Origin: Daejeonella lutea | Lineage (GTDB): Bacteria; Bacteroidota; Bacteroidia; Sphingobacteriales; Sphingobacteriaceae | NCBI RefSeq assembly: GCF_900168015.1 | Contig: NZ_FUYR01000001.1 | Location: 1,920,943-1,984,942 of the forward strand | Length of the DNA: 64,000 nucleotides | Direction: 5' to 3' | Shown here: piece after piece, positions 1-64,000 of the stretch | Numbering within the stretch: the first letter of the stretch is position 1 | Layout: every line of letters begins with the position of its first letter | The notes under the pieces: generated by a model | Databases searched by the model: none | The model's input: only the letters and a program-made list of their open reading frames with translations | Told to the model about the DNA's origin: nothing | Position numbers and translations under genes: made by a program

Positions 1-787
1 TCTTCGCAGCCGCTGTATCATCAGCTCCGCCCACAATAGCTCCTGCATGCCCCATACGACGTCCCGGAGGCGCTGTCTGACCAGCTATAAATCCAACAAC
101 CGGTTTCGTTCCATTCTCTTTGATCCAACGCGCTGCATCAGCCTCCATACTTCCGCCGATCTCCCCTATCATTACGATGCCCTTGGTTTCCGGATCGTTC
201 ATTAATAATTCCACAGCTTCTTTAGTAGGGGTTCCAATGATTGGATCACCGCCAATACCAATTGCTGTAGTGATGCCTAAGCCTGCTTTTACAACCTGGT
301 CAACAGCTTCATAAGTTAAAGTCCCTGATTTAGAAACAATGCCAACGCCGCCTTTTTTGAAAATAAAGCCCGGCATGATGCCAATTTTAGCTTCATCTGC
401 TGTGATAATCCCAGGGCAGTTAGGACCAATAAGACGTGATTCCTTGTCTGCAAGGTATTCTTTAACCAGGATCATATCCTTAGTCGGGATTCCTTCAGTA
501 ATACATACAATTACTTTAATACCAGCTTCAGCCGCTTCCATAATGGCATCAGCAGCAAATGCAGGTGGTACGAAAATTATCGATACGTTAGCTCCGGTCT
601 TATCAACCGCGTCCTTAACAGTATTAAATACTGGTTTGTCAAGGTGAGTTTGACCACCTTTTCCTGGAGTTACACCACCAACTACCTGCGTTCCGTATTC
701 TATCATTTGCGAGGCATGGTATGTGCCTTCGTTTCCTGTAAAACCCTGAACTATGACTTTTGAATCTTTATTAACCAGTACGCTCAT
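1..787 (-). CDS. sucD: Succinyl-CoA ligase alpha subunit (partial, 3' end outside window)
   Basis: Alpha subunit of succinyl-CoA synthetase, a TCA-cycle enzyme that couples succinyl-CoA cleavage to nucleotide triphosphate formation together with SucB. The reading frame is open from an ATG at 785-787 to the left edge, so about 262 residues are present and the C-terminus is missing. The N-terminus [18 protein letters not shown] is the CoA-binding Rossmann start. Further on are the SKSGTLTYE stretch and, near the edge, MGHAGAIV, whose His is the residue phosphorylated in this family. It has its own well-formed promoter. sucB is not adjacent upstream, because dctA lies there. Confidence 0.96.
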
Positions 788-806
788 TGAATATATTTTT
801 GTATCG

Positions 807-838
807 CAAAGCTAACAGAATAGGCTAGAATGTCAAAA
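807..838 (-). promoter_or_regulatory. Bacteroidota-type promoter of sucD
   Basis: Read on the minus strand, TTTTG (834-838) is followed after about 19 bases by TAGCTTTG (807-814), an exact match to the -7 consensus TAnnTTTG with the usual spacing from a -33 TTG. The -7 box lies 19 bases from the sucD ATG, giving a very short leader. Confidence 0.75.
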
Positions 839-896
839 GGTAATTAGGAAAAAGAATGTAATAAGATTGATTGCCGTGAATAGCAAATTGTCTGAA

Positions 897-931
897 ATAG
901 GATTAGTAGGATGATAGGATTCATAGGATCT
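897..931. repeat. Nonamer-class tandem repeat (ATAGGATTn)
   Basis: Four head-to-tail copies of a degenerate 8-9 bp unit: ATAGGATTA, GTAGGATG, ATAGGATTC, ATAGGATCT. The same unit, or its complement AATCCTATn, recurs at 5049-5081 and on both sides of 56486-56640. It sits in the sucD-dctA gap, 31 bases before a separate 7-bp array. Confidence 0.8.
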
Positions 932-962
932 GGACGGAGAGCGCTCCACCCAAACTGCACAT

Positions 963-1018
963 TGTCAATTGTCAATTGTCAACTGTCAACTGTCAACTGT
1001 CAAATGTCCATTGTCTAT
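963..1018. repeat. Heptad array, 8 units (TGTCAAY)
   Basis: Eight uninterrupted 7-bp units in perfect register. Units 1-2 read TGTCAAT, units 3-5 TGTCAAC, then TGTCAAA, TGTCCAT and TGTCTAT, with divergence rising toward the right end. The last unit ends on the first base of the dctA stop codon (1018-1020). Read in the dctA sense, the unit is RTTGACA, the same word as the array after acnA at 33265. Only one arm is present here. Confidence 0.9.
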
Positions 1019-2292
1019 TACCCTTCGCTAACCAGATCGGCTGTTCTGGGATCGGTTGCACGCTTATAAGCCTCCTGGTCAAACTCCCTCTCGCTTTTAG
1101 CGATAACTATCGCTGCCACACCATTCCCGATCAGGTTGGTTATGGCTCGTGCTTCAGACATAAACCTGTCGACACCCAGCAATATCGCAATACTTTCAAT
1201 TGGTATTACTTTCAAAGCAGTAAGAGTGGATGCCAGTACAATAAATCCGCTGCCCGTAACTCCCGCAGCACCTTTCGACGTGATCATTAGAACCCCAATG
1301 ATAGTCAGCTGCTGGCTAAGGGTCAGATTGATATTGAATACCTGCGAAAGGAAAATTACCGCCATCGACAAATAGATCGATGTACCGTCCAGGTTAAACG
1401 AATATCCCGTCGGAATAACCAAGCCAACGACCGGCTTGGAACAGCCAAATTTCTCCATCTTCTGCATCATGCTGGGGAGGGCAGACTCTGATGATGACGT
1501 CCCCAGAACGATTACAATCTCCTGTCTTATAAATTTGAGGTATTTCCAAAGACTGAATTTGAACATGTATGCGATGACGTTCAGAACACCAAAAATGAAC
1601 AGGATCATTGTCATGTAAACTGAAACCATCAATTTGCCTAAAGGATAAAGTGTCTCAATTCCATAAGTTCCAATAGTGTACGCCATCCCCCCGAAAGCAC
1701 CAAAGGGTGCCAACTTCATGATCATTTTCATGATATTAAAAATGACTTGAGAGAGCTTCTCGAACGTATTGATCAATGATGTACCGGTAGAACCCATGCG
1801 GCTCAGTGCAAAGCCAAAGAGTACTGCAAAGAAAAGGATCTGCAGGATATCACCTTTTGCAAAAGAGTCAAAAATATTCTTGGGAACAATGTGGGCGACG
1901 AACTCCAGCCAATTCATCTCAGACGCACCTTCCTGAAAGGGTTGAATTTTAGAAATATCAGGATGAGTAGACCGTATGTCGACTCCCTTACCCGGCTGAA
2001 AGATGTTAGCGACCAACAGCCCGATCACAATAGCAAGCGTTGTGATGATTTCAAAATATAAAAGCGCCTTACCTCCAACACGGCCAACTTTTTTCATATC
2101 GCCCATCTGCGCGATGCCAAGCACAATCGTAAAGAAAATGATCGGCGCGATTAGCATGCTGATCATATTGATAAAGGTCTGGCTGATGAGTTTTGCCGTT
2201 GGGGCAAATCCTGAGAAATTTAATCCCACCAGAACTCCAATAACTATTGCAACAAGTACCTGAAAGGTTAGATGGGTGATTACACGCTTCAT
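1018..2292 (-). CDS. dctA: C4-dicarboxylate:cation symporter DctA
   Basis: Inner-membrane symporter of the DAACS (glutamate/dicarboxylate) family that imports succinate, fumarate and malate with cations. The 424-residue length is normal. The serine-rich re-entrant loop reads TSSSESALP (about 265-273). The second signature GYSFNLDGTSIY (about 296-307) and the C-terminal SKGAAGVTGSGF and DRFMSEARAITNLIGNG follow the DctA branch rather than GltP. Start chosen at the ATG encoding MKRVITHLTF, directly before the first membrane helix. It lies next to sucD, the TCA enzyme that generates succinate, but sucD has its own promoter. Repeat arrays flank both ends. Confidence 0.93.
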   Translation of the reverse strand: MKRVITHLTFQVLVAIVIGVLVGLNFSGFAPTAKLISQTFINMISMLIAPIIFFTIVLGIAQMGDMKKVGRVGGKALLYFEIITTLAIVIGLLVANIFQPGKGVDIRSTHPDISKIQPFQEGASEMNWLEFVAHIVPKNIFDSFAKGDILQILFFAVLFGFALSRMGSTGTSLINTFEKLSQVIFNIMKMIMKLAPFGAFGGMAYTIGTYGIETLYPLGKLMVSVYMTMILFIFGVLNVIAYMFKFSLWKYLKFIRQEIVIVLGTSSSESALPSMMQKMEKFGCSKPVVGLVIPTGYSFNLDGTSIYLSMAVIFLSQVFNINLTLSQQLTIIGVLMITSKGAAGVTGSGFIVLASTLTALKVIPIESIAILLGVDRFMSEARAITNLIGNGVAAIVIAKSEREFDQEAYKRATDPRTADLVSEG

Positions 2293-2313
2293 GGGGAACT
2301 AATGTAGGAAAAG

Positions 2314-2415
2314 TTATACGTTGTACGTGATAGGGTTTACGTTTTACGTTACTAAACGCTGAGTTAGGCGCCTGACTATCCGTCGAGACGTAAAACGTAA
2401 AACGCCGAACCTATC
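2314..2415. repeat. Paired heptad arrays with core (TTnTACG / ACGTAAA)
   Basis: The left arm is six 7-bp units (2314-2355), including TTATACG, TTGTACG, GTTTACG and TTTTACG. The right arm (2388-2415) has ACGTAAA twice, then ACGCCGA and ACCTATC. The arms are inverted relative to each other: GTGATAGG at 2327-2334 matches CCTATCAC at 2410-2417. The loop carries CTAAACGCTGAG (2352-2363), a core shared with three other arrays. The right arm runs into the stop codon of the ABC transporter gene (2414-2416). Confidence 0.88.
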
Positions 2416-4183
2416 ACTCCTCGCGGGCTATTCCTTCAGAATTAAATTGCAGATCATATAGGCGCTTATAGTAACCATCAATCTTCAAGAGTTGCTGATG
2501 TGAACCCATTTCCTTAATTTCCCCATGATCTAGGACAATTATCCTGTCAGCATTCTGGATAGTGGATAAACGATGCGCGATAACGATTGAGGTGCGACCC
2601 TCCATCAGTTTAGTGATCGCATTTTGTATCAGTTCTTCCGTTTCAGTATCAACAGATGCTGTTGCTTCGTCGAGGACAAGTATTTTCGGATTGTATACCA
2701 TTGCTCTGATAAAGGAAATCAATTGCGCCTGCCCAACAGAAAGAGTAGCACCGCGTTCCATTACGTCGTAATCAAAACCTCCGGGAAGACGCCGGATAAA
2801 TTCTTCAGCACCCACTTCCCGCGCTGCAGCCGTAAGTTGCTCCCTCGTGATCTTTTTGTTATTGAGATTTATGTTATTTGCAATAGTGTCTGAAAATAAA
2901 AAGACATCCTGCAGGACAGTAGCTATGTGTGAACGAAGGTAACTCAACTCAAAATCTTGGATATCGATTCCATCAATTTTAACTGACCCTCGATTTATCT
3001 CGTAAAATCTATTGAGAATATTGATGGTAGATGATTTCCCGGCACCGGTTGCACCTACCAGGGCAAGTGTTTCACCGGGTTTTACATGAAATGATATATC
3101 CCGTAATACCCAATTTTCGTCGTTGTAGGCAAACCAAACGTTTTTAAATTCAATATCACCTTTTAGATTCTCGGGTCTTTGCTTTCCTTTATCCTCTGTC
3201 CGCTCCTGAGTATCTAAAACACTAAATATCCTTTCGGCACCTACCATTCCCATTTGAAGCGTATTGAATTTATCTGCAAGCTCTCTAATCGGGCGAAACA
3301 GCATATTGATAAACATAATAAATGAAACAACAACTCCGGGAGTGATCCTGTCGGCAAGGATTGACTCAGAACCCCACCAGACAAGCAGCCCTAATGACAT
3401 TGCGGAAATGATCTCGACGACTGGAAAAAAAATAGAGTAATACCAGTTAGATCGTATATGTGCATCCCGGTGCTTCGCATTAATGCGCTTGAATTTTCGA
3501 ATTTCCTGGTTCTCCCGGGCAAAATACTGAATAATCTTGATGCCGGTAATATGCTCTTGCAGGAATGTATTAAGATTAGAAACCTGCGTTCGTACTTCCT
3601 GAAAAGCAGATTTAATTGCCTCTTTAAACACGTATGAAGCAACTATCAGGAAGGGCATCGGAATTAATACCACCAGCGTAAGCTCCCAATCGGTATATAG
3701 CATTACTGCAATAATGGCCACGACCTGGAGTATGTCACCAATAATGACAATAAGACCTTCTGAGAAGATATCGGCTATCGTTTCCAGATCAGAGACCGTC
3801 CGGGTGATAAGCTGTCCTATGGGTGTACGGTCGAAATATTTTAGTCTAAGGCTGGTAATATGGTTAAAAACACTTATCCGAAGGTCTTTTATGACTGACT
3901 GGCCAAGAATGTTAGTATAAAAAGTATGGAAATATTGTACGAGCGTCTGCACAAGTAATACACTGATCATTATAAGGGTCATATTTAAGAGCCCTGCCCC
4001 GTTACTTTCCACGATGTATTTATCCAGGGTCAACTGAATTAACCAGGGCCTGATTGGTGCTAAGCCGGCAAGTATAACCGTGAGTAATATTGACCAGACA
4101 AAAATTTTCCTATAGGGTTTTACATAATGAAAAATCCTTTTAAGAAGACTTATATCAACCGCTTTTCCGCTAACTTTTGCCAT
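2414..4183 (-). CDS. ABC exporter, fused permease-ATPase (MsbA/Sav1866 type)
   Basis: Half-transporter of 589 residues that should dimerise to move a lipid, drug or other hydrophobic substrate outward across the inner membrane. Residues 1-310 are the six-helix exporter domain, and 340-589 the ATPase. Visible motifs: Walker A GATGAGKS (377-384), Q-loop Gln 425, signature LSVGQ (481-485), Walker B ILVLDE (501-506) and switch His 537. The signature departs from the usual LSGGQ at its third position. The start overlaps the end of truA by 14 bases, so the two are probably co-transcribed. The substrate cannot be told from sequence. Confidence 0.9.
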   Translation of the reverse strand: MAKVSGKAVDISLLKRIFHYVKPYRKIFVWSILLTVILAGLAPIRPWLIQLTLDKYIVESNGAGLLNMTLIMISVLLVQTLVQYFHTFYTNILGQSVIKDLRISVFNHITSLRLKYFDRTPIGQLITRTVSDLETIADIFSEGLIVIIGDILQVVAIIAVMLYTDWELTLVVLIPMPFLIVASYVFKEAIKSAFQEVRTQVSNLNTFLQEHITGIKIIQYFARENQEIRKFKRINAKHRDAHIRSNWYYSIFFPVVEIISAMSLGLLVWWGSESILADRITPGVVVSFIMFINMLFRPIRELADKFNTLQMGMVGAERIFSVLDTQERTEDKGKQRPENLKGDIEFKNVWFAYNDENWVLRDISFHVKPGETLALVGATGAGKSSTINILNRFYEINRGSVKIDGIDIQDFELSYLRSHIATVLQDVFLFSDTIANNINLNNKKITREQLTAAAREVGAEEFIRRLPGGFDYDVMERGATLSVGQAQLISFIRAMVYNPKILVLDEATASVDTETEELIQNAITKLMEGRTSIVIAHRLSTIQNADRIIVLDHGEIKEMGSHQQLLKIDGYYKRLYDLQFNSEGIAREE

Positions 4184-4967
4184 GGTTTGAATTGTATGTT
4201 AGCGATTGTGAGTTTCTAAGATATGGGTAGGTAATTTCTGTTAAATAAAGTCCGCAGGCTGGAACAGATTCACCGGCATTTGACCGGTCTTTACTTTCTA
4301 TAATCGCACGAATGTCGTGAGGAACAATCTCTCCCTTACCAACTCTCATTAGCGTTCCGACTATCGCACGTACCATATTTCTAAGGAATCGATCAGCAGA
4401 AATGTAAAATACCATCCCATCATCCTTCTTAACCCATTTAGCGTCTGATATCCTACAATTGTTAGTAAAAGTTTGGGTGTTAGATTTACTAAAGCAACTA
4501 AAATCAGTATAACCTTTAATGATTTCAGCCGCTTTGTTCATCATTTCGAGATCGGGAATATCCCTTATGAGCCAGGACAAGTTATGCTTGAAAGGATCCT
4601 TTTTAAAATGTATATGGTATTCGTATGATCTGCTTAATGCATCAAAGCGAGCATGAGCATCGGAGTGAACGTTAACAATTGCCTTTGCAGATATATCATA
4701 CGGCAGTAGCGAATTAAGGCTAAGTAAAAACCTGGGATCCATAACCTCCGCATCTCCTGTGAGGTCAAAATGGGCAAAAAGCTGTCTGGCATGCACACCC
4801 GTATCGGTTCGTCCACAGCCTAAAGTCTCAATATTTTCCCTGCAAATCGTGGATAAGGCCTTATTCAATACCTCCTGAACAGAATTAGCATTTTTCTGAA
4901 CCTGCCATCCATGGTAAGCAGTCCCATTATATGCTACTTCTAAAAAATATCTCTTAGCTATGTCCAA
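4170..4967 (-). CDS. truA: tRNA pseudouridine synthase A
   Basis: Converts uridines 38-40 in the tRNA anticodon arm to pseudouridine. The catalytic-Asp motif GCGRTDTGVHA is intact, and the N-terminal RYFLEVAYNGTAYHGWQ is typical. There is no ATG near the N-terminus. The frame stays open to a TTG at 5000, but those extra 11 codons lie in a short repeat (AAGTATC copies) and are not conserved. I therefore place the start at the TTG at 4965-4967, giving 265 residues. The 3' end overlaps the ABC exporter gene by 14 bases. The function is sure; the exact start is not. Confidence 0.93.
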   Translation of the reverse strand: MDIAKRYFLEVAYNGTAYHGWQVQKNANSVQEVLNKALSTICRENIETLGCGRTDTGVHARQLFAHFDLTGDAEVMDPRFLLSLNSLLPYDISAKAIVNVHSDAHARFDALSRSYEYHIHFKKDPFKHNLSWLIRDIPDLEMMNKAAEIIKGYTDFSCFSKSNTQTFTNNCRISDAKWVKKDDGMVFYISADRFLRNMVRAIVGTLMRVGKGEIVPHDIRAIIESKDRSNAGESVPACGLYLTEITYPYLRNSQSLTYNSNHGKS

Positions 4968-4971
4968 GATG

Positions 4972-4979
4972 CAAATGTA
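4972..4979 (-). promoter_or_regulatory. Possible -7 promoter element of truA
   Basis: TACATTTG on the minus strand matches TAnnTTTG exactly. It lies only 4 bases before the proposed TTG start, which would give an almost leaderless mRNA. This may be chance, but it also argues against a start further upstream. Confidence 0.4.
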
Positions 4980-4984
4980 AAAAC

Positions 4985-5005
4985 AAGTATCAAGTATCAA
5001 TATCC
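4985..5005. repeat. Short heptad array (AAGTATC)
   Basis: Three 7-bp units in register: AAGTATC, AAGTATC, AATATCC. They lie in the divergent gap between truA and the DUF4293 gene. The same word reappears at 37722-37749 (TAGTATT, GAGTATC, AAGTATA). Confidence 0.65.
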
Positions 5006-5048
5006 TTCGCTCTCAATAAATGACACTCTGAATAAATTTAATCCAGTA

Positions 5049-5096
5049 ATCCTACTAATCCGAGTGACGACAAATCCTATTATTATTGATCCTATT
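5049..5096. repeat. Nonamer-class repeat (AATCCTAnT)
   Basis: Units AATCCTACT (5049-5057), AATCCGAGT (5058-5066) and AATCCTATT (5073-5081), followed by a looser ATCCTATTCC. This is the complement of the unit at 897-931. It lies just before the DUF4293 gene and may overlap its promoter region. Confidence 0.65.
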
Positions 5097-5122
5097 CCTA
5101 TATTTGTTCAAAATTCCCACAT

Positions 5123-5590
5123 ATGATACAAAGGATCCAAAGCGTCTGGTTATTTTTCGCAACAGCATGCATTTTTAGCTTGTTTCTATTTCCTTATCTT
5201 CAAGTTCTCAATGCCGACGGTTCAGCAAGCCTTATCAAAGTAACCGGGGTCTATCAAAGCATCGCCGGTCAGCAAGTGCAGACAGAACCTTTTTTGGCTC
5301 TTACAATCGCAACTGTAATTCTAGCGCTAATTCCATTCGCAATCATTTTCATGTTTAGAGACCGGAAAAAGCAGGTTGGTTTGAGTTACATCGCGATAAT
5401 TTTGGTCATCGGATTTAGCTTTTGGCTAATTCAAACTGCCAAAGGCGTTCTTGGTTCTGTCGAGCTTCAGGCCGAAAACTACGGAGTTGGCAGTCTAATT
5501 CCGTCTATCAGTATACTTTTCCTTATCCTGGCAATTCGCGGTATGAAGAAAGATGACAGACTGATAAAATCTGCAGACCGGTTAAGGTAA
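5123..5590 (+). CDS. DUF4293 family membrane protein
   Basis: A 155-residue integral membrane protein. Four hydrophobic segments are visible, at about 8-26, 56-78, 88-105 and 127-142, with a basic C-terminus. The start MIQRIQSVWLFFA is the hallmark opening of DUF4293, a family found in Bacteroidota with no known function. It is transcribed away from truA, and the next gene faces it from the other strand. Confidence 0.85.
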   Translation: MIQRIQSVWLFFATACIFSLFLFPYLQVLNADGSASLIKVTGVYQSIAGQQVQTEPFLALTIATVILALIPFAIIFMFRDRKKQVGLSYIAIILVIGFSFWLIQTAKGVLGSVELQAENYGVGSLIPSISILFLILAIRGMKKDDRLIKSADRLR

Positions 5591-5604
5591 GTCCCTTTTT
5601 CCGG

Positions 5605-8436
5605 TCATTTCAGACATTCGTCCGCCAGGTACAATACGGATTCGTAGTTTTTGCCAACAGCCTCAGACATGGCAATTTCACACGTCTTACCCGACGAGTA
5701 ATACCCATCATATTGCTTCAGTTTCACATCTCCTGCTTCGGGTGCCGTTGCAGCAGCCGTTAGTTCAGGAAACAGGAATCCCCGGTCTCCCGCCATACCA
5801 CAGCATCCGGCATTAACCGGAATATGAACAAACTCTGTGAAATGATTGGCTACAGCAAGGAATTTCCTTTCCAACCCCATTTTTTGCAGCGAGCATACCG
5901 GGTGGAGTACTATCGAACCCTTTTTCTCAACAACATTAACGGCAGGTATCACATGGTCATGCAAATAATCAATGCTATCGATGATTGTCAGCTGATCAAA
6001 ACGCTGTTTATTAAGTTCATCCAGAATTGGCCTGGACTTTTGCAGAGTTTGAGAACATGAAGTAACATCAAGCACTACCGGGATTCTGCCTTCATTAGTG
6101 ATGTGCCAAAGCTTCTCCACAGTCTCATTACATTTTGAAGCGTATGCCATATTGAATCCTTTTGAGGAAAACAATTGTCCGCAGCAAAGCGCGTCAATTC
6201 CTTCCGGAATGATCACCTGTATACCGGATTTATGTGAGACGCTTAAAAATGCTTCAGGAATGCTCTTTTTATTGTCCGCTCCACCCATAACCCTTGAAAT
6301 ACATGTTGGGAAGTAAACCACAGCACTTTGTTCAGTGGTGTATTCGACTATTCGCGTCGAATATTTCCCTTTAATACGACCTGTAGTATGCAGCTGGTTA
6401 CTCCACAACGGAAAGGGCGGAATGATTTTCTTTATTGTTTTTGTCACGCCAACCATGGCATTTTTACCAAATAGCTTATTGATAACCTCACCGCTTGAAA
6501 GGGCAAAATTTACGACCGCTGTCACCGTTTTGAAGTTTCTGGAAATCCATAGGGCGGTGTTATTAGCAAAGTCGGAATGATTTTCCCTGCGCAAGCGCTT
6601 GATCAGATCGCCTGTATTAATGTCGACCGGACAACTGGTAGCGCAGAGGCCATCCACAGCACATGTGTCGAGGCCATCGTACTGGTATTGCGAAGATAGA
6701 TGCTTGTGGGTCACCATATCTCCTTTGCTTTTGAGCAAAGCCAGCTCACGGCGGATAACTATTCGCTGCCGAGGAGTGGTAGTAATATTACGGCTCGGGC
6801 ATTTGTGTTCGCAATAACCGCATTCTATGCACCGGTCAACCTCCTCTTCTACTGTTGGAAGTGACTTTAAATCCAGAATATGGGCATCTTTATGTTCGTT
6901 TATGATCACACCCGGGTTCAGTAAGTTTTCGGGGTCAATAACCGCCTTCAACTGTTTCATGATTTGGTAAGCCTCGGAACCCCACTCGGTCTCTACGAAG
7001 GGCGACATATTACGGCCGGTACCATGCTCCGCCTTAAGCGTCCCATCATACTTGTTCACAACCAGGTCGACAACTTCCTGTAAAAAACGATCATAGCGGT
7101 CGACCTCAGACGCAGAGTTGAAAGATTGAGTGACTACGAAATGAATGTTCCCATCTTTTGCATGGCCGAAAATAATGGCGTTGTCATAATTGTACTTGGC
7201 AAAAAGTACATGCAGGTCAAGTATTGCATCGCCTAACTGTTCGACAGGAAAAGCAATATCCTCCAGAATAACCGTGGTTCCGCTTGCCCTTACTGCGCCC
7301 ACCGCCGGAAACATTCCCTTACGAAGCTTCCAATACAATGCCTGCTCTACTGTATCCCGAGTGAAAACAATTGGCTGGAGTAATAAAAATTCTTTGGAAT
7401 GCGGGCTCAGGCTTTCAATCTTCGTATCAAGCTCTTCGACGGTGTTAGCCTGGTATTCTACTAGCAACGCAGCGGTAGGTTCAGGGAGTGACTTTAGAAT
7501 AGAAGGAACCCCCTTGATATTTTCTATTGAGCGAAGTGATGCCCTGTCCATCAACTCGACTGCCTCAGCTCCGGTATCCGTAAGTGGCTTGATTGCCTGA
7601 CACGCAGAATATATATCCTGAAAATAAATAAAGGCTGTTGATTTATATGGGTAGTCGGGCACTGTTTCCATCACCGCTTCGGCGATGAACCCCAGTGTCC
7701 CTTCAGCGCCAATTAATAAATGCGAGAAAATGTCTAAGGGGTGAGAATAATCAATGAATGAGTTCAATGAATATCCTACTGTATTTTTTGTAAGGTACTT
7801 TGTCCTGATCCGTTCGGCCAGGACCGGGTTTTCCGAAATCTGCTGGCTTAAGCTTTGTATTGAAGAATATATCTCAGGACATTCCTGTTCAAATCTTACA
7901 TAATCGTCTTTAATCTCAGTTGAAAAACTTTTCCCATTTGGAAGGATAAATCGGACGTGTTTTGTCGTGTGATATGAATTCATACTCACACCGCAGCACA
8001 TCCCGCTTGAATTGTTAGAGAGTATCCCGCCAATCATTGCGGAATCTATGCTGGATGGATCAGGTCCTATCTTGCGTTTGTGTTTTTTGAGAAACACATT
8101 CACCATTGTTCCTGTAATGCCGGGTTGAACCCTCACCCTGTTTCCCGAATCTTCAATTTCTATCTGATTCCAATATTGCTTTAGGTCTACAAGGATACCG
8201 TCGGTTATAGATTGTCCCGACAAACTGGTTCCACCTGTACGGAATGTAACGGGTACTTTATGCTCATGCGAAAATTGCAAGATAGCAATGATTTCATCTT
8301 CATTTACCGGCCTCACAACTGCTTTAGGCCTGAGGTAATAAAACCCTGCGTCAGAAGCATATGCAACAAGGTCGACCAGCCGACATTTTATCCTTTCTTT
8401 TGGCAGGATGTTCTCCAAAAGCTTTCCGATATCCAT
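5605..8436 (-). CDS. FAD- and Fe-S-binding D-2-hydroxyacid dehydrogenase (YdiJ/GlcD-GlpC type)
   Basis: A 943-residue fusion of a GlcD-like flavoprotein with a GlpC-like iron-sulfur subunit. Such proteins oxidise D-lactate or D-2-hydroxyglutarate and pass electrons to the quinone pool. The FAD_binding_4 motif FRTGGTSLSGQSITDG is at about 65-80. Two 4Fe-4S sets, CIECGYCEHKCP (about 533-544) and CAVDGLCATSCP (about 588-600), follow the FAD-oxidase C-terminal domain. Two CCG motifs (about 749 and 875) complete the GlpC-like part. No signal peptide or membrane segment is seen, so it is probably peripheral on the inner membrane face. It stands alone. The substrate is inferred only from family. Confidence 0.88.
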   Translation of the reverse strand: MDIGKLLENILPKERIKCRLVDLVAYASDAGFYYLRPKAVVRPVNEDEIIAILQFSHEHKVPVTFRTGGTSLSGQSITDGILVDLKQYWNQIEIEDSGNRVRVQPGITGTMVNVFLKKHKRKIGPDPSSIDSAMIGGILSNNSSGMCCGVSMNSYHTTKHVRFILPNGKSFSTEIKDDYVRFEQECPEIYSSIQSLSQQISENPVLAERIRTKYLTKNTVGYSLNSFIDYSHPLDIFSHLLIGAEGTLGFIAEAVMETVPDYPYKSTAFIYFQDIYSACQAIKPLTDTGAEAVELMDRASLRSIENIKGVPSILKSLPEPTAALLVEYQANTVEELDTKIESLSPHSKEFLLLQPIVFTRDTVEQALYWKLRKGMFPAVGAVRASGTTVILEDIAFPVEQLGDAILDLHVLFAKYNYDNAIIFGHAKDGNIHFVVTQSFNSASEVDRYDRFLQEVVDLVVNKYDGTLKAEHGTGRNMSPFVETEWGSEAYQIMKQLKAVIDPENLLNPGVIINEHKDAHILDLKSLPTVEEEVDRCIECGYCEHKCPSRNITTTPRQRIVIRRELALLKSKGDMVTHKHLSSQYQYDGLDTCAVDGLCATSCPVDINTGDLIKRLRRENHSDFANNTALWISRNFKTVTAVVNFALSSGEVINKLFGKNAMVGVTKTIKKIIPPFPLWSNQLHTTGRIKGKYSTRIVEYTTEQSAVVYFPTCISRVMGGADNKKSIPEAFLSVSHKSGIQVIIPEGIDALCCGQLFSSKGFNMAYASKCNETVEKLWHITNEGRIPVVLDVTSCSQTLQKSRPILDELNKQRFDQLTIIDSIDYLHDHVIPAVNVVEKKGSIVLHPVCSLQKMGLERKFLAVANHFTEFVHIPVNAGCCGMAGDRGFLFPELTAAATAPEAGDVKLKQYDGYYSSGKTCEIAMSEAVGKNYESVLYLADECLK

Positions 8437-8514
8437 AAAAAGTATTTAAGCCCTAAAGGTGAAAGAATTTCTAAAGGTTTACAAGAAATTATGTGAAAGT
8501 GTGAAGGCATCTCT

Positions 8515-9282
8515 CTATTGGAACAGTAAGGTTCCAAAAAACTGAGGGAGGTGAAAATTTGGTCTTGGGTTGTCAACGAAAGCCCAGGTCAGGTAATTTG
8601 GATTAGAGGTTTTGCTTCCGGTTTTGTAGAAATTAGCCTTCCATTTTACGCCTTTGGCAGGCTGAGTGACATTTGAATATTTACTCAGCAATGAAATTGG
8701 AATACTATATTCGATCGTCCAGGTAACTGGTTCCGTGATTTCAGGATCTACCTTTGACGGCAATGAATGTGCAATTTTTATTTGTTTTAATTCTTCAGGA
8801 AGCAATTTCTTATGACCCGACATCGACTTTGGAATATAAAACATCAGGGGTGTTCCGCCGGCATTAACCTCCAGATTAAAGTAATGTAGCGGAAGCGCTG
8901 CATCAGGCGAAAAAAAGAACTCGACACATGAGTCTGTTGAAACGGGTCCATTATATTCTGTAGTTACACTTTTAACAAAACGGTCTTTAACTTGAAAGAT
9001 CACATACAAGTTTGCATTGTCATACATCATTTTGGATGTCACTTCAGGTTGAAATGCAGAAACCTTTCCCATGTAATGTTTAATCTCAATTGGCTTAATC
9101 TTTTTCCATTGAGTTTTGTTCCAATCCGCATCAATTACAAGGTTTCTCTTAAGTTTTGCGACTTTATAAACCGGTGCTTCATGAGCTTGCATGGCTGATG
9201 TTTTACTTTCCTGGATATTATCAATCCTGCCGGCGAAATTTACCGGCAGGATTAATAGTAATAAATAGCTTAGATAATTCAT
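8515..9282 (-). CDS. Exported CBM9-like carbohydrate-binding protein
   Basis: A 255-residue protein with an N-terminal signal (hydrophobic 4-18) and a single domain like carbohydrate-binding module family 9. Typical traits are the opening VAKLKRNLVIDADWNKTQWKK, the segment SCVEFFFSPD, and the closing LPQFFGTLLFQ. Such proteins are common beside carbohydrate oxidation genes in Bacteroidota. Its ATG shares one base with the stop of the preceding dehydrogenase gene (TAATG overlap), which argues for translational coupling. It is the last gene of the 8.5-23 kb block. Confidence 0.8.
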   Translation of the reverse strand: MNYLSYLLLLILPVNFAGRIDNIQESKTSAMQAHEAPVYKVAKLKRNLVIDADWNKTQWKKIKPIEIKHYMGKVSAFQPEVTSKMMYDNANLYVIFQVKDRFVKSVTTEYNGPVSTDSCVEFFFSPDAALPLHYFNLEVNAGGTPLMFYIPKSMSGHKKLLPEELKQIKIAHSLPSKVDPEITEPVTWTIEYSIPISLLSKYSNVTQPAKGVKWKANFYKTGSKTSNPNYLTWAFVDNPRPNFHLPQFFGTLLFQ

Positions 9283-11069
9283 TAATTCCGCGGAGCTGGA
9301 TTTGGATTAGCACGTATCCTAGCAACCTGCTGGGGCGTAATGCCATTCAGGTTGTTTTTGAAATTAGCCCTCACGTAGGTAAGTATCAGAGATATTTGAT
9401 CATCCGTAAGATAACTGTTAGGCGGCATCACTTCATTGTACCCAACCCCGTTAACTGTTATTGGTCCGCTAAGGCCGTTCAATACAATATTAACAAGGCG
9501 TCTTGGATCACCCTTAACATATTCAGAATTCTCCAGAGGAGGGAATCGCGTACCATCGCCTTTACCATCAGCCTGGTGACAGGTCGCACAATAGGTACTG
9601 TAAAGTTTTCCTCCTGCTGCAATTTTAGCTGTGTTAACATTATCTTTCACAATATCAGGAGTCTTGATATGTGGCTGGGTTTCTTTTCGCTTCTGCATAG
9701 CAGTAAGTTGAGCGGGGCCAAATTTCTTTTTATCGCCCTTGTACATAACCCGCCAGATCTTTCCTTTTTCACTTTCGGAAAAATAAAGTGAGCCATCGGG
9801 CCCCATTGCTATGCCCATTGGACGATACATTGCATTACTTGTGTTGACAATCGTATCAACACCAGGGAAACCATCAGCAAATACTTCCCAATCCCCTGAT
9901 GGAGCACCATTTTTGAAAGGAACAAATCCTATAAAATAACCACCCTGAGGATAAGGTGCCCGAATTGTAGATCCATGAAATGCTACGAACGCTCCGTCTT
10001 TATAACGATCTGGAAATTGATTTCCTGTGTAAAAGAACAAGTCATTTGGCGCGAAGTGGCCTGGAAAGGCTACCAGCGGCTGCAGATATTTCTTTGTTGG
10101 TTCTTTCTTGCCGTCACCTCCATATTCTGGGTTCAACAGTTTTTTATTTTGCATGTAATCGTAATACACATATGGCCAACCACCATCTGATCCTTCTGTG
10201 ACTTTGAAAAACTCCTCAGCAGGAAGCAAAGCACTCTGCCATGGGTTATAATAATCCGGGAACTGACGAACAAAGTCGTCCCTGCCATGCTGAAGTGCAA
10301 AAAGAGCATTTTCCTTTTTATTCCACTCCATAGCTACTATACTACGAATACCGGTTGCATACCTAACACCATCTTTTTGAGTCTGGTTCGGTTTGCTATC
10401 GCTAAATTTCCAAACACCAGCATGCTCAGCAAGCTCAGGACATGGATCCTGTCCTAAAGAACCAGGTTGCCTATCCTTGATTCCGCATACGTCGCTTGGA
10501 GATCCAAAAGGAACATACATATTACCTTTATCATCAAATGCTATCGGTTTTGCGATATGGGATGAACCGTGCGGGTCATTTCTGTAATCATCCTTTACAA
10601 GCAGTTCAGATTTACCTTCAGGAACCAGCTTACCGGGCGTGAGTTTAGTACGAAACACTTCCCCAGCGGTTGTAAAATATAAGTAACCCTTGTGGATCCG
10701 CATAGCAGTACCATAATTGCCTTCGTCCGGATAATCACCAAATGATTGCACTATATCGGCTTTCCCGTCATTATCCGTATCTCTGAGGGCAATGCTTCCC
10801 ATTTTATTAATTGGGTTTCGCATTTTTACATAGATATCGCCATTCGAATTTACTGCTAAGTGTCGCGCTTTACCCAGTGAATCTGCTACCACAACAGCTT
10901 CGAAGCCGCCAGGTAGAAATAAACCACCGTTATTTGGAGATTTATCCGGAAGGCCTGCCGAACCATTTGACCTGATAAAACTTATAGAAATGATAAAAGC
11001 TAAACCCAGGAAAGAAAGGATTTTAACTCGGGTGCTAACGGAAGATAGCAGGCGTATTCTAAGTGTCAT
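9282..11069 (-). CDS. PQQ-type sugar dehydrogenase with C-terminal cytochrome c (sorbosone dehydrogenase family)
   Basis: 595 residues with a hydrophobic export segment at about 16-30. A six-bladed beta-propeller of the soluble sugar dehydrogenase type (about 45-450; GLFLPGGFEAVVVAD start, ATGIRSIVAMEWN) is followed by a class I cytochrome c with haem site CATCH (494-498) and axial Met in VMPP near 548. The propeller is expected to oxidise an aldose or aldehyde in the periplasm and hand electrons straight to the haem. It is a close paralogue of the next gene upstream and shares domain order with it. True cofactor and substrate are not proven by sequence. Confidence 0.87.
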   Translation of the reverse strand: MTLRIRLLSSVSTRVKILSFLGLAFIISISFIRSNGSAGLPDKSPNNGGLFLPGGFEAVVVADSLGKARHLAVNSNGDIYVKMRNPINKMGSIALRDTDNDGKADIVQSFGDYPDEGNYGTAMRIHKGYLYFTTAGEVFRTKLTPGKLVPEGKSELLVKDDYRNDPHGSSHIAKPIAFDDKGNMYVPFGSPSDVCGIKDRQPGSLGQDPCPELAEHAGVWKFSDSKPNQTQKDGVRYATGIRSIVAMEWNKKENALFALQHGRDDFVRQFPDYYNPWQSALLPAEEFFKVTEGSDGGWPYVYYDYMQNKKLLNPEYGGDGKKEPTKKYLQPLVAFPGHFAPNDLFFYTGNQFPDRYKDGAFVAFHGSTIRAPYPQGGYFIGFVPFKNGAPSGDWEVFADGFPGVDTIVNTSNAMYRPMGIAMGPDGSLYFSESEKGKIWRVMYKGDKKKFGPAQLTAMQKRKETQPHIKTPDIVKDNVNTAKIAAGGKLYSTYCATCHQADGKGDGTRFPPLENSEYVKGDPRRLVNIVLNGLSGPITVNGVGYNEVMPPNSYLTDDQISLILTYVRANFKNNLNGITPQQVARIRANPNPAPRN

Positions 11070-11271
11070 TTTAAGAATTTTGTAAAAGGGTATAATATGT
11101 ATGCATATTCACGACTTTTTCGCAATTTTCCAAATAAACGAGCAAGTTTTAATGTAAAGAAATCAAAGATATTCTCATTCACATCTTCCAGGGAGTGTGC
11201 GATGGAATTTATGGGATTTACTTAGGCGACAGCAACGAGTTCCAGTTGGTTATGCATCTGACTCAATAAGA

Positions 11272-13017
11272 TTATTTTCTTTGCTTGCTTACCTCTCCTG
11301 TTGTTATTGAGCTTGCTCTGTTTCCAAAGCTTTGACGGATATATGTAGCAATCGATGCAACGGCATGATCGTCGAGAAAACCCCCATGAGCAGGCATAAG
11401 GCCATTCCAGGTTTGCCCATTGACCTTTATTTCGCCATCAAGACCATTAAGAATGGTGTTGATTAATCGGGTTTTATCTCCCGTTACCCAATCTGAACCA
11501 GCAAGCGGAGGGAACCGGCTGTTGTCGCCTTTTCCGTCGCGCTGATGACAACTTGCGCAATATGTATTGTAGAGGATGCCGCCAGCTAATCTATCCGGCC
11601 GCTGAAGGTTGTCTTTAATGACATCCGGCTGCTTGATGTATGACCGGCTTGTCTTCCTAAGCTCCATCTTCGCAAGTTGATCATTACCAAAACTGTTCTT
11701 ATCCCCATTATATAAAATACGCCAGATTTTTCCTTTGTTGGATTCCGATATATAGAGTGAACCGTCGGGTCCTTCGGCTAAACCCATTGGACGGTAAACA
11801 GCATCGCTCGTATTCACAACAGTGTCGACCTTTGTAAACCCATCTGCAAAAACCTCCCAGTCACCAGATTGCTTTCCTTTTGCTAATGGCACGAAACATA
11901 CGATATAGCCAGCCTGCGGATAAGGTGAACGATCGGTGGAACCGTGAAACGCAATAAAAGCGCCTTGCTTATACCTGGGAGGAAACTGATTACCCTGATA
12001 AAATAAAATATCCATGGGCGCCCAATGGCCTGGAAATCCTGCTACGGGGACATCAAATTTCGCTGCTCGTCCAATAGTTTTTCCGTCTCCCCCATATCCG
12101 GGCTGCAGCAAATTCTTACCTTGTATATGATCGTAATATGCATATGGCCACCCAAAATTAGCGTCTGGCGTAACTTTCAACAAAGGCTCAGATGGCAGGA
12201 CCGCCGCCTGCCAAGCCGTAAAAAGATCAGGATAAATTGTATGGAAATTATCAATCCCGTTCATAACCGCATAGAGATTATCATCTTGGGGATTCCACAT
12301 CATGCCGACTACACTACGGATGCCTGTTGCATATTTCCGACCGTCCTTTTGAGTAAGATTCACTTTACCCGCATCGAAACGCCAGATCCCGCCATAGGAC
12401 CCCAATTCAGGTGAGGGATCCAGCCCTTTACCGTTTGGAATGCCTATAGGTCCGAACTTTGCCAGATCCTGTCCGGCATCGGAAGGCGAGCCAAAAGGCA
12501 CATACATGTTTCCTTTTTTATCAAAAGCAAGCGGCTTTGTGGTATGCCAGTTCCGGGCTACATTTGGATCTGTATCTGTCAATACAATCTCGGTAGGGCT
12601 CGTTGGCACTAACTCTCCCGCTTTCAGCTTATTGCGCAAAACCTGATTAACTGTGCTCGTATACAGGTAACCGTTGTAAATCGTAACACCAACTGCCGAA
12701 CTACCTACATCTTCATAATTTCCGAAGCGAACCATTGAGTCAACTTTACCATCACCATTTAAGTCACGAAGGGCGACCGTTCCACCCATACCCTTTCTCG
12801 ACCGGCTGAATTTAGCGTAAATGTCTCCGTTCGCATTTACTGCAATGTGCCGGGTTGGGCCAACACTATCGGCAACTACAATCGCCCCGAAGCCTCCCGG
12901 AAGATATAATCCGCCGTTATCTGTATCACTTCTTATTGAAACTAAATTTGATTTAACTGCAACACAACCAACGACTGCCGAAGAAACCAAGAATAGCAAA
13001 AAATTGATTTTAGACAT
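11272..13017 (-). CDS. Lipoprotein PQQ-type sugar dehydrogenase with C-terminal cytochrome c
   Basis: Paralogue of the 9282-11069 product. I chose the inner ATG at 13015-13017 rather than the one six codons upstream, because it gives a lipoprotein signal, MSKINFLLFLVSSAVVGC, whose Cys would be lipidated. The propeller has the matching blades (GLYLPGGFGAIVVAD, ATGIRSVVGMMWN, FGWPYAYYD). The haem motif CASCH is followed about 46 residues later by LMPAH with the axial Met. Membrane anchoring of this copy, against a plain export signal in the neighbour, suggests division of labour in electron transfer. A 202-base gap with no visible signal separates it from the next gene. Confidence 0.86.
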   Translation of the reverse strand: MSKINFLLFLVSSAVVGCVAVKSNLVSIRSDTDNGGLYLPGGFGAIVVADSVGPTRHIAVNANGDIYAKFSRSRKGMGGTVALRDLNGDGKVDSMVRFGNYEDVGSSAVGVTIYNGYLYTSTVNQVLRNKLKAGELVPTSPTEIVLTDTDPNVARNWHTTKPLAFDKKGNMYVPFGSPSDAGQDLAKFGPIGIPNGKGLDPSPELGSYGGIWRFDAGKVNLTQKDGRKYATGIRSVVGMMWNPQDDNLYAVMNGIDNFHTIYPDLFTAWQAAVLPSEPLLKVTPDANFGWPYAYYDHIQGKNLLQPGYGGDGKTIGRAAKFDVPVAGFPGHWAPMDILFYQGNQFPPRYKQGAFIAFHGSTDRSPYPQAGYIVCFVPLAKGKQSGDWEVFADGFTKVDTVVNTSDAVYRPMGLAEGPDGSLYISESNKGKIWRILYNGDKNSFGNDQLAKMELRKTSRSYIKQPDVIKDNLQRPDRLAGGILYNTYCASCHQRDGKGDNSRFPPLAGSDWVTGDKTRLINTILNGLDGEIKVNGQTWNGLMPAHGGFLDDHAVASIATYIRQSFGNRASSITTGEVSKQRK

Positions 13018-13062
13018 GTTGATGATGTTTTGCATTTCCAGCGATTTGGCAGCTTTTAGCTA

Positions 13063-14613
13063 TCAGCGTTTTACCGGTATAAGTCTCACAATTATCCCGC
13101 TATCCTCTGTCATTACATATAAAAATTTGTCCGGGCCAACTTTGACATCCCTAACTCGTCCAATATTTTCCAGAAGTCTCTCATCATGGATAACACCATT
13201 ATTTTTCACTACCGAACGCTGTAACATTTTGGCTGCCAGCGCCCCCGTGAAGATATTGCCGTTCCAGCGGGGATAACGGGTGCTGTAGAGGAATTCGATA
13301 TCTGATGGAGCAATTGCAAAATGATGCAAGGGAGCCTCGATTCCTTCCTGGATGGGGCTTTTGGAGATAACAGCACCATTGTATTCGAGGCTATGCGAAA
13401 CTACCGGCCAACCGTAATTGGCACCCCGTTTAATCATATTGATCTCATCTCCGCCAAGCTCGCCAAACTCTGTAGAATAAATTTTACCCGACTTTGCATC
13501 GACAGCCAGGCCCTCATGCACCCGGTGCCCAAACGTATAAATTTCTGGCAGTGCGTTAGGAGTTTTTAAAAAGGGATTATCTGCTGGAATTGAGCCGTCA
13601 TCCTTGAATCGCATTGTTTTGCCATCCGGCAACGAAAGGTCCTGAGCAGTTTTCCGATCCGCTTTTATTGGAACGGTAAAATAAAGGTATCCCTGTTTAT
13701 CGAGTGCGATCTTACTGCCATACCATTCTCCGTTTCCCCTAAAGGGTCCGGCTTTGTAGAGGATCTTCTCATCGACTAATTTATCGCCTTCTAGCCGTGC
13801 CCGCATCAGCACCGAATAGCCGGGCTCTGGTCGAACAGGATCGATATAATAGGATAAGTAGATTAGCTTATTTGCGGAAAAATCCGGATGAAGCTTAATA
13901 TCTCTTAAACCTTTTGGAACGTTACCACCTATCGGAGCAGATTGCAACTGACCACCTTTAACCTGCATTAGCTTTCCATCCCGCTGAGCTATTAGCACAC
14001 GATTTCCTGGCAAGAAAGCCATACTCCAGGGTCTGGTTAGTCCTTTCACCACTGTGTCAACCATAAATGTTTGGGTTTCCGACCGTGTTACGTTTGCTAC
14101 CTTTGAGGGCAATGGAAAATAGTTGCCTGGCGTTCCTGCGTCAAACTTGTAGTTCGTTACATCCTTGATAATAACTGAGGTGGATGAAGTCGGCGCGGCC
14201 ACAGGCTGTTTCGCAAATTGACGGATATAGGCGATCAATTGCCATCGCTTCTCCTCAGAAAAAACTGCTTTATACGAAGGCATACTAATTCCACGGCCGT
14301 TGGAAAGTTTCCAAAACAATGCTCCGTCTGTTTGATCAACTACTCTTTTGCTATGAAAATTCGCTGGCTCAATTTTGAATTTACCAGGTGAACCATCTCC
14401 TAATCCTGTTTTGCCATGACAGGAAACGCAATAAGCGGTGAACAGCTTTTCACCTTCCCTGATCACTTCAGGGCTGAAGGTGAAAGGACTCTTAATGGTA
14501 TCGGCTTCTATAGGCGCTTTCCAGGGCTCCTGTACAACGTTGAATGTTTTGAATGATGCGAAAAACATTGCACCAAATCCACAAATTAGTAAGGCAAGTA
14601 CTTTCTTATTCAT
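13063..14613 (-). CDS. Cytochrome c - PQQ-type sugar dehydrogenase (N-terminal haem; divergent cofactor pocket)
   Basis: 516 residues, with signal peptide at 1-20. The order is reversed compared with the two downstream paralogues: cytochrome c comes first (CVSCH 62-66; axial Met in ISMPSY near 111), then a glucose/sorbosone dehydrogenase propeller (RPWSMAFLPGNRVLIAQRDG; NYGWPVVS). The family motif GHRNPQGL reads GHRVHEGL here, and the following E-H/Q-G reads EFGELGGDE. In Acinetobacter soluble glucose dehydrogenase the R, N and Q of that motif line the PQQ site, so two of three are changed. The protein may use another substrate or have lost activity. Confidence 0.85.
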   Translation of the reverse strand: MNKKVLALLICGFGAMFFASFKTFNVVQEPWKAPIEADTIKSPFTFSPEVIREGEKLFTAYCVSCHGKTGLGDGSPGKFKIEPANFHSKRVVDQTDGALFWKLSNGRGISMPSYKAVFSEEKRWQLIAYIRQFAKQPVAAPTSSTSVIIKDVTNYKFDAGTPGNYFPLPSKVANVTRSETQTFMVDTVVKGLTRPWSMAFLPGNRVLIAQRDGKLMQVKGGQLQSAPIGGNVPKGLRDIKLHPDFSANKLIYLSYYIDPVRPEPGYSVLMRARLEGDKLVDEKILYKAGPFRGNGEWYGSKIALDKQGYLYFTVPIKADRKTAQDLSLPDGKTMRFKDDGSIPADNPFLKTPNALPEIYTFGHRVHEGLAVDAKSGKIYSTEFGELGGDEINMIKRGANYGWPVVSHSLEYNGAVISKSPIQEGIEAPLHHFAIAPSDIEFLYSTRYPRWNGNIFTGALAAKMLQRSVVKNNGVIHDERLLENIGRVRDVKVGPDKFLYVMTEDSGIIVRLIPVKR

Positions 14614-14667
14614 CGTCTTTATTATTGCCGATAATTGATTTAATCAAGTCCCAAAGTATTCAGTAAT

Positions 14668-16095
14668 CTATTTAATCTTGACCTGAGTAGTTCCTCCGAA
14701 TTTCAAGTCGATATCTACTGGTTTATTCGACCGCCACGAGCCGCCGGTGAAATCGGGTATATCGATTGAATTTGAACGGTTATTAACAGACCATTCGCTC
14801 AGCGGAAACACAGCACTCCAGGCAGCAGCATCATATACATCCTGATCCAAAGGGAGGCCATTTCTAAGACAATCGATTACCCGCCAGTCCATCAAGAAAT
14901 CCATTCCACCATGTCCGCCTACCTGTTTTGCCAGTTCCCCTACCTTTTTCACAATGGGTGGGGCATATTTCTCTTCAACCAGTTTAAACTCCTCAGCAGA
15001 CAGCCAACCGTTATGACTGTTTGATATGCGTCCAGGCAATGGATACTTCATTGCCGTACCCTTAGTGCCACTAACCAGGTGAATTCGTGAGTAGGGTCGT
15101 GGAGAGGTGACGTCGTGTTGTATCATGATCGTCCGCCCCTTGTTGGTACGGATGGTGGTAGTATTCATATTTCCGTTGAAGGTATCATTAGAAAATTGCT
15201 TGTAAAACGCATCCGTTGCAGCCAGTTCTTTCGCTTTTGCTGCCATTTGAAAGTCGTTGCTTTGCATTGAAACCAGGTAATCGAGCTTATCCCCGCGATT
15301 GATGTCCAGCACCTGGCATACAGGCCCTAGACCATGAGTGGGATATAGACTACCGCGCCTGGTCGCATTTTCCTTCAGCCTCCACATGTCCTGATAGCCA
15401 GTTTTGCTAAAATTCAGGTCTATTAAATTGTGAATGTAAGCGCCTTCAACATGAACCAGCTCACCGAAATAACCCTGTCTTGCCATATTCAAAGTGAGTA
15501 GCTCGAAAAAGTCATAGCAGCAGTTTTCCAGCATCATACAATGCTTCTTTGTCCGTTCAGAGGTTTCCACCATCTGCCAGCATTCTTCAACAGTAACTGC
15601 GGCCGGAACTTCGATGAAAACGTGTTTTCCCATTTCCATAGCGTATAATGCCATGGGTACATGCAGGTGCCATGGAGTAGCTATGTAAATAATATCCACA
15701 TCCTTCCTATCACATAATTTCTTCCATTCATCCGGAGCCCCCGAATAAAGCGTTGGCTTATGTCCGAGAGGTTCGACCCTTTTCTGAACTTTTTCAACAT
15801 TTTCTTTCAAAAGGTCAGATAAGCCTACGATTTGAACGCCCTCACACTTGGTAAGATTCATCACGTGACCAGGTCCCCTTGAACCCAGACCGATAAAGCC
15901 TGCACGAACGTTTTCAATTTTTGGTGCTCCATAGCCGCTCATATTGAATTTCTGGATGTATGGTCTCCCCGAAACTGGGTTAGCAAACAAACTACTTTTC
16001 GATTCGCTTGCTAAGCCATTTAAAATTCCACCCCCAGCAAGACCGAGACCAGCCAGGCCGCTCGCTTTTAGAAAATTTCTGCGATTGTTTTTCAT
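14668..16095 (-). CDS. Gfo/Idh/MocA-fold protein with Tat signal, GH109-like
   Basis: 475 residues with a Tat signal (NNRRNFLKASGLAGLG). An NAD-binding Rossmann domain follows at about 60-190 (AGFIGLGSRGPGH; YIATPWHLHVPMA; GKHVFIEVPAA). The second domain carries LENCCYDFFELLTLNMARQG, SLYPTHGLGPVCQVLDINRG and KQVGGHGGMDF. These match the GH109 alpha-N-acetylgalactosaminidase group, which cleaves glycosides through a transient NAD-dependent oxidation. A plain dehydrogenase of the same fold is the alternative. The Tat signal suits export with NAD already bound. It sits between the two N-terminal-haem dehydrogenases. Confidence 0.85.
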   Translation of the reverse strand: MKNNRRNFLKASGLAGLGLAGGGILNGLASESKSSLFANPVSGRPYIQKFNMSGYGAPKIENVRAGFIGLGSRGPGHVMNLTKCEGVQIVGLSDLLKENVEKVQKRVEPLGHKPTLYSGAPDEWKKLCDRKDVDIIYIATPWHLHVPMALYAMEMGKHVFIEVPAAVTVEECWQMVETSERTKKHCMMLENCCYDFFELLTLNMARQGYFGELVHVEGAYIHNLIDLNFSKTGYQDMWRLKENATRRGSLYPTHGLGPVCQVLDINRGDKLDYLVSMQSNDFQMAAKAKELAATDAFYKQFSNDTFNGNMNTTTIRTNKGRTIMIQHDVTSPRPYSRIHLVSGTKGTAMKYPLPGRISNSHNGWLSAEEFKLVEEKYAPPIVKKVGELAKQVGGHGGMDFLMDWRVIDCLRNGLPLDQDVYDAAAWSAVFPLSEWSVNNRSNSIDIPDFTGGSWRSNKPVDIDLKFGGTTQVKIK

Positions 16096-16269
16096 TTATT
16101 ATTGTTCAGTTGTGTATGTCGATTTAGGATCAATTAACCAAAATGGATCCGGATGATTGATAATTTTAATGATGTCCTTCCTCCGGCAATTTTCGAGTCC
16201 TTAAAATGCGAAACTTTCATGAGATCGTGTGTAACAAATCAAATTTCGTCCGAAAATTGTCCACAAGCT

Positions 16270-17517
16270 TTAGACCTTTATGAAGATTTTTCGTCTGTAC
16301 ATCCAGTAAAGGATCAGCCATTCAATCAGTAAAACAAGGCCGCCACTGACCAGTGTTGCGTACGGGCCAAAACCTTTGTCAAAATTTTGGCCGAGGTGAA
16401 TGAACAAAGAATCATTAATTACATTTTTAAGCCCGCCGTCTGCGATGCAGTAAGCAGCGATGGAATTCATGCCAATCACCGCCAGAAAAAATGACCATGA
16501 GCCTTTTTGAGAAATGTCAATCATCCAAAAAAAGAAAGCCAAAAACAGGAAACAGATACCTCCGCTGAAAACAGTCCAGGATGGAGTCCAGATCCGCTTT
16601 ACTATAGGATTTATGCCAAAGGAATGCAACAATATACCAAAGGCTATCAGTGCTGTCCCGATCATCAAGAAAGATTTCACCTTTTCGATCTGCGCGCGGG
16701 ACGAGTTTAAAATATTACCTGCCAGCAGACCAAGTATCATCGTCCCCAGAGTGGGGATAAAGCTAAGCGTGGAGTACCCGCCCCTGTTAAATTGAAACTC
16801 CTTACTTCGGGGAAACAAGTTCATAAACCAGTTGTCAAACGCCCAGGCAGCGTTGGTATTTTTATTCCAGTGGGCAGCAAATCCGTTAAGATTGTGTTCC
16901 CATCCAGCTTTAACCCCTGCGGCCGCATAATTGAAGTCGGGACCGGGTATTGGGTACAGAGCAAATACAAGCCAGTAGCCTACCAAGATTACTGCCAAAC
17001 CTATAAGTTGAACCCGCTGGGATGATAATGCGAGCAACACCAGAAAAGTGTATCCGAGGCCGATTTGAGTGAGCGTATCTTCGAAAGTATAATTAGTCTG
17101 GTTTGAATGCATTGACCGAAGAAAAATACCAAGGAGGATGAGGATCAGGGAACGATTAAAAGTATGAAGCATGAGTCTGCTGACCGAAGCTCCTTTATTT
17201 TTTCGGCTTGCAATGGAATAGGGTAATACAACTCCAACCAAAAAGGTAAAAGATGGCTGGATCATATCATGCAGACTCAACCAGGTCCATTCTACATGAC
17301 TTTGGTTAAAAGCCATTATCTTCCAGAATGAACTTTCCGGAAGTAGGTCAGAGACTTCGGAGAGAGAAAGCACCTCAGCCATCATCAGAAACATAACAAA
17401 TCCACGATAAACATCAACTGATGCAACCCGATTCATAGGCATCGCCGGGTTCACGACGGCTCCCGAGACGTTAATGCTGCCTGATTCGGCTGGTTTATCC
17501 ACAGGAGGTTTTATCAC
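16270..17517 (-). CDS. DUF5009 / NagX-like multi-pass membrane protein
   Basis: 415 residues with about ten hydrophobic helices. The opening ASVDVYRGFVMFLMM, then HDMIQPSFTFLVGVVLPYS, place it in the DUF5009/NagX group. That group is related to human heparan-alpha-glucosaminide N-acetyltransferase and is often encoded in N-acetylglucosamine operons. It may acetylate or transport amino sugars across the inner membrane. The long form starts at a GTG (17515-17517), 11 bases after the upstream stop. ATGs 25 and 27 codons further in would also start before the first helix. Confidence 0.8.
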   Translation of the reverse strand: MIKPPVDKPAESGSINVSGAVVNPAMPMNRVASVDVYRGFVMFLMMAEVLSLSEVSDLLPESSFWKIMAFNQSHVEWTWLSLHDMIQPSFTFLVGVVLPYSIASRKNKGASVSRLMLHTFNRSLILILLGIFLRSMHSNQTNYTFEDTLTQIGLGYTFLVLLALSSQRVQLIGLAVILVGYWLVFALYPIPGPDFNYAAAGVKAGWEHNLNGFAAHWNKNTNAAWAFDNWFMNLFPRSKEFQFNRGGYSTLSFIPTLGTMILGLLAGNILNSSRAQIEKVKSFLMIGTALIAFGILLHSFGINPIVKRIWTPSWTVFSGGICFLFLAFFFWMIDISQKGSWSFFLAVIGMNSIAAYCIADGGLKNVINDSLFIHLGQNFDKGFGPYATLVSGGLVLLIEWLILYWMYRRKIFIKV

Positions 17518-17528
17518 AAGAGTTCAGC

Positions 17529-19100
17529 TTAATTTTTGATTTTCTGCAGCGGTAATAACCTAACAATTTTACCAGTGTCTTCAATCATCAGGTATAAAAA
17601 TCCATCAGGTGCAGCTTTTACATCCCTTATCCGACCGATACCGTCGAGCAGTTTCTCATCGTGAACCGGACTTCCATCTTTAAACACCGTCCTGTTAAGC
17701 TTTCCCTGAATCATTGCACCGATAAAAAGGTTGCCGTTCCATCCCGGATACGTGCTTCCATAATAAAAATCAAAATCTGAGGGAGCAATAGATGGGACCC
17801 AATGATGCATCGGAGACTCCATACCCACCCGGGCAGTGTCTGGCGAAATTAAACTTCCGTCATAATTGCGGCTGTAGGTAACATCCGGCCATCCATAATT
17901 GCCCCCGCTTTTCAGTCGGTTAACTTCCGACCCTCCCATCTCGCCATGCTCACTCTCCCAAATCTCCCCGGTTTGAGGGTGCCTGATCAGACCCTGCGGC
18001 TGCCGATGTCCAAAAGTATATATCTCCGGCAGCACTCCAACACTATCCACAAAAGGATTATCCCTCGGAATAGTACCGTCATCATTAAACCTTAAAACCT
18101 TGCCTGAAGGATTGCTTTTATCCTGCACCGTCTTCCAGCGGTGACGTTCATCAATAGTTCTCTGTCCTACGGTAAAGTACAGGAAACCTGCCTTATCAAA
18201 GGCAATCCGGCTGCCGTAAGTTTCTCCGCCATCCTTGAAGGGTCCTGCTTTATAAATTATTGTTTCATCGACAAGTTTGTCTCCATCCAGCCTGCCTCGC
18301 ATCAAGACTGTGTAACCTCCGTCGGGTTTTGCAGGTTCAATATAATACGATAAGTAGACCATTCTATTTTTTACAAACTGAGGATGGATTTTCACATCCC
18401 TTAGTCCTTTCGGAACATTCCCAGCGATTGGGTTCGGAAGTACTATGCCATCTCTGACTATTTTCAACTTACCTGATCTCTCCGTGATCAGAATCGAATT
18501 GTCAGGCAGAAAAGCCATACTCCAGGGCCTGACTAATTGAGTAATGACAGTATCAACCATAAAAACAAGCGATTCAGAACCTACAGCATTAGTTATCTTC
18601 TTAGGCAGTGGAATATACTTACTTGACAGATTTTTGGGAATAACATAGTTAGCGACTGGCAGTAGGTTAACTGCCTTTTCCAATTTAGCCTGAGGCGAAA
18701 GTTGTCGAATATAGGCCAACACTTTCCATCGCTGATCAGTGTTTAAGAGCGTTTTGTAAGATGGCATTGCACCTCTTCCTTCGCTCATTTTCCAGAACAA
18801 TGCTCCATCTTTTTGATCCCTAACTACGGGAGTATGAAAATTTGCCGGTTTAATGGGCAGTTCCTTACCGAGGATGCCATCACCATTGCCGGCCAGACCA
18901 TGACAAGTCACGCAGTTCGTATTATAAATTTGCGCGCCCTCTGCAAGCAATTCGGGTGTTACTTTCAATGTACTTTTTAAACCGTCAGTCCATTCTGGGG
19001 CTTTCCACGGTTCCTGGATTGCCAAATCCCCGAATGCGACTGTTAAAGTTGCACCCGCAACGAATGCAAAGAATACGACAATTCTCCTATTCCAATTCAT
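17529..19100 (-). CDS. Cytochrome c - PQQ-type sugar dehydrogenase (N-terminal haem)
   Basis: 523 residues, with an N-terminal export segment. Cytochrome c (CVTCH 63-67; axial Met in GAMPSYK near 112) is followed by a soluble glucose dehydrogenase-like propeller. Unlike the paralogue at 13063-14613, the cofactor motif is near canonical: GHRQPQGL, then ESEHGEMGGSEVN and GGNYGWPDV. It is the copy most likely to be an active aldose dehydrogenase. Both copies share the unusual linker RPWSMAFLP and the phrase VPKGLRD, which marks a duplication. It lies 11 bases upstream of the NagX-like gene, so the two are probably co-transcribed. Confidence 0.87.
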   Translation of the reverse strand: MNWNRRIVVFFAFVAGATLTVAFGDLAIQEPWKAPEWTDGLKSTLKVTPELLAEGAQIYNTNCVTCHGLAGNGDGILGKELPIKPANFHTPVVRDQKDGALFWKMSEGRGAMPSYKTLLNTDQRWKVLAYIRQLSPQAKLEKAVNLLPVANYVIPKNLSSKYIPLPKKITNAVGSESLVFMVDTVITQLVRPWSMAFLPDNSILITERSGKLKIVRDGIVLPNPIAGNVPKGLRDVKIHPQFVKNRMVYLSYYIEPAKPDGGYTVLMRGRLDGDKLVDETIIYKAGPFKDGGETYGSRIAFDKAGFLYFTVGQRTIDERHRWKTVQDKSNPSGKVLRFNDDGTIPRDNPFVDSVGVLPEIYTFGHRQPQGLIRHPQTGEIWESEHGEMGGSEVNRLKSGGNYGWPDVTYSRNYDGSLISPDTARVGMESPMHHWVPSIAPSDFDFYYGSTYPGWNGNLFIGAMIQGKLNRTVFKDGSPVHDEKLLDGIGRIRDVKAAPDGFLYLMIEDTGKIVRLLPLQKIKN

Positions 19101-19168
19101 GATCTATAATTTTTCTTTGCTGGTTTCATAAACGATTTTGAGAACTGCACTCGAGACCGACCCACTGC

Positions 19169-20419
19169 TCATTTGCTTTCCTGAATAATTGATCTGGCAT
19201 TGAGATCGTAGACTACTCGTCCACCTTTAATGGTCATTTCACACTCCAATAATTGCTCACCTTCAACCTTAAAACGCGCCACATCATAAAAACCAAATTT
19301 TCCCTGGCGCAAATTCAGCATGGTGATGTCAGCAATCGCTCCAACCGAAAGATGTCCCAATTCTTCATGATTGATAGCCTGTGCAGCCGCCCAGGTACTG
19401 GCTTTTATTACATCATTAAAAGGCATTTTTATCGCAAGGAACTTCGACATTACATTTAGCATATCCTTCATAGCACTATTCATGCTTCCGGTATGGAGGT
19501 CGGTGCTAATTGTCTCTGGAAAGAACCCCACTTTGGCGGCCGGTATGGCTTGAGAAAAAGCAAAGCTACCACCGCCATGACCAACATCAAAGATAACCCC
19601 GCGTTTCCGAGCTTCGATGACAAAGGGTTTTAATGTCTTAGTTTCAACATCAACTATGGTTTCCTTTGTTTCTAGTAATTGCCCGAATGTGTGTGTAAAA
19701 ATGTCTCCTTTCCTAAGTCTTTTGATAAACAGATCTTCGATTGATAATCTGGGTTTAGCTCCGCCAAAATCGATCATTACTGGCAGGTTAGCCAGTCGAC
19801 CGGCTTGTAAAGCCCGGTCAACGGCTATAAAGTCTGGGCTGTGAAAGTGAGCTACTTTGATGCCAACAATGTGATCAGGGTATTGCTTAGCCACCTTTGC
19901 AGCCATTTCGGGATCCATAAACTCAGTATTTTGTTGCCATACTGACATTTCGTCGCCGCGCATTCCTTCATTAGAGATATTAAGGAACGCCAAAACCCTG
20001 GTTTGGGATCTGTCAATAACGTTGGCTTTAAAGACCGGAAAGGACTTTGCCCCGGCATCGCCCGCATCCACTATGGTTGTGACGCCGACGCGGAAAGTAA
20101 ATCCATCTGCAGGAAGAGAAGAAAAGCCATTCTCCAACTGGCCGTCTGCTGTGGTACCTGCGAAAACATGTCCATGAATATCGATCAAGCCGGGTGTAAT
20201 GTATTTGCCAACCGCATCGATAACAAGCTTACCCAGTTTAGGATCGATATTCTTCGCAACAGCGGCAATCTTCCCGTCCTGAATTGCTACATCCATCACC
20301 TCATTGATGCCATTCCTGGGATCTATCAGATGCCCACCCTTCAGAATAATTGTATAGGACTGCGCGTTCGAGACCAACTGAGAAACACTAAAGAAAATAA
20401 GAAGTAATAATTTTCGCAT
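19169..20419 (-). CDS. Exported amidohydrolase/deacetylase-family metal hydrolase
   Basis: 416 residues with a clear signal peptide (1-19, cut after NAQ). The amidohydrolase fold shows LKGGHLIDPRNGINEVMDVAI, the first metal pair in GLIDIHGHVF, the bridging region GIKVAHFHSPDF, and the later GHGGGSFAF and STDLHTG. It belongs to the COG3964 group (EF_0837/AHA_3915 type), annotated as deacetylase or dihydroorotase-like. Family members are often encoded beside a SelA-like PLP protein, as happens here with the next gene. It is probably periplasmic and probably hydrolyses an N-acyl or lactam bond. Confidence 0.85.
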   Translation of the reverse strand: MRKLLLLIFFSVSQLVSNAQSYTIILKGGHLIDPRNGINEVMDVAIQDGKIAAVAKNIDPKLGKLVIDAVGKYITPGLIDIHGHVFAGTTADGQLENGFSSLPADGFTFRVGVTTIVDAGDAGAKSFPVFKANVIDRSQTRVLAFLNISNEGMRGDEMSVWQQNTEFMDPEMAAKVAKQYPDHIVGIKVAHFHSPDFIAVDRALQAGRLANLPVMIDFGGAKPRLSIEDLFIKRLRKGDIFTHTFGQLLETKETIVDVETKTLKPFVIEARKRGVIFDVGHGGGSFAFSQAIPAAKVGFFPETISTDLHTGSMNSAMKDMLNVMSKFLAIKMPFNDVIKASTWAAAQAINHEELGHLSVGAIADITMLNLRQGKFGFYDVARFKVEGEQLLECEMTIKGGRVVYDLNARSIIQESK

Positions 20420-20439
20420 GGTGATTAGGTTAATATTCG

Positions 20440-21648
20440 TTAAATGGATGCTTTTATAAGTTCCTCTCTGATTCGTGACGCCACAATTTTTACTTGCTCA
20501 GGTTTAAGCATGTGGGCTGTTACATTTATGGTCCCGCGGGGCCCGTTCATCACTTCGATTGACGGTGTACCCTCCCGTAAAACCTTTGCCAGATTGGTCA
20601 GCTTGATTTTGGTGCTGTCCCAGGAAATATTCAAGGTTGGGACTCGGTTAATAGCGGGCAGGGGTATTAGTTCTGCTTTCACGCTGCTCACTGAACGAGC
20701 GGCATTTGCTATTACCGCAATACGATCTTCCAGAACTTTCCATTCTTTATCCTGATCGTGTTTTATAAATTTCTCTAAGGCGATATACATCCCCAGGACT
20801 TCCTCCTTATTTACCTTCATTCCTCTGCCTAGGTTGTTGCCACGTGGTGGTGCACTCAACCGCGCTGCTGCAATCAAATCCTTCTTGCCACTTAATATTC
20901 CTGCACTTTGTGGTCCCCGCATCAGTTTACCACCTGAGACACATACGAGGTCAAAACCCATATCATGAAATTTCCACAAATTTTCCTTTGGAGGAACATC
21001 GGCAGCCATATCAATCATCGTTGGAACGCCTGATTTTTTTGCTATTTGTAACCATTCATCATGTGATATTTTACCTTGGTCTGCCTGATAATTTACAAAA
21101 TACATCATAGCCGTCCGCGCATTTATTGCATCTTCTGCCTGCTTGCGGCTTTCCACCCGCACCAAGGTCACGCCACAATTTGTTAAGGCATGAGAGTAAC
21201 CATCGTCGTGGGCCTTCTGAACGATCACCTCCGTTTTCATTCCTGAGCCTTCTAACCTCGGGATCATCGCTGCCTTTTTTGCATCATTACCACTTAAAAC
21301 ACCCGACATCCCTAACATAATAGCAGAAAACGCCCCCGAGGTCACAGTTGCTGATTCGGCATGAAGTAGAGAAGCAATTCTTGCTCCCACTTTGTCCTGA
21401 ACCTCGTCAAGTGTACAAAACTCCTTCGCAGCTTGGTTTATAGTATCCAACACCTCATCATGCATCAGCGATCCGCTAAGTGCAGTAAAATATCCCGCCG
21501 CGTTTATAAACTTCCGGATGCCAAGTTCCGCTATTAAATCACGTTTAGGAAGCGGTGCCGAATAAGATTCGAACGGAGTTAATACACCTGCGGTAGTTCC
21601 AGATAAAGGCACCAGTGTCAGGGCTTTTAAAATTTCTCTGCGTTTCAT
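20440..21648 (-). CDS. SelA/DgaE-like PLP-dependent enzyme with Tat-type signal
   Basis: 402 residues of the aminotransferase fold, in the selenocysteine-synthase-related group (COG1921). Bacterial members include D-glucosaminate-6-phosphate ammonia-lyase (DgaE). The PLP Lys is in VSGGKLMRGPQSAG, preceded by the cofactor Asp region TMIDMAADVPP and KFHDMGFDLV. The N-terminus MKRREILKALTLVPLSG looks like a Tat signal, which suits a protein exported with bound PLP. It is not a true SelA, since that is cytoplasmic and needs tRNA. It lies 20 bases upstream of the deacetylase gene. The substrate is unknown; an amino sugar acid is my inference. Confidence 0.82.
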   Translation of the reverse strand: MKRREILKALTLVPLSGTTAGVLTPFESYSAPLPKRDLIAELGIRKFINAAGYFTALSGSLMHDEVLDTINQAAKEFCTLDEVQDKVGARIASLLHAESATVTSGAFSAIMLGMSGVLSGNDAKKAAMIPRLEGSGMKTEVIVQKAHDDGYSHALTNCGVTLVRVESRKQAEDAINARTAMMYFVNYQADQGKISHDEWLQIAKKSGVPTMIDMAADVPPKENLWKFHDMGFDLVCVSGGKLMRGPQSAGILSGKKDLIAAARLSAPPRGNNLGRGMKVNKEEVLGMYIALEKFIKHDQDKEWKVLEDRIAVIANAARSVSSVKAELIPLPAINRVPTLNISWDSTKIKLTNLAKVLREGTPSIEVMNGPRGTINVTAHMLKPEQVKIVASRIREELIKASI

Positions 21649-21687
21649 AATTTCAATATCATAACCGATGATTAAAATGAGATTACA

Positions 21688-22980
21688 TTAATCCAGACGC
21701 TTTCCATCTTTGTCCCACCCTTTCGCAAAGTAATGGGACCCCGGGGGCGATTTATAATTTACCGCAGCTAATTCAGGGGTTTTTACCTCTTTACTTCCTT
21801 GTAATTTCGATTCTAAAATGAAGTCGAGCATGCCGCTGGTTAGCATGGTTCTTTCCACAGGATAGGGAGACTTTCCTGTTTGAAACATAATTTCAATATT
21901 TTTAACTAAGCACCCAAAATGATGGTGAGGTCTGCCTGACTGTAGTTTCATCAAGGTAGAAAATGGTTCAGCCTGGCCTTCGATGTCAACTGCTACTGTA
22001 AAATCCTCAACCAGTCCTGTCATTAAAAAAGCTGCAGCCTGAAGGCCGTCATTATAATTGACTATGAATACTGCTGGATTTTTAACTAATTGCTTTAGTT
22101 CTCCAGGCTTTTTTGTAGCACTTCTTGAAAGTGCTACATCAAATAATTTTTTTGCCTGTAAATTTTCATCGAGGAAGTTCCAGCAATCATTATTTTCCAA
22201 ACATTGCACAGATCTAATCCCTGTCTCGCCTCCTTTTCGACGCTCTGTAATTGCTTGCATTGCTTCCAGCAAATGGAATCCGTACACATCCAACCCACTG
22301 TAGGAAAGAGCAACTGCGTAAGACTGCTTAAGCCCGTATGGAGAATCAATTGCAGGAATTCTCCAGGCTACCGGAACAGATGACCCTGCCAGCATTGGGA
22401 ATTTGAGTTCCCTGGATATTTCAACTATTCGCTTCGCCTGCCGCCAGCTCCATGATAGGTGTTTATCGTTAAATACAGGAACGGATTTATTATACTGTCG
22501 GAAAACGTCGGTTATTTTAAGAAACATTTCAAATCGCGGGTAAAGCTTTTGACCCTTTTCATTTGAGGGATACGTACCATGTTCTCCGATGAGCAATACC
22601 CCGTCAACAGCTAGTTTATCACCGCCCAATGTCAAAGCATCCACTACCGTCCTGAAGATCGGTACATTATATTTTGCTGCAATTTTACGGCTAATGTCAT
22701 TTGCTGGTACCTGCTCGGTGAAAAGAGAAATAATTTTAGAGCGGGGATAAGGCGGTTGGTCGTCCTGATTAAATCCCTCAAGATATTTACCCACTATAAC
22801 GTCGGCGTGAGAACCAAGACGATATTCGGTAACTATGGCTGCAATTCTTTTAGGGGCGTTTTGCGAAGATTTGATAAATTTCTCTACTGACTCAGATTCG
22901 AATTTTCCCGCCTCGGATGCCAGACTCGTGGTGGCCAGGGGCAAGACCGAAATGTACCTAAGCAGATCTCTGCGATTCAT
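21688..22980 (-). CDS. Exported protein of unknown function with Tat-type signal
   Basis: 430 residues that I cannot assign to a named family. The N-terminus MNRRDLLRYISVLPLATTS resembles a Tat signal. After it, KRIAAIVTEYRLGSHADVIVGKYLEG and VDGVLLIGEHGTYPSNEKGQ suggest an alpha/beta Rossmann-like fold. Further features are a strongly conserved-looking NDKHLSWSWRQA and GRPHHHFGCLVKNIE with three adjacent His. It is the first gene of the 8.5-23 kb minus-strand block and is followed after 39 bases by the PLP enzyme, so it probably acts in the same pathway. Confidence 0.75.
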   Translation of the reverse strand: MNRRDLLRYISVLPLATTSLASEAGKFESESVEKFIKSSQNAPKRIAAIVTEYRLGSHADVIVGKYLEGFNQDDQPPYPRSKIISLFTEQVPANDISRKIAAKYNVPIFRTVVDALTLGGDKLAVDGVLLIGEHGTYPSNEKGQKLYPRFEMFLKITDVFRQYNKSVPVFNDKHLSWSWRQAKRIVEISRELKFPMLAGSSVPVAWRIPAIDSPYGLKQSYAVALSYSGLDVYGFHLLEAMQAITERRKGGETGIRSVQCLENNDCWNFLDENLQAKKLFDVALSRSATKKPGELKQLVKNPAVFIVNYNDGLQAAAFLMTGLVEDFTVAVDIEGQAEPFSTLMKLQSGRPHHHFGCLVKNIEIMFQTGKSPYPVERTMLTSGMLDFILESKLQGSKEVKTPELAAVNYKSPPGSHYFAKGWDKDGKRLD

Positions 22981-23132
22981 AAAATATTTGCTTTTTATGA
23001 AATGTAAATTAGAACTAATTTCTCATTTATACCAGATGCAAAACCTTAATCGCAACCTATGCAATGTAACAAAGAGGAAGTAGTAGTGCATTAACCCACA
23101 TTGGTATTAGATATGTCATCTTAGACACGTCG

Positions 23133-23163
23133 TTCGGTATGTGAAATTAAATCCGTACCTTTG
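23133..23163 (+). promoter_or_regulatory. Promoter of the DEAD-box helicase gene
   Basis: TACCTTTG (23156-23163) matches the TAnnTTTG -7 consensus. TTCG at 23133-23136, 19 bases upstream, is one mismatch from the -33 TTTG. The transcript would have a leader of about 35 bases containing a small hairpin (TCAGC, AATAAG loop, GCTGA at 23171-23186). Confidence 0.7.
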
Positions 23164-23204
23164 CGGCGCTTTCAGCAATAAGGCTGATAGCTTTAAATAT
23201 TATC

Positions 23205-25073
23205 ATGAACCCATTTAGTACCTTGGGTATCCGTCATGATATTGTTAATGCCATAACTGAACTGGGATTCGAAAATCCCACACCAATCCAGGAACAATCT
23301 ATCCCGGTATTACTTTCAGGCAGCAACGATTTTGTCGGATTAGCTCAAACAGGAACCGGTAAAACGGCTGCTTTTGGCCTGCCCCTTTTAGAATTACTGG
23401 ACTTTGAAGAAAATTATCCACAAGCGCTGATCTTATGCCCAACGCGTGAACTGTGTTTACAGATCACAAGTGACCTTAAGAACTACTCCAAAAACATGAA
23501 AAACGTTAACGTTGTTGCTGTTTATGGAGGTGCAAACATTTCAGATCAGTTACGCCAGATCAAACGCGGCGTACAGATCGTAGTAGCTACGCCAGGCCGT
23601 ATGCTTGACATCATCAATCGTAAAGCGATTGATTTTACTCAAGTTCAATATGTTGTTCTGGACGAAGCTGATGAAATGCTGAACATGGGCTTCCAGGAAG
23701 ACATTGACAGTATTTTATCGACTACCCCTGACGATAAAAAAACATGGCTTTTCTCGGCTACCATGCCAAGCGAAGTTCGTCGTATTGCAAAAAAATACAT
23801 GACAGACCCCTTCGAATTGACAATGGGTACCAAAAACACTGGTAACGTCAATATCGAACATGAATACTATATCGTGAAAGCGCGCGATAAGTATGCTGCA
23901 TTTAAACGAATTGTAGATTTCAATCCTGAGATTTTCGGAATTGTTTTCTGTCGTACGAAGATCGAAACGCAGGAAATAGCCGAATCTTTAATGAAGGACG
24001 GTTACAACGCAGACGCACTGCATGGTGACCTGTCACAACAACAACGCGATAAAGTAATGAAACGCTACCGTGACCGCAGTCTACAATTATTGATTGCTAC
24101 GGATGTTGCTGCACGCGGAATTGATGTTAACGACGTAACACACGTAATCAACTACTCACTACCGGATGAGATTGAAAATTATACCCACCGTAGTGGCCGT
24201 ACAGGTCGTGCAGGAAAAACAGGTATTTCGATCGCAATTATCAATTCTAAGGAATTAGGAAAAATCCGTCACATTGAGCGTACCATTGGAAAGCAGTTTA
24301 CGAAGGCTGAAATTCCAAGCGGCTTTGATGTCTGCGAAAAGCAATTATTTGCTTTGATCCATAAAGTTCATAATGTGGAAGTAAATGAGGCTCAGATCGA
24401 GCAATACATTCCACGTATTATGGACGAGTTCAAGGATTTAGACAAAGAGCAGATCATAAAAAGATTCGCATCTCTCGAATTCAACAGTTTCCTTGAATAT
24501 TATTCAAAGGCGCCTGACCTAAACATCTCAGGAGATGATCGTGGATTTGAACGTGAGCGCGGTGAACGCGGCGACCGTCCGGATCGTGGCGCCAGATCAA
24601 GTGCAGGATATACCCGTTTGTTTATGAACTTAGGTTCTGTAGATGATTTCACCCGTGGCGACATGCTTGGATTTATTTGCAACAACACAAAGATCAGCGG
24701 AAAAAGTGTTGGAAAAATCGACCTGAAAGGTGTATTCACCTTCTTCGAGGTTGAAGACTCTGAGGTTAATAAAGTTATTGAAGGATTCAAGTCGGTTGAT
24801 TTCCAGGGCAGAAGTGTCCGGATAGAAATGGCAGGTGATCGTGATGCAGGTAGCGAGCGTGGTGGAGCTGGTGGAGGATATCGCGGTAATTCCCCACGTC
24901 GTGAAGGCGGAGGAGGATACCGTGGTGGAAACAGCGGTGGTGGCGGACGTCGTGAAGGTGCAAGCGGCGGTGGCGGTTTCCGTGATTTTTCGGGAAAACG
25001 TCGTGAAGATCGTGGTGGAAGCGGTTCCGGCGGGGGTCGTCGCGAAGGCGGAGACAGACGCAGACGCATCTAG
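23205..25073 (+). CDS. DEAD-box RNA helicase with DbpA domain and RGG-rich tail
   Basis: 622 residues. Both helicase domains are complete: Q motif, AQTGTGKTA near 47, DEAD at 153-156, SAT near 184, and HRSGRTGRAG. Residues of about 470-545 form a DbpA/CsdA-type RNA-binding domain (RLFMNLGSVDDFTRGDMLGF). The last 75 or so are a Gly/Arg-rich tail with many RGG and GGGRREG repeats, a flexible RNA-binding extension. It is likely a CsdA/DeaD-like protein that remodels ribosome assembly intermediates or mRNA, particularly in the cold. It stands alone, with its own promoter and terminator. Confidence 0.93.
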   Translation: MNPFSTLGIRHDIVNAITELGFENPTPIQEQSIPVLLSGSNDFVGLAQTGTGKTAAFGLPLLELLDFEENYPQALILCPTRELCLQITSDLKNYSKNMKNVNVVAVYGGANISDQLRQIKRGVQIVVATPGRMLDIINRKAIDFTQVQYVVLDEADEMLNMGFQEDIDSILSTTPDDKKTWLFSATMPSEVRRIAKKYMTDPFELTMGTKNTGNVNIEHEYYIVKARDKYAAFKRIVDFNPEIFGIVFCRTKIETQEIAESLMKDGYNADALHGDLSQQQRDKVMKRYRDRSLQLLIATDVAARGIDVNDVTHVINYSLPDEIENYTHRSGRTGRAGKTGISIAIINSKELGKIRHIERTIGKQFTKAEIPSGFDVCEKQLFALIHKVHNVEVNEAQIEQYIPRIMDEFKDLDKEQIIKRFASLEFNSFLEYYSKAPDLNISGDDRGFERERGERGDRPDRGARSSAGYTRLFMNLGSVDDFTRGDMLGFICNNTKISGKSVGKIDLKGVFTFFEVEDSEVNKVIEGFKSVDFQGRSVRIEMAGDRDAGSERGGAGGGYRGNSPRREGGGGYRGGNSGGGGRREGASGGGGFRDFSGKRREDRGGSGSGGGRREGGDRRRRI

Positions 25074-25086
25074 TTATAACAGAACA

Positions 25087-25122
25087 TAAAAAAGCCGCCA
25101 AATATTTGGCGGCTTTTTTCTT
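25087..25122 (+). terminator. Rho-independent terminator of the helicase gene
   Basis: A 14-base stem, AAAAGCCGCCAAAT paired with ATTTGGCGGCTTTT, is followed by a T-rich run. An A-run on the left side makes it able to work for the opposing small gene as well. Confidence 0.92.
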
Positions 25123-25143
25123 TTTGAAGAATTAAAGGTTTTA

Positions 25144-25238
25144 AGCTGTCAGTTATCAGGCTTACCGGAAACTAAATGATAGAATCAAATCTATCCGATT
25201 AAACTGACAGCTGATAACTGTTACCTGATAACTTTCTA
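25144..25238. repeat. Paired heptad arrays (AGTTATC / CTGATAA)
   Basis: The right arm is five 7-bp units (25204-25238): CTGACAG, CTGATAA, CTGTTAC, CTGATAA, CTTTCTA. Its last unit ends exactly on the stop codon of the minus-strand gene at 25236. The left arm (25144-25164) carries the inverted words AGCTGTC and AGTTATC. The loop holds GATAG and CTATC, which can pair. It lies between two convergent genes, beyond a separate strong terminator. Confidence 0.82.
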
Positions 25239-25556
25239 AGCTTCGTCCATATAGACACGGGTACCCTGGCCGTCAGTGTAATAACTTCTCTTATACATGT
25301 CGGTAAAAACATCTTCTCCGTTCGGCCCCTTCATATCTGGCATTAAACGGTCTTTGACATTATCTACAAACTGACTGATCTTATCTGTCCAGCCTTTATT
25401 TGATTCAGCAAATTCATTGAACTTATCCGTCCACCCCTTACTTGCATCCGTCAGATCATCAAGCAAAGTAGATCCATCTGCTTTTTTGTGTGTTAATACT
25501 TTATAGGCGACTCCTGCCACAGCGGCAATTCCTAATATCGTGGTCATCTTTTTCAT
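25236..25556 (-). CDS. Small protein with KGWTDK repeats, possibly YtxH-like
   Basis: 106 residues. The first 17 are hydrophobic (TTILGIAAVAGVAYKVL), and the rest is charged and helical. An 18-residue unit occurs twice: SKGWTDKFNEF and NKGWTDKISQF. The form, a short membrane anchor followed by an amphipathic helix, resembles YtxH-type envelope stress proteins, but the match is only by pattern. The acidic end MYKRSYYTDGQGTRVYMDEA is unrelated to anything I recognise. No function can be given. Confidence 0.7.
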   Translation of the reverse strand: MKKMTTILGIAAVAGVAYKVLTHKKADGSTLLDDLTDASKGWTDKFNEFAESNKGWTDKISQFVDNVKDRLMPDMKGPNGEDVFTDMYKRSYYTDGQGTRVYMDEA

Positions 25557-25691
25557 AGCTATTTCTTTTTCTTTATCAACACTACATTGGTTCTGAAGGT
25601 TTTAAAAAAAGAAAAATGTTCTTTGACGAAAAAATAATGACCCGGGCGCAAGAATCCTGTTAAGAATGATAGTAATTCTTTATAGACTTAA

Positions 25692-26690
25692 TTAAGTCAG
25701 CTGTTCTGAAAGTAATTTCATTTCTATTTGAGGGGAATGCCCCTCGTATAAAATTGCATAAACAGCCCGGCAGATAGGAATATTAACCTTATATGTTTTA
25801 TTGATCTGATGAAGACAAAATACAGCATAAAATCCTTCGGCAACCATATTCATCTCAAGTTGGGCTGACTTGACTGTATATCCTTTTCCAACCATATTTC
25901 CAAAAGTTCGGTTACGACTAAATTGAGAATACGCTGTAACCATTAGGTCACCCAGATATGCCGACTCTTTTATGTCCCGGTCTATTGGGTGGACTGCTCG
26001 CACGAAAGCTTCTATTTCCCGGATCGCATTTGAAATGAGTACCGCCTGAAAATTGTCACCATATCCCACCCCATGACAAATCCCGCTGGCAATTGCATAA
26101 ATATTTTTTAGTACCGCCGCATATTCTGTTCCGTAGATATCATCAGAAACATTAGTCTTGATATAGCGGGTATTGAGCATCGCTGCAAAAGAATTGGCCA
26201 GTTGCAAATCCTGTGAAGCAATTGTCAAGTAGGATAATTTCTCAAGGGCAACCTCCTCTGCATGACAAGGACCGCTTATTACAACGATATCATCAAATGG
26301 GATGTCATAATTCCTGTTCATAAACTCCCCAATAATCAGGTTATCGTCAGGCACAATTCCTTTTATCGCTGAAATTATCTTCTTCCCTTTTAAGTCAGCT
26401 GACGTAATATCCTTCAATGCCTCTTTTAAAAACGCTGCTGGCACGTTCAGAAGAACCATATTGCAGTGCGAGATAACTTCTTTTAGATCACTGCTTAAGT
26501 GCTCGTTAGGGAGTCTTGTTTCAACGGAGCTGAGGTAATGTGGATTATGGTTATACTTTTTAATATGCTCAATTGCCTCAGTATTTCGCATCCACCAATA
26601 CACATCTTTCGCTGCAAGATTATCACTCAATATCTTAACTATAGCTGTAGCCCAACTTCCTCCACCAACAACTGCTATACTGTTTTTCAT
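25692..26690 (-). CDS. gpsA: Glycerol-3-phosphate dehydrogenase [NAD(P)+]
   Basis: Reduces dihydroxyacetone phosphate to sn-glycerol-3-phosphate for phospholipid synthesis. From the ATG at 26688-26690 the protein has 332 residues, the family norm, and starts MKNSIAVVGGGSWATA with the dinucleotide-binding loop. ISGPCHAEEV, the catalytic-Lys region AAVLKNIYAIASGI and the C-terminal SRNRTFGNMVGKGYT are all present. A TTG six codons upstream also keeps the frame open, but it lies in the tail of the preceding terminator, so I reject it. Confidence 0.95.
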   Translation of the reverse strand: MKNSIAVVGGGSWATAIVKILSDNLAAKDVYWWMRNTEAIEHIKKYNHNPHYLSSVETRLPNEHLSSDLKEVISHCNMVLLNVPAAFLKEALKDITSADLKGKKIISAIKGIVPDDNLIIGEFMNRNYDIPFDDIVVISGPCHAEEVALEKLSYLTIASQDLQLANSFAAMLNTRYIKTNVSDDIYGTEYAAVLKNIYAIASGICHGVGYGDNFQAVLISNAIREIEAFVRAVHPIDRDIKESAYLGDLMVTAYSQFSRNRTFGNMVGKGYTVKSAQLEMNMVAEGFYAVFCLHQINKTYKVNIPICRAVYAILYEGHSPQIEMKLLSEQLT

Positions 26691-26703
26691 CAATATATAT
26701 TTA

Positions 26704-26745
26704 AACAAAAAATCCCTCCCTGAATGATAATCTTTCAGGGAGGGA
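26704..26745 (-). terminator. Rho-independent terminator of the efflux operon
   Basis: On the minus strand a 12-bp perfect stem (TCCCTCCCTGAA at 26713-26724 with TTCAGGGAGGGA at 26734-26745) is followed by a T-rich run. It ends the TolC-adaptor transcript just before gpsA begins. Confidence 0.93.
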
Positions 26746-26767
26746 CAAGTTAGTGAATTCTTAGAAA

Positions 26768-28132
26768 TTACTTCTTAGCGTCGCTTGCAAAAAGCTTTTC
26801 TTTATCTACTTTTTCAACCATCGAACCGTCTTTAAGGCCCTTAGAAATAGCCGTGAACGGTCCGGAAACAATTTCTTCATTACCTTTTAGCCCACTTTTA
26901 ATTAGAATATAAGTATCATCCTGAATGCCTGTAGTAACCTGTACCTGTTTTACTTTGCCGCCGCTATAAACGAACACATATTCTTTAACAGGCTCAGCAT
27001 CCTTTTTCTTTTCTTTTTCAGCATTAGCTGATGCGGGGGCTCCACCGTTACCATCCGCTTTGGCGTCTTTTTTCTCTTCGCGGGTAGTAACTGATTGAAT
27101 CGGCACTGCAAGACCTTTAAATTCTTCCGTTTGAATATCAACCGTGGCAGATAAACCCGGACGGAACGGAGATGGGTTCGCGCTATTCGTACGAATAAGC
27201 TTTTGATATGAATCTTGGAGTATTCTAACTTTAACTGTAAAGTTTGTAACCTGATCAGTAGAAGTTCCTACCACATTAGATGAACTTGCAATCTCAGTAA
27301 CTTCACCCTTAAATTTCTGGTTCTGGAATGCATCGACTTCAATTTCAGCCACATCGCCTACTGATACGCGATTGATATCACTTTCGTTGACATCTACACT
27401 TACTTCCATAGAGCTCAGGTTCGAGATTCTCATAATTTCTGTACCAGCCATCTGTGACGTCCCCAGGATCCTGTCTCCAAGTTCAACCGACAACTTCGAA
27501 ATCACGCCATCTGTAGGTGCGTAAATTGTTGTTTTCGCTAAATTAGCTCCAGCTTCCTTTACGACCGCATTTGATTGCTCTACTCCAAACCTGGATCCAA
27601 CTACATTTTGACGAACAGCTTCCAGATTAGCCCGCGCTCCTTCGTATTCCGCTTTCACGGCATCAAATTCAGCAGCAGAAACCACTTTCTTAGAAAACAG
27701 CTCCTGATTTCTTTTATATTTCGCAGCAGTATTAGCAAAGTTTGCCTCAGCTTGTTTTAAAGATTGCTGAGAGCCTGCCAATGCAGCCCGCTGGCTGTTC
27801 AACGAAGCTACGGCACGGTCATAGCCGGATTGAAGTACATCAGGACGAACCTTGCATAAAAGCTGGCCACGCTTGACCACATCACCTTCTTTCACGTGAA
27901 GCTCTACAACCTCACCAGACACTTCTGCACTTAATTTTACCTCAACTTCCGGTTGCACTTTTCCGCTTGCAGAAACTGTTTCTACAATTGATCTTGAAGT
28001 TGCCTTTTCGACTGCAACTTGTACAGTGTCGCTTTTGCCAAACCAGCCGAGTTTACTACCGGCAACAGCTATAACTAAAAGCACACCTGCTCCAATGAGC
28101 ACATATTTTAACGTATTGTTTTTCTTTGCCAT
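26768..28132 (-). CDS. Efflux periplasmic adaptor subunit (HlyD/MacA type)
   Basis: 454 residues. An N-terminal membrane anchor (about 9-26) is followed by the barrel-sandwich/lipoyl half (VSASGKVQPEVEVKLSAEV; VKEGDVVKRGQLLCKV). Then come a long alpha-hairpin rich in Ala, Gln and Glu, the returning lipoyl half (IYAPTDGVISKLSVELGDR), a beta-barrel, and a membrane-proximal domain. A low-complexity insert of Lys, Asp, Glu and Ala (EEKKDAKADGN to EKEKKKDAEP) interrupts the last domain. It links an inner-membrane pump, not encoded nearby, to the TolC-like protein of the next gene, 32 bases away and probably in one transcript. Confidence 0.9.
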   Translation of the reverse strand: MAKKNNTLKYVLIGAGVLLVIAVAGSKLGWFGKSDTVQVAVEKATSRSIVETVSASGKVQPEVEVKLSAEVSGEVVELHVKEGDVVKRGQLLCKVRPDVLQSGYDRAVASLNSQRAALAGSQQSLKQAEANFANTAAKYKRNQELFSKKVVSAAEFDAVKAEYEGARANLEAVRQNVVGSRFGVEQSNAVVKEAGANLAKTTIYAPTDGVISKLSVELGDRILGTSQMAGTEIMRISNLSSMEVSVDVNESDINRVSVGDVAEIEVDAFQNQKFKGEVTEIASSSNVVGTSTDQVTNFTVKVRILQDSYQKLIRTNSANPSPFRPGLSATVDIQTEEFKGLAVPIQSVTTREEKKDAKADGNGGAPASANAEKEKKKDAEPVKEYVFVYSGGKVKQVQVTTGIQDDTYILIKSGLKGNEEIVSGPFTAISKGLKDGSMVEKVDKEKLFASDAKK

Positions 28133-28164
28133 GTTTGTTTTATAAAGGGGAAAGTCTTTTAGAG

Positions 28165-29514
28165 TTAAAAAGTTATTGGGTTTCCAAGATAGTAGTCAAT
28201 CACTTTGCTTCTGAAAATCAGATCATACCTGGCCTGGATCTGATCAAACTGAGCCTTATTTAGGTTTGTTTGTGCTAGATTGAAGTCGAGAGAATTAACT
28301 AAACCTACCCCGTAACGCTGCTCGATGACATTAAACGCCTCTCTTGATGACTCAAATGCCGTTTGGGCAGAATAATATCGTTTTTCTGCCGCTCTTAAAT
28401 CGTACACCGCCTGATTGATAACTTTATTGAGGTTATTTTTTGCAAGCTGCTCATTTACCTCTCCGTTAAGCAAGTTGATTTTAGCTCTCCGTACAGCCGA
28501 TCGTGCTGAAAATCCATTAAACACCGGAATACTCAAACCGAATCCGATAAACTGGTTGAAGTTATCCTGAATTTGCGTAGCAAAAGAGGTATTACCAAAT
28601 GATCCGTTAGAGTAACGTGTGCCCATACCCGTTTGTAAGTTCAATGATGGATAATAGCCGCTTTTAGCGATGTCAATTTCCTTTTGCAAAACAAGCTTCC
28701 TTAGTTCGGCTAACTGAATGTCCGGAAAATTTACGGAGGCTGATTTGTATACTTCGGCTGCTGAATAAGCAGTGTTGACGGTGGCAACGTCGTTTAAGGC
28801 AGGCTTTTCCACTTCAAATGGCACAGATGGATCGCGCTCGAGCAGTTGTGCAAGATTTAGAAAAGCAAGATCGACCTGATTCTGGGCATTGGTAACATTC
28901 AACTCCGCGGTAGCGACTTGAGATTTAGACTGGGCAAGATCAGCAAGGGTTCTGTTGCCCACGTCGAAAAACTTTTGCTCTATATCCAATTGCTGACGGG
29001 AAATATCTAATTGTTGGCGTGCCGCTGTGAGAAGATCCTGGGAATTAAGAACTGTGAGGTAATTAGTGACAACCGCAAGGACCAGGTCATTTTTAACTTT
29101 CTGGGTAAAGCTTTTATCTGCTTCTAACTGCAGTTTATTTTGGGCAATAATATTTATACGCTGAAATCCTCCGAAGAGGGGTGTATTAGACGAAATATTT
29201 CCATTAGTCGAAGTGATCGCCTGGTTTACAAACTGGTTTGTTAAGGGGTCTATACTCCGTCCGAAATTAAAGTTAAGACTAGTATTGGCGTTCAGGGTTG
29301 GATATAGCGAATACTTTGATTGCCTGAGATTCTCATCAGATATGGCTTCTGAAAACTGAGCCTGTTTGATCTGAAGGTTGTTTTCAACTACAAGTTCAGT
29401 TGCTCTTTTTAGCGTGATTTTTTCCTGAGCGTGCAAGGTAACTGCGCCGACGGACAATAATATCACCACTAAAACAGAGAATTTTAAAAATCCTGTTAGG
29501 TTTTTTTGTTTCAT
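28165..29514 (-). CDS. TolC-family outer membrane efflux protein
   Basis: Outer-membrane channel that serves an export system across both membranes. I chose the ATG at 29512-29514, which puts a standard signal peptide (ending LHAQ) at the N-terminus; seven extra codons are possible upstream. The mature part has two repeats of the OEP domain with long Ala/Gln-rich helices, the repeated phrase YPTLNANTSLNFNFGRS against YPSLNLQTGMGTRYS, and the usual GFSIPVFNGFSARSAV-like strand near 330. It lies upstream of the adaptor gene. The 82-base gap to the divergent deacetylase gene should hold both promoters. Confidence 0.9.
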   Translation of the reverse strand: MKQKNLTGFLKFSVLVVILLSVGAVTLHAQEKITLKRATELVVENNLQIKQAQFSEAISDENLRQSKYSLYPTLNANTSLNFNFGRSIDPLTNQFVNQAITSTNGNISSNTPLFGGFQRINIIAQNKLQLEADKSFTQKVKNDLVLAVVTNYLTVLNSQDLLTAARQQLDISRQQLDIEQKFFDVGNRTLADLAQSKSQVATAELNVTNAQNQVDLAFLNLAQLLERDPSVPFEVEKPALNDVATVNTAYSAAEVYKSASVNFPDIQLAELRKLVLQKEIDIAKSGYYPSLNLQTGMGTRYSNGSFGNTSFATQIQDNFNQFIGFGLSIPVFNGFSARSAVRRAKINLLNGEVNEQLAKNNLNKVINQAVYDLRAAEKRYYSAQTAFESSREAFNVIEQRYGVGLVNSLDFNLAQTNLNKAQFDQIQARYDLIFRSKVIDYYLGNPITF

Positions 29515-29617
29515 ATAATTGTTAAACAACGTCAAAATGGTTAGAATTCCTCGATAAAATTAATACTATAAATTACTTAACATATTTATCTTCGCTATAA
29601 ATTAACGAAAAAACGAT

Positions 29618-30235
29618 TTGTATCTCGTAAACTCTCCGTTTTGGCTGCAATGGTTATATCCTACACTGACCTGGCATAAAAACCGGAAAGAAAAACATGT
29701 TTATCTCACTTTTGACGATGGACCTATACCTGTTGTTACACCATTCGTATTAAATACCTTAAAAAACTTTAATGCTTGCGCCACTTTCTTTTGCATTGGC
29801 GAAAATGTATACAAGCATCCGGAGATTTACAAAGATCTCTTATCAAATGGTCATGCGGTAGGCAATCACACTCAAAATCATCTCAAAGGTTGGAAAACTC
29901 CAGACAGCGAATATTTGCTGAATATAGAAAAATGCACTAGTCTGGTCAACTCAAATCTTTTCCGGCCGCCGTACGGAAGAATAAGATACTCACAGATCAG
30001 GAAAATTAACCTACGTTTTCCAAAAATGAGGACAATCATGTGGGATGTTTTGAGTGGAGATTTTGATACGAATATCAGCGGGGAAAAATGTGTCAAAAAT
30101 GTGCTTGATCATGTCAAAAATGGATCGATAATAGTTTTTCATGATAGTGAGAAAGCCTTCTCAAGACTGGAGTATGCCCTTCCTGTCGTATTAAAGACCC
30201 TCCGTTCTGAGGGCTATGAGTTCAGGCTGCTCTAA
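29618..30235 (+). CDS. Polysaccharide deacetylase (NodB domain)
   Basis: 205 residues consisting of a single NodB homology domain, which removes N-acetyl groups from GlcNAc polymers such as peptidoglycan or capsule. TFDDGP carries the catalytic Asp and metal Asp, GNHTQNH the metal His pair, RPPYGR the third motif, and IIVFHDS the last. The start is TTG, because MYLVNSPFWLQWLYP is conserved at the N-terminus of Bacteroidota relatives and there is no usable ATG. No export signal is visible, although the N-terminal 14 residues are hydrophobic. Confidence 0.88.
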   Translation: MYLVNSPFWLQWLYPTLTWHKNRKEKHVYLTFDDGPIPVVTPFVLNTLKNFNACATFFCIGENVYKHPEIYKDLLSNGHAVGNHTQNHLKGWKTPDSEYLLNIEKCTSLVNSNLFRPPYGRIRYSQIRKINLRFPKMRTIMWDVLSGDFDTNISGEKCVKNVLDHVKNGSIIVFHDSEKAFSRLEYALPVVLKTLRSEGYEFRLL

Positions 30236-30346
30236 ACACTCACCAAAATCAGCTCTACTACACAAAAATCAATGAGAATATCAATGTATTATAAAAAATA
30301 TTACCTATTACGAAAATAAAGGCTCAATTTTTGCTGTAAAACAACA

Positions 30347-30712
30347 ATGACAGCTCCAAAAAAAATTATGATTGCTGATGACGATCCTGGTATTGTCGAT
30401 GCTGTGGAAATGATGCTTGAGTTTGAGGGATATGAAGTTTTATCCACTATGGATGGAGCTAAAGTGCTTGAATTACGTGATGAATTTCCTGACCTGTTCC
30501 TACTTGATATCTGGATGTCAGGCCAGGACGGCAGGGATATTTGTAGGGAATTGAAAAAACGAGACAGTACTAAAAACATCCCAGTGATCATGATTTCTGC
30601 CAGCACTGATCTGGCTCGTTCTGCTAGGGAAGCGGGGGCAGATGATTTTCTGGAAAAGCCCTTTAATATGGATGAACTGATGAGTAAAATTGCACTTCAT
30701 CTGGCAAGTTAA
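30347..30712 (+). CDS. Single-domain response regulator (CheY-like receiver)
   Basis: 121 residues, consisting only of a receiver domain. Acidic pocket D11-D13 in IADDDPG, phospho-acceptor Asp 54 in LFLLDIWM, the Ser of ISAS, and the Lys of LEKPFN are all present, so it should be phosphorylated. No output domain and no histidine kinase gene are nearby, so it acts by protein contact or within a phosphorelay. The 286 bases after it hold no gene and only a weak hairpin (AGAAGC/GCTTCT at 30773-30790). Confidence 0.93.
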   Translation: MTAPKKIMIADDDPGIVDAVEMMLEFEGYEVLSTMDGAKVLELRDEFPDLFLLDIWMSGQDGRDICRELKKRDSTKNIPVIMISASTDLARSAREAGADDFLEKPFNMDELMSKIALHLAS

Positions 30713-30949
30713 TCATCACTTCACACTAATTTAGAACAACCCCAAATCTTTTGTCAACGAATTGTGACTTTCAGAAGCTTTAATGCTTCTAGTTGTATCA
30801 ATGAGCATATTCGGCCTCTCAATAAAGCGAAAGCACTTTCTTTTAAGTTCCGGAATTTAAATATTGGCTAATTATTCCCGCAGTCTATAAACAGGGGATT
30901 TTTTCTGTTTAGAATCTGGTAAATCCTGCATTTTTAAGGGTGTTTTTTG

Positions 30950-30957
30950 TAACTTCG
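30950..30957 (+). promoter_or_regulatory. Probable -7 element of acnA
   Basis: TAACTTCG differs at one position from TAnnTTTG and lies 41 bases before the acnA ATG. No clear -33 TTG is seen. Confidence 0.45.
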
Positions 30958-30998
30958 CTCGCAGTTGTAACAAGAATAATTAAAATCAAGCAAATAAC

Positions 30999-33266
30999 AT
31001 GGCATTTGATTTAGACATGATCAAAAAGGTTTATGACAACTACGGTATCCGTCTTGAGGCTGCCCGCAAAGTTGTTAATAAGCCCCTTACATTAACAGAG
31101 AAAATTTTATATGCCCACTTGTGGCAGGGAAATGCTTCAGAAGCTCACGAACGCGGAGTTACGTACGTAGATTTTGCACCTGATCGCGTAGCAATGCAGG
31201 ATGCGACAGCTCAAATGGCCTTATTGCAATTTATGCAAGCGGGAAGACCTACCGTGGCAGTTCCATCAACCGTGCACTGTGATCACCTCATCCAGGCTAA
31301 AGTTGGCGCAGATGAAGATTTGGCTACAGCAAACACTCAAAATAAAGAAGTTTACGATTTTCTAGCTTCTGTTTCAAATAAATACGGTATTGGTTTCTGG
31401 AAACCGGGAGCTGGTATTATCCATCAGGTTGTTTTGGAAAATTATGCATTTCCTGGCGGGATGATGATCGGTACGGATTCTCACACCCCGAATGCTGGTG
31501 GGTTGGGGATGATAGCAATTGGTGTTGGCGGTGCTGACGCATGTGATGTAATGGCCGGACTTGCCTGGGAACTAAAATTCCCTAAACTTATTGGAGTAAA
31601 ACTTACTGGCAAATTGTCGGGATGGGCATCTGCAAAAGATGTTATTCTCAAAGTTGCTGGTATCCTCACTGTTAAAGGTGGTACAGGACATATCGTCGAG
31701 TACTTTGGCGAAGGTGCGCAATCACTTTCCGCTACAGGAAAAGGAACAATATGTAATATGGGTGCTGAAATCGGTGCTACTACTTCAGTTTTCGGTTACG
31801 ATGAGAAGATAGCTACTTATTTAAAAGGTACCGAGCGCGAAGAAATAGCAAACCTGGCTGATGCTGTTAAGGAGCATCTTACTGGTGACGATGAAGTATA
31901 TGCGAATCCTGCTCTTTATTTCGATCAGGTTATTGAGATTGACCTCTCCACACTCGAGCCACACGTTAACGGGCCTTTCACTCCGGATATGGCATGGCCA
32001 TTATCACAGTTTGCTACTGCAGTTCGCGAGAACGGCTGGCCTCAGGAACTTGAAGTTGGTTTGATAGGTTCTTGTACCAATTCATCATACGAAGATATTA
32101 GCCGGGCTGCCTCTATTGCTCAGCAGGCTGTCGATAAACATTTAGTGGCGAAAGCGGAGTTTACGATAACTCCTGGTTCCGAATTGGTTCGTTACACCGT
32201 TGAGCGCGACGGCTACCTGAATACATTCGAGAATATGGGCGGAGTGGTACTTGCTAATGCATGTGGCCCGTGTATCGGACAATGGGCCCGCCACAGTACC
32301 GATCCAACGCGCAAAAACTCCATCATCACTTCATTTAACAGGAACTTCAAATCACGTAACGACGGTAATCCGAATACACATGCATTTGTAGCTTCTCCGG
32401 AAGTAGTTACTGCATTGACAATTGCGGGTGATCTAGGATTTAATCCTATGACCGATACGCTGACGAATTCGGAAGGCCAGCAGGTTAAACTTGATGAGCC
32501 TCAGGGATTGGAAATGCCTTTGAAAGGCTTTGCAGTTGAAGATGCAGGTTATCAGGCGCCAGCAGAAGACGGAACTAAAGTAAGTGTAATTGTAGATCCA
32601 AAATCCGCAAGACTTCAATTGCTTGATCCATTCAAAGCATGGGAAGGTACTGACATAAAAGGCTTGAAACTGTTGATTAAAGCTAAAGGTAAATGTACAA
32701 CGGATCATATTTCTATGGCTGGCCCATGGCTGAAATTCCGCGGACACCTGGACAATATTTCAAATAACATGCTGATTGGTGCAACCAATTTCTTTAACGA
32801 GAAAGCTGACAATGTTAAAAACCAGCTGAACGGTGAATATGGGGCCGTACCGGCTACAGCTCGTGCCTACAAAGCAGCTGGCATCGGAAGTATCGTGGTT
32901 GGTGACGAAAACTACGGGGAAGGATCTTCAAGAGAACACGCTGCGATGGAGCCAAGGCACCTGGCTGTTCGTGCCATCCTGGTAAAGTCATTCGCACGTA
33001 TACACGAAACCAATCTTAAAAAACAAGGAATGCTTGCATTAACTTTCTCTGATGCTAATGATTATGACCGCATCCTTGAAAATGACACAATTGACATCAC
33101 AGGACTTAGCGACTTTGCTCCCGGGAAGCCGTTAGCTATCGTTCTCCACCACGAAGATGGCAATTCTGAGTCGTTCCCTGTTAATCATACGTATAATGAG
33201 CAGCAGATTGAATGGTTCAAAGCCGGTGGTGCATTGAATATTATCAGAATGAACCAAAAAACCTAG
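30999..33266 (+). CDS. acnA: Aconitate hydratase
   Basis: Interconverts citrate and isocitrate in the TCA cycle with a 4Fe-4S cluster. The 755-residue length and sequence are of the mitochondrial-aconitase type. Seen are [28 protein letters not shown], the cluster Cys in [10 protein letters not shown] and [10 protein letters not shown], and the swivel-domain active-site loop [15 protein letters not shown]. Aconitases of this type are named acnA or acnB variously in Bacteroidota, so the symbol is by function. It is monocistronic: a 7-bp repeat array begins in its stop codon and a strong terminator follows. Confidence 0.96.
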
Positions 33267-33299
33267 TTGACAGTTGACAGGTAACAGTTGACAGTGTCA
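33265..33299. repeat. Heptad array after acnA (AGTTGAC), with core at 33308
   Basis: Five units: AGTTGAC, AGTTGAC, AGGTAAC, AGTTGAC, AGTGTCA. The first starts at the second base of the acnA stop codon (33264-33266). Eight bases after the array comes CTGAACGCTGTGTG (33308-33321), the core also present at 2352, 44740 and (opposite strand) 51295. No inverted right arm follows; instead the acnA terminator begins at 33335. Confidence 0.85.
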
Positions 33300-33334
33300 A
33301 ACGATACCTGAACGCTGTGTGAATAGCATCGAAC

Positions 33335-33381
33335 AAAGCCGTATTCTAAAAGCATAATGCCCAGGAATACGGCTTTTTTTT
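33335..33381 (+). terminator. Rho-independent terminator of acnA
   Basis: AAAGCCGTATTC (33335-33346) pairs with GAATACGGCTTT (33365-33376) over an 18-base loop and runs into eight or more T. Confidence 0.9.
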
Positions 33382-33404
33382 AACAGATTTTAAACTCAGT
33401 AAAA

Positions 33405-34271
33405 ATGTTCAAAGTAATTCTTGTTACCGGAGCTTCGACCGGGATTGGTTTTGAAAGCGTCCTGCTTCTTGCTAAAGAGGGGCATAAGGTTTATGCTACG
33501 ATGCGCGACACTTCTAAAGCTGGAAAGCTTGAATCAGAAGCAGCAAAAAGAGCGATCGAGATTAATATCCTTAATCTGGACGTCCAGGATGAAAAAAGTA
33601 TTGCCTCTTGTGTGAATACTATTTTCGAAAAGGAAGGAAGGCTTGATATACTCGTAAATAATGCGGGAGCAGGCTTCATAAGAACCATGGAGCAGGCGAC
33701 GATGGAAGAGATCCAGCAAGTCATGGACGTGAATTTCTATGGTGTGATTCGCTGTACTAAGGCTGTCTTGCCTATTATGCGCAATCAACAAAGCGGGCAC
33801 ATCATAAATATTTCTTCGGTCGGCGGACTCGTTGGGCAACCGGTAAACGAGATTTATTGCGCAGCTAAATTTGCGTTAGAGGGTTTGACAGAAAGCATCG
33901 CAACTTACATGAAACCCTATTTCGGGATTAATGTCTCGCTAGTTGAGCCCGGCGGTGTAATAACGGAATTTGGCAATAGCCTAACCAGATACTTTGAGGA
34001 AACAGGCGGCATAAAAGATGATGATTACAAGCCATTGATCCAAACCTACATGGATTACAGAGCTACATTTACCGATGAAGTAAAAGAACGTGTTTTCCAA
34101 AAGCCTGCACAAATCGCAGAAGTGATCCTAAAGTGCATCAATGATCCCGAACCAAAGCTACGCTACCTTAGTTCTGACGGGGCAGCTTCTTTTACAAAAT
34201 TAAAGTCTGGACTGGATCCGGACGGAGAGGGTATAAAAGCACAGGTTAGGAAAGGCATCCTCAACAAGTAG
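33405..34271 (+). CDS. SDR-family oxidoreductase
   Basis: Classical short-chain dehydrogenase of 288 residues. The cofactor loop TGASTGIG is at 8-15, the structural NNAG at about 86-89, the catalytic Ser in NISSVGG, and the YxxxK pair in IYCAAKFALEG. Asp or basic residues that would settle NAD versus NADP are not decisive (YATMRDTSKAGKL suggests NADP). The substrate is unknown. It lies between two terminated units and seems to be transcribed alone. Confidence 0.9.
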   Translation: MFKVILVTGASTGIGFESVLLLAKEGHKVYATMRDTSKAGKLESEAAKRAIEINILNLDVQDEKSIASCVNTIFEKEGRLDILVNNAGAGFIRTMEQATMEEIQQVMDVNFYGVIRCTKAVLPIMRNQQSGHIINISSVGGLVGQPVNEIYCAAKFALEGLTESIATYMKPYFGINVSLVEPGGVITEFGNSLTRYFEETGGIKDDDYKPLIQTYMDYRATFTDEVKERVFQKPAQIAEVILKCINDPEPKLRYLSSDGAASFTKLKSGLDPDGEGIKAQVRKGILNK

Positions 34272-34319
34272 TGTGCGTTTGGGCTCGCTTTTTCGTATAT
34301 TGATTTAGAACAATCATTC

Positions 34320-36332
34320 GTGAAGAGGATAGTATTTTTATTCGCCTTAATTCTGCTCTCGTTAAAAGGGTTTACCCAAGCCCCTTTAAATGATAATTGC
34401 AGCGGAGCGATAGTCATTAACGATGCCAGAACAAAATACTGTTCATCAGTGGGACAGTATACCAACGCAAATGCGACGCCGTCATTCACCAACAGTGGAC
34501 CTGACGTATGGTTCGCTTTCGTGTCAAGGGATGTTGAAGTCAAAATCACTGTAACCGGAGGAACACTGCAATCTCCCGTTGTCAAAATATATAATAACTG
34601 TGATGAGGGTGCGCGTGTTGTTCCGGTTTTAACAGATGGCAATACTACTATCCTTAATGAAGCTGGCCTTACACCTGACAGTCGTCTCTATTATATCAGC
34701 GTTAGTGGTGCCGGTAGCACAGGTACATTTCAAATATGTATCGAAAACTACAAGTCAGAGATTAAACCTGGTCAGGATAATAGTACCGCCTCTTTATTAT
34801 GTTCTTCAACAAGCATAATCAAGGAAACAAGTATCAGTGGCTCAGGAAGCAATAATAATGAAACCGCAAATACATGTATCGGAGCAGAAAAGCATAGTGG
34901 CTGGTATAAATGGACTGCTCAAAACAGTGGAAGTTTGGTGTTTACAATTACTCCGACTAAAAATGATGACCTGGATTGGGTTCTATTTGAGTTGGGGCCT
35001 GAAGGGAATACTCAACCGGCTTCCGCAGCAAATGCAATACGATGTGCGGCGGGGCATGGCATAAGTAATGCGGGCTGCCCAAATGAACCCATTTACACGA
35101 AAACGGGACTTAACTTTACGGAGAATGACGAAACCGAAACAGGTGGATGCGGGTCTGGTCAAAATGGTATGTTGAAAGCGGTCGACATGAAGCAAGGCTA
35201 TGTTTATGCCCTTGTTGTAAACAACTTCACATCGGGCAACAATGGCTTTGAAATAAAGTTTACTGATGATGCAGGTAAAGCAGGTACAGGCTTATTCAAG
35301 GGCCCAACAGCTAAATTAATCGAATCGAATGCTAATCTCTGTACTCCACAGCAATCTTTTACCTTTGCTGCCGCTGTAACTGGGCAAACGTCAATCCAAT
35401 GGTACTTCGGCCAGGGAGCCAGCATACCCGAAGCCACAACAGCTGGTCCATTCACTATTACCTACAGCACGCCAGGCTTAAAGACCGTTTACCTCCAGGT
35501 GAAAAATGATCTAGGTTGTTCCGTTGTAGAAACCAGAACATTTATGGTTGGCCTTTCTCCGGCTCAACCACAGTTATTTGCAAACAAGCCGGATTTCTGC
35601 CTTACTGATACAATACGGTTAAGCACACCAGCGCAAACAGATGTTACCTATAAATGGACAGGGCCCGGAAATTTTACATCAGATGCCCGGGAGCCGACAA
35701 TTCCCGTGACAAGTAAAGCAGTAGCAGGTGTATACACTCTGGTTGTCAGTCGAGGTGATTGCCTAACATCGCCTGTTAATATTACCATACCCGCTATTTA
35801 TAACAATCCGGTTGCTGCGTTCAGAACAGATCCAAAGGCACCTGCCAAACTCTCGTTCCCGGTCACCGTCAGATTCTTTAACGAATCTAAAGATGCCGAC
35901 TCATATTTATGGGATTTCGGAGATGGTACCACTTCGACAGATCAAAACCCCGAACATACTTATACGGGCCGTGGAAGTTACGACGTGACTCTAACAGCGT
36001 TCAAAACAAATGTCTGCACCGTTTCTTCAATACAAGGCAAATTTATGATAAGTGAGGCCGGCGCTATCTTCATCCCAAACACCTTCACCCCCAACGATGA
36101 TGCAGTAAACGATGAGTTCGTGGTAAACATGAATAACATCAAAACCTATCGTATCCAAATATTCAATCGGTATGGTATTCTGATGTATTCATCAACGGAC
36201 TTGGTAGAAAACTGGAAGGGCACTTATCAGAACAAGCCTGTCCCCGTGGGAACATATTACTACGTGCTCGATGCAGTTGATCTAGACAATAATATTATCA
36301 AAAAATCAGGATCTGTCACTATATTGAAGTAA
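34320..36332 (+). CDS. Secreted PKD-domain protein with type IX (type B) sorting domain
   Basis: 670 residues. The start is GTG, giving signal peptide MKRIVFLFALILLSLKGFTQ. The region 25-310 holds two beta-sandwich repeats of the pre-peptidase kind (APLNDNCSGAI; then a second with CIGAEKHSGWYKW). Ig/PKD-like domains follow, the last with the PKD hallmark YLWDFGDGTTSTDQNPEHTY. The final 90 residues are a gliding motility-associated C-terminal domain (IPNTFTPNDDAVNDEF; IFNRYGILMYSS; VPVGTYYYVLD), the type B signal for the type IX secretion system. It is probably an adhesin-like surface protein. Its stop overlaps the rlmH start by one base. Confidence 0.9.
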   Translation: MKRIVFLFALILLSLKGFTQAPLNDNCSGAIVINDARTKYCSSVGQYTNANATPSFTNSGPDVWFAFVSRDVEVKITVTGGTLQSPVVKIYNNCDEGARVVPVLTDGNTTILNEAGLTPDSRLYYISVSGAGSTGTFQICIENYKSEIKPGQDNSTASLLCSSTSIIKETSISGSGSNNNETANTCIGAEKHSGWYKWTAQNSGSLVFTITPTKNDDLDWVLFELGPEGNTQPASAANAIRCAAGHGISNAGCPNEPIYTKTGLNFTENDETETGGCGSGQNGMLKAVDMKQGYVYALVVNNFTSGNNGFEIKFTDDAGKAGTGLFKGPTAKLIESNANLCTPQQSFTFAAAVTGQTSIQWYFGQGASIPEATTAGPFTITYSTPGLKTVYLQVKNDLGCSVVETRTFMVGLSPAQPQLFANKPDFCLTDTIRLSTPAQTDVTYKWTGPGNFTSDAREPTIPVTSKAVAGVYTLVVSRGDCLTSPVNITIPAIYNNPVAAFRTDPKAPAKLSFPVTVRFFNESKDADSYLWDFGDGTTSTDQNPEHTYTGRGSYDVTLTAFKTNVCTVSSIQGKFMISEAGAIFIPNTFTPNDDAVNDEFVVNMNNIKTYRIQIFNRYGILMYSSTDLVENWKGTYQNKPVPVGTYYYVLDAVDLDNNIIKKSGSVTILK

Positions 36333-36805
36333 TGAAGATCACTTTACTAACTATCGGTAAAACTGAGGATAAGTACTTGCTGGAAGGAATTGAAATATAT
36401 TTGAAGAGGCTTAAGCACTATATCTCTTTCAGGATTCTCGAAGTTCCGGAACTTAAAGGCACAAAGAATCTTTCCCAGGATCAGCAGAAGACGAAAGAAG
36501 CTGAATTGATCTTTAAAAACATAAACAGCACAGATTACGTTGTGTTATTAGATGAAAATGGTCTGGAACTGTCATCAAAACAGTTTTCGATGTTTTTAAA
36601 TAAGAAAATGGTTGGTGGCCAGCAGCATTTGGTATTTGTTGTTGGTGGACCTTATGGATTTAGCGAGGAAGTGTATAAACGAAGCGGCGAAAAGATCTCC
36701 TTATCTAGGATGACATTTTCGCATCAAATGATCCGCTTATTCTTTACAGAACAATTATATCGGGCTTATACCATACTCAGAGGAGAACCATACCATCACG
36801 ATTAA
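36332..36805 (+). CDS. rlmH: 23S rRNA (pseudouridine1915-N3)-methyltransferase
   Basis: SPOUT methyltransferase of 157 residues that methylates pseudouridine 1915 in helix 69 of 23S rRNA after subunit joining. The SAM-binding knot is seen as VFVVGGPYGFSEEVYKR, with LSLSRMTFSHQMIRL and the conserved C-terminal end RGEPYHHD. It starts within the stop codon of the secreted PKD protein (TAATG), which couples a housekeeping rRNA enzyme to a surface protein gene. Confidence 0.96.
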   Translation: MKITLLTIGKTEDKYLLEGIEIYLKRLKHYISFRILEVPELKGTKNLSQDQQKTKEAELIFKNINSTDYVVLLDENGLELSSKQFSMFLNKKMVGGQQHLVFVVGGPYGFSEEVYKRSGEKISLSRMTFSHQMIRLFFTEQLYRAYTILRGEPYHHD

Positions 36806-36814
36806 TAATCTATT

Positions 36815-36934
36815 ATGGACTACAAAAGAGATTACCGATTCAAATCAGGCAGAAGCAGCCAGGAAAGCAAACAATTCTGGATAATGATCACTATTGCAAT
36901 AGCCATTGGCGCCGCAATTTTATATTTCTTTTAA
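36815..36934 (+). CDS. 39-residue single-pass membrane microprotein
   Basis: ATG at 36815, 9 bases after the rlmH stop, opens a 39-codon frame. The first 20 residues are hydrophilic and basic (MDYKRDYRFKSGRSSQESKQ), and the last 19 are one hydrophobic helix ending LYFF. The sharp split between a basic head and a membrane helix, and the tight spacing after rlmH, suggest that it is real. Topology by the positive-inside rule would keep the N-terminus in the cytoplasm. Family unknown. Confidence 0.6.
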   Translation: MDYKRDYRFKSGRSSQESKQFWIMITIAIAIGAAILYFF

Positions 36935-37117
36935 TATCAATTAGTACCAGGTCATGCTTGGACCCGGGTTTGAAGTTTTCGTAGCCAATAAATGCCACCT
37001 GCGTCTTCAACCTTTGTAAATCTAATCAGCTACTTCTTTGTATTTAAATCAGAAGGAAATAGGCGATAAACAACCCAAGCGTATGTCAGATGGTTAGACC
37101 AGCTGGAAAAATCTCAT

Positions 37118-37149
37118 AAAAAAACCCTGTCAGTTGGAACCAACAGGGG
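37118..37149 (-). terminator. Terminator of the DUF5606 gene
   Basis: CCCTGT (37125-37130) can pair with ACAGGG (37143-37148), or an inner GTTGG/CCAAC helix can form. On the minus strand the stem is followed by seven T (37118-37124). Confidence 0.8.
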
Positions 37150-37187
37150 AGAATTACTAAAACATGATGGCTAGATGCCACAGGTAT

Positions 37188-37715
37188 TTACTTCGATTTT
37201 TGAGACAATCTTGTCGTGCTTTTCCCGGCTGCTTTGGTTGCTTTTGGCTTTTCCTTTGCAACTGGCTCTGGCTTCTTAACCGCTTCCGACAAAGCAGGTG
37301 CACCAGCGCCCTCTGCCAGAGGCTCCGGAGCAGCTTCAGTAAATAATGGAAGGACACTTATGGTGTTATACCAGCTAATGATTTTTTTAATATCTGAAGA
37401 ATACACCCGCTCTTCATCATGATCTGGAGCAACATCACTAAAAAATTCCCGAAGAGTTTTTCCATCTGCTGATTTAGGGTCAGGGATGTTTTTGCTCGCT
37501 TTAATTTGCTCAAAGATATCACTCAATTTCAAATCGCCGCTCTCGCCGAAAACAGTAATGTCTTCCAAAGAGGCCATTTTTGCAGTGCTGATATTAACCA
37601 CAATCTTATTTTTTTGTTCGTCCAGTGTCTCCAGGATAAAGCCTGATTTGTTCTGTCCGATCAGCTTAAACAAGCCAGGTTTACCTGATACGGATACAAG
37701 TCCTCTTAGATTCAT
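37188..37715 (-). CDS. DUF5606 family protein
   Basis: 175 residues. The first 130 match DUF5606, a Bacteroidota family of unknown function: MNLRGLVSVSGKPGLFKLI, then a segment with ISTAKMASLEDITVF and SSDIKKIISWYNTI. The last 45 are low-complexity Ala/Pro/Lys, ending in a basic tail (KEKPKATKAAGKSTTRLSQ) that could bind nucleic acid. It lies between a terminator and a repeat-filled gap, downstream of ppiB on the same strand. Confidence 0.85.
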   Translation of the reverse strand: MNLRGLVSVSGKPGLFKLIGQNKSGFILETLDEQKNKIVVNISTAKMASLEDITVFGESGDLKLSDIFEQIKASKNIPDPKSADGKTLREFFSDVAPDHDEERVYSSDIKKIISWYNTISVLPLFTEAAPEPLAEGAGAPALSEAVKKPEPVAKEKPKATKAAGKSTTRLSQKSK

Positions 37716-37721
37716 TTTAAT

Positions 37722-37749
37722 TAGTATTTAGTATTGAGTATCAAGTATA
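37722..37749. repeat. Heptad array (TAGTATT) upstream of DUF5606
   Basis: Four units: TAGTATT, TAGTATT, GAGTATC, AAGTATA. It lies 7 bases before the DUF5606 start. Looser related words (TGATAGC, AGATACC at 37834-37847) lie at the far side of the gap, next to the ppiB stop. A near palindrome around CTGCCGGCAG (37809-37832) sits between them. Confidence 0.7.
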
Positions 37750-37855
37750 AAGACAAATCCCAATTACCCGATACGTATATTCTTAACAATTTGCTTCCAG
37801 TCGTGATAGCCTGACTGCCGGCAGACAGGCTCATACCTGATAGCAGATACCTAGC

Positions 37856-38293
37856 CTATTCTTCCGTTACCTCTATCCCCAGGATCTTATCACCTTGACG
37901 GATATCATCTACAACATCAACATTTTCAATAACCTTACCAAAACAAGTATGGTTGCGGTCAAGATGTGAAGTATTATTCCTGCTATGGCAGATGAAAAAC
38001 TGAGAACCACCTGTATTACGACCAGCGTGAGCCATAGAAAGTACTCCCCGATCGTGATACTGATTATCGCCTGTAAGCTCACAATCAATCTGGTATCCCG
38101 GTCCACCAGCACCTGTTCCTGTCGGGTCACCACCCTGGATCACGAAATCATTTATCACACGGTGGAATGTTACTCCATCATAATAACCTTCTTTAGCTAA
38201 TTTCAGAAAATTTGCAACTGTGTTAGGCGCATCTTTATCGTAAAACTGCACAGTCATGTCACCTTTCTCGGTTTTTATAATTGCTTTGCTCAT
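37856..38293 (-). CDS. ppiB: Cyclophilin-type peptidyl-prolyl isomerase
   Basis: 145-residue cytoplasmic cyclophilin with no signal peptide. Catalytic and binding residues are in VTFHRVINDFVIQGGDPTG (Arg, Phe, Gln) and GSQFFICHS. The His in HLDRNHTCFGKV replaces the Trp found in eukaryotic enzymes. It accelerates proline isomerisation during folding. Confidence 0.94.
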   Translation of the reverse strand: MSKAIIKTEKGDMTVQFYDKDAPNTVANFLKLAKEGYYDGVTFHRVINDFVIQGGDPTGTGAGGPGYQIDCELTGDNQYHDRGVLSMAHAGRNTGGSQFFICHSRNNTSHLDRNHTCFGKVIENVDVVDDIRQGDKILGIEVTEE

Positions 38294-38407
38294 ATGTGTA
38301 TTTGCTTTGAATGGAGGACAAAGTTAATTATTTAAGCCAATTGATGAAATTCTTCAAATATCTTCTGCTTTTTATAACTTTATAAGACTCGAATACGTTT
38401 ATTGAAT

Positions 38408-39670
38408 ATGCTTAGGATTAGATTAACGTTTCTCTTCATACTTATTACAGCTATCTCCCGGGCATCCTCTATCCTGATCCCGATGGATGAGGAACAGAAG
38501 AATCACTTAAAGGCATACGGTATTACTTTCTGGACATTAAAGAATGGCTTAGAGGCCGATTGGCTTTTAAATTATCGTGGAGGAAGTTTTCTAATTAAAT
38601 ATTCCCAGGCCTTAGAGTCTGAATGTAAAATACGCGGGGTCTCTTATGACGTGGTTCCAGATGCTAAAGTAAACTCCATTCTGAACGAGATCACCGACCC
38701 TTCCGTTAATATGGAACTGGTTAAACTCGAAAAAGCTCCCAAGGTTGCGGTTTATTCACCTAAGAACAAACTACCCTGGGACGACGCGGTTACAATGGTG
38801 CTTACATATGCCGAGATACCTTATGACATCATTTACGATGACGAGGTGCTAAAGGGAGATTTGCCTAAATATGACTGGCTGCATCTTCATCATGAAGACT
38901 TTACGGGACAGTACAATCGTTTCTGGGGGAATTATAAAAATTCCAGCTGGTATATTGAAGATGTGAAGATTCAGGAAGAAACAGCGAAACGAAACGGTTT
39001 CAAAAAGGTATCGACAATGAAATTGAGTGTAGCGCAATCCATCCGCGATTTTTGTGCAGGTGGCGGATTTATGTTTGCGATGTGCTCTGGTCCTGAAACA
39101 TTTGATATTTCGCTCGCTGCTAATGGGCTCGATATTGTTGAACGTATGTTTGATGGCGATGGCTCTGATCCACAGGCCCAGGCAAAACTGGATTTTAACC
39201 AGACATTTGCTTTTCAAAACTTTAAGCTAGACCTCAATCCGGCCAGCAATGAATTTTCTAATATAGATGTTCCTCAGAGCAGGGATCTGTCACTCAATCA
39301 GAGTAACGACTTTTTCACCCTTTTTGACTTTTCCGCCAAGTGGGACATTGTTCCAGCCATGCTCACGCAAAGCCACGATAAAGTTATTAAAGGATTTATG
39401 GGTCAAACCACAGCCTTCCGCAAAAGCCTTATCAAACCTCATGTATTAGTAATGGGAGAAACTAAAACAGCCGATGAAGCACGTTACATACACGGGGAGT
39501 TTGGGAAAGGACAATGGACTTTCTATGGTGGGCACGATCCCGAGGATTATCGTCATCTCGTTGGCGATCCCCCTACAGATCTCAATCTGCATCCAAATTC
39601 TCCGGGTTACAGACTTATTTTAAATAACGTGTTATTCCCTGCTGCTAAGAAGAAGAAGCAGAAAACCTAA
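38408..39670 (+). CDS. Exported protein of unknown function (often named asparagine synthetase B in Bacteroidota)
   Basis: 420 residues from the ATG at 38408 (a TTG two codons earlier also keeps the frame), with a signal peptide (LFILITAISRASS). Relatives in Bacteroidota carry the label asparagine synthetase B, but no N-terminal Cys, Ntn-hydrolase motif or ATP-pyrophosphatase loop is present, so I do not accept that name. The fold looks like a class I glutamine-amidotransferase/ThuA flavodoxin-like domain: VAVYSPKNKLPWDDAV, YDWLHLHHEDFTGQY, and an elbow-like GGGFMFAMCSGPETFD with a possible nucleophilic Cys. The basic tail KKKKQKT is odd for a secreted protein. Confidence 0.7.
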   Translation: MLRIRLTFLFILITAISRASSILIPMDEEQKNHLKAYGITFWTLKNGLEADWLLNYRGGSFLIKYSQALESECKIRGVSYDVVPDAKVNSILNEITDPSVNMELVKLEKAPKVAVYSPKNKLPWDDAVTMVLTYAEIPYDIIYDDEVLKGDLPKYDWLHLHHEDFTGQYNRFWGNYKNSSWYIEDVKIQEETAKRNGFKKVSTMKLSVAQSIRDFCAGGGFMFAMCSGPETFDISLAANGLDIVERMFDGDGSDPQAQAKLDFNQTFAFQNFKLDLNPASNEFSNIDVPQSRDLSLNQSNDFFTLFDFSAKWDIVPAMLTQSHDKVIKGFMGQTTAFRKSLIKPHVLVMGETKTADEARYIHGEFGKGQWTFYGGHDPEDYRHLVGDPPTDLNLHPNSPGYRLILNNVLFPAAKKKKQKT

Positions 39671-39784
39671 GGGATCCGGGGAGCGAGCTTTGAGTTGCAA
39701 GCTACTTGCAATCGATAATCAAATTTCGTTTTATGAGGCCCCAAGGAGTGCTAAAGATTGCTACTCGAATATCATCTCTCGTGG

Positions 39785-41758
39785 CTAATTATAAAATTTC
39801 CAGCTCACCGCAAATTTCAAAAGTGCATCCTGCATCGGATAGCCTCTGACAGTATAATATCCTCGTGAAAATAGGTTCTGGTTAGCGTAGTCGTATTTAA
39901 TAAATAAGTTAGTGCGTTTTAAAGTCGCTTTTACCCAAACATCCACTACCGGGTAAGTTGAATATTCGAGGCCCCGGTTATCATTGTAGAACTGGCTTAC
40001 GTTAATGGCGTAGGCAGGAGCCTTAAATGGGGTATTAAATCGCAAGTCAAAACCAACATTGGTATACAACACTTTAAACAGTTTTGAAGCATAGTAGAGG
40101 CTGTTATACATATAGATTTCGGGAGTCCGCAACACATCTTGAAAATCTGTTTTCTGGTAAACAATGTAATTATCAAGATTGAATCTGCGAAACCTGAAAT
40201 TTTTCGTCAGAGTAAGTTTCAGCAGGTTAATGTTCGAGTCAAACTGGGCAGGCTCTATAGTTTGTACCCTCGATGTTTCCTTGTAATATAAATAGTCACT
40301 TACCAGAAAGTATTCCGCTTTGCCCGACATCCTGAACTTCGGATTTTCATAAAGGAAAGATAGGTTATTGATTTTAGAATTACTAAAGTTCCGCTCCCAG
40401 GTGTGATACTGGTAATTCACACGTTCGTACATCTGTTCGGGAGACTTACTCTGGGTATAGGCTCCGAGAACTATCCTTCCAATTGATTTACTGAGGAGAA
40501 AATTTGCTTTAGCTTCATGGAGAAAATCACCAAAGTTCTCGCCCTGCATAATCTGTTGGAGATCAGCGTCGATACCCAATTTATCACTAAACCTATAAGC
40601 GATGCCAGCTTTCAATGTGGTATTTGAAAAATTCTTTTTATAATCCATCTGCTCATAATGATAGATATCATTTTGCACACCAAGATCCAATTTTGCCTCA
40701 TTTTTCAGAAAGCTGACCGCTTTGCTTCTTAGATAAAAGCCGTAGTTAAATTCATTGCGAAGATTATTGACAATCGTCGAATCATTAGTTTTGATATAAT
40801 CCTGAGAAGGTAGAATAGGGAATGCATCGAAAATGTCTTCCTCATTTCTGTAAAAACGATAGCGATCTCGGGTATATGAAAGCGAGTGTGAAACCCGTTG
40901 TGTAGGAAGGATTTTCTCTGATCCGTTCTCACCGGGCAAACTGTCCTTTCTTCCCAAATAGTAATATTGTTTTAAAAAATATTGTGTTCTTCGCCATGTC
41001 TGCATCGGCCGGTCATCTCCTATCCCGGATAATCGAACTGTTTCCCCATTCTTTGCGATTGAGTTCCCCTTAAATATTGTATCATTTATTGTCGAGCCAT
41101 TCTCGCCAGCCTTTATTTTATTAAAAAGTATGTCGCCGATAATATTATATCGCTTGTTAGGAGATTCATACCACGCAAATATAGCCGCGTTCAGATGATC
41201 GTTTTTTTGATTTGTATACAGTCCATCTCCTCCTAATCGATTGAAGTTAGCACCTACATTCAAATTGGGTTTTACATTTTGCGAATGAGTAACCTTGAAC
41301 GTCTGTTCGACAGTCTTACCGTTAACATAATATAATTCAGTGTAGGGTGTCTTAGCACGATAAAATCGAACAGAGTCTTGAATTAACCGATAAAGATCCA
41401 GGGAATGAAATCCAGCGTCAAATCCAATAGTTTTTGAAGGTCTGAAGAGCATTTCCCGATAAGCGATCCCATTACTGCCAAGACCAATGGTGGGGTTATC
41501 GGGCTGGTATAACGGACTGTAATTTTGAAAATTAGCCAGGGTCGTATCAATGGCGATTGTCTGGGTACCCTCTCGGAAAAGCTTCAGATTCGTATACCGG
41601 ATGAACTTGGATGTGTAAACAATGGAATCCATGGACGATTCTTCCTTTAACCGCAGGGAGTCCAGGCTCATGGTACTGCCAGCTCGCTGAGGGTCTTGTC
41701 CAAAGACGTCAATCACGTAAAGTGAAACAAGTAGTAATGAGATTAAATACTTAATCAT
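39785..41758 (-). CDS. Porin_10 family outer membrane beta-barrel protein
   Basis: 657 residues with a signal peptide ending at VFGQ. The body is made of alternating amphipathic strands rich in Tyr, Phe, Asn and Arg, and the last residue group is AVSWKFYN with a terminal aromatic. It belongs to the Bacteroidota putative porin family (PF14121). The first 60 residues are Ser/Thr-rich and probably form a periplasmic segment. Its ATG overlaps the end of the purine phosphorylase gene by 8 bases, in an operon starting with lpxK, so an envelope role fits. Confidence 0.85.
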   Translation of the reverse strand: MIKYLISLLLVSLYVIDVFGQDPQRAGSTMSLDSLRLKEESSMDSIVYTSKFIRYTNLKLFREGTQTIAIDTTLANFQNYSPLYQPDNPTIGLGSNGIAYREMLFRPSKTIGFDAGFHSLDLYRLIQDSVRFYRAKTPYTELYYVNGKTVEQTFKVTHSQNVKPNLNVGANFNRLGGDGLYTNQKNDHLNAAIFAWYESPNKRYNIIGDILFNKIKAGENGSTINDTIFKGNSIAKNGETVRLSGIGDDRPMQTWRRTQYFLKQYYYLGRKDSLPGENGSEKILPTQRVSHSLSYTRDRYRFYRNEEDIFDAFPILPSQDYIKTNDSTIVNNLRNEFNYGFYLRSKAVSFLKNEAKLDLGVQNDIYHYEQMDYKKNFSNTTLKAGIAYRFSDKLGIDADLQQIMQGENFGDFLHEAKANFLLSKSIGRIVLGAYTQSKSPEQMYERVNYQYHTWERNFSNSKINNLSFLYENPKFRMSGKAEYFLVSDYLYYKETSRVQTIEPAQFDSNINLLKLTLTKNFRFRRFNLDNYIVYQKTDFQDVLRTPEIYMYNSLYYASKLFKVLYTNVGFDLRFNTPFKAPAYAINVSQFYNDNRGLEYSTYPVVDVWVKATLKRTNLFIKYDYANQNLFSRGYYTVRGYPMQDALLKFAVSWKFYN

Positions 41759-42572
41759 GTAATTCCAGAAGTAGCTCCTTTAATATGATGGTCATTTTGG
41801 GCTCTGCTTCCGTTGCAGTTTTGATGATCTCTTCCAAAGAAACAGCTTGCAAGGTATCTGGAAAGCCTTCATCAGTAAGCACAGAAATCGCAAAAACCGG
41901 CAAAGACATATGATTGGCAACGATCACCTCCGGCACGGTACTCATTCCAACTGCATCGCCTCCAATGGTCCTTAGAAACTTATACTCTGCACGTGTCTCC
42001 AAATTTGGTCCGTTAACCGCAACATAAACTCCCTGATGGCACGTGATGTTGTTCTTTTTTGCAATTTTCATTGCCGCCGAAATCATGTTCTTATTGTACG
42101 GTTCGCTCATATCCGGGAAACGCGGACCCAGGTTTTCGGAATTTCTTCCCCGTAAAGGATTATCAGTTTGGAGGTTGATATGATCGTCAATAATCATCAG
42201 ATCGCCTTTCCGAAAATCAGGATTAAGCGCACCGCTTGCATTCGAAACAATTAATTTCGAAATGCCCAGCATCTTCATCACACGTACAGGAAAGGTAATT
42301 TGCTTCATATCATACCCCTCATAGTAGTGTAGCCTGCCTTGCATCGCTACTACCCGTTTGCCACTAAGCGTTCCGAAGATCAAACGTCCGGAATGAAATT
42401 CGAGCGTGGAAATTGGGAAATTGGGTATATTAGAATACATCAATTTATGCTCAATCTCGATATCATCAACAAGGGCTCCAAGTCCAGTCCCCAGAATTAT
42501 TCCAACTTCAGGTTCAAAATCTCCTATTTTATTCTTTATATATTCAGTGGTCAACTGTAGGTTCTGCTGCAT
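41751..42572 (-). CDS. Purine nucleoside phosphorylase (trimeric type)
   Basis: 273 residues that cleave inosine and guanosine with phosphate. EVGIILGTGLGALVDDI is the phosphate loop, with FHSGRLIFG, MQGRLHYYEGY, IVSNASGALNP and the base-binding GDAVGMSTVPEVIVA. This is the PunA/DeoD-II group rather than the hexameric DeoD. It overlaps lpxK by 29 bases upstream and the porin gene by 8 bases downstream, which is an unusually compact arrangement. Confidence 0.94.
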   Translation of the reverse strand: MQQNLQLTTEYIKNKIGDFEPEVGIILGTGLGALVDDIEIEHKLMYSNIPNFPISTLEFHSGRLIFGTLSGKRVVAMQGRLHYYEGYDMKQITFPVRVMKMLGISKLIVSNASGALNPDFRKGDLMIIDDHINLQTDNPLRGRNSENLGPRFPDMSEPYNKNMISAAMKIAKKNNITCHQGVYVAVNGPNLETRAEYKFLRTIGGDAVGMSTVPEVIVANHMSLPVFAISVLTDEGFPDTLQAVSLEEIIKTATEAEPKMTIILKELLLELHD

Positions 42573-43608
42573 ACTTTTCTATTAATTCGTTAAAACGAGC
42601 CTTTTCCGGCTCATGGATCTCAGCCTCTACCGGCAAGTAGTAAACCGGCAAACTCTTCAAAAGTTCTTGAACTTCAGCAGATCCCAATCGCTGAGCGTCC
42701 TTTTCTGTAGTGATGATGATCTTATCTTCAGCATGAGCTGAATTGAAAGCCTGCACAAGTTTACTGATATTTTTTTTGTTGAAGTTGTGATGGTCTGCAT
42801 ACTTGTGATGGGTTACAAGCTGCGTATAGCCTCCAATTTCAGATAATAGAGGCGCAGGATTGGCTATCCCGGTAAGTAGAATAATCTGAGTTGTGACTTT
42901 TATCGATAACAGAGTGCGTTCCTCCATATCACAATTAAATGGTTTCAAATTTCCATACTCCAGATACGAGTAAAAAATTTCCTGCTGGTTTCTCGGCTTA
43001 ACCATACTCAATATTTCCTGTCGGTCAGCCTGATCCAATCCTGGAGGCGTTTTCGTAATCACCAGGATATCTGCCCGATCCTTTTCCCAAACAGGCTCTC
43101 TCAAATCACCAGCTGGGAGAAGCATTTTAAAATTGGAAATGCTGTTATAGTCGAAAAGCAAAATACTCAAACCGGGCCTGAGTTTTCTGTGCTGATACGC
43201 ATCATCCAGGATTACCAGCTCATGATCGGTACGAAGCCGTTTAATTGCATCTACCCTATTCTCGCATACAGCGACAGTTATATCCTTGAACTTTCGTTTA
43301 AATTGCAGGGGTTCATCACCGGTTTCAGTGCTTAATGAACTTTGTTCCACCAGGCGAAAGCCTTTTGACCGTCTCCCATAACCTCTGCTCAACGTTGATA
43401 TTTTGTATTTGTCTTTAAGTAATCGTACCAGGTATTCGGTCATCGGACTTTTTCCTGACCCACCAACGGATAAATTGCCTACTGAAATAATTGGAATATC
43501 AAATTCGGTAGACTTCAGCACACCCAGGTCAAATGCAAGATTACGGGCCATTACCCCGAGGCCATAAATTAAAGAGAAAGGAAATAGAAGCAATCTAAAC
43601 GGTTTCAT
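42544..43608 (-). CDS. lpxK: Tetraacyldisaccharide 4'-kinase
   Basis: Phosphorylates the 4' position of the lipid A precursor at the inner face of the membrane. From the ATG at 43606-43608 the protein starts MKPFRLLLFPFSLIYG, the usual membrane-associated N-terminus. A TTG 13 codons further up overlaps the promoter box and is rejected. The P-loop SVGNLSVGGSGKSP and the partner motif LDDAYQHRKL are intact. First gene of the lpxK-pnp-porin unit. Confidence 0.94.
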   Translation of the reverse strand: MKPFRLLLFPFSLIYGLGVMARNLAFDLGVLKSTEFDIPIISVGNLSVGGSGKSPMTEYLVRLLKDKYKISTLSRGYGRRSKGFRLVEQSSLSTETGDEPLQFKRKFKDITVAVCENRVDAIKRLRTDHELVILDDAYQHRKLRPGLSILLFDYNSISNFKMLLPAGDLREPVWEKDRADILVITKTPPGLDQADRQEILSMVKPRNQQEIFYSYLEYGNLKPFNCDMEERTLLSIKVTTQIILLTGIANPAPLLSEIGGYTQLVTHHKYADHHNFNKKNISKLVQAFNSAHAEDKIIITTEKDAQRLGSAEVQELLKSLPVYYLPVEAEIHEPEKARFNELIEKYAAEPTVDH

Positions 43609-43624
43609 AAAATTCGGCTTAGCA

Positions 43625-43632
43625 CAAAAATA
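43625..43632 (-). promoter_or_regulatory. -7 promoter element of the lpxK operon
   Basis: TATTTTTG on the minus strand matches TAnnTTTG and lies 16 bases before the lpxK ATG. It also rules out the longer lpxK start. Confidence 0.6.
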
Positions 43633-43802
43633 CACTTTTGAATTCAACCAGATATTTAGGATATTTCACTACTTTGAAATAAAAAAAACTATCAAGAGAC
43701 TTTATGATTTTGCCAGCCCATATAAGCAGCTGGATTTAAATCATGATAACCCTGCTTAGCAACAGGAAGTTTAAAGTCCTTAAAAATAAACTATATAAAC
43801 AG

Positions 43803-44714
43803 ATGAAAATTTCTATTGCAATTGCCTGCATTCTTGTCACCAGCTTAACTCTAACAGCTCAAGTAAAAACTGATCGTAAATTAAAAGTGAAACTGGAGGA
43901 GCTGGTAAAGGGATTTCAGGGTGATGTAGGGATCTATGTTCAGAATTTAAAAACCGGCCGGATCGCCGAAATCAATGCTGATACGATCTTCCCAACAGCC
44001 AGCATGATAAAGGTTCCCATTATGTGCGGTGTATTCGATAAAATAGAAAAAGGTAAGCTTAAATACGATGAAAACCTCATATATAAAGATAGTTTGTTAT
44101 ATGCTGGTGAAGATATTCTCGGGTCGTTTAAAGACGGGGAAAAGATTAAGCTTGGTAAAGTTCAAATGCTAAGTATTACCACAAGTGACAACACTGCAAG
44201 CTTATGGCTTCAAAAATTTGTTGGGGGTGAAAATATAAATAAGTGGCTTGATGCGAACGGCTTTAAAAGCACCCGTATGAATTCCCGTACAGCTGGCAGA
44301 CAGGGCGACTGGCGTAAATATGGCTGGGGCCAAACAACTCCTCGTGAAATGGCTACTCTGGTTAAAATGATTCATGAGGGCAAAGCAGTCAGCCCGGCTG
44401 CAAGCGAAAGAATGTATAGGAACATGATTCGCATATATTGGGATGCGGAAGCATTATCCCAAATCCCGCCATATGTTCAGGCGGCATCCAAACAAGGAGC
44501 TGTAGATCGTTCCCGCTCGGAAGTGGTACTCGTAAATGCTCCACATGGTGACTATGTATTTTGTATAACCACCAAAAATCAAAAAGATACCAGCTGGACA
44601 CCGGACAACGAAGGCTATCGCCTCATCCGGGGGCTTTCCAGGTTGCTTTGGAACTACTATGAGCCGAAATCTGAATGGAAACCTGCTCCGGGCGTGGAAA
44701 AATACGTTGAATAA
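43803..44714 (+). CDS. Class A beta-lactamase-like serine hydrolase
   Basis: 303 residues from the ATG at 43803, which begins a normal signal peptide (MKISIAIACILVTSLTLTAQ). An in-frame ATG at 43743 adds 20 basic residues before it and seems less likely. The active-site SxxK reads SMIK (TASMIKVPIMCG), and the second motif SDN is in TTSDNTASLWL. The third motif, normally KTG or KSG, reads KQG (AASKQGAVDR). It may be a periplasmic beta-lactamase or a related peptidase/esterase; the KQG favours the latter. Paired repeat arrays start one base after its stop. Confidence 0.85.
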   Translation: MKISIAIACILVTSLTLTAQVKTDRKLKVKLEELVKGFQGDVGIYVQNLKTGRIAEINADTIFPTASMIKVPIMCGVFDKIEKGKLKYDENLIYKDSLLYAGEDILGSFKDGEKIKLGKVQMLSITTSDNTASLWLQKFVGGENINKWLDANGFKSTRMNSRTAGRQGDWRKYGWGQTTPREMATLVKMIHEGKAVSPAASERMYRNMIRIYWDAEALSQIPPYVQAASKQGAVDRSRSEVVLVNAPHGDYVFCITTKNQKDTSWTPDNEGYRLIRGLSRLLWNYYEPKSEWKPAPGVEKYVE

Positions 44715-44715
44715 G

Positions 44716-44869
44716 TAACACGTTGTAAGTTATACGTTTCTTAAACGCTGTGCTACCGGTGGTCGCTAACTCTTTGCTCTATATGCGCTAACACGTGAAT
44801 GTATAGCTTATAACTACTATACGCTAGCACGGGGACGTAAAACGTATAACGTACAACTTATAACTTTCC
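44716..44869. repeat. Paired heptad arrays with core (TTATACG / ACGTATA)
   Basis: The left arm is TAACACG, TTGTAAG, TTATACG, TTTCTTA (44716-44743). The core CTTAAACGCTGTG is at 44740-44752. The right arm is ACGTAAA, ACGTATA, ACGTACA, ACTTATA, ACTTTCC (44835-44869). The 85-base middle has further partial words (GCTAACACG, ATACGCTAGCACG). The left arm starts one base after a stop codon, and the right arm runs into the pruA promoter. Confidence 0.88.
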
Positions 44870-44871
44870 CT

Positions 44872-44879
44872 TACCTTTG
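44872..44879 (+). promoter_or_regulatory. -7 promoter element of pruA
   Basis: TACCTTTG matches TAnnTTTG and lies 21 bases before the ATG. The region where a -33 box is expected (about 44849-44853) is inside a 7-bp repeat unit and carries no TTG. Confidence 0.65.
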
Positions 44880-44900
44880 CAGTAACTAACACAACCAATT

Positions 44901-46535
44901 ATGTTAAAAGGATTTTTCAACGTGCCGGAACCGGTAAACGAGACTGTATTAAATTATGCTCCTGGAAGTAGAGAACGGAAACAGCTAAAAGAGGCTATTC
45001 TGGAAGCACGGTCAAAAGTTATTGATATACCGATGGTGATAGGCGGCAAAGAAGTAACTACAAGCAAAAAAGAAAGTATTCATCCGCCACATGATCATAA
45101 GCATATCCTTGCTAATTATTCTCAGGGTGAAAAAAAACATGTTACTGATGCGATAAACTCCGCTCTGAAAGCTAAATCTAACTGGGAAGAACTAGCCTGG
45201 GAACAACGCGCTGCCATATTTTTGAAAGCTGCAGATCTGATTGCGGGCCCCTATCGTTATAAACTTAACGCGGCGACGATGCTCGGGCAGTCGAAAAACG
45301 CCTATCAGGCAGAAATAGATTCTGCCTGCGAACTTATAGATTTCCTTCGGTTCAATGTAAAGTATATGACCGATATCTATAAACAACAACCTCCCGTTTC
45401 ACCTCGCGGCGTATGGAATAGGCTCGAACAAAGGCCATTGGAAGGATTTGTGTTTGCCTTAACACCGTTCAATTTTACAGCAATTGCCGGAAACCTGCCA
45501 ACTTCTGCCGCAATGATGGGCAATGTTGTAGTTTGGAAGCCAGCAAATACCCAGATCTATTCTGCCAATGTATTAATGGAGATCTTCCGCGAGGCAGGAC
45601 TACCTGACGGAGTTATAAACCTCGTATATGTTTCCGGACCAGATGCCGGTGAAGTGATTTTTAATCATCCTGATTTCGCTGGTATTCATTTTACGGGTTC
45701 CACTGGGGTGTTCCAGGACATCTGGAAAACAATCGGTAATAACATTCACAAATACAAAACCTACCCGCGTATTGTCGGAGAAACAGGTGGCAAAGATTTT
45801 ATTCTGGTTCATGGCTCAGCAGACGTAAATGCAGCAAGTACGGCCATTGTCCGTGGTGCATTCGAATACCAGGGCCAAAAATGCTCAGCAGCATCGAGAG
45901 TATATGTAGCGTCGTCGGTTTGGCCTGCTATAAAGGAACGCGTCCTTGCCGATCTGGCAAATATAAAAATGGGACCAGTTGAGGATTTCGCCAACTTCGT
46001 AAATGCAGTTATTGATGAAAAATCATTCGATAAGTTGGCTAAATATATTGATGCTGCGAAGAAGGACAAAAGTCTTGAAATAATAGCTGGCGGAAATTAC
46101 GACAAATCTAAAGGCTACTTTATAGAACCCACTATCATCCTAACAAAAGACCCGAACTATATCACCATGTGCGAAGAGCTTTTCGGACCAGTTCTGACAA
46201 TTTTCGTTTTTGCCGACAAGGATTTTGAAAAGACTCTTGAACTTGTTGATAATACATCTATTTATGCGCTTACGGGGGCCGTTATTGCCCAGGATCGCTA
46301 TGCAATAGCCACTGCAACAAATGCCCTGAGAAACGCAGCTGGAAATTTCTATATAAACGACAAGTGCACAGGTGCTGTCGTTGGACAACAGCCTTTCGGA
46401 GGTGCCAGAGGATCAGGTACAAATGACAAGGCAGGTTCGATGATAAATCTTCTACGTTGGGCCTCTCCAAGAGCGATAAAGGAAACGTTTGATCCACCAA
46501 CCGAATACGGGTACCCGTTTTTAGAAAAGGAATAG
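44901..46535 (+). CDS. pruA: L-glutamate gamma-semialdehyde dehydrogenase
   Basis: 544 residues of the eukaryote-like ALDH4 group. It oxidises the product of proline dehydrogenase to glutamate with NAD+. FALTPFNFTAIAGNLPTSAA, the NAD-binding HFTGSTGVFQDIWK, the Glu region VGETGGKDF and the catalytic Cys in YQGQKCSAASRVYV are all intact. Proline dehydrogenase is not fused and not adjacent. Confidence 0.96.
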   Translation: MLKGFFNVPEPVNETVLNYAPGSRERKQLKEAILEARSKVIDIPMVIGGKEVTTSKKESIHPPHDHKHILANYSQGEKKHVTDAINSALKAKSNWEELAWEQRAAIFLKAADLIAGPYRYKLNAATMLGQSKNAYQAEIDSACELIDFLRFNVKYMTDIYKQQPPVSPRGVWNRLEQRPLEGFVFALTPFNFTAIAGNLPTSAAMMGNVVVWKPANTQIYSANVLMEIFREAGLPDGVINLVYVSGPDAGEVIFNHPDFAGIHFTGSTGVFQDIWKTIGNNIHKYKTYPRIVGETGGKDFILVHGSADVNAASTAIVRGAFEYQGQKCSAASRVYVASSVWPAIKERVLADLANIKMGPVEDFANFVNAVIDEKSFDKLAKYIDAAKKDKSLEIIAGGNYDKSKGYFIEPTIILTKDPNYITMCEELFGPVLTIFVFADKDFEKTLELVDNTSIYALTGAVIAQDRYAIATATNALRNAAGNFYINDKCTGAVVGQQPFGGARGSGTNDKAGSMINLLRWASPRAIKETFDPPTEYGYPFLEKE

Positions 46536-46567
46536 TAGGTTTCAACACCCTAATTTCTGTAAAAGCT

Positions 46568-46600
46568 AAAAAAAGTAAAGGCGTCCTAGGACGCCTTTAC
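46568..46600 (-). terminator. Terminator of the SulP gene, between convergent genes
   Basis: A perfect 26-base palindrome (46575-46600, arms GTAAAGGCGTCCT and AGGACGCCTTTAC) is followed on the minus strand by seven T. It can also fold on the plus strand after pruA, but there the T-run is missing. Confidence 0.88.
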
Positions 46601-46644
46601 CATTCAACTAAACTAAAACCCGGTTTCCCGGACATTTTTAACCC

Positions 46645-48210
46645 TTAATTCACTTTGGCAACAATCATGTCTTTCAAGGGTGGAACCTCGTAATGATCTT
46701 TGATGTTAACGAGCTGAACGATAGTCCCTTTCGTATACGCGTTATGCTTGAAATTATCGATAATCTCAAGAACATCTTTGTCGATATACTTAGAATCAGA
46801 TCCGTCGATTACTACATCCGATTCAGCAGGCAAATTTGTGAGCGTATACTGGATAGCTGCTTTGTTAAGAAATGAAACTTCCTGTGCTAATTTGATAGTG
46901 ATGAGTTTTTTACCACCGTTTCTCTCAATCTTATAGAAATAAGGATTACGAAGGTTATTTCTCAGAATGTAGAATATTCCAACCATCATTCCAATTGCAA
47001 CCCCTTTCAACAAGTCAGTAAAAACAATCGCCAGTATAGTTACAACGAAAGGTATGAATTGATCTTTACCATGCGCCCACATTTTCTTAAACAAGTCGAT
47101 TCGTGCTAACTTGTATCCGGTCACCAACAAAATAGCAGCTAAACAAGCTAATGGAATTTGATTAAGAATAAGTGGAATGAACAGGATTGAAAGAAGAAGC
47201 CACATTCCATGTGATATTGCACTCATCTTAGTCCGCCCACCTGAATTAACATTCACTGACGACCTTACAATAACGGAGGTCATCGGCAGCCCGCCAAGCA
47301 TACCGCTCGTAATATTACCCACTCCCTGGGCTACAAGCTCCCTGTTTGTCGGTGAGATCCGTTTTATAGGATCAATTTTGTCAACCGCCTCGATACAAAG
47401 CAAAGTTTCGATACTAGCTACAATGGCAATTGTAAATGCCACTACCCATACGTTCTTGTTCCCAATTTGGGAAAAATCAGGCATAGAAAACAAGCCCATG
47501 AACTCGTTGAACGAGTTAACCACGGGTATTGTAACTAAATGCTCAGAACTTAGAGCGAAAGATGTGCCCTGAAATAGAAAAGAAAGCAGAATTCCCAGTG
47601 ATACAACTATTACCGGTGCGGGAATCATACTCAACTTTTTAATCTTAGGCCAGTAAATCAGAACCAGAAGTGAAAGTAGACTGATCACAACTGCCCCATA
47701 TGTAAATTTGCTTAGCGCATCACTGATAGCTGAGAATGTGTTCCCCTGGTCGGTCTGAAGAAAACTTTCATCACCTTCAAAATCTGAGTCATACCCAACT
47801 GCATGTGGCAGTTGCTTAAGGATCAGAATAATACCGATCGCCGCTAGCATTCCTTCAATAACTGCAGAAGGAAAATAATTTGCAATAATCCCGGCTTTAA
47901 GGAAACCGAGGATTATCTGTAAAAAGCCGGCAATTACTACTGCCAAAAGGAAGGTTTGGTACGAACCTAATGATGCTATAGCACTAAAAACTATTACTGT
48001 CAAGCCCGCAGCTGGTCCGCTAACACTAAGTTGCGAACCACTGATCGACGAAACCACTATCCCGCCGATTATCCCGGTAAGAATTCCTGCAAATAGTGGT
48101 GCCCCTGATGCCATAGCAATACCAAGACATAAGGGTAATGCTACCAGGAAGACAACAATTCCTGCTGGCAAATCCTTTTTCAAGTTTTTACTTAAAAAGT
48201 ATTTTGTCAT
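46645..48210 (-). CDS. SulP-family anion transporter (probable bicarbonate uptake)
   Basis: 521 residues. The membrane domain starts DLPAGIVVFLVALPLCLGIAMASGAP, with the SulP signature ISGSQLSVSGPAAGLTVIVF and further GMLGGLPMTSVIVRSS. The C-terminal 90 residues are a STAS domain (VVIDGSDSKYIDKDVLEII). The family moves sulfate or bicarbonate. The carbonic anhydrase gene 66 bases upstream on the same strand makes bicarbonate much the likelier substrate. Confidence 0.9.
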   Translation of the reverse strand: MTKYFLSKNLKKDLPAGIVVFLVALPLCLGIAMASGAPLFAGILTGIIGGIVVSSISGSQLSVSGPAAGLTVIVFSAIASLGSYQTFLLAVVIAGFLQIILGFLKAGIIANYFPSAVIEGMLAAIGIILILKQLPHAVGYDSDFEGDESFLQTDQGNTFSAISDALSKFTYGAVVISLLSLLVLIYWPKIKKLSMIPAPVIVVSLGILLSFLFQGTSFALSSEHLVTIPVVNSFNEFMGLFSMPDFSQIGNKNVWVVAFTIAIVASIETLLCIEAVDKIDPIKRISPTNRELVAQGVGNITSGMLGGLPMTSVIVRSSVNVNSGGRTKMSAISHGMWLLLSILFIPLILNQIPLACLAAILLVTGYKLARIDLFKKMWAHGKDQFIPFVVTILAIVFTDLLKGVAIGMMVGIFYILRNNLRNPYFYKIERNGGKKLITIKLAQEVSFLNKAAIQYTLTNLPAESDVVIDGSDSKYIDKDVLEIIDNFKHNAYTKGTIVQLVNIKDHYEVPPLKDMIVAKVN

Positions 48211-48276
48211 AATAATTTATATTCTTTATCTGTTAATTCATGTATTTATAACCGCATTTCATTGCGCGGCCTTGTA

Positions 48277-48954
48277 TCAAACGGCTCCTGCTTTGCTAAC
48301 GCTTTCCAGGTTACTTTCCAGGTCAAACATCTCGTCGAAGAATTCAACACAACCTGTACTAATGTCGTAGATACCGCCGATAATTCCGATTTCGCCTTTT
48401 TCAAGCATTTCCCGTATAATCTGGCTGTGACCGACTATGGTTTGAATTTGATGATGCACATTATTGTGAAGAACATTATCCAGGAATTTCTTATTACCTG
48501 ATGTTCTGTTCTCTGTTGTTTCTGTTTCAGCGGTAATTGCAGGATCGATCATTTTAGTAAGGGATCCAAGATGTCCCATCTCTACCCCGTCGCAGGCAGC
48601 TTTCACAGCTCCGCAAGACGTGTGACCTAATACAACAACAAGCTTACTTCCAAGAACTTTGCAGGTGTACTCCATACTTGCTATGGCTTGCTGACTTGCG
48701 ATGTTTCCTGCAAGTCGTATACTGAAAATATCTCCAAGTCCCTGATCAAAAACAAGTTCGGTTACGACCCTGGAATCACTGCAACTTAAAATCGCTGCAA
48801 ACGGCCACTGACCCTCAGTAGTTTCGGTTACTGTCTGCATAAAATCGCGTTTGTAACTCAGGTTATTGCAGAAACGAGTGTTTCCTTCTTTAAGAAATTC
48901 TAACGCTTTTTGTGGCGTAAGTGATTCGCGTGTTTGTCCTATATGATGTCTCAT
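48277..48954 (-). CDS. Beta-class carbonic anhydrase
   Basis: 225 residues. Zinc ligands Cys58 and Asp60 are in CSDSRVV, and His111 and Cys114 in GHTSCGAV. It interconverts CO2 and bicarbonate. The order carbonic anhydrase then SulP on one strand is a known pairing for taking up dissolved inorganic carbon to feed carboxylases. An acyl-CoA carboxylase subunit is encoded less than 1 kb away. Cytoplasmic, as no signal peptide is seen. Confidence 0.93.
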   Translation of the reverse strand: MRHHIGQTRESLTPQKALEFLKEGNTRFCNNLSYKRDFMQTVTETTEGQWPFAAILSCSDSRVVTELVFDQGLGDIFSIRLAGNIASQQAIASMEYTCKVLGSKLVVVLGHTSCGAVKAACDGVEMGHLGSLTKMIDPAITAETETTENRTSGNKKFLDNVLHNNVHHQIQTIVGHSQIIREMLEKGEIGIIGGIYDISTGCVEFFDEMFDLESNLESVSKAGAV

Positions 48955-49130
48955 GATATATGATATTAATGTTAATGCTATTAAAAGTATTCCCTGTCGA
49001 AAAGACAGAATTAAGGTATCGTGCCAAACTTTTTGGTGAATCCATTACACGCTGACGCGCAGAGTCAAATCATCCAGATGTTGAAGGCAGATAATTCTCC
49101 TGATAGAATCAGGATATGGAAAAAGGAATA

Positions 49131-49466
49131 TTAACAGTTTGGTGGAGGGGTAGGCACCGAGGGGTAAAATGCCTGTATAGGATAGTCTCTCAACAATATA
49201 AATTGTTTTGAAGCCAAATCAATTTGTGGAATGGCAAATTTAAATTTACTAAGTCCGCTGAGCCATTCTCCTTTATTAAGAGAATCTTTGGCCTGATCTG
49301 TTCCTTTTGAAGAATGATTTTCTATCTCAAGTTGCATAATCACGGCATTCACCACCTGGCTATCCATATGGATGGCAATTAGTGGTGCTACGGAAATAGC
49401 CATCTTCGCAAAGAAGATGAACAAAAAGACGTAACTAAATAATTTTTTAGCGAATTCCTTTTTCAT
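49131..49466 (-). CDS. Small protein with N-terminal membrane helix, unknown function
   Basis: 111 residues from the ATG at 49464-49466; a TTG five codons upstream is also open. One hydrophobic helix (about 10-31, YVFLFIFFAKMAISVAPLIAI) is followed by an extracytoplasmic part ending in PTPPPNC. I do not recognise the family. It lies upstream of the carbonic anhydrase gene, separated by 176 bases without a visible gene. Confidence 0.55.
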   Translation of the reverse strand: MKKEFAKKLFSYVFLFIFFAKMAISVAPLIAIHMDSQVVNAVIMQLEIENHSSKGTDQAKDSLNKGEWLSGLSKFKFAIPQIDLASKQFILLRDYPIQAFYPSVPTPPPNC

Positions 49467-49706
49467 TTCACGTGTATTCAATACACAATGGCTAATTGGT
49501 TCGATGCTAAATTAGCAATTTGAACACCAAAGCGTTAAGACACTTAGGTAAAAGTTAAAAAAATAACAAAACAATTACAATTTACCACCCAATTTACATT
49601 TCTCCTTTATGGGCGATGTGTTTTACAACATTTGTCATGCACTTATGTTTGCCTTCTTCATAGTGTCTAATCACCATTTTTTGTTAATTTCACCAAAAAG
49701 TATAAA

Positions 49707-51248
49707 GTGGACAAGAAGATAGAAACTCTACAGAATAAACAGAGAGAAGCCCTGCTTGGAGGAGGAGAAGCCAGAATTGACAGCCAGCATAAAAAAGGCA
49801 AGCTTACTGCGAGGGAGCGGCTTCACTTTCTATTGGATGAAAACTCATTTGAAGAAATAGGCATGCTGGTCACACACAGGTCTACCGACTTTGGGATGGA
49901 AAAAGAAAAATATCCTGGTGACGGGGTAGTTACTGGCTATGGAACGATCAACGGACGCCTGGTATATGTATTTTCTCAGGACTTTACGGTTTTTGGGGGA
50001 TCCTTATCGGAAACTCATGCTGAAAAGATCTGCAAAATTATGGATCTGGCGCTTAAAAATGGCGCACCTGTAATTGGTTTAAATGATTCTGGTGGGGCAA
50101 GGATACAGGAAGGCGTGGTTTCACTTGGTGGATATGCTGATATATTCTATAGAAACACCATGGCTTCGGGTGTTATTCCGCAGATATCAGCGATCATGGG
50201 TCCATGTGCGGGTGGCGCAGTGTATTCCCCGGCTATAACTGATTTTGTATTAATGGTCGAAAACACATCGTATATGTTCGTAACGGGGCCGAATGTGGTT
50301 AAGACCGTGACACATGAAATAGTAAGTTCAGAGGAACTTGGGGGTGCGAGTGCACATTCTACCAAATCTGGTGTTACACATTTTGCTTGCGCGAACGAAA
50401 TAGAAGCCATAAACCATGTCAAACAATTGCTGAGCTATATGCCACAGAATTGTGAAGAAAACACTCCTGCTATTGTCTACGATCCCACGGATGAACACAG
50501 GCCTCACTTAAACGAAATCATTCCGGATAATAATTCTCAGCCATACGACATTCGTGAGGTTATTGCGGAAATTGCCGATGAAAATACATTCCTGGAGGTT
50601 CACAAAGATTTCGCTGAAAATATAGTGGTAGGTTTTGCACGCCTGGCTGGACGAAGCATTGGTATCGTAGCCAATCAACCCGCTTTTCTGGCTGGTGTTC
50701 TTGATATACATTCTTCAGTTAAAGGAGCACGATTTGTGCGTTTTTGCGATAGTTTCAACATTCCGTTACTTGTACTTGAAGATGTTCCTGGATTTCTTCC
50801 AGGAACGGATCAGGAGTGGAATGCCATTATAACTAATGGCGCCAAATTGCTTTATGCATTTTGTGAGGCGACAGTCCCCAGGATAACAGTCATAACACGA
50901 AAAGCTTACGGTGGTGCTTATGATGTTATGAATTCCAAACATATTGGAGCGGATATGAATTATGCCTGGCCTAGCGCAGAAATTGCGGTTATGGGTGCAA
51001 AAGGGGCCGCTGAAATCATCTTCAAGCGAGATATAACTGCTGCAGAAGATCCAAACGCTCGCTGGCTGGAAAAAGAAAAAGAATATTCAGATATTTTTGC
51101 GAACCCATACCGGGCCGCTGAACGTGGGTTTATTGACGAAGTGATTGAACCAGCTGACACCAGAAAGAAGCTGATAAGGGCTTTCAAGATGCTTGAGAAT
51201 AAAGTGGTTAACAATCCAAGGAAGAAGCACGGCAATATACCGTTGTAA
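49707..51248 (+). CDS. Acyl-CoA carboxylase beta subunit (carboxyltransferase)
   Basis: 513 residues, with a GTG start ([16 protein letters not shown] is the normal beginning of the family). It transfers CO2 from carboxybiotin to propionyl-CoA or a similar acyl-CoA. Crotonase-fold oxyanion loops are [12 protein letters not shown] (N half) and [15 protein letters not shown] (C half). The biotin carboxylase and biotin carrier genes are not in the window, so the complex is assembled from genes elsewhere. A repeat array is in register with its stop codon. Confidence 0.93.
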
Positions 51249-51337
51249 GTTTTACGTAGGACGTTATACGTAGTACGTTCTACGTGAAACTCGTACACAG
51301 CGTTTAAGTACTTATAACGTATTACGTACAACGTATA
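51242..51337. repeat. Paired heptad arrays with core (GTnnTAC / ACGTAnn)
   Basis: The left arm is seven units in register (51242-51290): GTTGTAA, GTTTTAC, GTAGGAC, GTTATAC, GTAGTAC, GTTCTAC, GTGAAAC. The first contains the stop codon of the carboxylase gene (51246-51248). The right arm (51310-51337) is ACTTATA, ACGTATT, ACGTACA, ACGTATA, the inverse of the left. The loop carries the core on the minus strand (ACACAGCGTTTAAG at 51295-51308). This is the cleanest example in the window. Confidence 0.92.
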
Positions 51338-51343
51338 CCTCTG

Positions 51344-51751
51344 ATGAGCCATATCGAACAAATCCCCTCCTACCTTACATGGAAGATTCGTCATAAGGTA
51401 ATGTACCCAGATCTAAATTTTGAGAAGGTGATCCTGCCCAATGATGATGATGGTATACATTTTGGCTTATTTGATCACAATACATTAATTAGTGTGGTTT
51501 CACTGTTCAAAACTGTAAAATCCATGCAATTCAGAAAATTCGCTACACTATCAGAGCATCAGGGGAAAGGTTATGGCGCGGAGCTATTGAATTACCTCTT
51601 GGAGTTTGCTAAAGCTGAGGGGTGCGATCATATTTGGTGCAATGCCCGACAGAAAGCTTCCGGATTTTATAGTAAATTCGGCTTTTCTGAAACCAATAAA
51701 ACTTCAAGCGCTAACGGTCACGATTATGTGATCATGGAAAGACTATTATAA
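51344..51751 (+). CDS. GNAT-family N-acetyltransferase
   Basis: 135 residues with the acetyl-CoA binding motif A in LSEHQGKGYGAELLNYLLEFA (Q/G-x-x-G-x-G/A) and motif B in SGFYSKFGFSE. Substrate unknown. It follows the repeat array by 6 bases, so any leader must lie in the array, and it precedes the M42 peptidase gene by only 7 bases. Confidence 0.9.
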   Translation: MSHIEQIPSYLTWKIRHKVMYPDLNFEKVILPNDDDGIHFGLFDHNTLISVVSLFKTVKSMQFRKFATLSEHQGKGYGAELLNYLLEFAKAEGCDHIWCNARQKASGFYSKFGFSETNKTSSANGHDYVIMERLL

Positions 51752-51758
51752 TTGAATT

Positions 51759-52865
51759 ATGAGCAAGAAAAAGGAAGATAAACACGTCCCGGTAGTAAAT
51801 AAAGAGTCCCTGGCATTCTTCGAGAACTATATTAATAACCCTTCACCAACAGGATTTGAGTGGGAAGGACAACGTTTATGGCTGGATTATATCAAGCCTT
51901 TTACTGATGATCATTTTGTTGATAATTACGGCACTGCCGTAGCGGTCATCAACCCAAAGGCAGCATATAAAGTTGTTATTGAGGCCCACGCTGATGAAAT
52001 TTCATGGTTTGTCAATTATATCACAAAAGATGGTTTGATATACGTGATCAGAAACGGTGGCTCAGATCATCAGATTGCACCTTCGAAACGCGTTAATATT
52101 CACACTGAAAAGGGTATTGTCAAAGCTGTCTTCGGTTGGCCGGCCATTCATACCCGTAGCGGGGAAAAAGAAGAAGCTCCAACTCTCAAAAACATTTTTC
52201 TGGATTGCGGCTGTACTACCAAAGAGGAAATCGAAGCTCTGGGAATTCATGTTGGCTGTGTTATTACGTATGAAGACGAGTTCATGGTGCTTAATGACAG
52301 GTATTATGTTGGCCGGGCATTGGACAACCGCGCTGGCGGTTTCATGATTGCAGAAGTCGCTCGGCTTTTAAAAGAGAATAAGAAAAAATTACCTTTCGGA
52401 TTATATATTGTCAATTCCGTACAGGAAGAAATCGGTTTACGAGGTGCAGAAATGATTGCTCATCGTATCAAACCGAATGTGGCCATCATCACAGACGTAA
52501 CTCATGATACACAAACCCCGATGATTAATAAAATCACGCAGGGTGATTTAGCATGTGGTAAAGGACCTGTGGTTTCTTACGCGCCGGCTGTTCAAACTAA
52601 CTTGAATAAGCTCCTTATCAAAACTGCCGAGAAAAGCAATATTCCCTTCCAGCGTCAGGCCTCATCCAGATCAACGGGAACCGATACTGATGCTTTTGCA
52701 TATTCAAATGAGGGCGTTGTTTCTGCTCTGATTTCACTTCCATTGCGGTATATGCACACGACAGTTGAGATGATTCACAAGGAAGACGTGGACAATGTCA
52801 TACGGCTGATTTACGAATCATTATTAAACATTAAAGTCGATCATGATTTTAGATCGATAAAATAA
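51759..52865 (+). CDS. M42-family metallopeptidase (aminopeptidase)
   Basis: 368 residues. Metal ligands are seen in VIEAHADEISWFV, ALDNRAGGFM, VNSVQEEIGLRGAEM and ITDVTHDTQTP, and the last His in PLRYMHTTVEMIHKED. These enzymes form large tetrahedral complexes that trim peptides to amino acids. The short gap after the GNAT gene suggests one transcript. Confidence 0.92.
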   Translation: MSKKKEDKHVPVVNKESLAFFENYINNPSPTGFEWEGQRLWLDYIKPFTDDHFVDNYGTAVAVINPKAAYKVVIEAHADEISWFVNYITKDGLIYVIRNGGSDHQIAPSKRVNIHTEKGIVKAVFGWPAIHTRSGEKEEAPTLKNIFLDCGCTTKEEIEALGIHVGCVITYEDEFMVLNDRYYVGRALDNRAGGFMIAEVARLLKENKKKLPFGLYIVNSVQEEIGLRGAEMIAHRIKPNVAIITDVTHDTQTPMINKITQGDLACGKGPVVSYAPAVQTNLNKLLIKTAEKSNIPFQRQASSRSTGTDTDAFAYSNEGVVSALISLPLRYMHTTVEMIHKEDVDNVIRLIYESLLNIKVDHDFRSIK

Positions 52866-52932
52866 AGATATCTCGGCTTGACGCAAAAACATTAAGGCTT
52901 ATCGCAGGTTAGCATAAGATAGATCTAAGACT

Positions 52933-54465
52933 ATGGATAGAAAATCCAAATTCACAGAAACGATAAAATCTTCTTACACCACAGAGAAGGCATTTATCTA
53001 TCTCGGTGCCGGCATTTTGGACGGTGAAATTATTCCTGAGGCTGAAGTTAATTTAGCATTGAAAATGATGAACCGGCACGGCCTGATTGCCGGAGCTACA
53101 GGAACCGGAAAAACCCGCACTCTGCAGTTAATTGCAGAACAACTTTCTGATGCAGGAGTTCCGGTGTTTATGCTCGACGTCAAGGGGGATCTGTCTGGGC
53201 TTAACCAGGCTGGACAAACTAATCCCAAACTGGAAGAACGTGCTGCTGCACTTGGCCGGACATTCGAACCTTCTGCCTTTCCTGTAGAACTATATTCTCT
53301 ATCGGGAGAGTTAGGAGCACAAATGCGGGCAACTGTTCTGGAGTTCGGACCGGTACTACTTGCGAAGATCCTGGATCTTAACGACACCCAGGCGGGAGTT
53401 ATGGCTGTGATCTTCAAATATGCCGATGATAACAAACTTCCCCTTCTGGACCTGAATGATCTCAAAAAACTTATCTCTTATTTATCAAGCGGTCCCGGTG
53501 CCGCTGAGATAAAAGAAAGCTACGGTAGTATTTCCACCGTAACATCTGGTACGATGCTCAGAAAAATCGTCGCTATAGAGCAGCAGGGTTTATCACGAAT
53601 TTTTGGTGAACGTTCCTTTGACATTCAGGATCTGTTTAACAGGGTTGACGGCAAAGGAGTAATCAGTCTGCTAAACATATCAGACGTGCAAGCGCAACCG
53701 GTTTTATACTCCACGTTTTTATTGAGCTTACTTGCCGAGATTTTTTACAGCATGCCTGAGGCTGGTGATCCGGAAAAGCCAAAGCTTGTGTTTTTCTTTG
53801 ATGAAGCTCATCTGCTTTTCAAAAATTCTTCCCGAGCCTTCCTTGAGCAGATAGAAACAATCATCAGACTAATCAGGTCTAAAGGAATTGGTGTTTTCTT
53901 TTGCACCCAGTCGCCAATGGATGTTCCTGAGAGCGTTCTAGGGCAGTTGGGAAACAGAGTTCAGCATGCGCTTAGAGCCTTTACCCCTAACGATGCAGAA
54001 GCTCTCAAGAAAACTGTAAATACATACCCACGCTCAGATTTCTACGAAATCAACCGCACTTTGACCGCACTGGGAACTGGTCAGGCCCTAATTACGGTAT
54101 TAAATGAAAAGGGAATCCCTACGGAAGTAGTAGCCGCACACCTTATCCCGCCAAGAGCTTCAATGTCGCCGCTGCCTGCAGCTGAGGCAGATGCTCTGAT
54201 GAAATCCAGCAATAATTTCAGTAAATATCAGGAAGTAATTGACCCTGAAAGCGCTTATGATATTCTGACTAAACGCGTTGACGCAAAACTTACTGAAGAA
54301 GCAAACATCAAACAACAAGAAGTAGAAGAGAAACAAAATGCGCCGAAAAGAAATGAGAAAAGTACCTTTGAAAAAGTGATAAGCGCTCCAATTACCCGCC
54401 AAATCGGGACTGCAATAGTCAGAGGTTTGTTTGGGATGCTAACCGGCAAAAAACCACGATACTAA
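52933..54465 (+). CDS. HerA-like ATPase, DUF853 (YjgR type)
   Basis: 510 residues. Walker A is GATGTGKTRT (about 54-63), and Walker B is KLVFFFDEAHLLF. FFCTQSPMDVPESVLGQLGNRVQHAL is the sensor-like segment. The family is related to the archaeal DNA-end-processing helicase HerA and to FtsK, but its own role is unknown. A low-complexity charged stretch (EEANIKQQEVEEKQ) precedes a C-terminal helix that ends GLFGMLTGKKPRY. No nuclease partner gene is nearby. Confidence 0.9.
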   Translation: MDRKSKFTETIKSSYTTEKAFIYLGAGILDGEIIPEAEVNLALKMMNRHGLIAGATGTGKTRTLQLIAEQLSDAGVPVFMLDVKGDLSGLNQAGQTNPKLEERAAALGRTFEPSAFPVELYSLSGELGAQMRATVLEFGPVLLAKILDLNDTQAGVMAVIFKYADDNKLPLLDLNDLKKLISYLSSGPGAAEIKESYGSISTVTSGTMLRKIVAIEQQGLSRIFGERSFDIQDLFNRVDGKGVISLLNISDVQAQPVLYSTFLLSLLAEIFYSMPEAGDPEKPKLVFFFDEAHLLFKNSSRAFLEQIETIIRLIRSKGIGVFFCTQSPMDVPESVLGQLGNRVQHALRAFTPNDAEALKKTVNTYPRSDFYEINRTLTALGTGQALITVLNEKGIPTEVVAAHLIPPRASMSPLPAAEADALMKSSNNFSKYQEVIDPESAYDILTKRVDAKLTEEANIKQQEVEEKQNAPKRNEKSTFEKVISAPITRQIGTAIVRGLFGMLTGKKPRY

Positions 54466-54505
54466 TCGATCGATAAATTTATAAATAGAATTAATAACAA
54501 AATTG

Positions 54506-55426
54506 ATGAAACCTACTTTAGTAATTCTTGCGGCTGGAATGGCTAGCCGCTACGGCAGCATGAAACAAACCGATGGATTTGGGCCAAATGGTGAAACGAT
54601 CATTGACTATTCTATCTACGACGCAATTCAAGCTGGATTCGGCAAAGTAATTTTTGTCATCAAAGAAGAATTCGCTGATAATTTCAGATCCATTTTTGAG
54701 CCTAAATTAAAAGGCAAGATTGAAACAGATTACGTCTTTCAAACTTTCGACCTTAAACCGTACGGGATCGACATTGAGATCGAACGGCTTAAACCCTGGG
54801 GAACTGCGCATGCAACTCTAGCAGCTAAAGATGCTGTAAACGAGCCATTCTGTGTGATAAATGCAGATGACTTTTATGGTCGCGAAGCTTACCAAAAAAT
54901 GCATGACTTCCTGACGACTGAAGTTAGTGATAAACAGTTTTCCCTGATCGGTTTTCAGATCGATAAGACTTTATCGGATTATGGTTCAGTATCCCGGGGA
55001 GTTTGTGAAGTCGATGCTAGTGGAAATCTCACTGAAGTAAATGAACGACTGAAGGTGTATTTCAAAAAAGATACCGGCGGCAACAATACTCCTGAAGTAG
55101 CATTTGAAGAAGATGGGAAAGAATTTCCACTGAAAGCTGATTCGAGGGTTTCGATGAACTTCTGGGGCTTCACGCCAAAAATATTTGAACTAAGCGCAGA
55201 AATGTTTAAAGAGTTTGCTCTTGCAAATAAAGAGAATCCCAAAGCTGAGTTTTTTATTCCACTAGTGGCTGATGAGCTTATCAAAGCTGGTAAAGCAGCC
55301 TTTAAGGTTATTCCAACTCAGAACAAATGGTTCGGTGTTACCTACATCGAAGATAAACCTATTGTCCAGGAAAGCATTGATAAGTTGGTAGCCAGCGGAG
55401 AATATCCTCAAAAATTATGGGCATAA
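54506..55426 (+). CDS. Sugar-1-phosphate nucleotidyltransferase-like protein
   Basis: 306 residues from the ATG at 54506; one TTG codon before it is also in frame. The nucleotidyltransferase loop is LAAGMASRYGSMKQTDGFGPNGE, a variant of LAxGxGTRLxPxT with the Thr replaced by Ser. NADDFYG holds the metal-binding Asp. No left-handed beta-helix is present. It may activate a sugar phosphate, but I cannot name the sugar. Confidence 0.85.
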   Translation: MKPTLVILAAGMASRYGSMKQTDGFGPNGETIIDYSIYDAIQAGFGKVIFVIKEEFADNFRSIFEPKLKGKIETDYVFQTFDLKPYGIDIEIERLKPWGTAHATLAAKDAVNEPFCVINADDFYGREAYQKMHDFLTTEVSDKQFSLIGFQIDKTLSDYGSVSRGVCEVDASGNLTEVNERLKVYFKKDTGGNNTPEVAFEEDGKEFPLKADSRVSMNFWGFTPKIFELSAEMFKEFALANKENPKAEFFIPLVADELIKAGKAAFKVIPTQNKWFGVTYIEDKPIVQESIDKLVASGEYPQKLWA

Positions 55427-55434
55427 GAGCCCCG

Positions 55435-55473
55435 ACAACCATCGATATCGTAAATGTTATCGATGGTTGTTTT
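55435..55473 (+). terminator. Terminator of the nucleotidyltransferase gene
   Basis: A perfect 13-bp stem, ACAACCATCGATA with TATCGATGGTTGT, has a 10-base loop and is followed by TTTTC. Confidence 0.88.
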
Positions 55474-55610
55474 CAACAATTCCTTTTACTCCGCTTTTAT
55501 AAATCTTAAGAAACTTCCCTGTCGTAATTTCCGGCGACTCAGGATATTTTTCCGATACATCTCGAAGGCGATACTGAATTTCCTATATTTAGTAACCTTA
55601 AATAACAAAG

Positions 55611-56477
55611 ATGTTTAAAAAGAAAGCTCTACTATTGCTTGCTGTATTATTCGTACCAGCCCTGCTAGTGGCTCAAAGCGGGAAAGTCTCAGACAATTTA
55701 TCCCTGCCAAGCAAAATCCTGAATGGCGAGAGAAAATATGGAATTTACCTTCCCCCTGATTATGCTACTTCAGAGCGCGAGTACCCGGTGCTGTACCTAC
55801 TCCACGGTTCAGGTGACGACCAAACGGGCTGGATTCAGTTTGGCGAAGTTTTAAATATAGCAGATAAAGCTATCAATGACGGCACAGCCACTCCCATGAT
55901 CATTGTCATGCCTGATGCTAATACAGGAAGGCGCGGTTATTTTAACAGCATGAAAGGTGACTGGCTTTATGAAGACTTCTTCTTCAATGAATTTATGCCT
56001 TTTATCGAAAAGAAATACCGGATCAAAAAAGATAAACGCTTCCGTGCAATTTCCGGTCTGTCTATGGGTGGCGGAGGAACGTTCATGTATGCCCTTCATC
56101 ATCCGGAGCTATTTTCTGCAGCCGCTCCTCTTAGCGCTGCTGTCGGACCAGTAACCTTAGAGGAAGCTAAAATCAGCTACAAGCGGAACACTCCCGATGC
56201 CACTGATGAACAAATGGAGGCTTATTATAACAGACATAGTGCCGTAGCGCTCATAAAAGCAATTCCCGATGCCAGTAAAAACAGTATCAGATGGTTTATT
56301 GACTGTGGTGATGACGACAGATTATCAGCGGGCAATTCCTTCGTGCATATGGCAATGATGGAAAAGCAGGTTCCCCATGAATTCCGGATCCGAGATGGCG
56401 GCCACACCTGGACCTATTGGAGGGCATCATTACCCAAGGTGCTGGAATTCGTATCGGCTTCGTTTCATCAATTCTAA
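55611..56477 (+). CDS. Exported esterase-family alpha/beta hydrolase
   Basis: 288 residues with signal peptide (cut near LVAQ). It belongs to the esterase D / feruloyl esterase group. The nucleophile elbow is SGLSMGGGGTFMYAL, the catalytic Asp is probably in WFIDCGDDDRLS, and the His is in RDGGHTWTYWR. YLLHGSGDDQTGW is the oxyanion region. Probable substrate: acyl or feruloyl ester on a polysaccharide. It is monocistronic. Confidence 0.9.
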   Translation: MFKKKALLLLAVLFVPALLVAQSGKVSDNLSLPSKILNGERKYGIYLPPDYATSEREYPVLYLLHGSGDDQTGWIQFGEVLNIADKAINDGTATPMIIVMPDANTGRRGYFNSMKGDWLYEDFFFNEFMPFIEKKYRIKKDKRFRAISGLSMGGGGTFMYALHHPELFSAAAPLSAAVGPVTLEEAKISYKRNTPDATDEQMEAYYNRHSAVALIKAIPDASKNSIRWFIDCGDDDRLSAGNSFVHMAMMEKQVPHEFRIRDGGHTWTYWRASLPKVLEFVSASFHQF

Positions 56478-56485
56478 TTAAGATG

Positions 56486-56640
56486 CATAGGATTATAGGA
56501 TCCATAAGATGCAGAATAGAAGTTGGTAGCTTTATCAGATATATCTCGAATTCATCCTAAGCAGACACTTATCAGCCTGCTAAACTATATGTTTGCATCC
56601 TATGAATCCTACTCCAGACAAAATCCCATCCTATAAATCC
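56486..56640. repeat. Paired nonamer-class repeats (CATAGGATT / AATCCTATn)
   Basis: The left side has CATAGGATT, ATAGGATCC, ATAAGATGC (56486-56512), starting 8 bases after the esterase stop. The right side has the inverse words GCATCCTAT and GAATCCTAC (56595-56612), then AATCCCATC and CTATAAATC (56622-56639). The gap lies between the convergent esterase and dnaK genes. Confidence 0.75.
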
Positions 56641-56644
56641 TGAT

Positions 56645-56682
56645 TAAACAAAACAGGCTGACCCAAATGGGTCAGCCTGTTC
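56645..56682 (-). terminator. Terminator of dnaK
   Basis: A 13-bp perfect stem (AACAGGCTGACCC with GGGTCAGCCTGTT) has a four-base loop and is followed on the minus strand by a T-rich stretch. Confidence 0.9.
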
Positions 56683-56700
56683 CTCTATAAGACATTGATC

Positions 56701-58617
56701 TTACTTCTTATCGTCCTCTTTCACTTCCTCAAAATCAACGTCAGTTACGTGATCGCCAGCATCATTTGCTGACCCATCTCCTTGCGGAGCACCTTCCTGA
56801 CCTGCGCCAGCTTCTTGTGAAGCTTTATACATATCTTCTGATGCCACGTTCCAGGCGCTTTGAAGTTCAGCTTGTGCAGCATCAATTGCTGCGAAATCTT
56901 TAGAAGCATGAGCTTCCTTCAATTTCTTCAATCCTTCCTGAATTGGAGTTTTCTTATCGTCAGATAATTTATCTCCATACTCGCTCAACTGCTTTTCTGT
57001 CGAGAAGATCAATGCGTCAGCTGCGTTCAGTTTCTCAACTTCTTCGCGTGCTTGCTTATCCGATTCAGCATTTGCTTCTGCTTCATCTTTCATCTTTTTG
57101 ATCTCTTCATCAGTTAAGCCTGAAGAAGCTTCAATACGGATCTTTTGCTCTTTACCAGTCGCTTTATCTTTCGCGCCTACATGTAATATACCGTTTGCAT
57201 CGATGTCAAAAGTAACCTCGATTTGCGGAATACCACGTGGTGAAGGTGGAATACCATCTAAGTGGAATCTTCCAATTGTTCTGTTCTGATTAGCCATTGG
57301 ACGCTCACCCTGAAGGATGTGAATCTCTACCGAAGGCTGGTTATCAGAAGCAGTTGAGAATACCTCAGATTTTTTTGATGGAATAGTTGTGTTAGATTCA
57401 ATTAGTTTGGTCATTACACCACCCATTGTCTCGATACCTAATGAAAGTGGCGTGACATCTAAAAGAAGTACATCCTTAACTTCACCAGTTAATACACCAC
57501 CCTGGATTGCTGCACCAATAGCTACAACCTCATCTGGATTAACACCTTTTGAAGGCTCTTTTCCAAAGAAAGATTTAACAGCATCCTGAATCGCAGGAAT
57601 ACGGGTTGAACCACCTACAAGAATGATCTCATCAATATCTGAAGTACTTAAACCTGCATTCTTAAGCGCTTTTTTACAAGGCTCGATAGTACGTTTGATC
57701 AGACTATCTGCTAATTGCTCAAATTTCGCGCGTGTTAAGGTTTTCACAAGGTGCTTCGGCATTCCATCACCTGCTGAAATATAAGGTAGGTTGATCTCAG
57801 TTTGTGTTGAACTAGACAGCTCAATCTTCGCTTTCTCAGCAGCCTCTTTTAAACGTTGAAGAGCCATTGGGTCTTTGCGGAGATCAATACCTTCATCGCT
57901 TTTAAATTCATCTGCCATCCAGTCAATGATCGTAGCATCAAAGTCATCACCACCCAGGTGGGTATCACCATCAGTTGATTTTACTTCGAATACACCGTCA
58001 CCAAGCTCAAGAACAGACACGTCATGCGTACCACCACCGCAGTCGAACACTACGATTTTCATATCCTTATGAGCCTTATCCAAACCGTATGCTAAAGCAG
58101 CGGCAGTTGGTTCATTGATGATACGAGAAACTTTTAAGCCTGCAATTTCACCAGCCTCTTTAGTTGCCTGACGTTGTGCGTCGTTGAAGTATGCCGGTAC
58201 AGTGATAACAGCTTCGTTTACTTCATGTCCAAGGAAGTCTTCTGCAGTCTTTTTCATTTTCTGCAAAATCATCGCTGAGATTTCCTGTGGAGTATACAGA
58301 CGATCATCTATTTTAACACGTGGAGTGTTGTTGTCACCCTTTTCAACCTTGTATGGAACACGCGTAATCTCATTGGTAACTTCGCCGAAAGCGTTACCCA
58401 TAAATCTCTTTATTGAAGAAATCGTTTTAGTGGGATTGGTGATTGCCTGGCGTTTTGCCGGATCCCCAACTTTACGTTCTCCATTATCAACAAATGCAAC
58501 AATCGAAGGCGTTGTACGCTTTCCTTCGCTGTTTGGAATAACTACAGGCTCATTACCTTCCATTACTGCAACGCATGAATTTGTTGTTCCTAAGTCAATA
58601 CCAATTATCTTTGCCAT
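56701..58617 (-). CDS. dnaK: Chaperone DnaK (Hsp70)
   Basis: 638 residues and complete. The ATPase domain opens with [14 protein letters not shown] and contains [14 protein letters not shown] and [10 protein letters not shown]. The substrate-binding domain follows the linker [12 protein letters not shown]. The C-terminal tail is Gly/Asp/Glu-rich and ends [13 protein letters not shown]. The motif [10 protein letters not shown] has Cys and His where E. coli has DLGGGTFDIS, a variant typical of Bacteroidota. dnaJ and grpE are not adjacent. A possible sigma-54-like site lies upstream. Confidence 0.98.
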
Positions 58618-58666
58618 ATTATTATTACCCTTCTTTAATTTGTGTTTAGTTTTTTACAGTGCAATT

Positions 58667-58683
58667 AACAAGCGTTGTGCCAA
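58667..58683 (-). promoter_or_regulatory. Possible sigma-54-like promoter upstream of dnaK
   Basis: On the minus strand TTGGCAC is followed by AACGC then TTGTT. The GG and GT pairs are 10 bases apart, as in the -24/-12 consensus TGGCAC-N5-TTGC, except that the -12 GC is GT. The predicted start would leave a leader of about 40 bases before dnaK. No TAnnTTTG box was found nearer. Confidence 0.3.
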
Positions 58684-58814
58684 ATCAATTAGCGCCTTAT
58701 ATTGACAGTATTTTGCCACTAAGAGTATGAAATACCAAACAATCAGGACATTTTGAAAATGACAGGATGGCAGGAATTAGATTTGAAGCACTTCACCACT
58801 CGGAAAGTGAGGCA

Positions 58815-58848
58815 CAAAAAAACCCGCTCTTTTCAGAACGGGTTTTCT
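58815..58848 (-). terminator. Terminator of the ribosomal alpha operon
   Basis: AAAACCCG (58819-58826) pairs with CGGGTTTT (58839-58846), and a T-run follows on the minus strand. It lies just after rplQ, the last gene of the operon. Confidence 0.9.
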
Positions 58849-58869
58849 TTATCTTAAGTAAAAGCTAAT

Positions 58870-59544
58870 TTATGCTTTTTTCTCGTCTGCATCATCACCT
58901 TCTGCGGCAGGTGCCTCAGGAGCTGCTTCTTCAGCAGCAGGTGCCTCTTCAGCAACAGCAACTTCTTCAGCTTCAGCAACAGGAGCTTCTACAGTTTCAG
59001 CAACTGGTGCAGTTTCAACATCAGCAATCGGTGTTTCTTCAACAACTACAGCCTCTTCAGCAGGAGCCGCTTCAGCTTTTGGAGCTTTTCCCGCAGCAGC
59101 AGGAGCATCAGCTTTCTTAGCTTTTGAACCACGGCGACGAGTAGATTTCTTCTCAGCAGCAGCTGCATCACCATTAGTGTAAATCTCGTTGTAATCAACC
59201 AGTTCGATTAATGCCATTGATGCATTATCTCCAAGACGGTTAACCATCTTAAGGATACGGGTATAACCACCCGGACGGTTTGCAACTTTAGGAGCTACAT
59301 CACGGAAAAGGATAGATACTACTTCTTTGTTCTGTAAGTAACTGAATACTGTACGACGTGAGTGAGTAGTGTCATCTTTAGATTTAGTGATGATAGGTTC
59401 AACATACACACGTAAAGCTTTTGCTTTTGCAAGTGTTGTTGTAATGCGCTTGTGTAAGATAAGCGAAGAAGCCATATTAGCAAGCATCGCGCGGCGATGA
59501 CTGTCAGTACGACTTAAATGGTTTACTTTTTTACCGTGTCTCAT
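58870..59544 (-). CDS. rplQ: Ribosomal protein L17 with long acidic Ala/Glu tail
   Basis: Residues 1-125 are a normal L17 ([40 protein letters not shown]). The remaining 100 begin with a basic patch ([14 protein letters not shown]) and then run as Ala/Glu/Pro/Val repeats of the kind EEAPAAEEA, ending DDADEKKA. Most bacterial L17 stop at about 120-130. The tail should be disordered and lie on the ribosome surface near the exit side. Last gene of the operon, with its own terminator. Confidence 0.97.
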
Positions 59545-59625
59545 TGTTTGTTAGATTTTGCACGTGCATACCGTCAATCAACCTTTCGGGATCGGGAATT
59601 ATGCATTTCGCTTATTGTTATATTA

Positions 59626-60618
59626 TTATTCTTCGTCTAATTTGAACTTCGAAAGGTTCATGCCAAATGACAAGCCTTTAGATTTTACTAAATCCTGGAT
59701 CTCAGTAAGTGATTTCTTACCGAAGTTTCTGAATTTCAGCATATCAGCAACATCGTAAGAAACGAGGTCAGCTAATGAGCGGATATCAGCAGCTTTAAGG
59801 CAATTTAATGCACGAACAGAAAGATCAAGATCAACTAACTCCATTTTAAGGATCTTACGCATGTGCAGGATTTCCTCGTCAACTTCCTTAGTTTCTTCTT
59901 TTGCCTGAGATTCAAGCATAATATTCTCGTCAGAGAATAACATAAAGTGGTGGATCAGGATCTTCGCAGCTTCTTTCAAAGCTTCTTCCGGGTGGATCGA
60001 ACCATCTGTAGTGATATCAAGAACTAATTTCTCGTAGTCAGTTTTTTGTTCTACACGGAAGTTCTCGATAGTGTATTTAACGTTCTTGATCGGAGTATAG
60101 ATCGAATCAATCGCGATCACACCAAGAACAGCGTCTACGTTCTTATTTTCTTCTGCAGCGATGTAACCTCTTCCTTTGCTAACTGTTAATTCGATCTCCA
60201 GGGTAACTGAAGACTCCATATTACAGATAACCATATCAGAATTCAGAACTGTAAAGTTGTTAGAGAACTTAGTAATGTCACCAGCTTTAAACTGATCCTG
60301 ACCGTTGATGATCACAAAGATCTTTTCGTTATCACCAGACTCACCAGTTTTCTTGAAACGAACCTGCTTTAAGTTAAGAATGATCTCAGTAACGTCTTCT
60401 ACAACACCTTTAATGGTTGAGAATTCGTGAGATACACCTGAAAACCGTACAGAGGTTATTGCAAAACCTTCCAATGAAGATAAAAGTATTCTCCGTAAAG
60501 CATTACCAATGGTAACACCGAAACCAGGCTCAAGGGGTCTGAATTCGAATGTTCCGTCGAAATCCGTAGATTTCTGCATGATAACTTTATCAGGTTTCTG
60601 AAATGCTAAGATTGCCAT
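59626..60618 (-). CDS. rpoA: RNA polymerase alpha subunit
   Basis: 330 residues. The N-terminal dimerisation domain includes [28 protein letters not shown]. The C-terminal domain, which contacts DNA and activators, is seen as [23 protein letters not shown] and [18 protein letters not shown]. Normal length and normal place between rpsD and rplQ. Confidence 0.99.
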
Positions 60619-60644
60619 TTATCTAATTTGTTTATTGTTTAAGG

Positions 60645-60774
60645 ATTCGAGATCCGAGAGGCGAGAAAACAGACTTTTGTCTTAATCTTACCTAAATCTC
60701 TTCATGTTAACTAGTTACGAAATGAGTTACAAGATTCTTTTCTCGAATCTCGTAGCTCGCTTCTCGTATCTTAC
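60645..60774. repeat. Paired heptad arrays (ATTCGAG / TTCTCGA) between rpoA and rpsD
   Basis: The left arm is ATTCGAG, ATCCGAG, AGGCGAG (60645-60665). The right arm is TTCTCGA, ATCTCGT, AGCTCGC, TTCTCGT, ATCTTAC (60740-60774), the inverse. The last unit overlaps the rpsD stop codon (60771-60773). In the operon mRNA the arms would pair into a long imperfect hairpin between two essential genes. Confidence 0.85.
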
Positions 60775-61379
60775 TTAGAGTATAACTCGACGATAAGGTT
60801 TTCCTTGATATTCTCAGGGATCTCATCGCGGCTTGGGTAGTTAAGAAACTTACCTGTTAAGGCATTAGCATCCCATTCTAACCAGCTGAATTTGTTTATA
60901 GTTCTCGCAGCAACTGAATTTGAAACAGCTTCAAGAGATTTTGAACGCTCACGTACTGCAACAACGTCGCCTGCACGCAAAGCATATGAAGCAATATTTA
61001 CCACTTCACCGTTAACAGTAATGTGCTTGTGACCTACTAACTGACGGGCAGCAGAACGGGTTGGAGCAATTCCTAAACGGTAAACTGTATTGTCTAAACG
61101 GGCTTCCAGGAATTTCAAAAGGTTCTCACCAGTAATTCCTTCTTTAGCAGAAGCTTTGTGGAAAAGGTTTTCGAAGTAACGTTCTAATACACCATAAGTG
61201 TATTTAACTTTTTGCTTCTCCATTAACTGCACAGCAAACTCTGATTGCTTACCTCTTTTTCTGGAGGTACCGTGCATTCCCGGAGGATAATTTTTTCTTT
61301 CTAATGCCTTATCAGGACCGAAAATTGGTTCTCTGAATCTACGGGCGATTTTGGACTTTGGTCCGGTGTATCTAGCCAT
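60771..61379 (-). CDS. rpsD: Ribosomal protein S4
   Basis: 202 residues; primary 16S-binding protein of the small subunit and often the translational repressor of the alpha operon. [21 protein letters not shown] and the S4 domain ([34 protein letters not shown]) are clear. The zinc-finger Cys set of the C+ form is absent. The next gene upstream is rpsK, 71 bases away. Confidence 0.99.
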
Positions 61380-61450
61380 GGTTGTGTGTTTTTAAAGTAT
61401 CATCCCGGCTAATCCGGGAGAATCTTAGCTTTAAAACTGATTATTATTAA

Positions 61451-61840
61451 TTAAACTCTTCTTCTTTTTGGAGGACGGCAACCGTTGTGCGGAAGCGGAG
61501 TAATATCCTGTATAGTAGTAACCTCAATTCCGGCAGTCTGCAGAGTACGGATAGCTGACTCGCGGCCTGAACCTGGACCTTTAACATATACCTGAACTTT
61601 ACGAAGGCCAAGATCATGTGCCACTTTAGCGCAGTCGCCTGCAGCTTGTCCGGCAGCATAAGGAGTATTTTTCTTGGAACCTTTGAAACCCATTTTACCG
61701 GCAGATGACCAGCTGATGGTTTGACCCTGAAGGTTAGTTAGGGTGATAATGATATTGTTAAATGTTGCGTTTACGTGTGCTTCACCAATTGGTTCTACAA
61801 CAACAACACGCTTTTTGGTTACTTTTTTAGTTTTTGCCAT
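61451..61840 (-). CDS. rpsK: Ribosomal protein S11
   Basis: 129 residues from the ATG at 61838-61840 ([19 protein letters not shown]). The frame is open 17 codons further, but that part is repeat-array DNA and is not part of S11. The conserved end [11 protein letters not shown] is intact. It forms the platform of the small subunit near the mRNA exit. Confidence 0.99.
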
Positions 61841-61843
61841 TTT

Positions 61844-61974
61844 GTGAGATTTGAGAAGTGAGACTTGTCCCGATCCTAATCGGGACGGCACTCATATCTA
61901 TTTCTTTTTAATAATCATGAGCTGAGCATCTTCGATATTCTCATATCTCCAATCTCATATCTCATATCTAATTA
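61844..61974. repeat. Paired heptad arrays (GTGAGAT / CTCATAT) between rpsK and rpsM
   Basis: The left arm is GTGAGAT, TTGAGAA, GTGAGAC, TTGTCCC (61844-61871). The right arm is CTCATAT, CTCCAAT, CTCATAT, CTCATAT, CTAATTA (61940-61974), ending one base before the rpsM stop codon. The middle has a perfect 8-bp hairpin, GTCCCGAT-CCTA-ATCGGGAC (61867-61886). Confidence 0.87.
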
Positions 61975-62352
61975 CTATTTAGTTGCTTTTTTCTTGTTAG
62001 CTACAGTCTTACGTTTTCCTTTACGGGTACGTGAGTTGTTTTTCGTACGTTGTCCGCGAACAGGTAATCCCTTACGGTGACGTAATCCACGGTAACAACC
62101 GATATCCATCAAACGCTTGATGTTCAACTGTACTTCGGAGCGTAGAGCACCTTCAACCTTGATCTCATCATTGATGAAACCACGAATTGATGCTAACTGA
62201 TCATCAGACCAATCCTGCACCTTGACGTTAACGTCAATACCAGCATCTTTCAGAATCCGCTGAGCGGTAGACTTCCCGATACCGTAAATGTAAGTAAGAC
62301 CGATCTCTCCTCTTTTGTTTCTTGGTAAATCAATACCTGCTATCCTTGCCAT
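61975..62352 (-). CDS. rpsM: Ribosomal protein S13
   Basis: 125 residues. [26 protein letters not shown] and the tail [27 protein letters not shown] are typical. It sits in the head of the small subunit and contacts P-site tRNA and L5. Repeat arrays flank it on both sides. Confidence 0.99.
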
Positions 62353-62371
62353 ATATTATTGAAGTTGTGTG

Positions 62372-62441
62372 TTGTAAGTCGTAAGTTGTAAGTCGCAAGT
62401 CGGAGACTTATAACTTATTACTTAAAACCTATAACTATTAA
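62372..62441. repeat. Ten uninterrupted heptads (TTGTAAG to CTTATAA) between rpsM and rpmJ
   Basis: Ten 7-bp units in one register: TTGTAAG, TCGTAAG, TTGTAAG, TCGCAAG, TCGGAGA, then CTTATAA, CTTATTA, CTTAAAA, CCTATAA, CTATTAA. The first five and last five are approximate inverses, so the array is a hairpin with no loop. It ends 2 bases before the rpmJ stop codon (62444-62446) and fills nearly the whole gap. Confidence 0.9.
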
Positions 62442-62443
62442 TC

Positions 62444-62560
62444 TTATCCCTGACGTTGTTTGTACTTAGGATTCTTTTTGTTGATCACATAAAGTACTCC
62501 CTTACGACGGATCACTTTACAATCAGCGCTACGTTTTTTAATTGATGCTCTAACCTTCAT
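62444..62560 (-). CDS. rpmJ: Ribosomal protein L36 (zinc-free form)
   Basis: 38 residues starting [20 protein letters not shown] and ending PKYKQRQG, between infA and rpsM as expected. Of the four zinc ligands of the C+ form (Cys11, Cys14, Cys27, His33), only Cys14 remains; the others are Ser, Asn and Tyr. The zinc ribbon is therefore lost, and the protein is the C- type. Confidence 0.97.
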
Positions 62561-62567
62561 CTTTATT

Positions 62568-62786
62568 CTATTTATATCTGTACGTTATTCTACCTTTACT
62601 CAGATCATATGGCGACATCTCCAGCTTTACCTTGTCTCCTGGTAAAATTTTGATGTAGTGCATTCTCATTTTACCTGAAATATGCGCTATGATCTCATGT
62701 CCGTTTTCCAGTTCAACCCGAAACATTGCATTCGACAATGCTTCTCTGATGATTCCGTCTTGTTCAATTGAAGCCTGTTTGGCCAT
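62568..62786 (-). CDS. infA: Translation initiation factor IF-1
   Basis: 72 residues consisting of one OB fold: [40 protein letters not shown] and [20 protein letters not shown]. It binds the ribosomal A site during initiation. Seven bases separate it from rpmJ. Confidence 0.99.
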
Positions 62787-62943
62787 ATATTATATTGATT
62801 TCTCTAATGTCTTTTCTACTCCTGAACGCCTGAGAAACCAGTTTTTCTATAATCTATCTCAAAAACAACCCTTTATGTACTGGCTTTTACCTCATTTGCC
62901 CCATCGGAACAGGGATGCAAAATTAAATAAAAATATTTATATT

Positions 62944-63729
62944 TTAATGTTTTTGTTCTAAAACTTCTTCAATATAGCTGAAGGTTGAGAGAACATCTGC
63001 TTTACCCTTTTTAACAGCAACAGTGTGTTCGTAATGGGCTGATGGTTTCTTATCAACTGTGCTAACTGTCCAGTTATCATCCCAGAATTTCACTCCGGCA
63101 CGACCAGCATTTATCATTGGCTCTATTGCTATCACCATGCCGTCTTCAAGTTTGATACCTGACCCGCGCTTCCCGTAATTTGGAACTTCAGGCTTCTCAT
63201 GAAGCTTTACTCCCACACCGTGGCCAACCAGTTCTTTCACTACACCAAATCCATTTTTCTCAGCATGGTCCTGAACAGCAAATCCAATGTCGCCGATCCG
63301 CATTCCTGTAACTGCTTTCTCAACACCCAGATCCAAACACTCTTTTGTAACTTTCAAAAGCTTCAGCGTCTCAGGTTCAACATTTCCAATTGGGAAAGTA
63401 TAAGCCGAGTCACCATAAAATTTATTCAGAATTACGCCACAGTCCACAGAAACAATGTCACCATCTTTAATCTCATAATCCCCGGGGAAACCGTGAACTA
63501 CCTGATCATTTAAAGAAATGCAAAGGGAATAAGGAAAACCGTTGTAGTTTAAAAAAGCAGGGACTCCACCGTGATCACGAATAAAAGTCTCTGCTAATTT
63601 ATTAAGCTCTATTGTTTTTAAGCCTTCTCTGATAACTTTTGCTACTTCAGCGAGAGTTTTGGATACAAGAAGAGAACTTTCTCTTATTTTCTCGATATCC
63701 TCAGAAGACTTAAAATAAATTTTTGACAT
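62944..63729 (-). CDS. map: Type I methionine aminopeptidase
   Basis: 261 residues. Removes the initiator Met from nascent proteins. The five metal ligands are in VSVDCGVIL (Asp), GDSAYTF (Asp), GHGVG (His), IAIEPMI (Glu) and AHYEHTVAV (Glu). Placed between secY and infA as in many Bacteroidota. The 157 bases before infA contain nothing I can name. Confidence 0.98.
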   Translation of the reverse strand: MSKIYFKSSEDIEKIRESSLLVSKTLAEVAKVIREGLKTIELNKLAETFIRDHGGVPAFLNYNGFPYSLCISLNDQVVHGFPGDYEIKDGDIVSVDCGVILNKFYGDSAYTFPIGNVEPETLKLLKVTKECLDLGVEKAVTGMRIGDIGFAVQDHAEKNGFGVVKELVGHGVGVKLHEKPEVPNYGKRGSGIKLEDGMVIAIEPMINAGRAGVKFWDDNWTVSTVDKKPSAHYEHTVAVKKGKADVLSTFSYIEEVLEQKH

Positions 63730-63734
63730 GTACC

Positions 63735-64000
63735 TTAAATTACCGAACCGCCGGCAACTGGCGTACGCCCTTTAATTCTGCCGGTCTTCATCAATCCATC
63801 ATAATGACGCATCAACAAATGGCTTTCAACCTGCTGCAAGGTATCCAATACAACACCAACAAGAATCAATAACGAAGTTCCGCCGTAGAAATGAGCAAAC
63901 TGGCTGTTAACACCTAAAATAATGGCTATCGACGGCATGATTGCAATAATGGCCAGGAATATCGATCCCGGAAGAGTGATCTTCGAAATAACAGCATCAA
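63735..64000 (-). CDS. secY: Preprotein translocase subunit SecY (C-terminal part, rest outside window)
   Basis: About 87 C-terminal residues are present, and the frame runs off the right edge. The last membrane helix region (IFLAIIAIMPSIAIILGVN, then GGTSLLILVGVVLDTLQQVE) and the cytoplasmic end with LMRHYDGLMKTGRIKGR match SecY. Five bases separate it from map. SecY forms the channel of the Sec translocon. Confidence 0.96.
   Translation of the reverse strand, partial: DAVISKITLPGSIFLAIIAIMPSIAIILGVNSQFAHFYGGTSLLILVGVVLDTLQQVESHLLMRHYDGLMKTGRIKGRTPVAGGSVI

Follow-up and report, generated by a model that had tools for sequence, protein, structure and literature searches.

Intergenic tandem repeats with a unit of seven nucleotides are known in bacteria and are left unexplained in the accounts cited here, as far as those go (PMC4692102, PMC6344855, PMC4679880). 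In the SPADE report, tandem heptamers were the most abundant intergenic repeats, and the cited part of it offers no clear clue to their function (PMC6344855). The GGGANTN repeats of Xanthomonas and Nostoc (Rehm et al. 2015) are described, in the sections cited, as having a mode of four units and as forming convergent pairs, 70 in Xcc and 75 in Xac; they are intergenic, nearer to the 5' neighbouring ORF and rare between divergent ORFs, and quadruplexes are discussed for them (PMC4692102). Direct repeats of the heptamer TAACTGA have been reported from Beggiatoaceae, Cyanobacteria and some Bacteroidetes (MacGregor 2015, PMC4679880, in the part cited). Finally, the cited portions of two papers on template switching report that this process homogenises the arms of inverted repeats and inverts their spacers (PMC8604942), and that it creates and maintains RNA hairpins (PMC8794818).

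In this study, we analysed a stretch of 64,000 nucleotides (hereafter the window) from the genome of Daejeonella lutea (4.03 Mb in 10 contigs, referred to as G000), together with related genomes including that of Daejeonella sp. JGW-45 (G003), a near relative of the same genus. The arrays of the window share the properties of the Xanthomonas-type intergenic heptamers, namely a 7-nt period, a mode of four units, convergent pairs and an intergenic position near stop codons.

The shared core and its heptad arms

The core consists of two half-cores, A (CTAAACGCTGTG) and B (CTGGGCGGATA), and the four cores of the window were found where the original prediction had placed them (Table 1). Alignment of the sites on the core revealed a symmetric element: heptad words, then CTAAACGCTGTGYTATCCGYCCAGACG, and then heptad words on the opposite strand. 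In the window, AACGCTGTG had three matches against 0.21 expected, and none of 100 shuffles reached three. With the window alone, the four matches of AACGCTGNG (equalled by 6 of 100 shuffles) and the 16 matches of CTNAACGCTGTG with up to two mismatches (equalled by 18 of 100) were not significant. Genome-wide in G000, AACGCTGTG was found 42 times compared with 9 for the reversed control, and CTAAACGCTGTG 17 times compared with none; half-core B, searched as TATCCGCCCAG on the other strand, was matched exactly 23 times across G000 and G003 combined, and its reversed control twice.

Table 1. Arms, half-cores and arrays located in the window.
Feature	Position	Strand	Remark
TTGTCAA-word array	948..1025		without core
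Left arm of TACG element	2327..2354	+	between two minus-strand genes
Half-core A, CTAAACGCTGAG	2352..2363	+	
Right arm of TACG element	2390..2417	-	same element as 2327..2354
GTTATCA-word arm	25132..25159	+	between convergent genes; partner at 25211-25238
GTTGACA-word array	33261..33300	+	begins at stop codon of aconitase gene
Half-core A, CTGAACGCTGTG	33308..33319	+	beside GTTGACA word
GTATTRA-word arm	37713..37758	+	in G003, same word type with half-core B (TATCCGCCCAG)
Left heptad arm, AAGTAACACGTTGTAAGTTATACGTTTC	44713..44740	+	overlaps stop codon of upstream gene 43743-44714
Half-core A, TTAAACGCTGTG	44741..44752	+	the noted site
Right inverted TACG arm	44839..44866	-	AAAACGTATAACGTACAACTTATAACTT on + strand
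Left TACG arm	51247..51274	+	overlaps stop codon of carboxyltransferase-like gene
Half-core A, TTAAACGCTGTG	51296..51307	-	
Right TACG arm	51307..51334	-	
GANNCGA-word arm	60649..60676	+	rpsD-rpoA gap; relatives with an array have GANNTGA
Opposite GANNCGA arm	60731..60758	-	rpsD-rpoA element
GANNTGA-word arm	61935..61987	-	rpsM-rpsK gap
TAAGTNN-word arm	62371..62398	+	rpmJ (named by eye)-rpsM gap; without core
Opposite TAAGTNN arm	62401..62428	-	rpmJ-rpsM element

A 7-periodic array, called when its lag-7 score was 14 or more out of 21, lay within 60 bp of 19 of the 42 AACGCTGTG sites in G000, and the same test with lags of 5, 6, 8, 9 and 10 was positive at 0, 0, 0, 0 and 2 sites, respectively. 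The association was closest for sites immediately preceded by CTA, 13 of 17 being near an array compared with 6 of the remaining 25. The lag-7 score was reached at 2.4% of random window positions and at 12.3% of random intergenic positions; the core is therefore enriched near heptad arrays, rather than being as frequent elsewhere in the genome, the outcome that would have told against the original prediction.

Within the fetched loci, half-core A (up to one mismatch) abutted an array at 37 of 58 sites, a proportion that is not genome-wide because the loci were picked by the core or by TACG arrays, and that includes two sites where the abutting array is the near arm of the preceding tandem unit. 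Its word partners were GTTNTAC, GTTNTAA, GTTGANA, GTCNGAR and GTAATCA, among others. Half-core B abutted an array at 15 of 23 sites, beside GTTNTAC, GTTATAA, GTATCAA/G and GTTGNCA-type words. Together, the half-cores adjoined arrays of at least six word families, in most cases at a distance of 0-2 bases.

The full core, TAAACGCTN{7,9}CGNCCAG, was found in 4 of 20 genomes of the genus, four times in G000 and seven times in G003; G010 and G019 have one match each, the same sequence in both, and it looks unrelated; the form of the core in G007, noticed at rpmJ-rpsM only, was missed by this pattern. Outside G000 and G003, exact CTAAACGCTGTG was near chance (19 matches in 17 genomes against 13 for the reversed control, in 60 genomes with our own included). 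The core (CTAAACGCTGTG ... TATCCGCCCAG) is one spacer module common to many, not all, elements of two sister species. We also considered the core as a directional RNA element, since by eye the half-cores could form a stem of about seven positions, three of them G-U pairs, closing a loop of about ten, on one strand only. At tandem loci, the core was oriented against transcription 12 times and along it 7 times (5 vs 0 in G003, 7 vs 7 in G000; genes called as the longest open frames), and the idea was dropped as orientation showed no clear bias.

The words of the arms have roughly five fixed and two free positions, for example TACGT+NN or GA+NN+TGA; in the TACG word, five positions are near fixed, one of them being C or A, and two are free. 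With one mismatch allowed, TACGTNNTACGTNNTACGT had at least 174 matches in G000 and at least 290 in G003, overlapping matches inside one array being counted separately, and the reversed control had none in either. Of 20 loci fetched for TACG arrays, 13 carried an inward-facing pair, five a single array and two overlapping arrays of both senses. Paired TACG elements, searched for with interiors of up to 600 bp, had interiors of 12 to 483 bp. A half-core (up to two mismatches) stood beside an arm in 20 of 30 paired TACG elements of the fetched loci: A in 15, B in 15, both in 10 and neither in 10. Most chains of TACGT/TAAGT words consisted of four words, as did 34 of 57 chains in G000 and 15 of 20 chains in G003, where only chains of at least three words were counted and the loci had partly been picked for such chains. 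By eye, the outer ends of TACG elements were recurrently AGTT...AACT. Across a sample of 201 genomes from the order, our own included, four-word TACG arrays occurred in 12.

The period of seven was specific among arrays, which numbered 7 in G000, 9 in G003 and 8 in G001 (1, 0 and 1 in G005, G013 and G016), compared with 0-1 at each of the lags 5, 6, 8 and 9 in the same genomes. Convergent inverted pairs in the window numbered 7 at lag 7 and 0, 0, 0, 0 and 2 at lags 5, 6, 8, 9 and 10. For such pairs the preference for lag 7 does not extend to every relative: G001 had six at lag 7 (one AT-rich, two overlapping) and 3, 2, 5, 4 and 1 at lags 5, 6, 8, 9 and 10, and G005, G013 and G016 had none at lag 7 and 0-4 at other lags. 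We read the elements as convergent arrays of about four heptads per arm around an exchangeable spacer; the four-word convergent architecture is established for the TACG family.

Several further repeats were seen by eye. Small palindromes (CCCGATAGCTATCGGG, CCTGCC..GGCAGG, GGCTTCGCCC and TCCCGAT..ATCGGGA) lie inside or between heptad arms at L045, L050, L065, L015, L069 and L077 and in the rpsM-rpsK gaps of L149-L165, and look like further exchangeable spacer modules. Some cores (L010, L012, L017, L038) are flanked by looser repeats of the CGCAGAG/CACAGAG type with a spacing of about 9-11 rather than 7. With respect to the surroundings of the noted site, the gene upstream of it (43743-44714) resembles class A beta-lactamase families (E 1e-26, below the curated cut-offs) and may be another serine hydrolase. 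A search with Rfam at the gathering score found no known structured RNA within the window.

Orthologous sites and gene ends

To compare relatives, gaps between orthologous genes were matched by synteny; G005 and G013 contributed few comparable gaps. The gap at 33266-33405 has GTTGACA words with half-core A in G000, GGAAATT arms in G003, and neither in G001. At 37715-37856, GTATTRA-type words are found in G000 and G003, in the latter with half-core B, and GAGATGT/GAGATAT in G001 and G016. At 51248-51344, TACG arms are present in both G000 and G003 with different free positions, and the gap is 8 bp long in G001. In the gap of the noted site (44714-44901), the place of the element is taken in G003 by two small open frames, the gap of G001 is free of arrays, and that of G016 is 1431 bp long, seen in part. 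By eye, the two frames of G003 (L135/L136) read like a toxin-antitoxin pair of the MazEF/PemK type. At another orthologous site, with orthology taken from flanking matches, the spacer is inverted between G000 (L031) and G003 (L048). Thus, at the same intergenic site, sister species may carry a different word, a different or inverted spacer, or nothing.

The ribosomal alpha operon was compared over 19 genomes of the genus, the words being identified by eye. In the rpmJ-rpsM gap, G003 and G007 have core-bearing TACG arms, G000, G010, G011, G018, G017 and G002 have TAAG words around a short spacer, and G012, G008 and G019 have degenerate or GTTGACA words; eight genomes have no clear heptads. Between G017 and G002, the arms at this site differ by indels in multiples of a heptad (by eye). 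At rpsD-rpoA, GANNTGA words are present in 10 of 19 genomes (degenerate in G011 and G017), eight have no array, and G000 alone has GANNCGA, with each word altered in both arms. A tree of four genes, in which three outgroup genomes are represented by pruA only and G018 is incomplete, joins G000 and G003 as sisters with a support of 100 and places G007 in another clade; the distribution of array states is therefore incongruent with the gene tree. At rpsM-rpsK (19 genomes, L149-L167), two alternative left halves, the rpsM stop codon included, are distributed against the species tree and split the sister pairs G000/G003, G008/G012 and G010/G019, which suggests exchange between species.

These comparisons show that sites are kept while the word or the spacer is replaced between species. 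The idea of a constant centre with variable arms was borne out: the same half-cores stand beside several words, and word, spacer or spacer orientation differs at orthologous sites. The proposal that arrays lacking the core may be decayed copies fared less well, as these are not clearly the product of decay: the core-less array at 62371-62428 occupies the site of a full core-bearing element in a sister species.

G003 has local tandem amplifications of arm-plus-core units of about 62 bp x4 and about 99 bp x3 (L051, L052), and in G002 a 217-bp ACTAATT/ACTAACT heptad array, unlike the usual four units, lies beside pruA (L110:3320-3536).

The elements are often found at stop codons, and several overlap one. 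Among window gaps of at least 80 bp, an element was present in 9 of 22 tandem or convergent gaps and in none of six divergent ones (p=0.14); the genes were listed by hand from open frames, and the count omits gaps shorter than 80 bp and the array at 948-1025, to the left of which no gene was listed. Core loci of G000 and G003 were convergent in ten cases and divergent in two (p=0.04). On both counts, avoidance of divergent gaps is weak. At 33266, the array follows the stop codon and precedes a distinct hairpin that has a T-run and resembles a terminator (by eye). Because of this separate hairpin, and because an element within the ribosomal operon would need read-through, the elements are not simply terminators.

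A convergent TACG element was also found in the 23S-5S rRNA spacer at three contig ends of G000 (L229, L230 and L231 on C1, C5 and C9). The copies are 98.7-100% identical over 300-372 bp, and Rfam matched 5S rRNA at all three ends and 23S rRNA at one. Given this location, the TACG hairpin there is very likely part of a transcript. The rRNA operon probably breaks the assembly at these points.

As predicted by folding, a hairpin with z <= -2 is present at rpmJ-rpsM in 15 of 19 genomes, including six of the eight without clear heptads, at rpsM-rpsK in 13 of 15 gaps of foldable length, and at rpsD-rpoA in 14 genomes of 19. Since the rpsK-rpsD gap, which has no heptads, attains the same threshold equally often (14 of 19), hairpins are common in such gaps; moreover, dinucleotide shuffles destroy periodicity, so that the low z of inverted arrays is partly trivial and overstates the case. 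With this in mind, the predicted hairpin seems to be what persists at these sites.

How the arrays may arise

The explanation that we tentatively prefer, while holding it somewhat short of probable, is that the elements are transcribed, REP-like gene-end hairpins in which slippage and template switching make the arms uniform on the spot, and between which spacers and arms are exchanged. They would act as imperfect RNA hairpins, like REP/BIME at the ends of genes. Replication slippage in steps of seven and template switching inside the hairpin would copy words from arm to arm, and as a result both arms would retain one word; template switching would sometimes invert the spacer as well. Microhomology in the core or in the arms may let spacers and arms pass between elements or species. 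As long as mismatches keep to a single phase of the 7-nt repeat, pairing would be unaffected in every register, and this would explain why the free positions persist. The step from known template switching to the 7-nt period is one that we infer.

The relation between the two arms of an element bears on this directly. In register, the free positions were not identical above chance (26 of 111 against an expected fraction of 0.212, p=0.28, in 30 elements; 23 of 103, p=0.36, in the 28-element set), and arms as in-register inverted copies, or as stems with compensatory free positions, were rejected on these figures. The two arms of an element nevertheless had more free-position variants in common than under permutation (Jaccard 0.522 vs 0.441, p=0.0005). 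Four offsets between the arms were tried. Shifting by one word raised identity (49 of 178, p=0.02), and shifts of two words (18 of 121) and of three (10 of 61) gave less than the expected 0.21-0.23. Inside the arms, adjacent words were no more alike than shuffled ones; words two apart were more alike in G000 (23 of 60, 11.1 expected) and not significantly so in G003 (5 of 17, 3.6 expected). This pattern, taken with the lack of near-identical copies at unrelated places among the compared loci and of a Y1_Tnp match, fits local out-of-register copying better than transposition.

A doubtful variant of this reading is a population of hairpins that evolves by shuffling of arms and spacers without a transposase, the period of seven with two free positions preserving pairing in any register. 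Replication stalled at a hairpin would switch to the other arm of the same hairpin or, via microhomology, to another one; the microhomology would lie in the core or in the heptad phase, and the arms would be rewritten with a new word while the gene-end hairpin stays.

We consider it unlikely that the elements are miniature transposons, with the four-heptad arms as terminal inverted repeats, the core as a subterminal sequence and a non-RAYT transposase acting in trans. Such an origin would suit the narrow arm length, the recurrent AGTT...AACT ends (by eye), the presence of one spacer at dispersed loci, and presence or absence between species. It agrees poorly with the free positions of the two arms, which, in contrast to the ends of an ordinary miniature transposon, do not repeat each other in register, and with the same spacer being joined to different arm words. 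Near-identical dispersed copies with conserved terminal repeats, a trait of MITEs, were also absent when 40 fetched loci and the window were compared (E 1e-12, at least 50 bp; rows pairing L092 with L201 were set aside, as these two stretches overlap or are neighbours on one contig). The best matches between distinct G000 loci ranged from about 81% over 110 bp to 88% over 52 bp. Recent copy-paste was thus rejected for the compared loci, the identical TACG pairs at the three contig ends being copies of the rRNA operon and not dispersed elements. Element-free relatives are too diverged in the gap (by eye) for a target duplication to be visible, so no empty site was close enough to reveal one.

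The original prediction had likened the elements to mobile ones served by a REP-associated tyrosine transposase (RAYT). A search of G000 for PF01797 (Y1_Tnp), which was positive in 5 of 14 control genomes, gave no match, and together with the lack of young dispersed copies among the compared loci it speaks against that view; an origin from RAYT or IS200/IS605 was rejected on this search, which covered the Y1_Tnp family only, and it likewise counts against miniature transposons. The core alignments contain no constant GTAG, the tag of RAYT-mobilised REPs, the ends being AGTT...AACT (by eye). Nor do the elements show the CGTC tag, 8-9 bp stem and 4-5 nt loop by which CGTC-tagged REPs are defined in the cited part of PMC3733652: the letters preceding CTGGGCGGATA vary with the arm word, and the half-cores differ in stem and loop (by eye, as above).

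Tandem sites bound by a family of DNA- or RNA-binding proteins, with five specified positions in each heptad, would show what is seen in both arms at many loci, namely five nearly invariant letters per word and two that vary freely. We find this rather improbable, as many unrelated words coexist in one genome and sister species have different words at a given site, so that a single protein could not serve all of them. Neutral heptamer microsatellites, formed by polymerase slippage and flanked by the core as an old repeat by chance, are distinctly improbable. Indels in heptad multiples between close species (by eye) and the over-representation of heptamers in many bacteria (PMC4692102, PMC6344855, in the parts cited) would be expected from slippage, but convergent arms of narrow length, a core strongly tied to arrays, and adjacent words that are not more alike than shuffled ones, words two apart being so in G000, would not.

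An enzyme that writes words by adding heptads, such as a reverse transcriptase carrying a short internal template, a change of which would change the word, seems very improbable; it would account for arrays that are short, uniform in word and variable at fixed phases, and nothing else favours it. G-quadruplexes, the proposal made for the GGGAATC heptamers of Xanthomonas and Nostoc, are scarcely credible here: unit length, four-unit mode and convergent pairs are the same as in the cited sections of PMC4692102, but TACGTNN, GANNTGA, GTTATCA and GTATTRA have no G-tracts, and a four-unit convergent layout in such words, as in the TACG family, argues against quadruplexes as its general reason. Quadruplexes also could not account for the many coexisting words, the change of word at a site, or a spacer core used with different words.

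Relation to described repeats

The gene-end sites can be traced over 19 genomes, through which the predicted hairpin mostly persists while the word, the spacer or the whole array turns over, and the hairpin/core layout gives a long-unexplained bacterial repeat a testable architecture. The occurrence of this layout without G-tracts also removes the quadruplex as a general explanation. If in-place rewriting is true, a genome-wide repeat puzzle would be tied to template switching at hairpins; if shuffling without a transposase is true, it would provide a general explanation for the widespread heptamer arrays of bacteria. The literature searched in PMC, in the parts covered, contains no report of a change of word at an orthologous site or of one spacer used across words.

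With template switching at quasi-palindromes, the elements have in common the homogenisation of arms and the inversion of spacers, both of which are seen here in outline (PMC8794818, PMC8604942); that is a process rather than a family of elements, and heptad arrays are not mentioned in the portions of those papers cited. REP, BIME and REPIN sequences, as presented in the cited part of PMC3733652, are similar in being short, palindromic, intergenic, located downstream of genes in tandem or convergent gaps, and plausibly transcribed. Unlike them and their RAYT, our elements come with no Y1_Tnp match and no conserved GTAG or CGTC tag, and have heptad arms of changeable word.

The TAACTGA repeats resemble the present arrays more closely, being intergenic heptamer arrays with indels in heptad multiples and with presence or absence among close relatives; GTTATCA, which is present here, is the TAACTGA word on the other strand. 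They differ in being described as direct repeats, for which a role in translation is proposed and which in one species mostly precede start codons closely, and the cited part of that paper (PMC4679880) describes neither convergent core-bearing hairpins nor a change of word at orthologous sites. With the GGGANTN repeats, as the cited sections of PMC4692102 describe them, our elements share a 7-nt unit with degenerate positions, the four-unit mode, convergent pairs, an intergenic position nearer to the 5' neighbouring ORF, rarity between divergent ORFs, and sites that are common to different species and vary in sequence. They are set apart from these repeats by the many G-tract-free words found in one genome, by the change of word at the same site between sister species, and by a spacer core common to different words.
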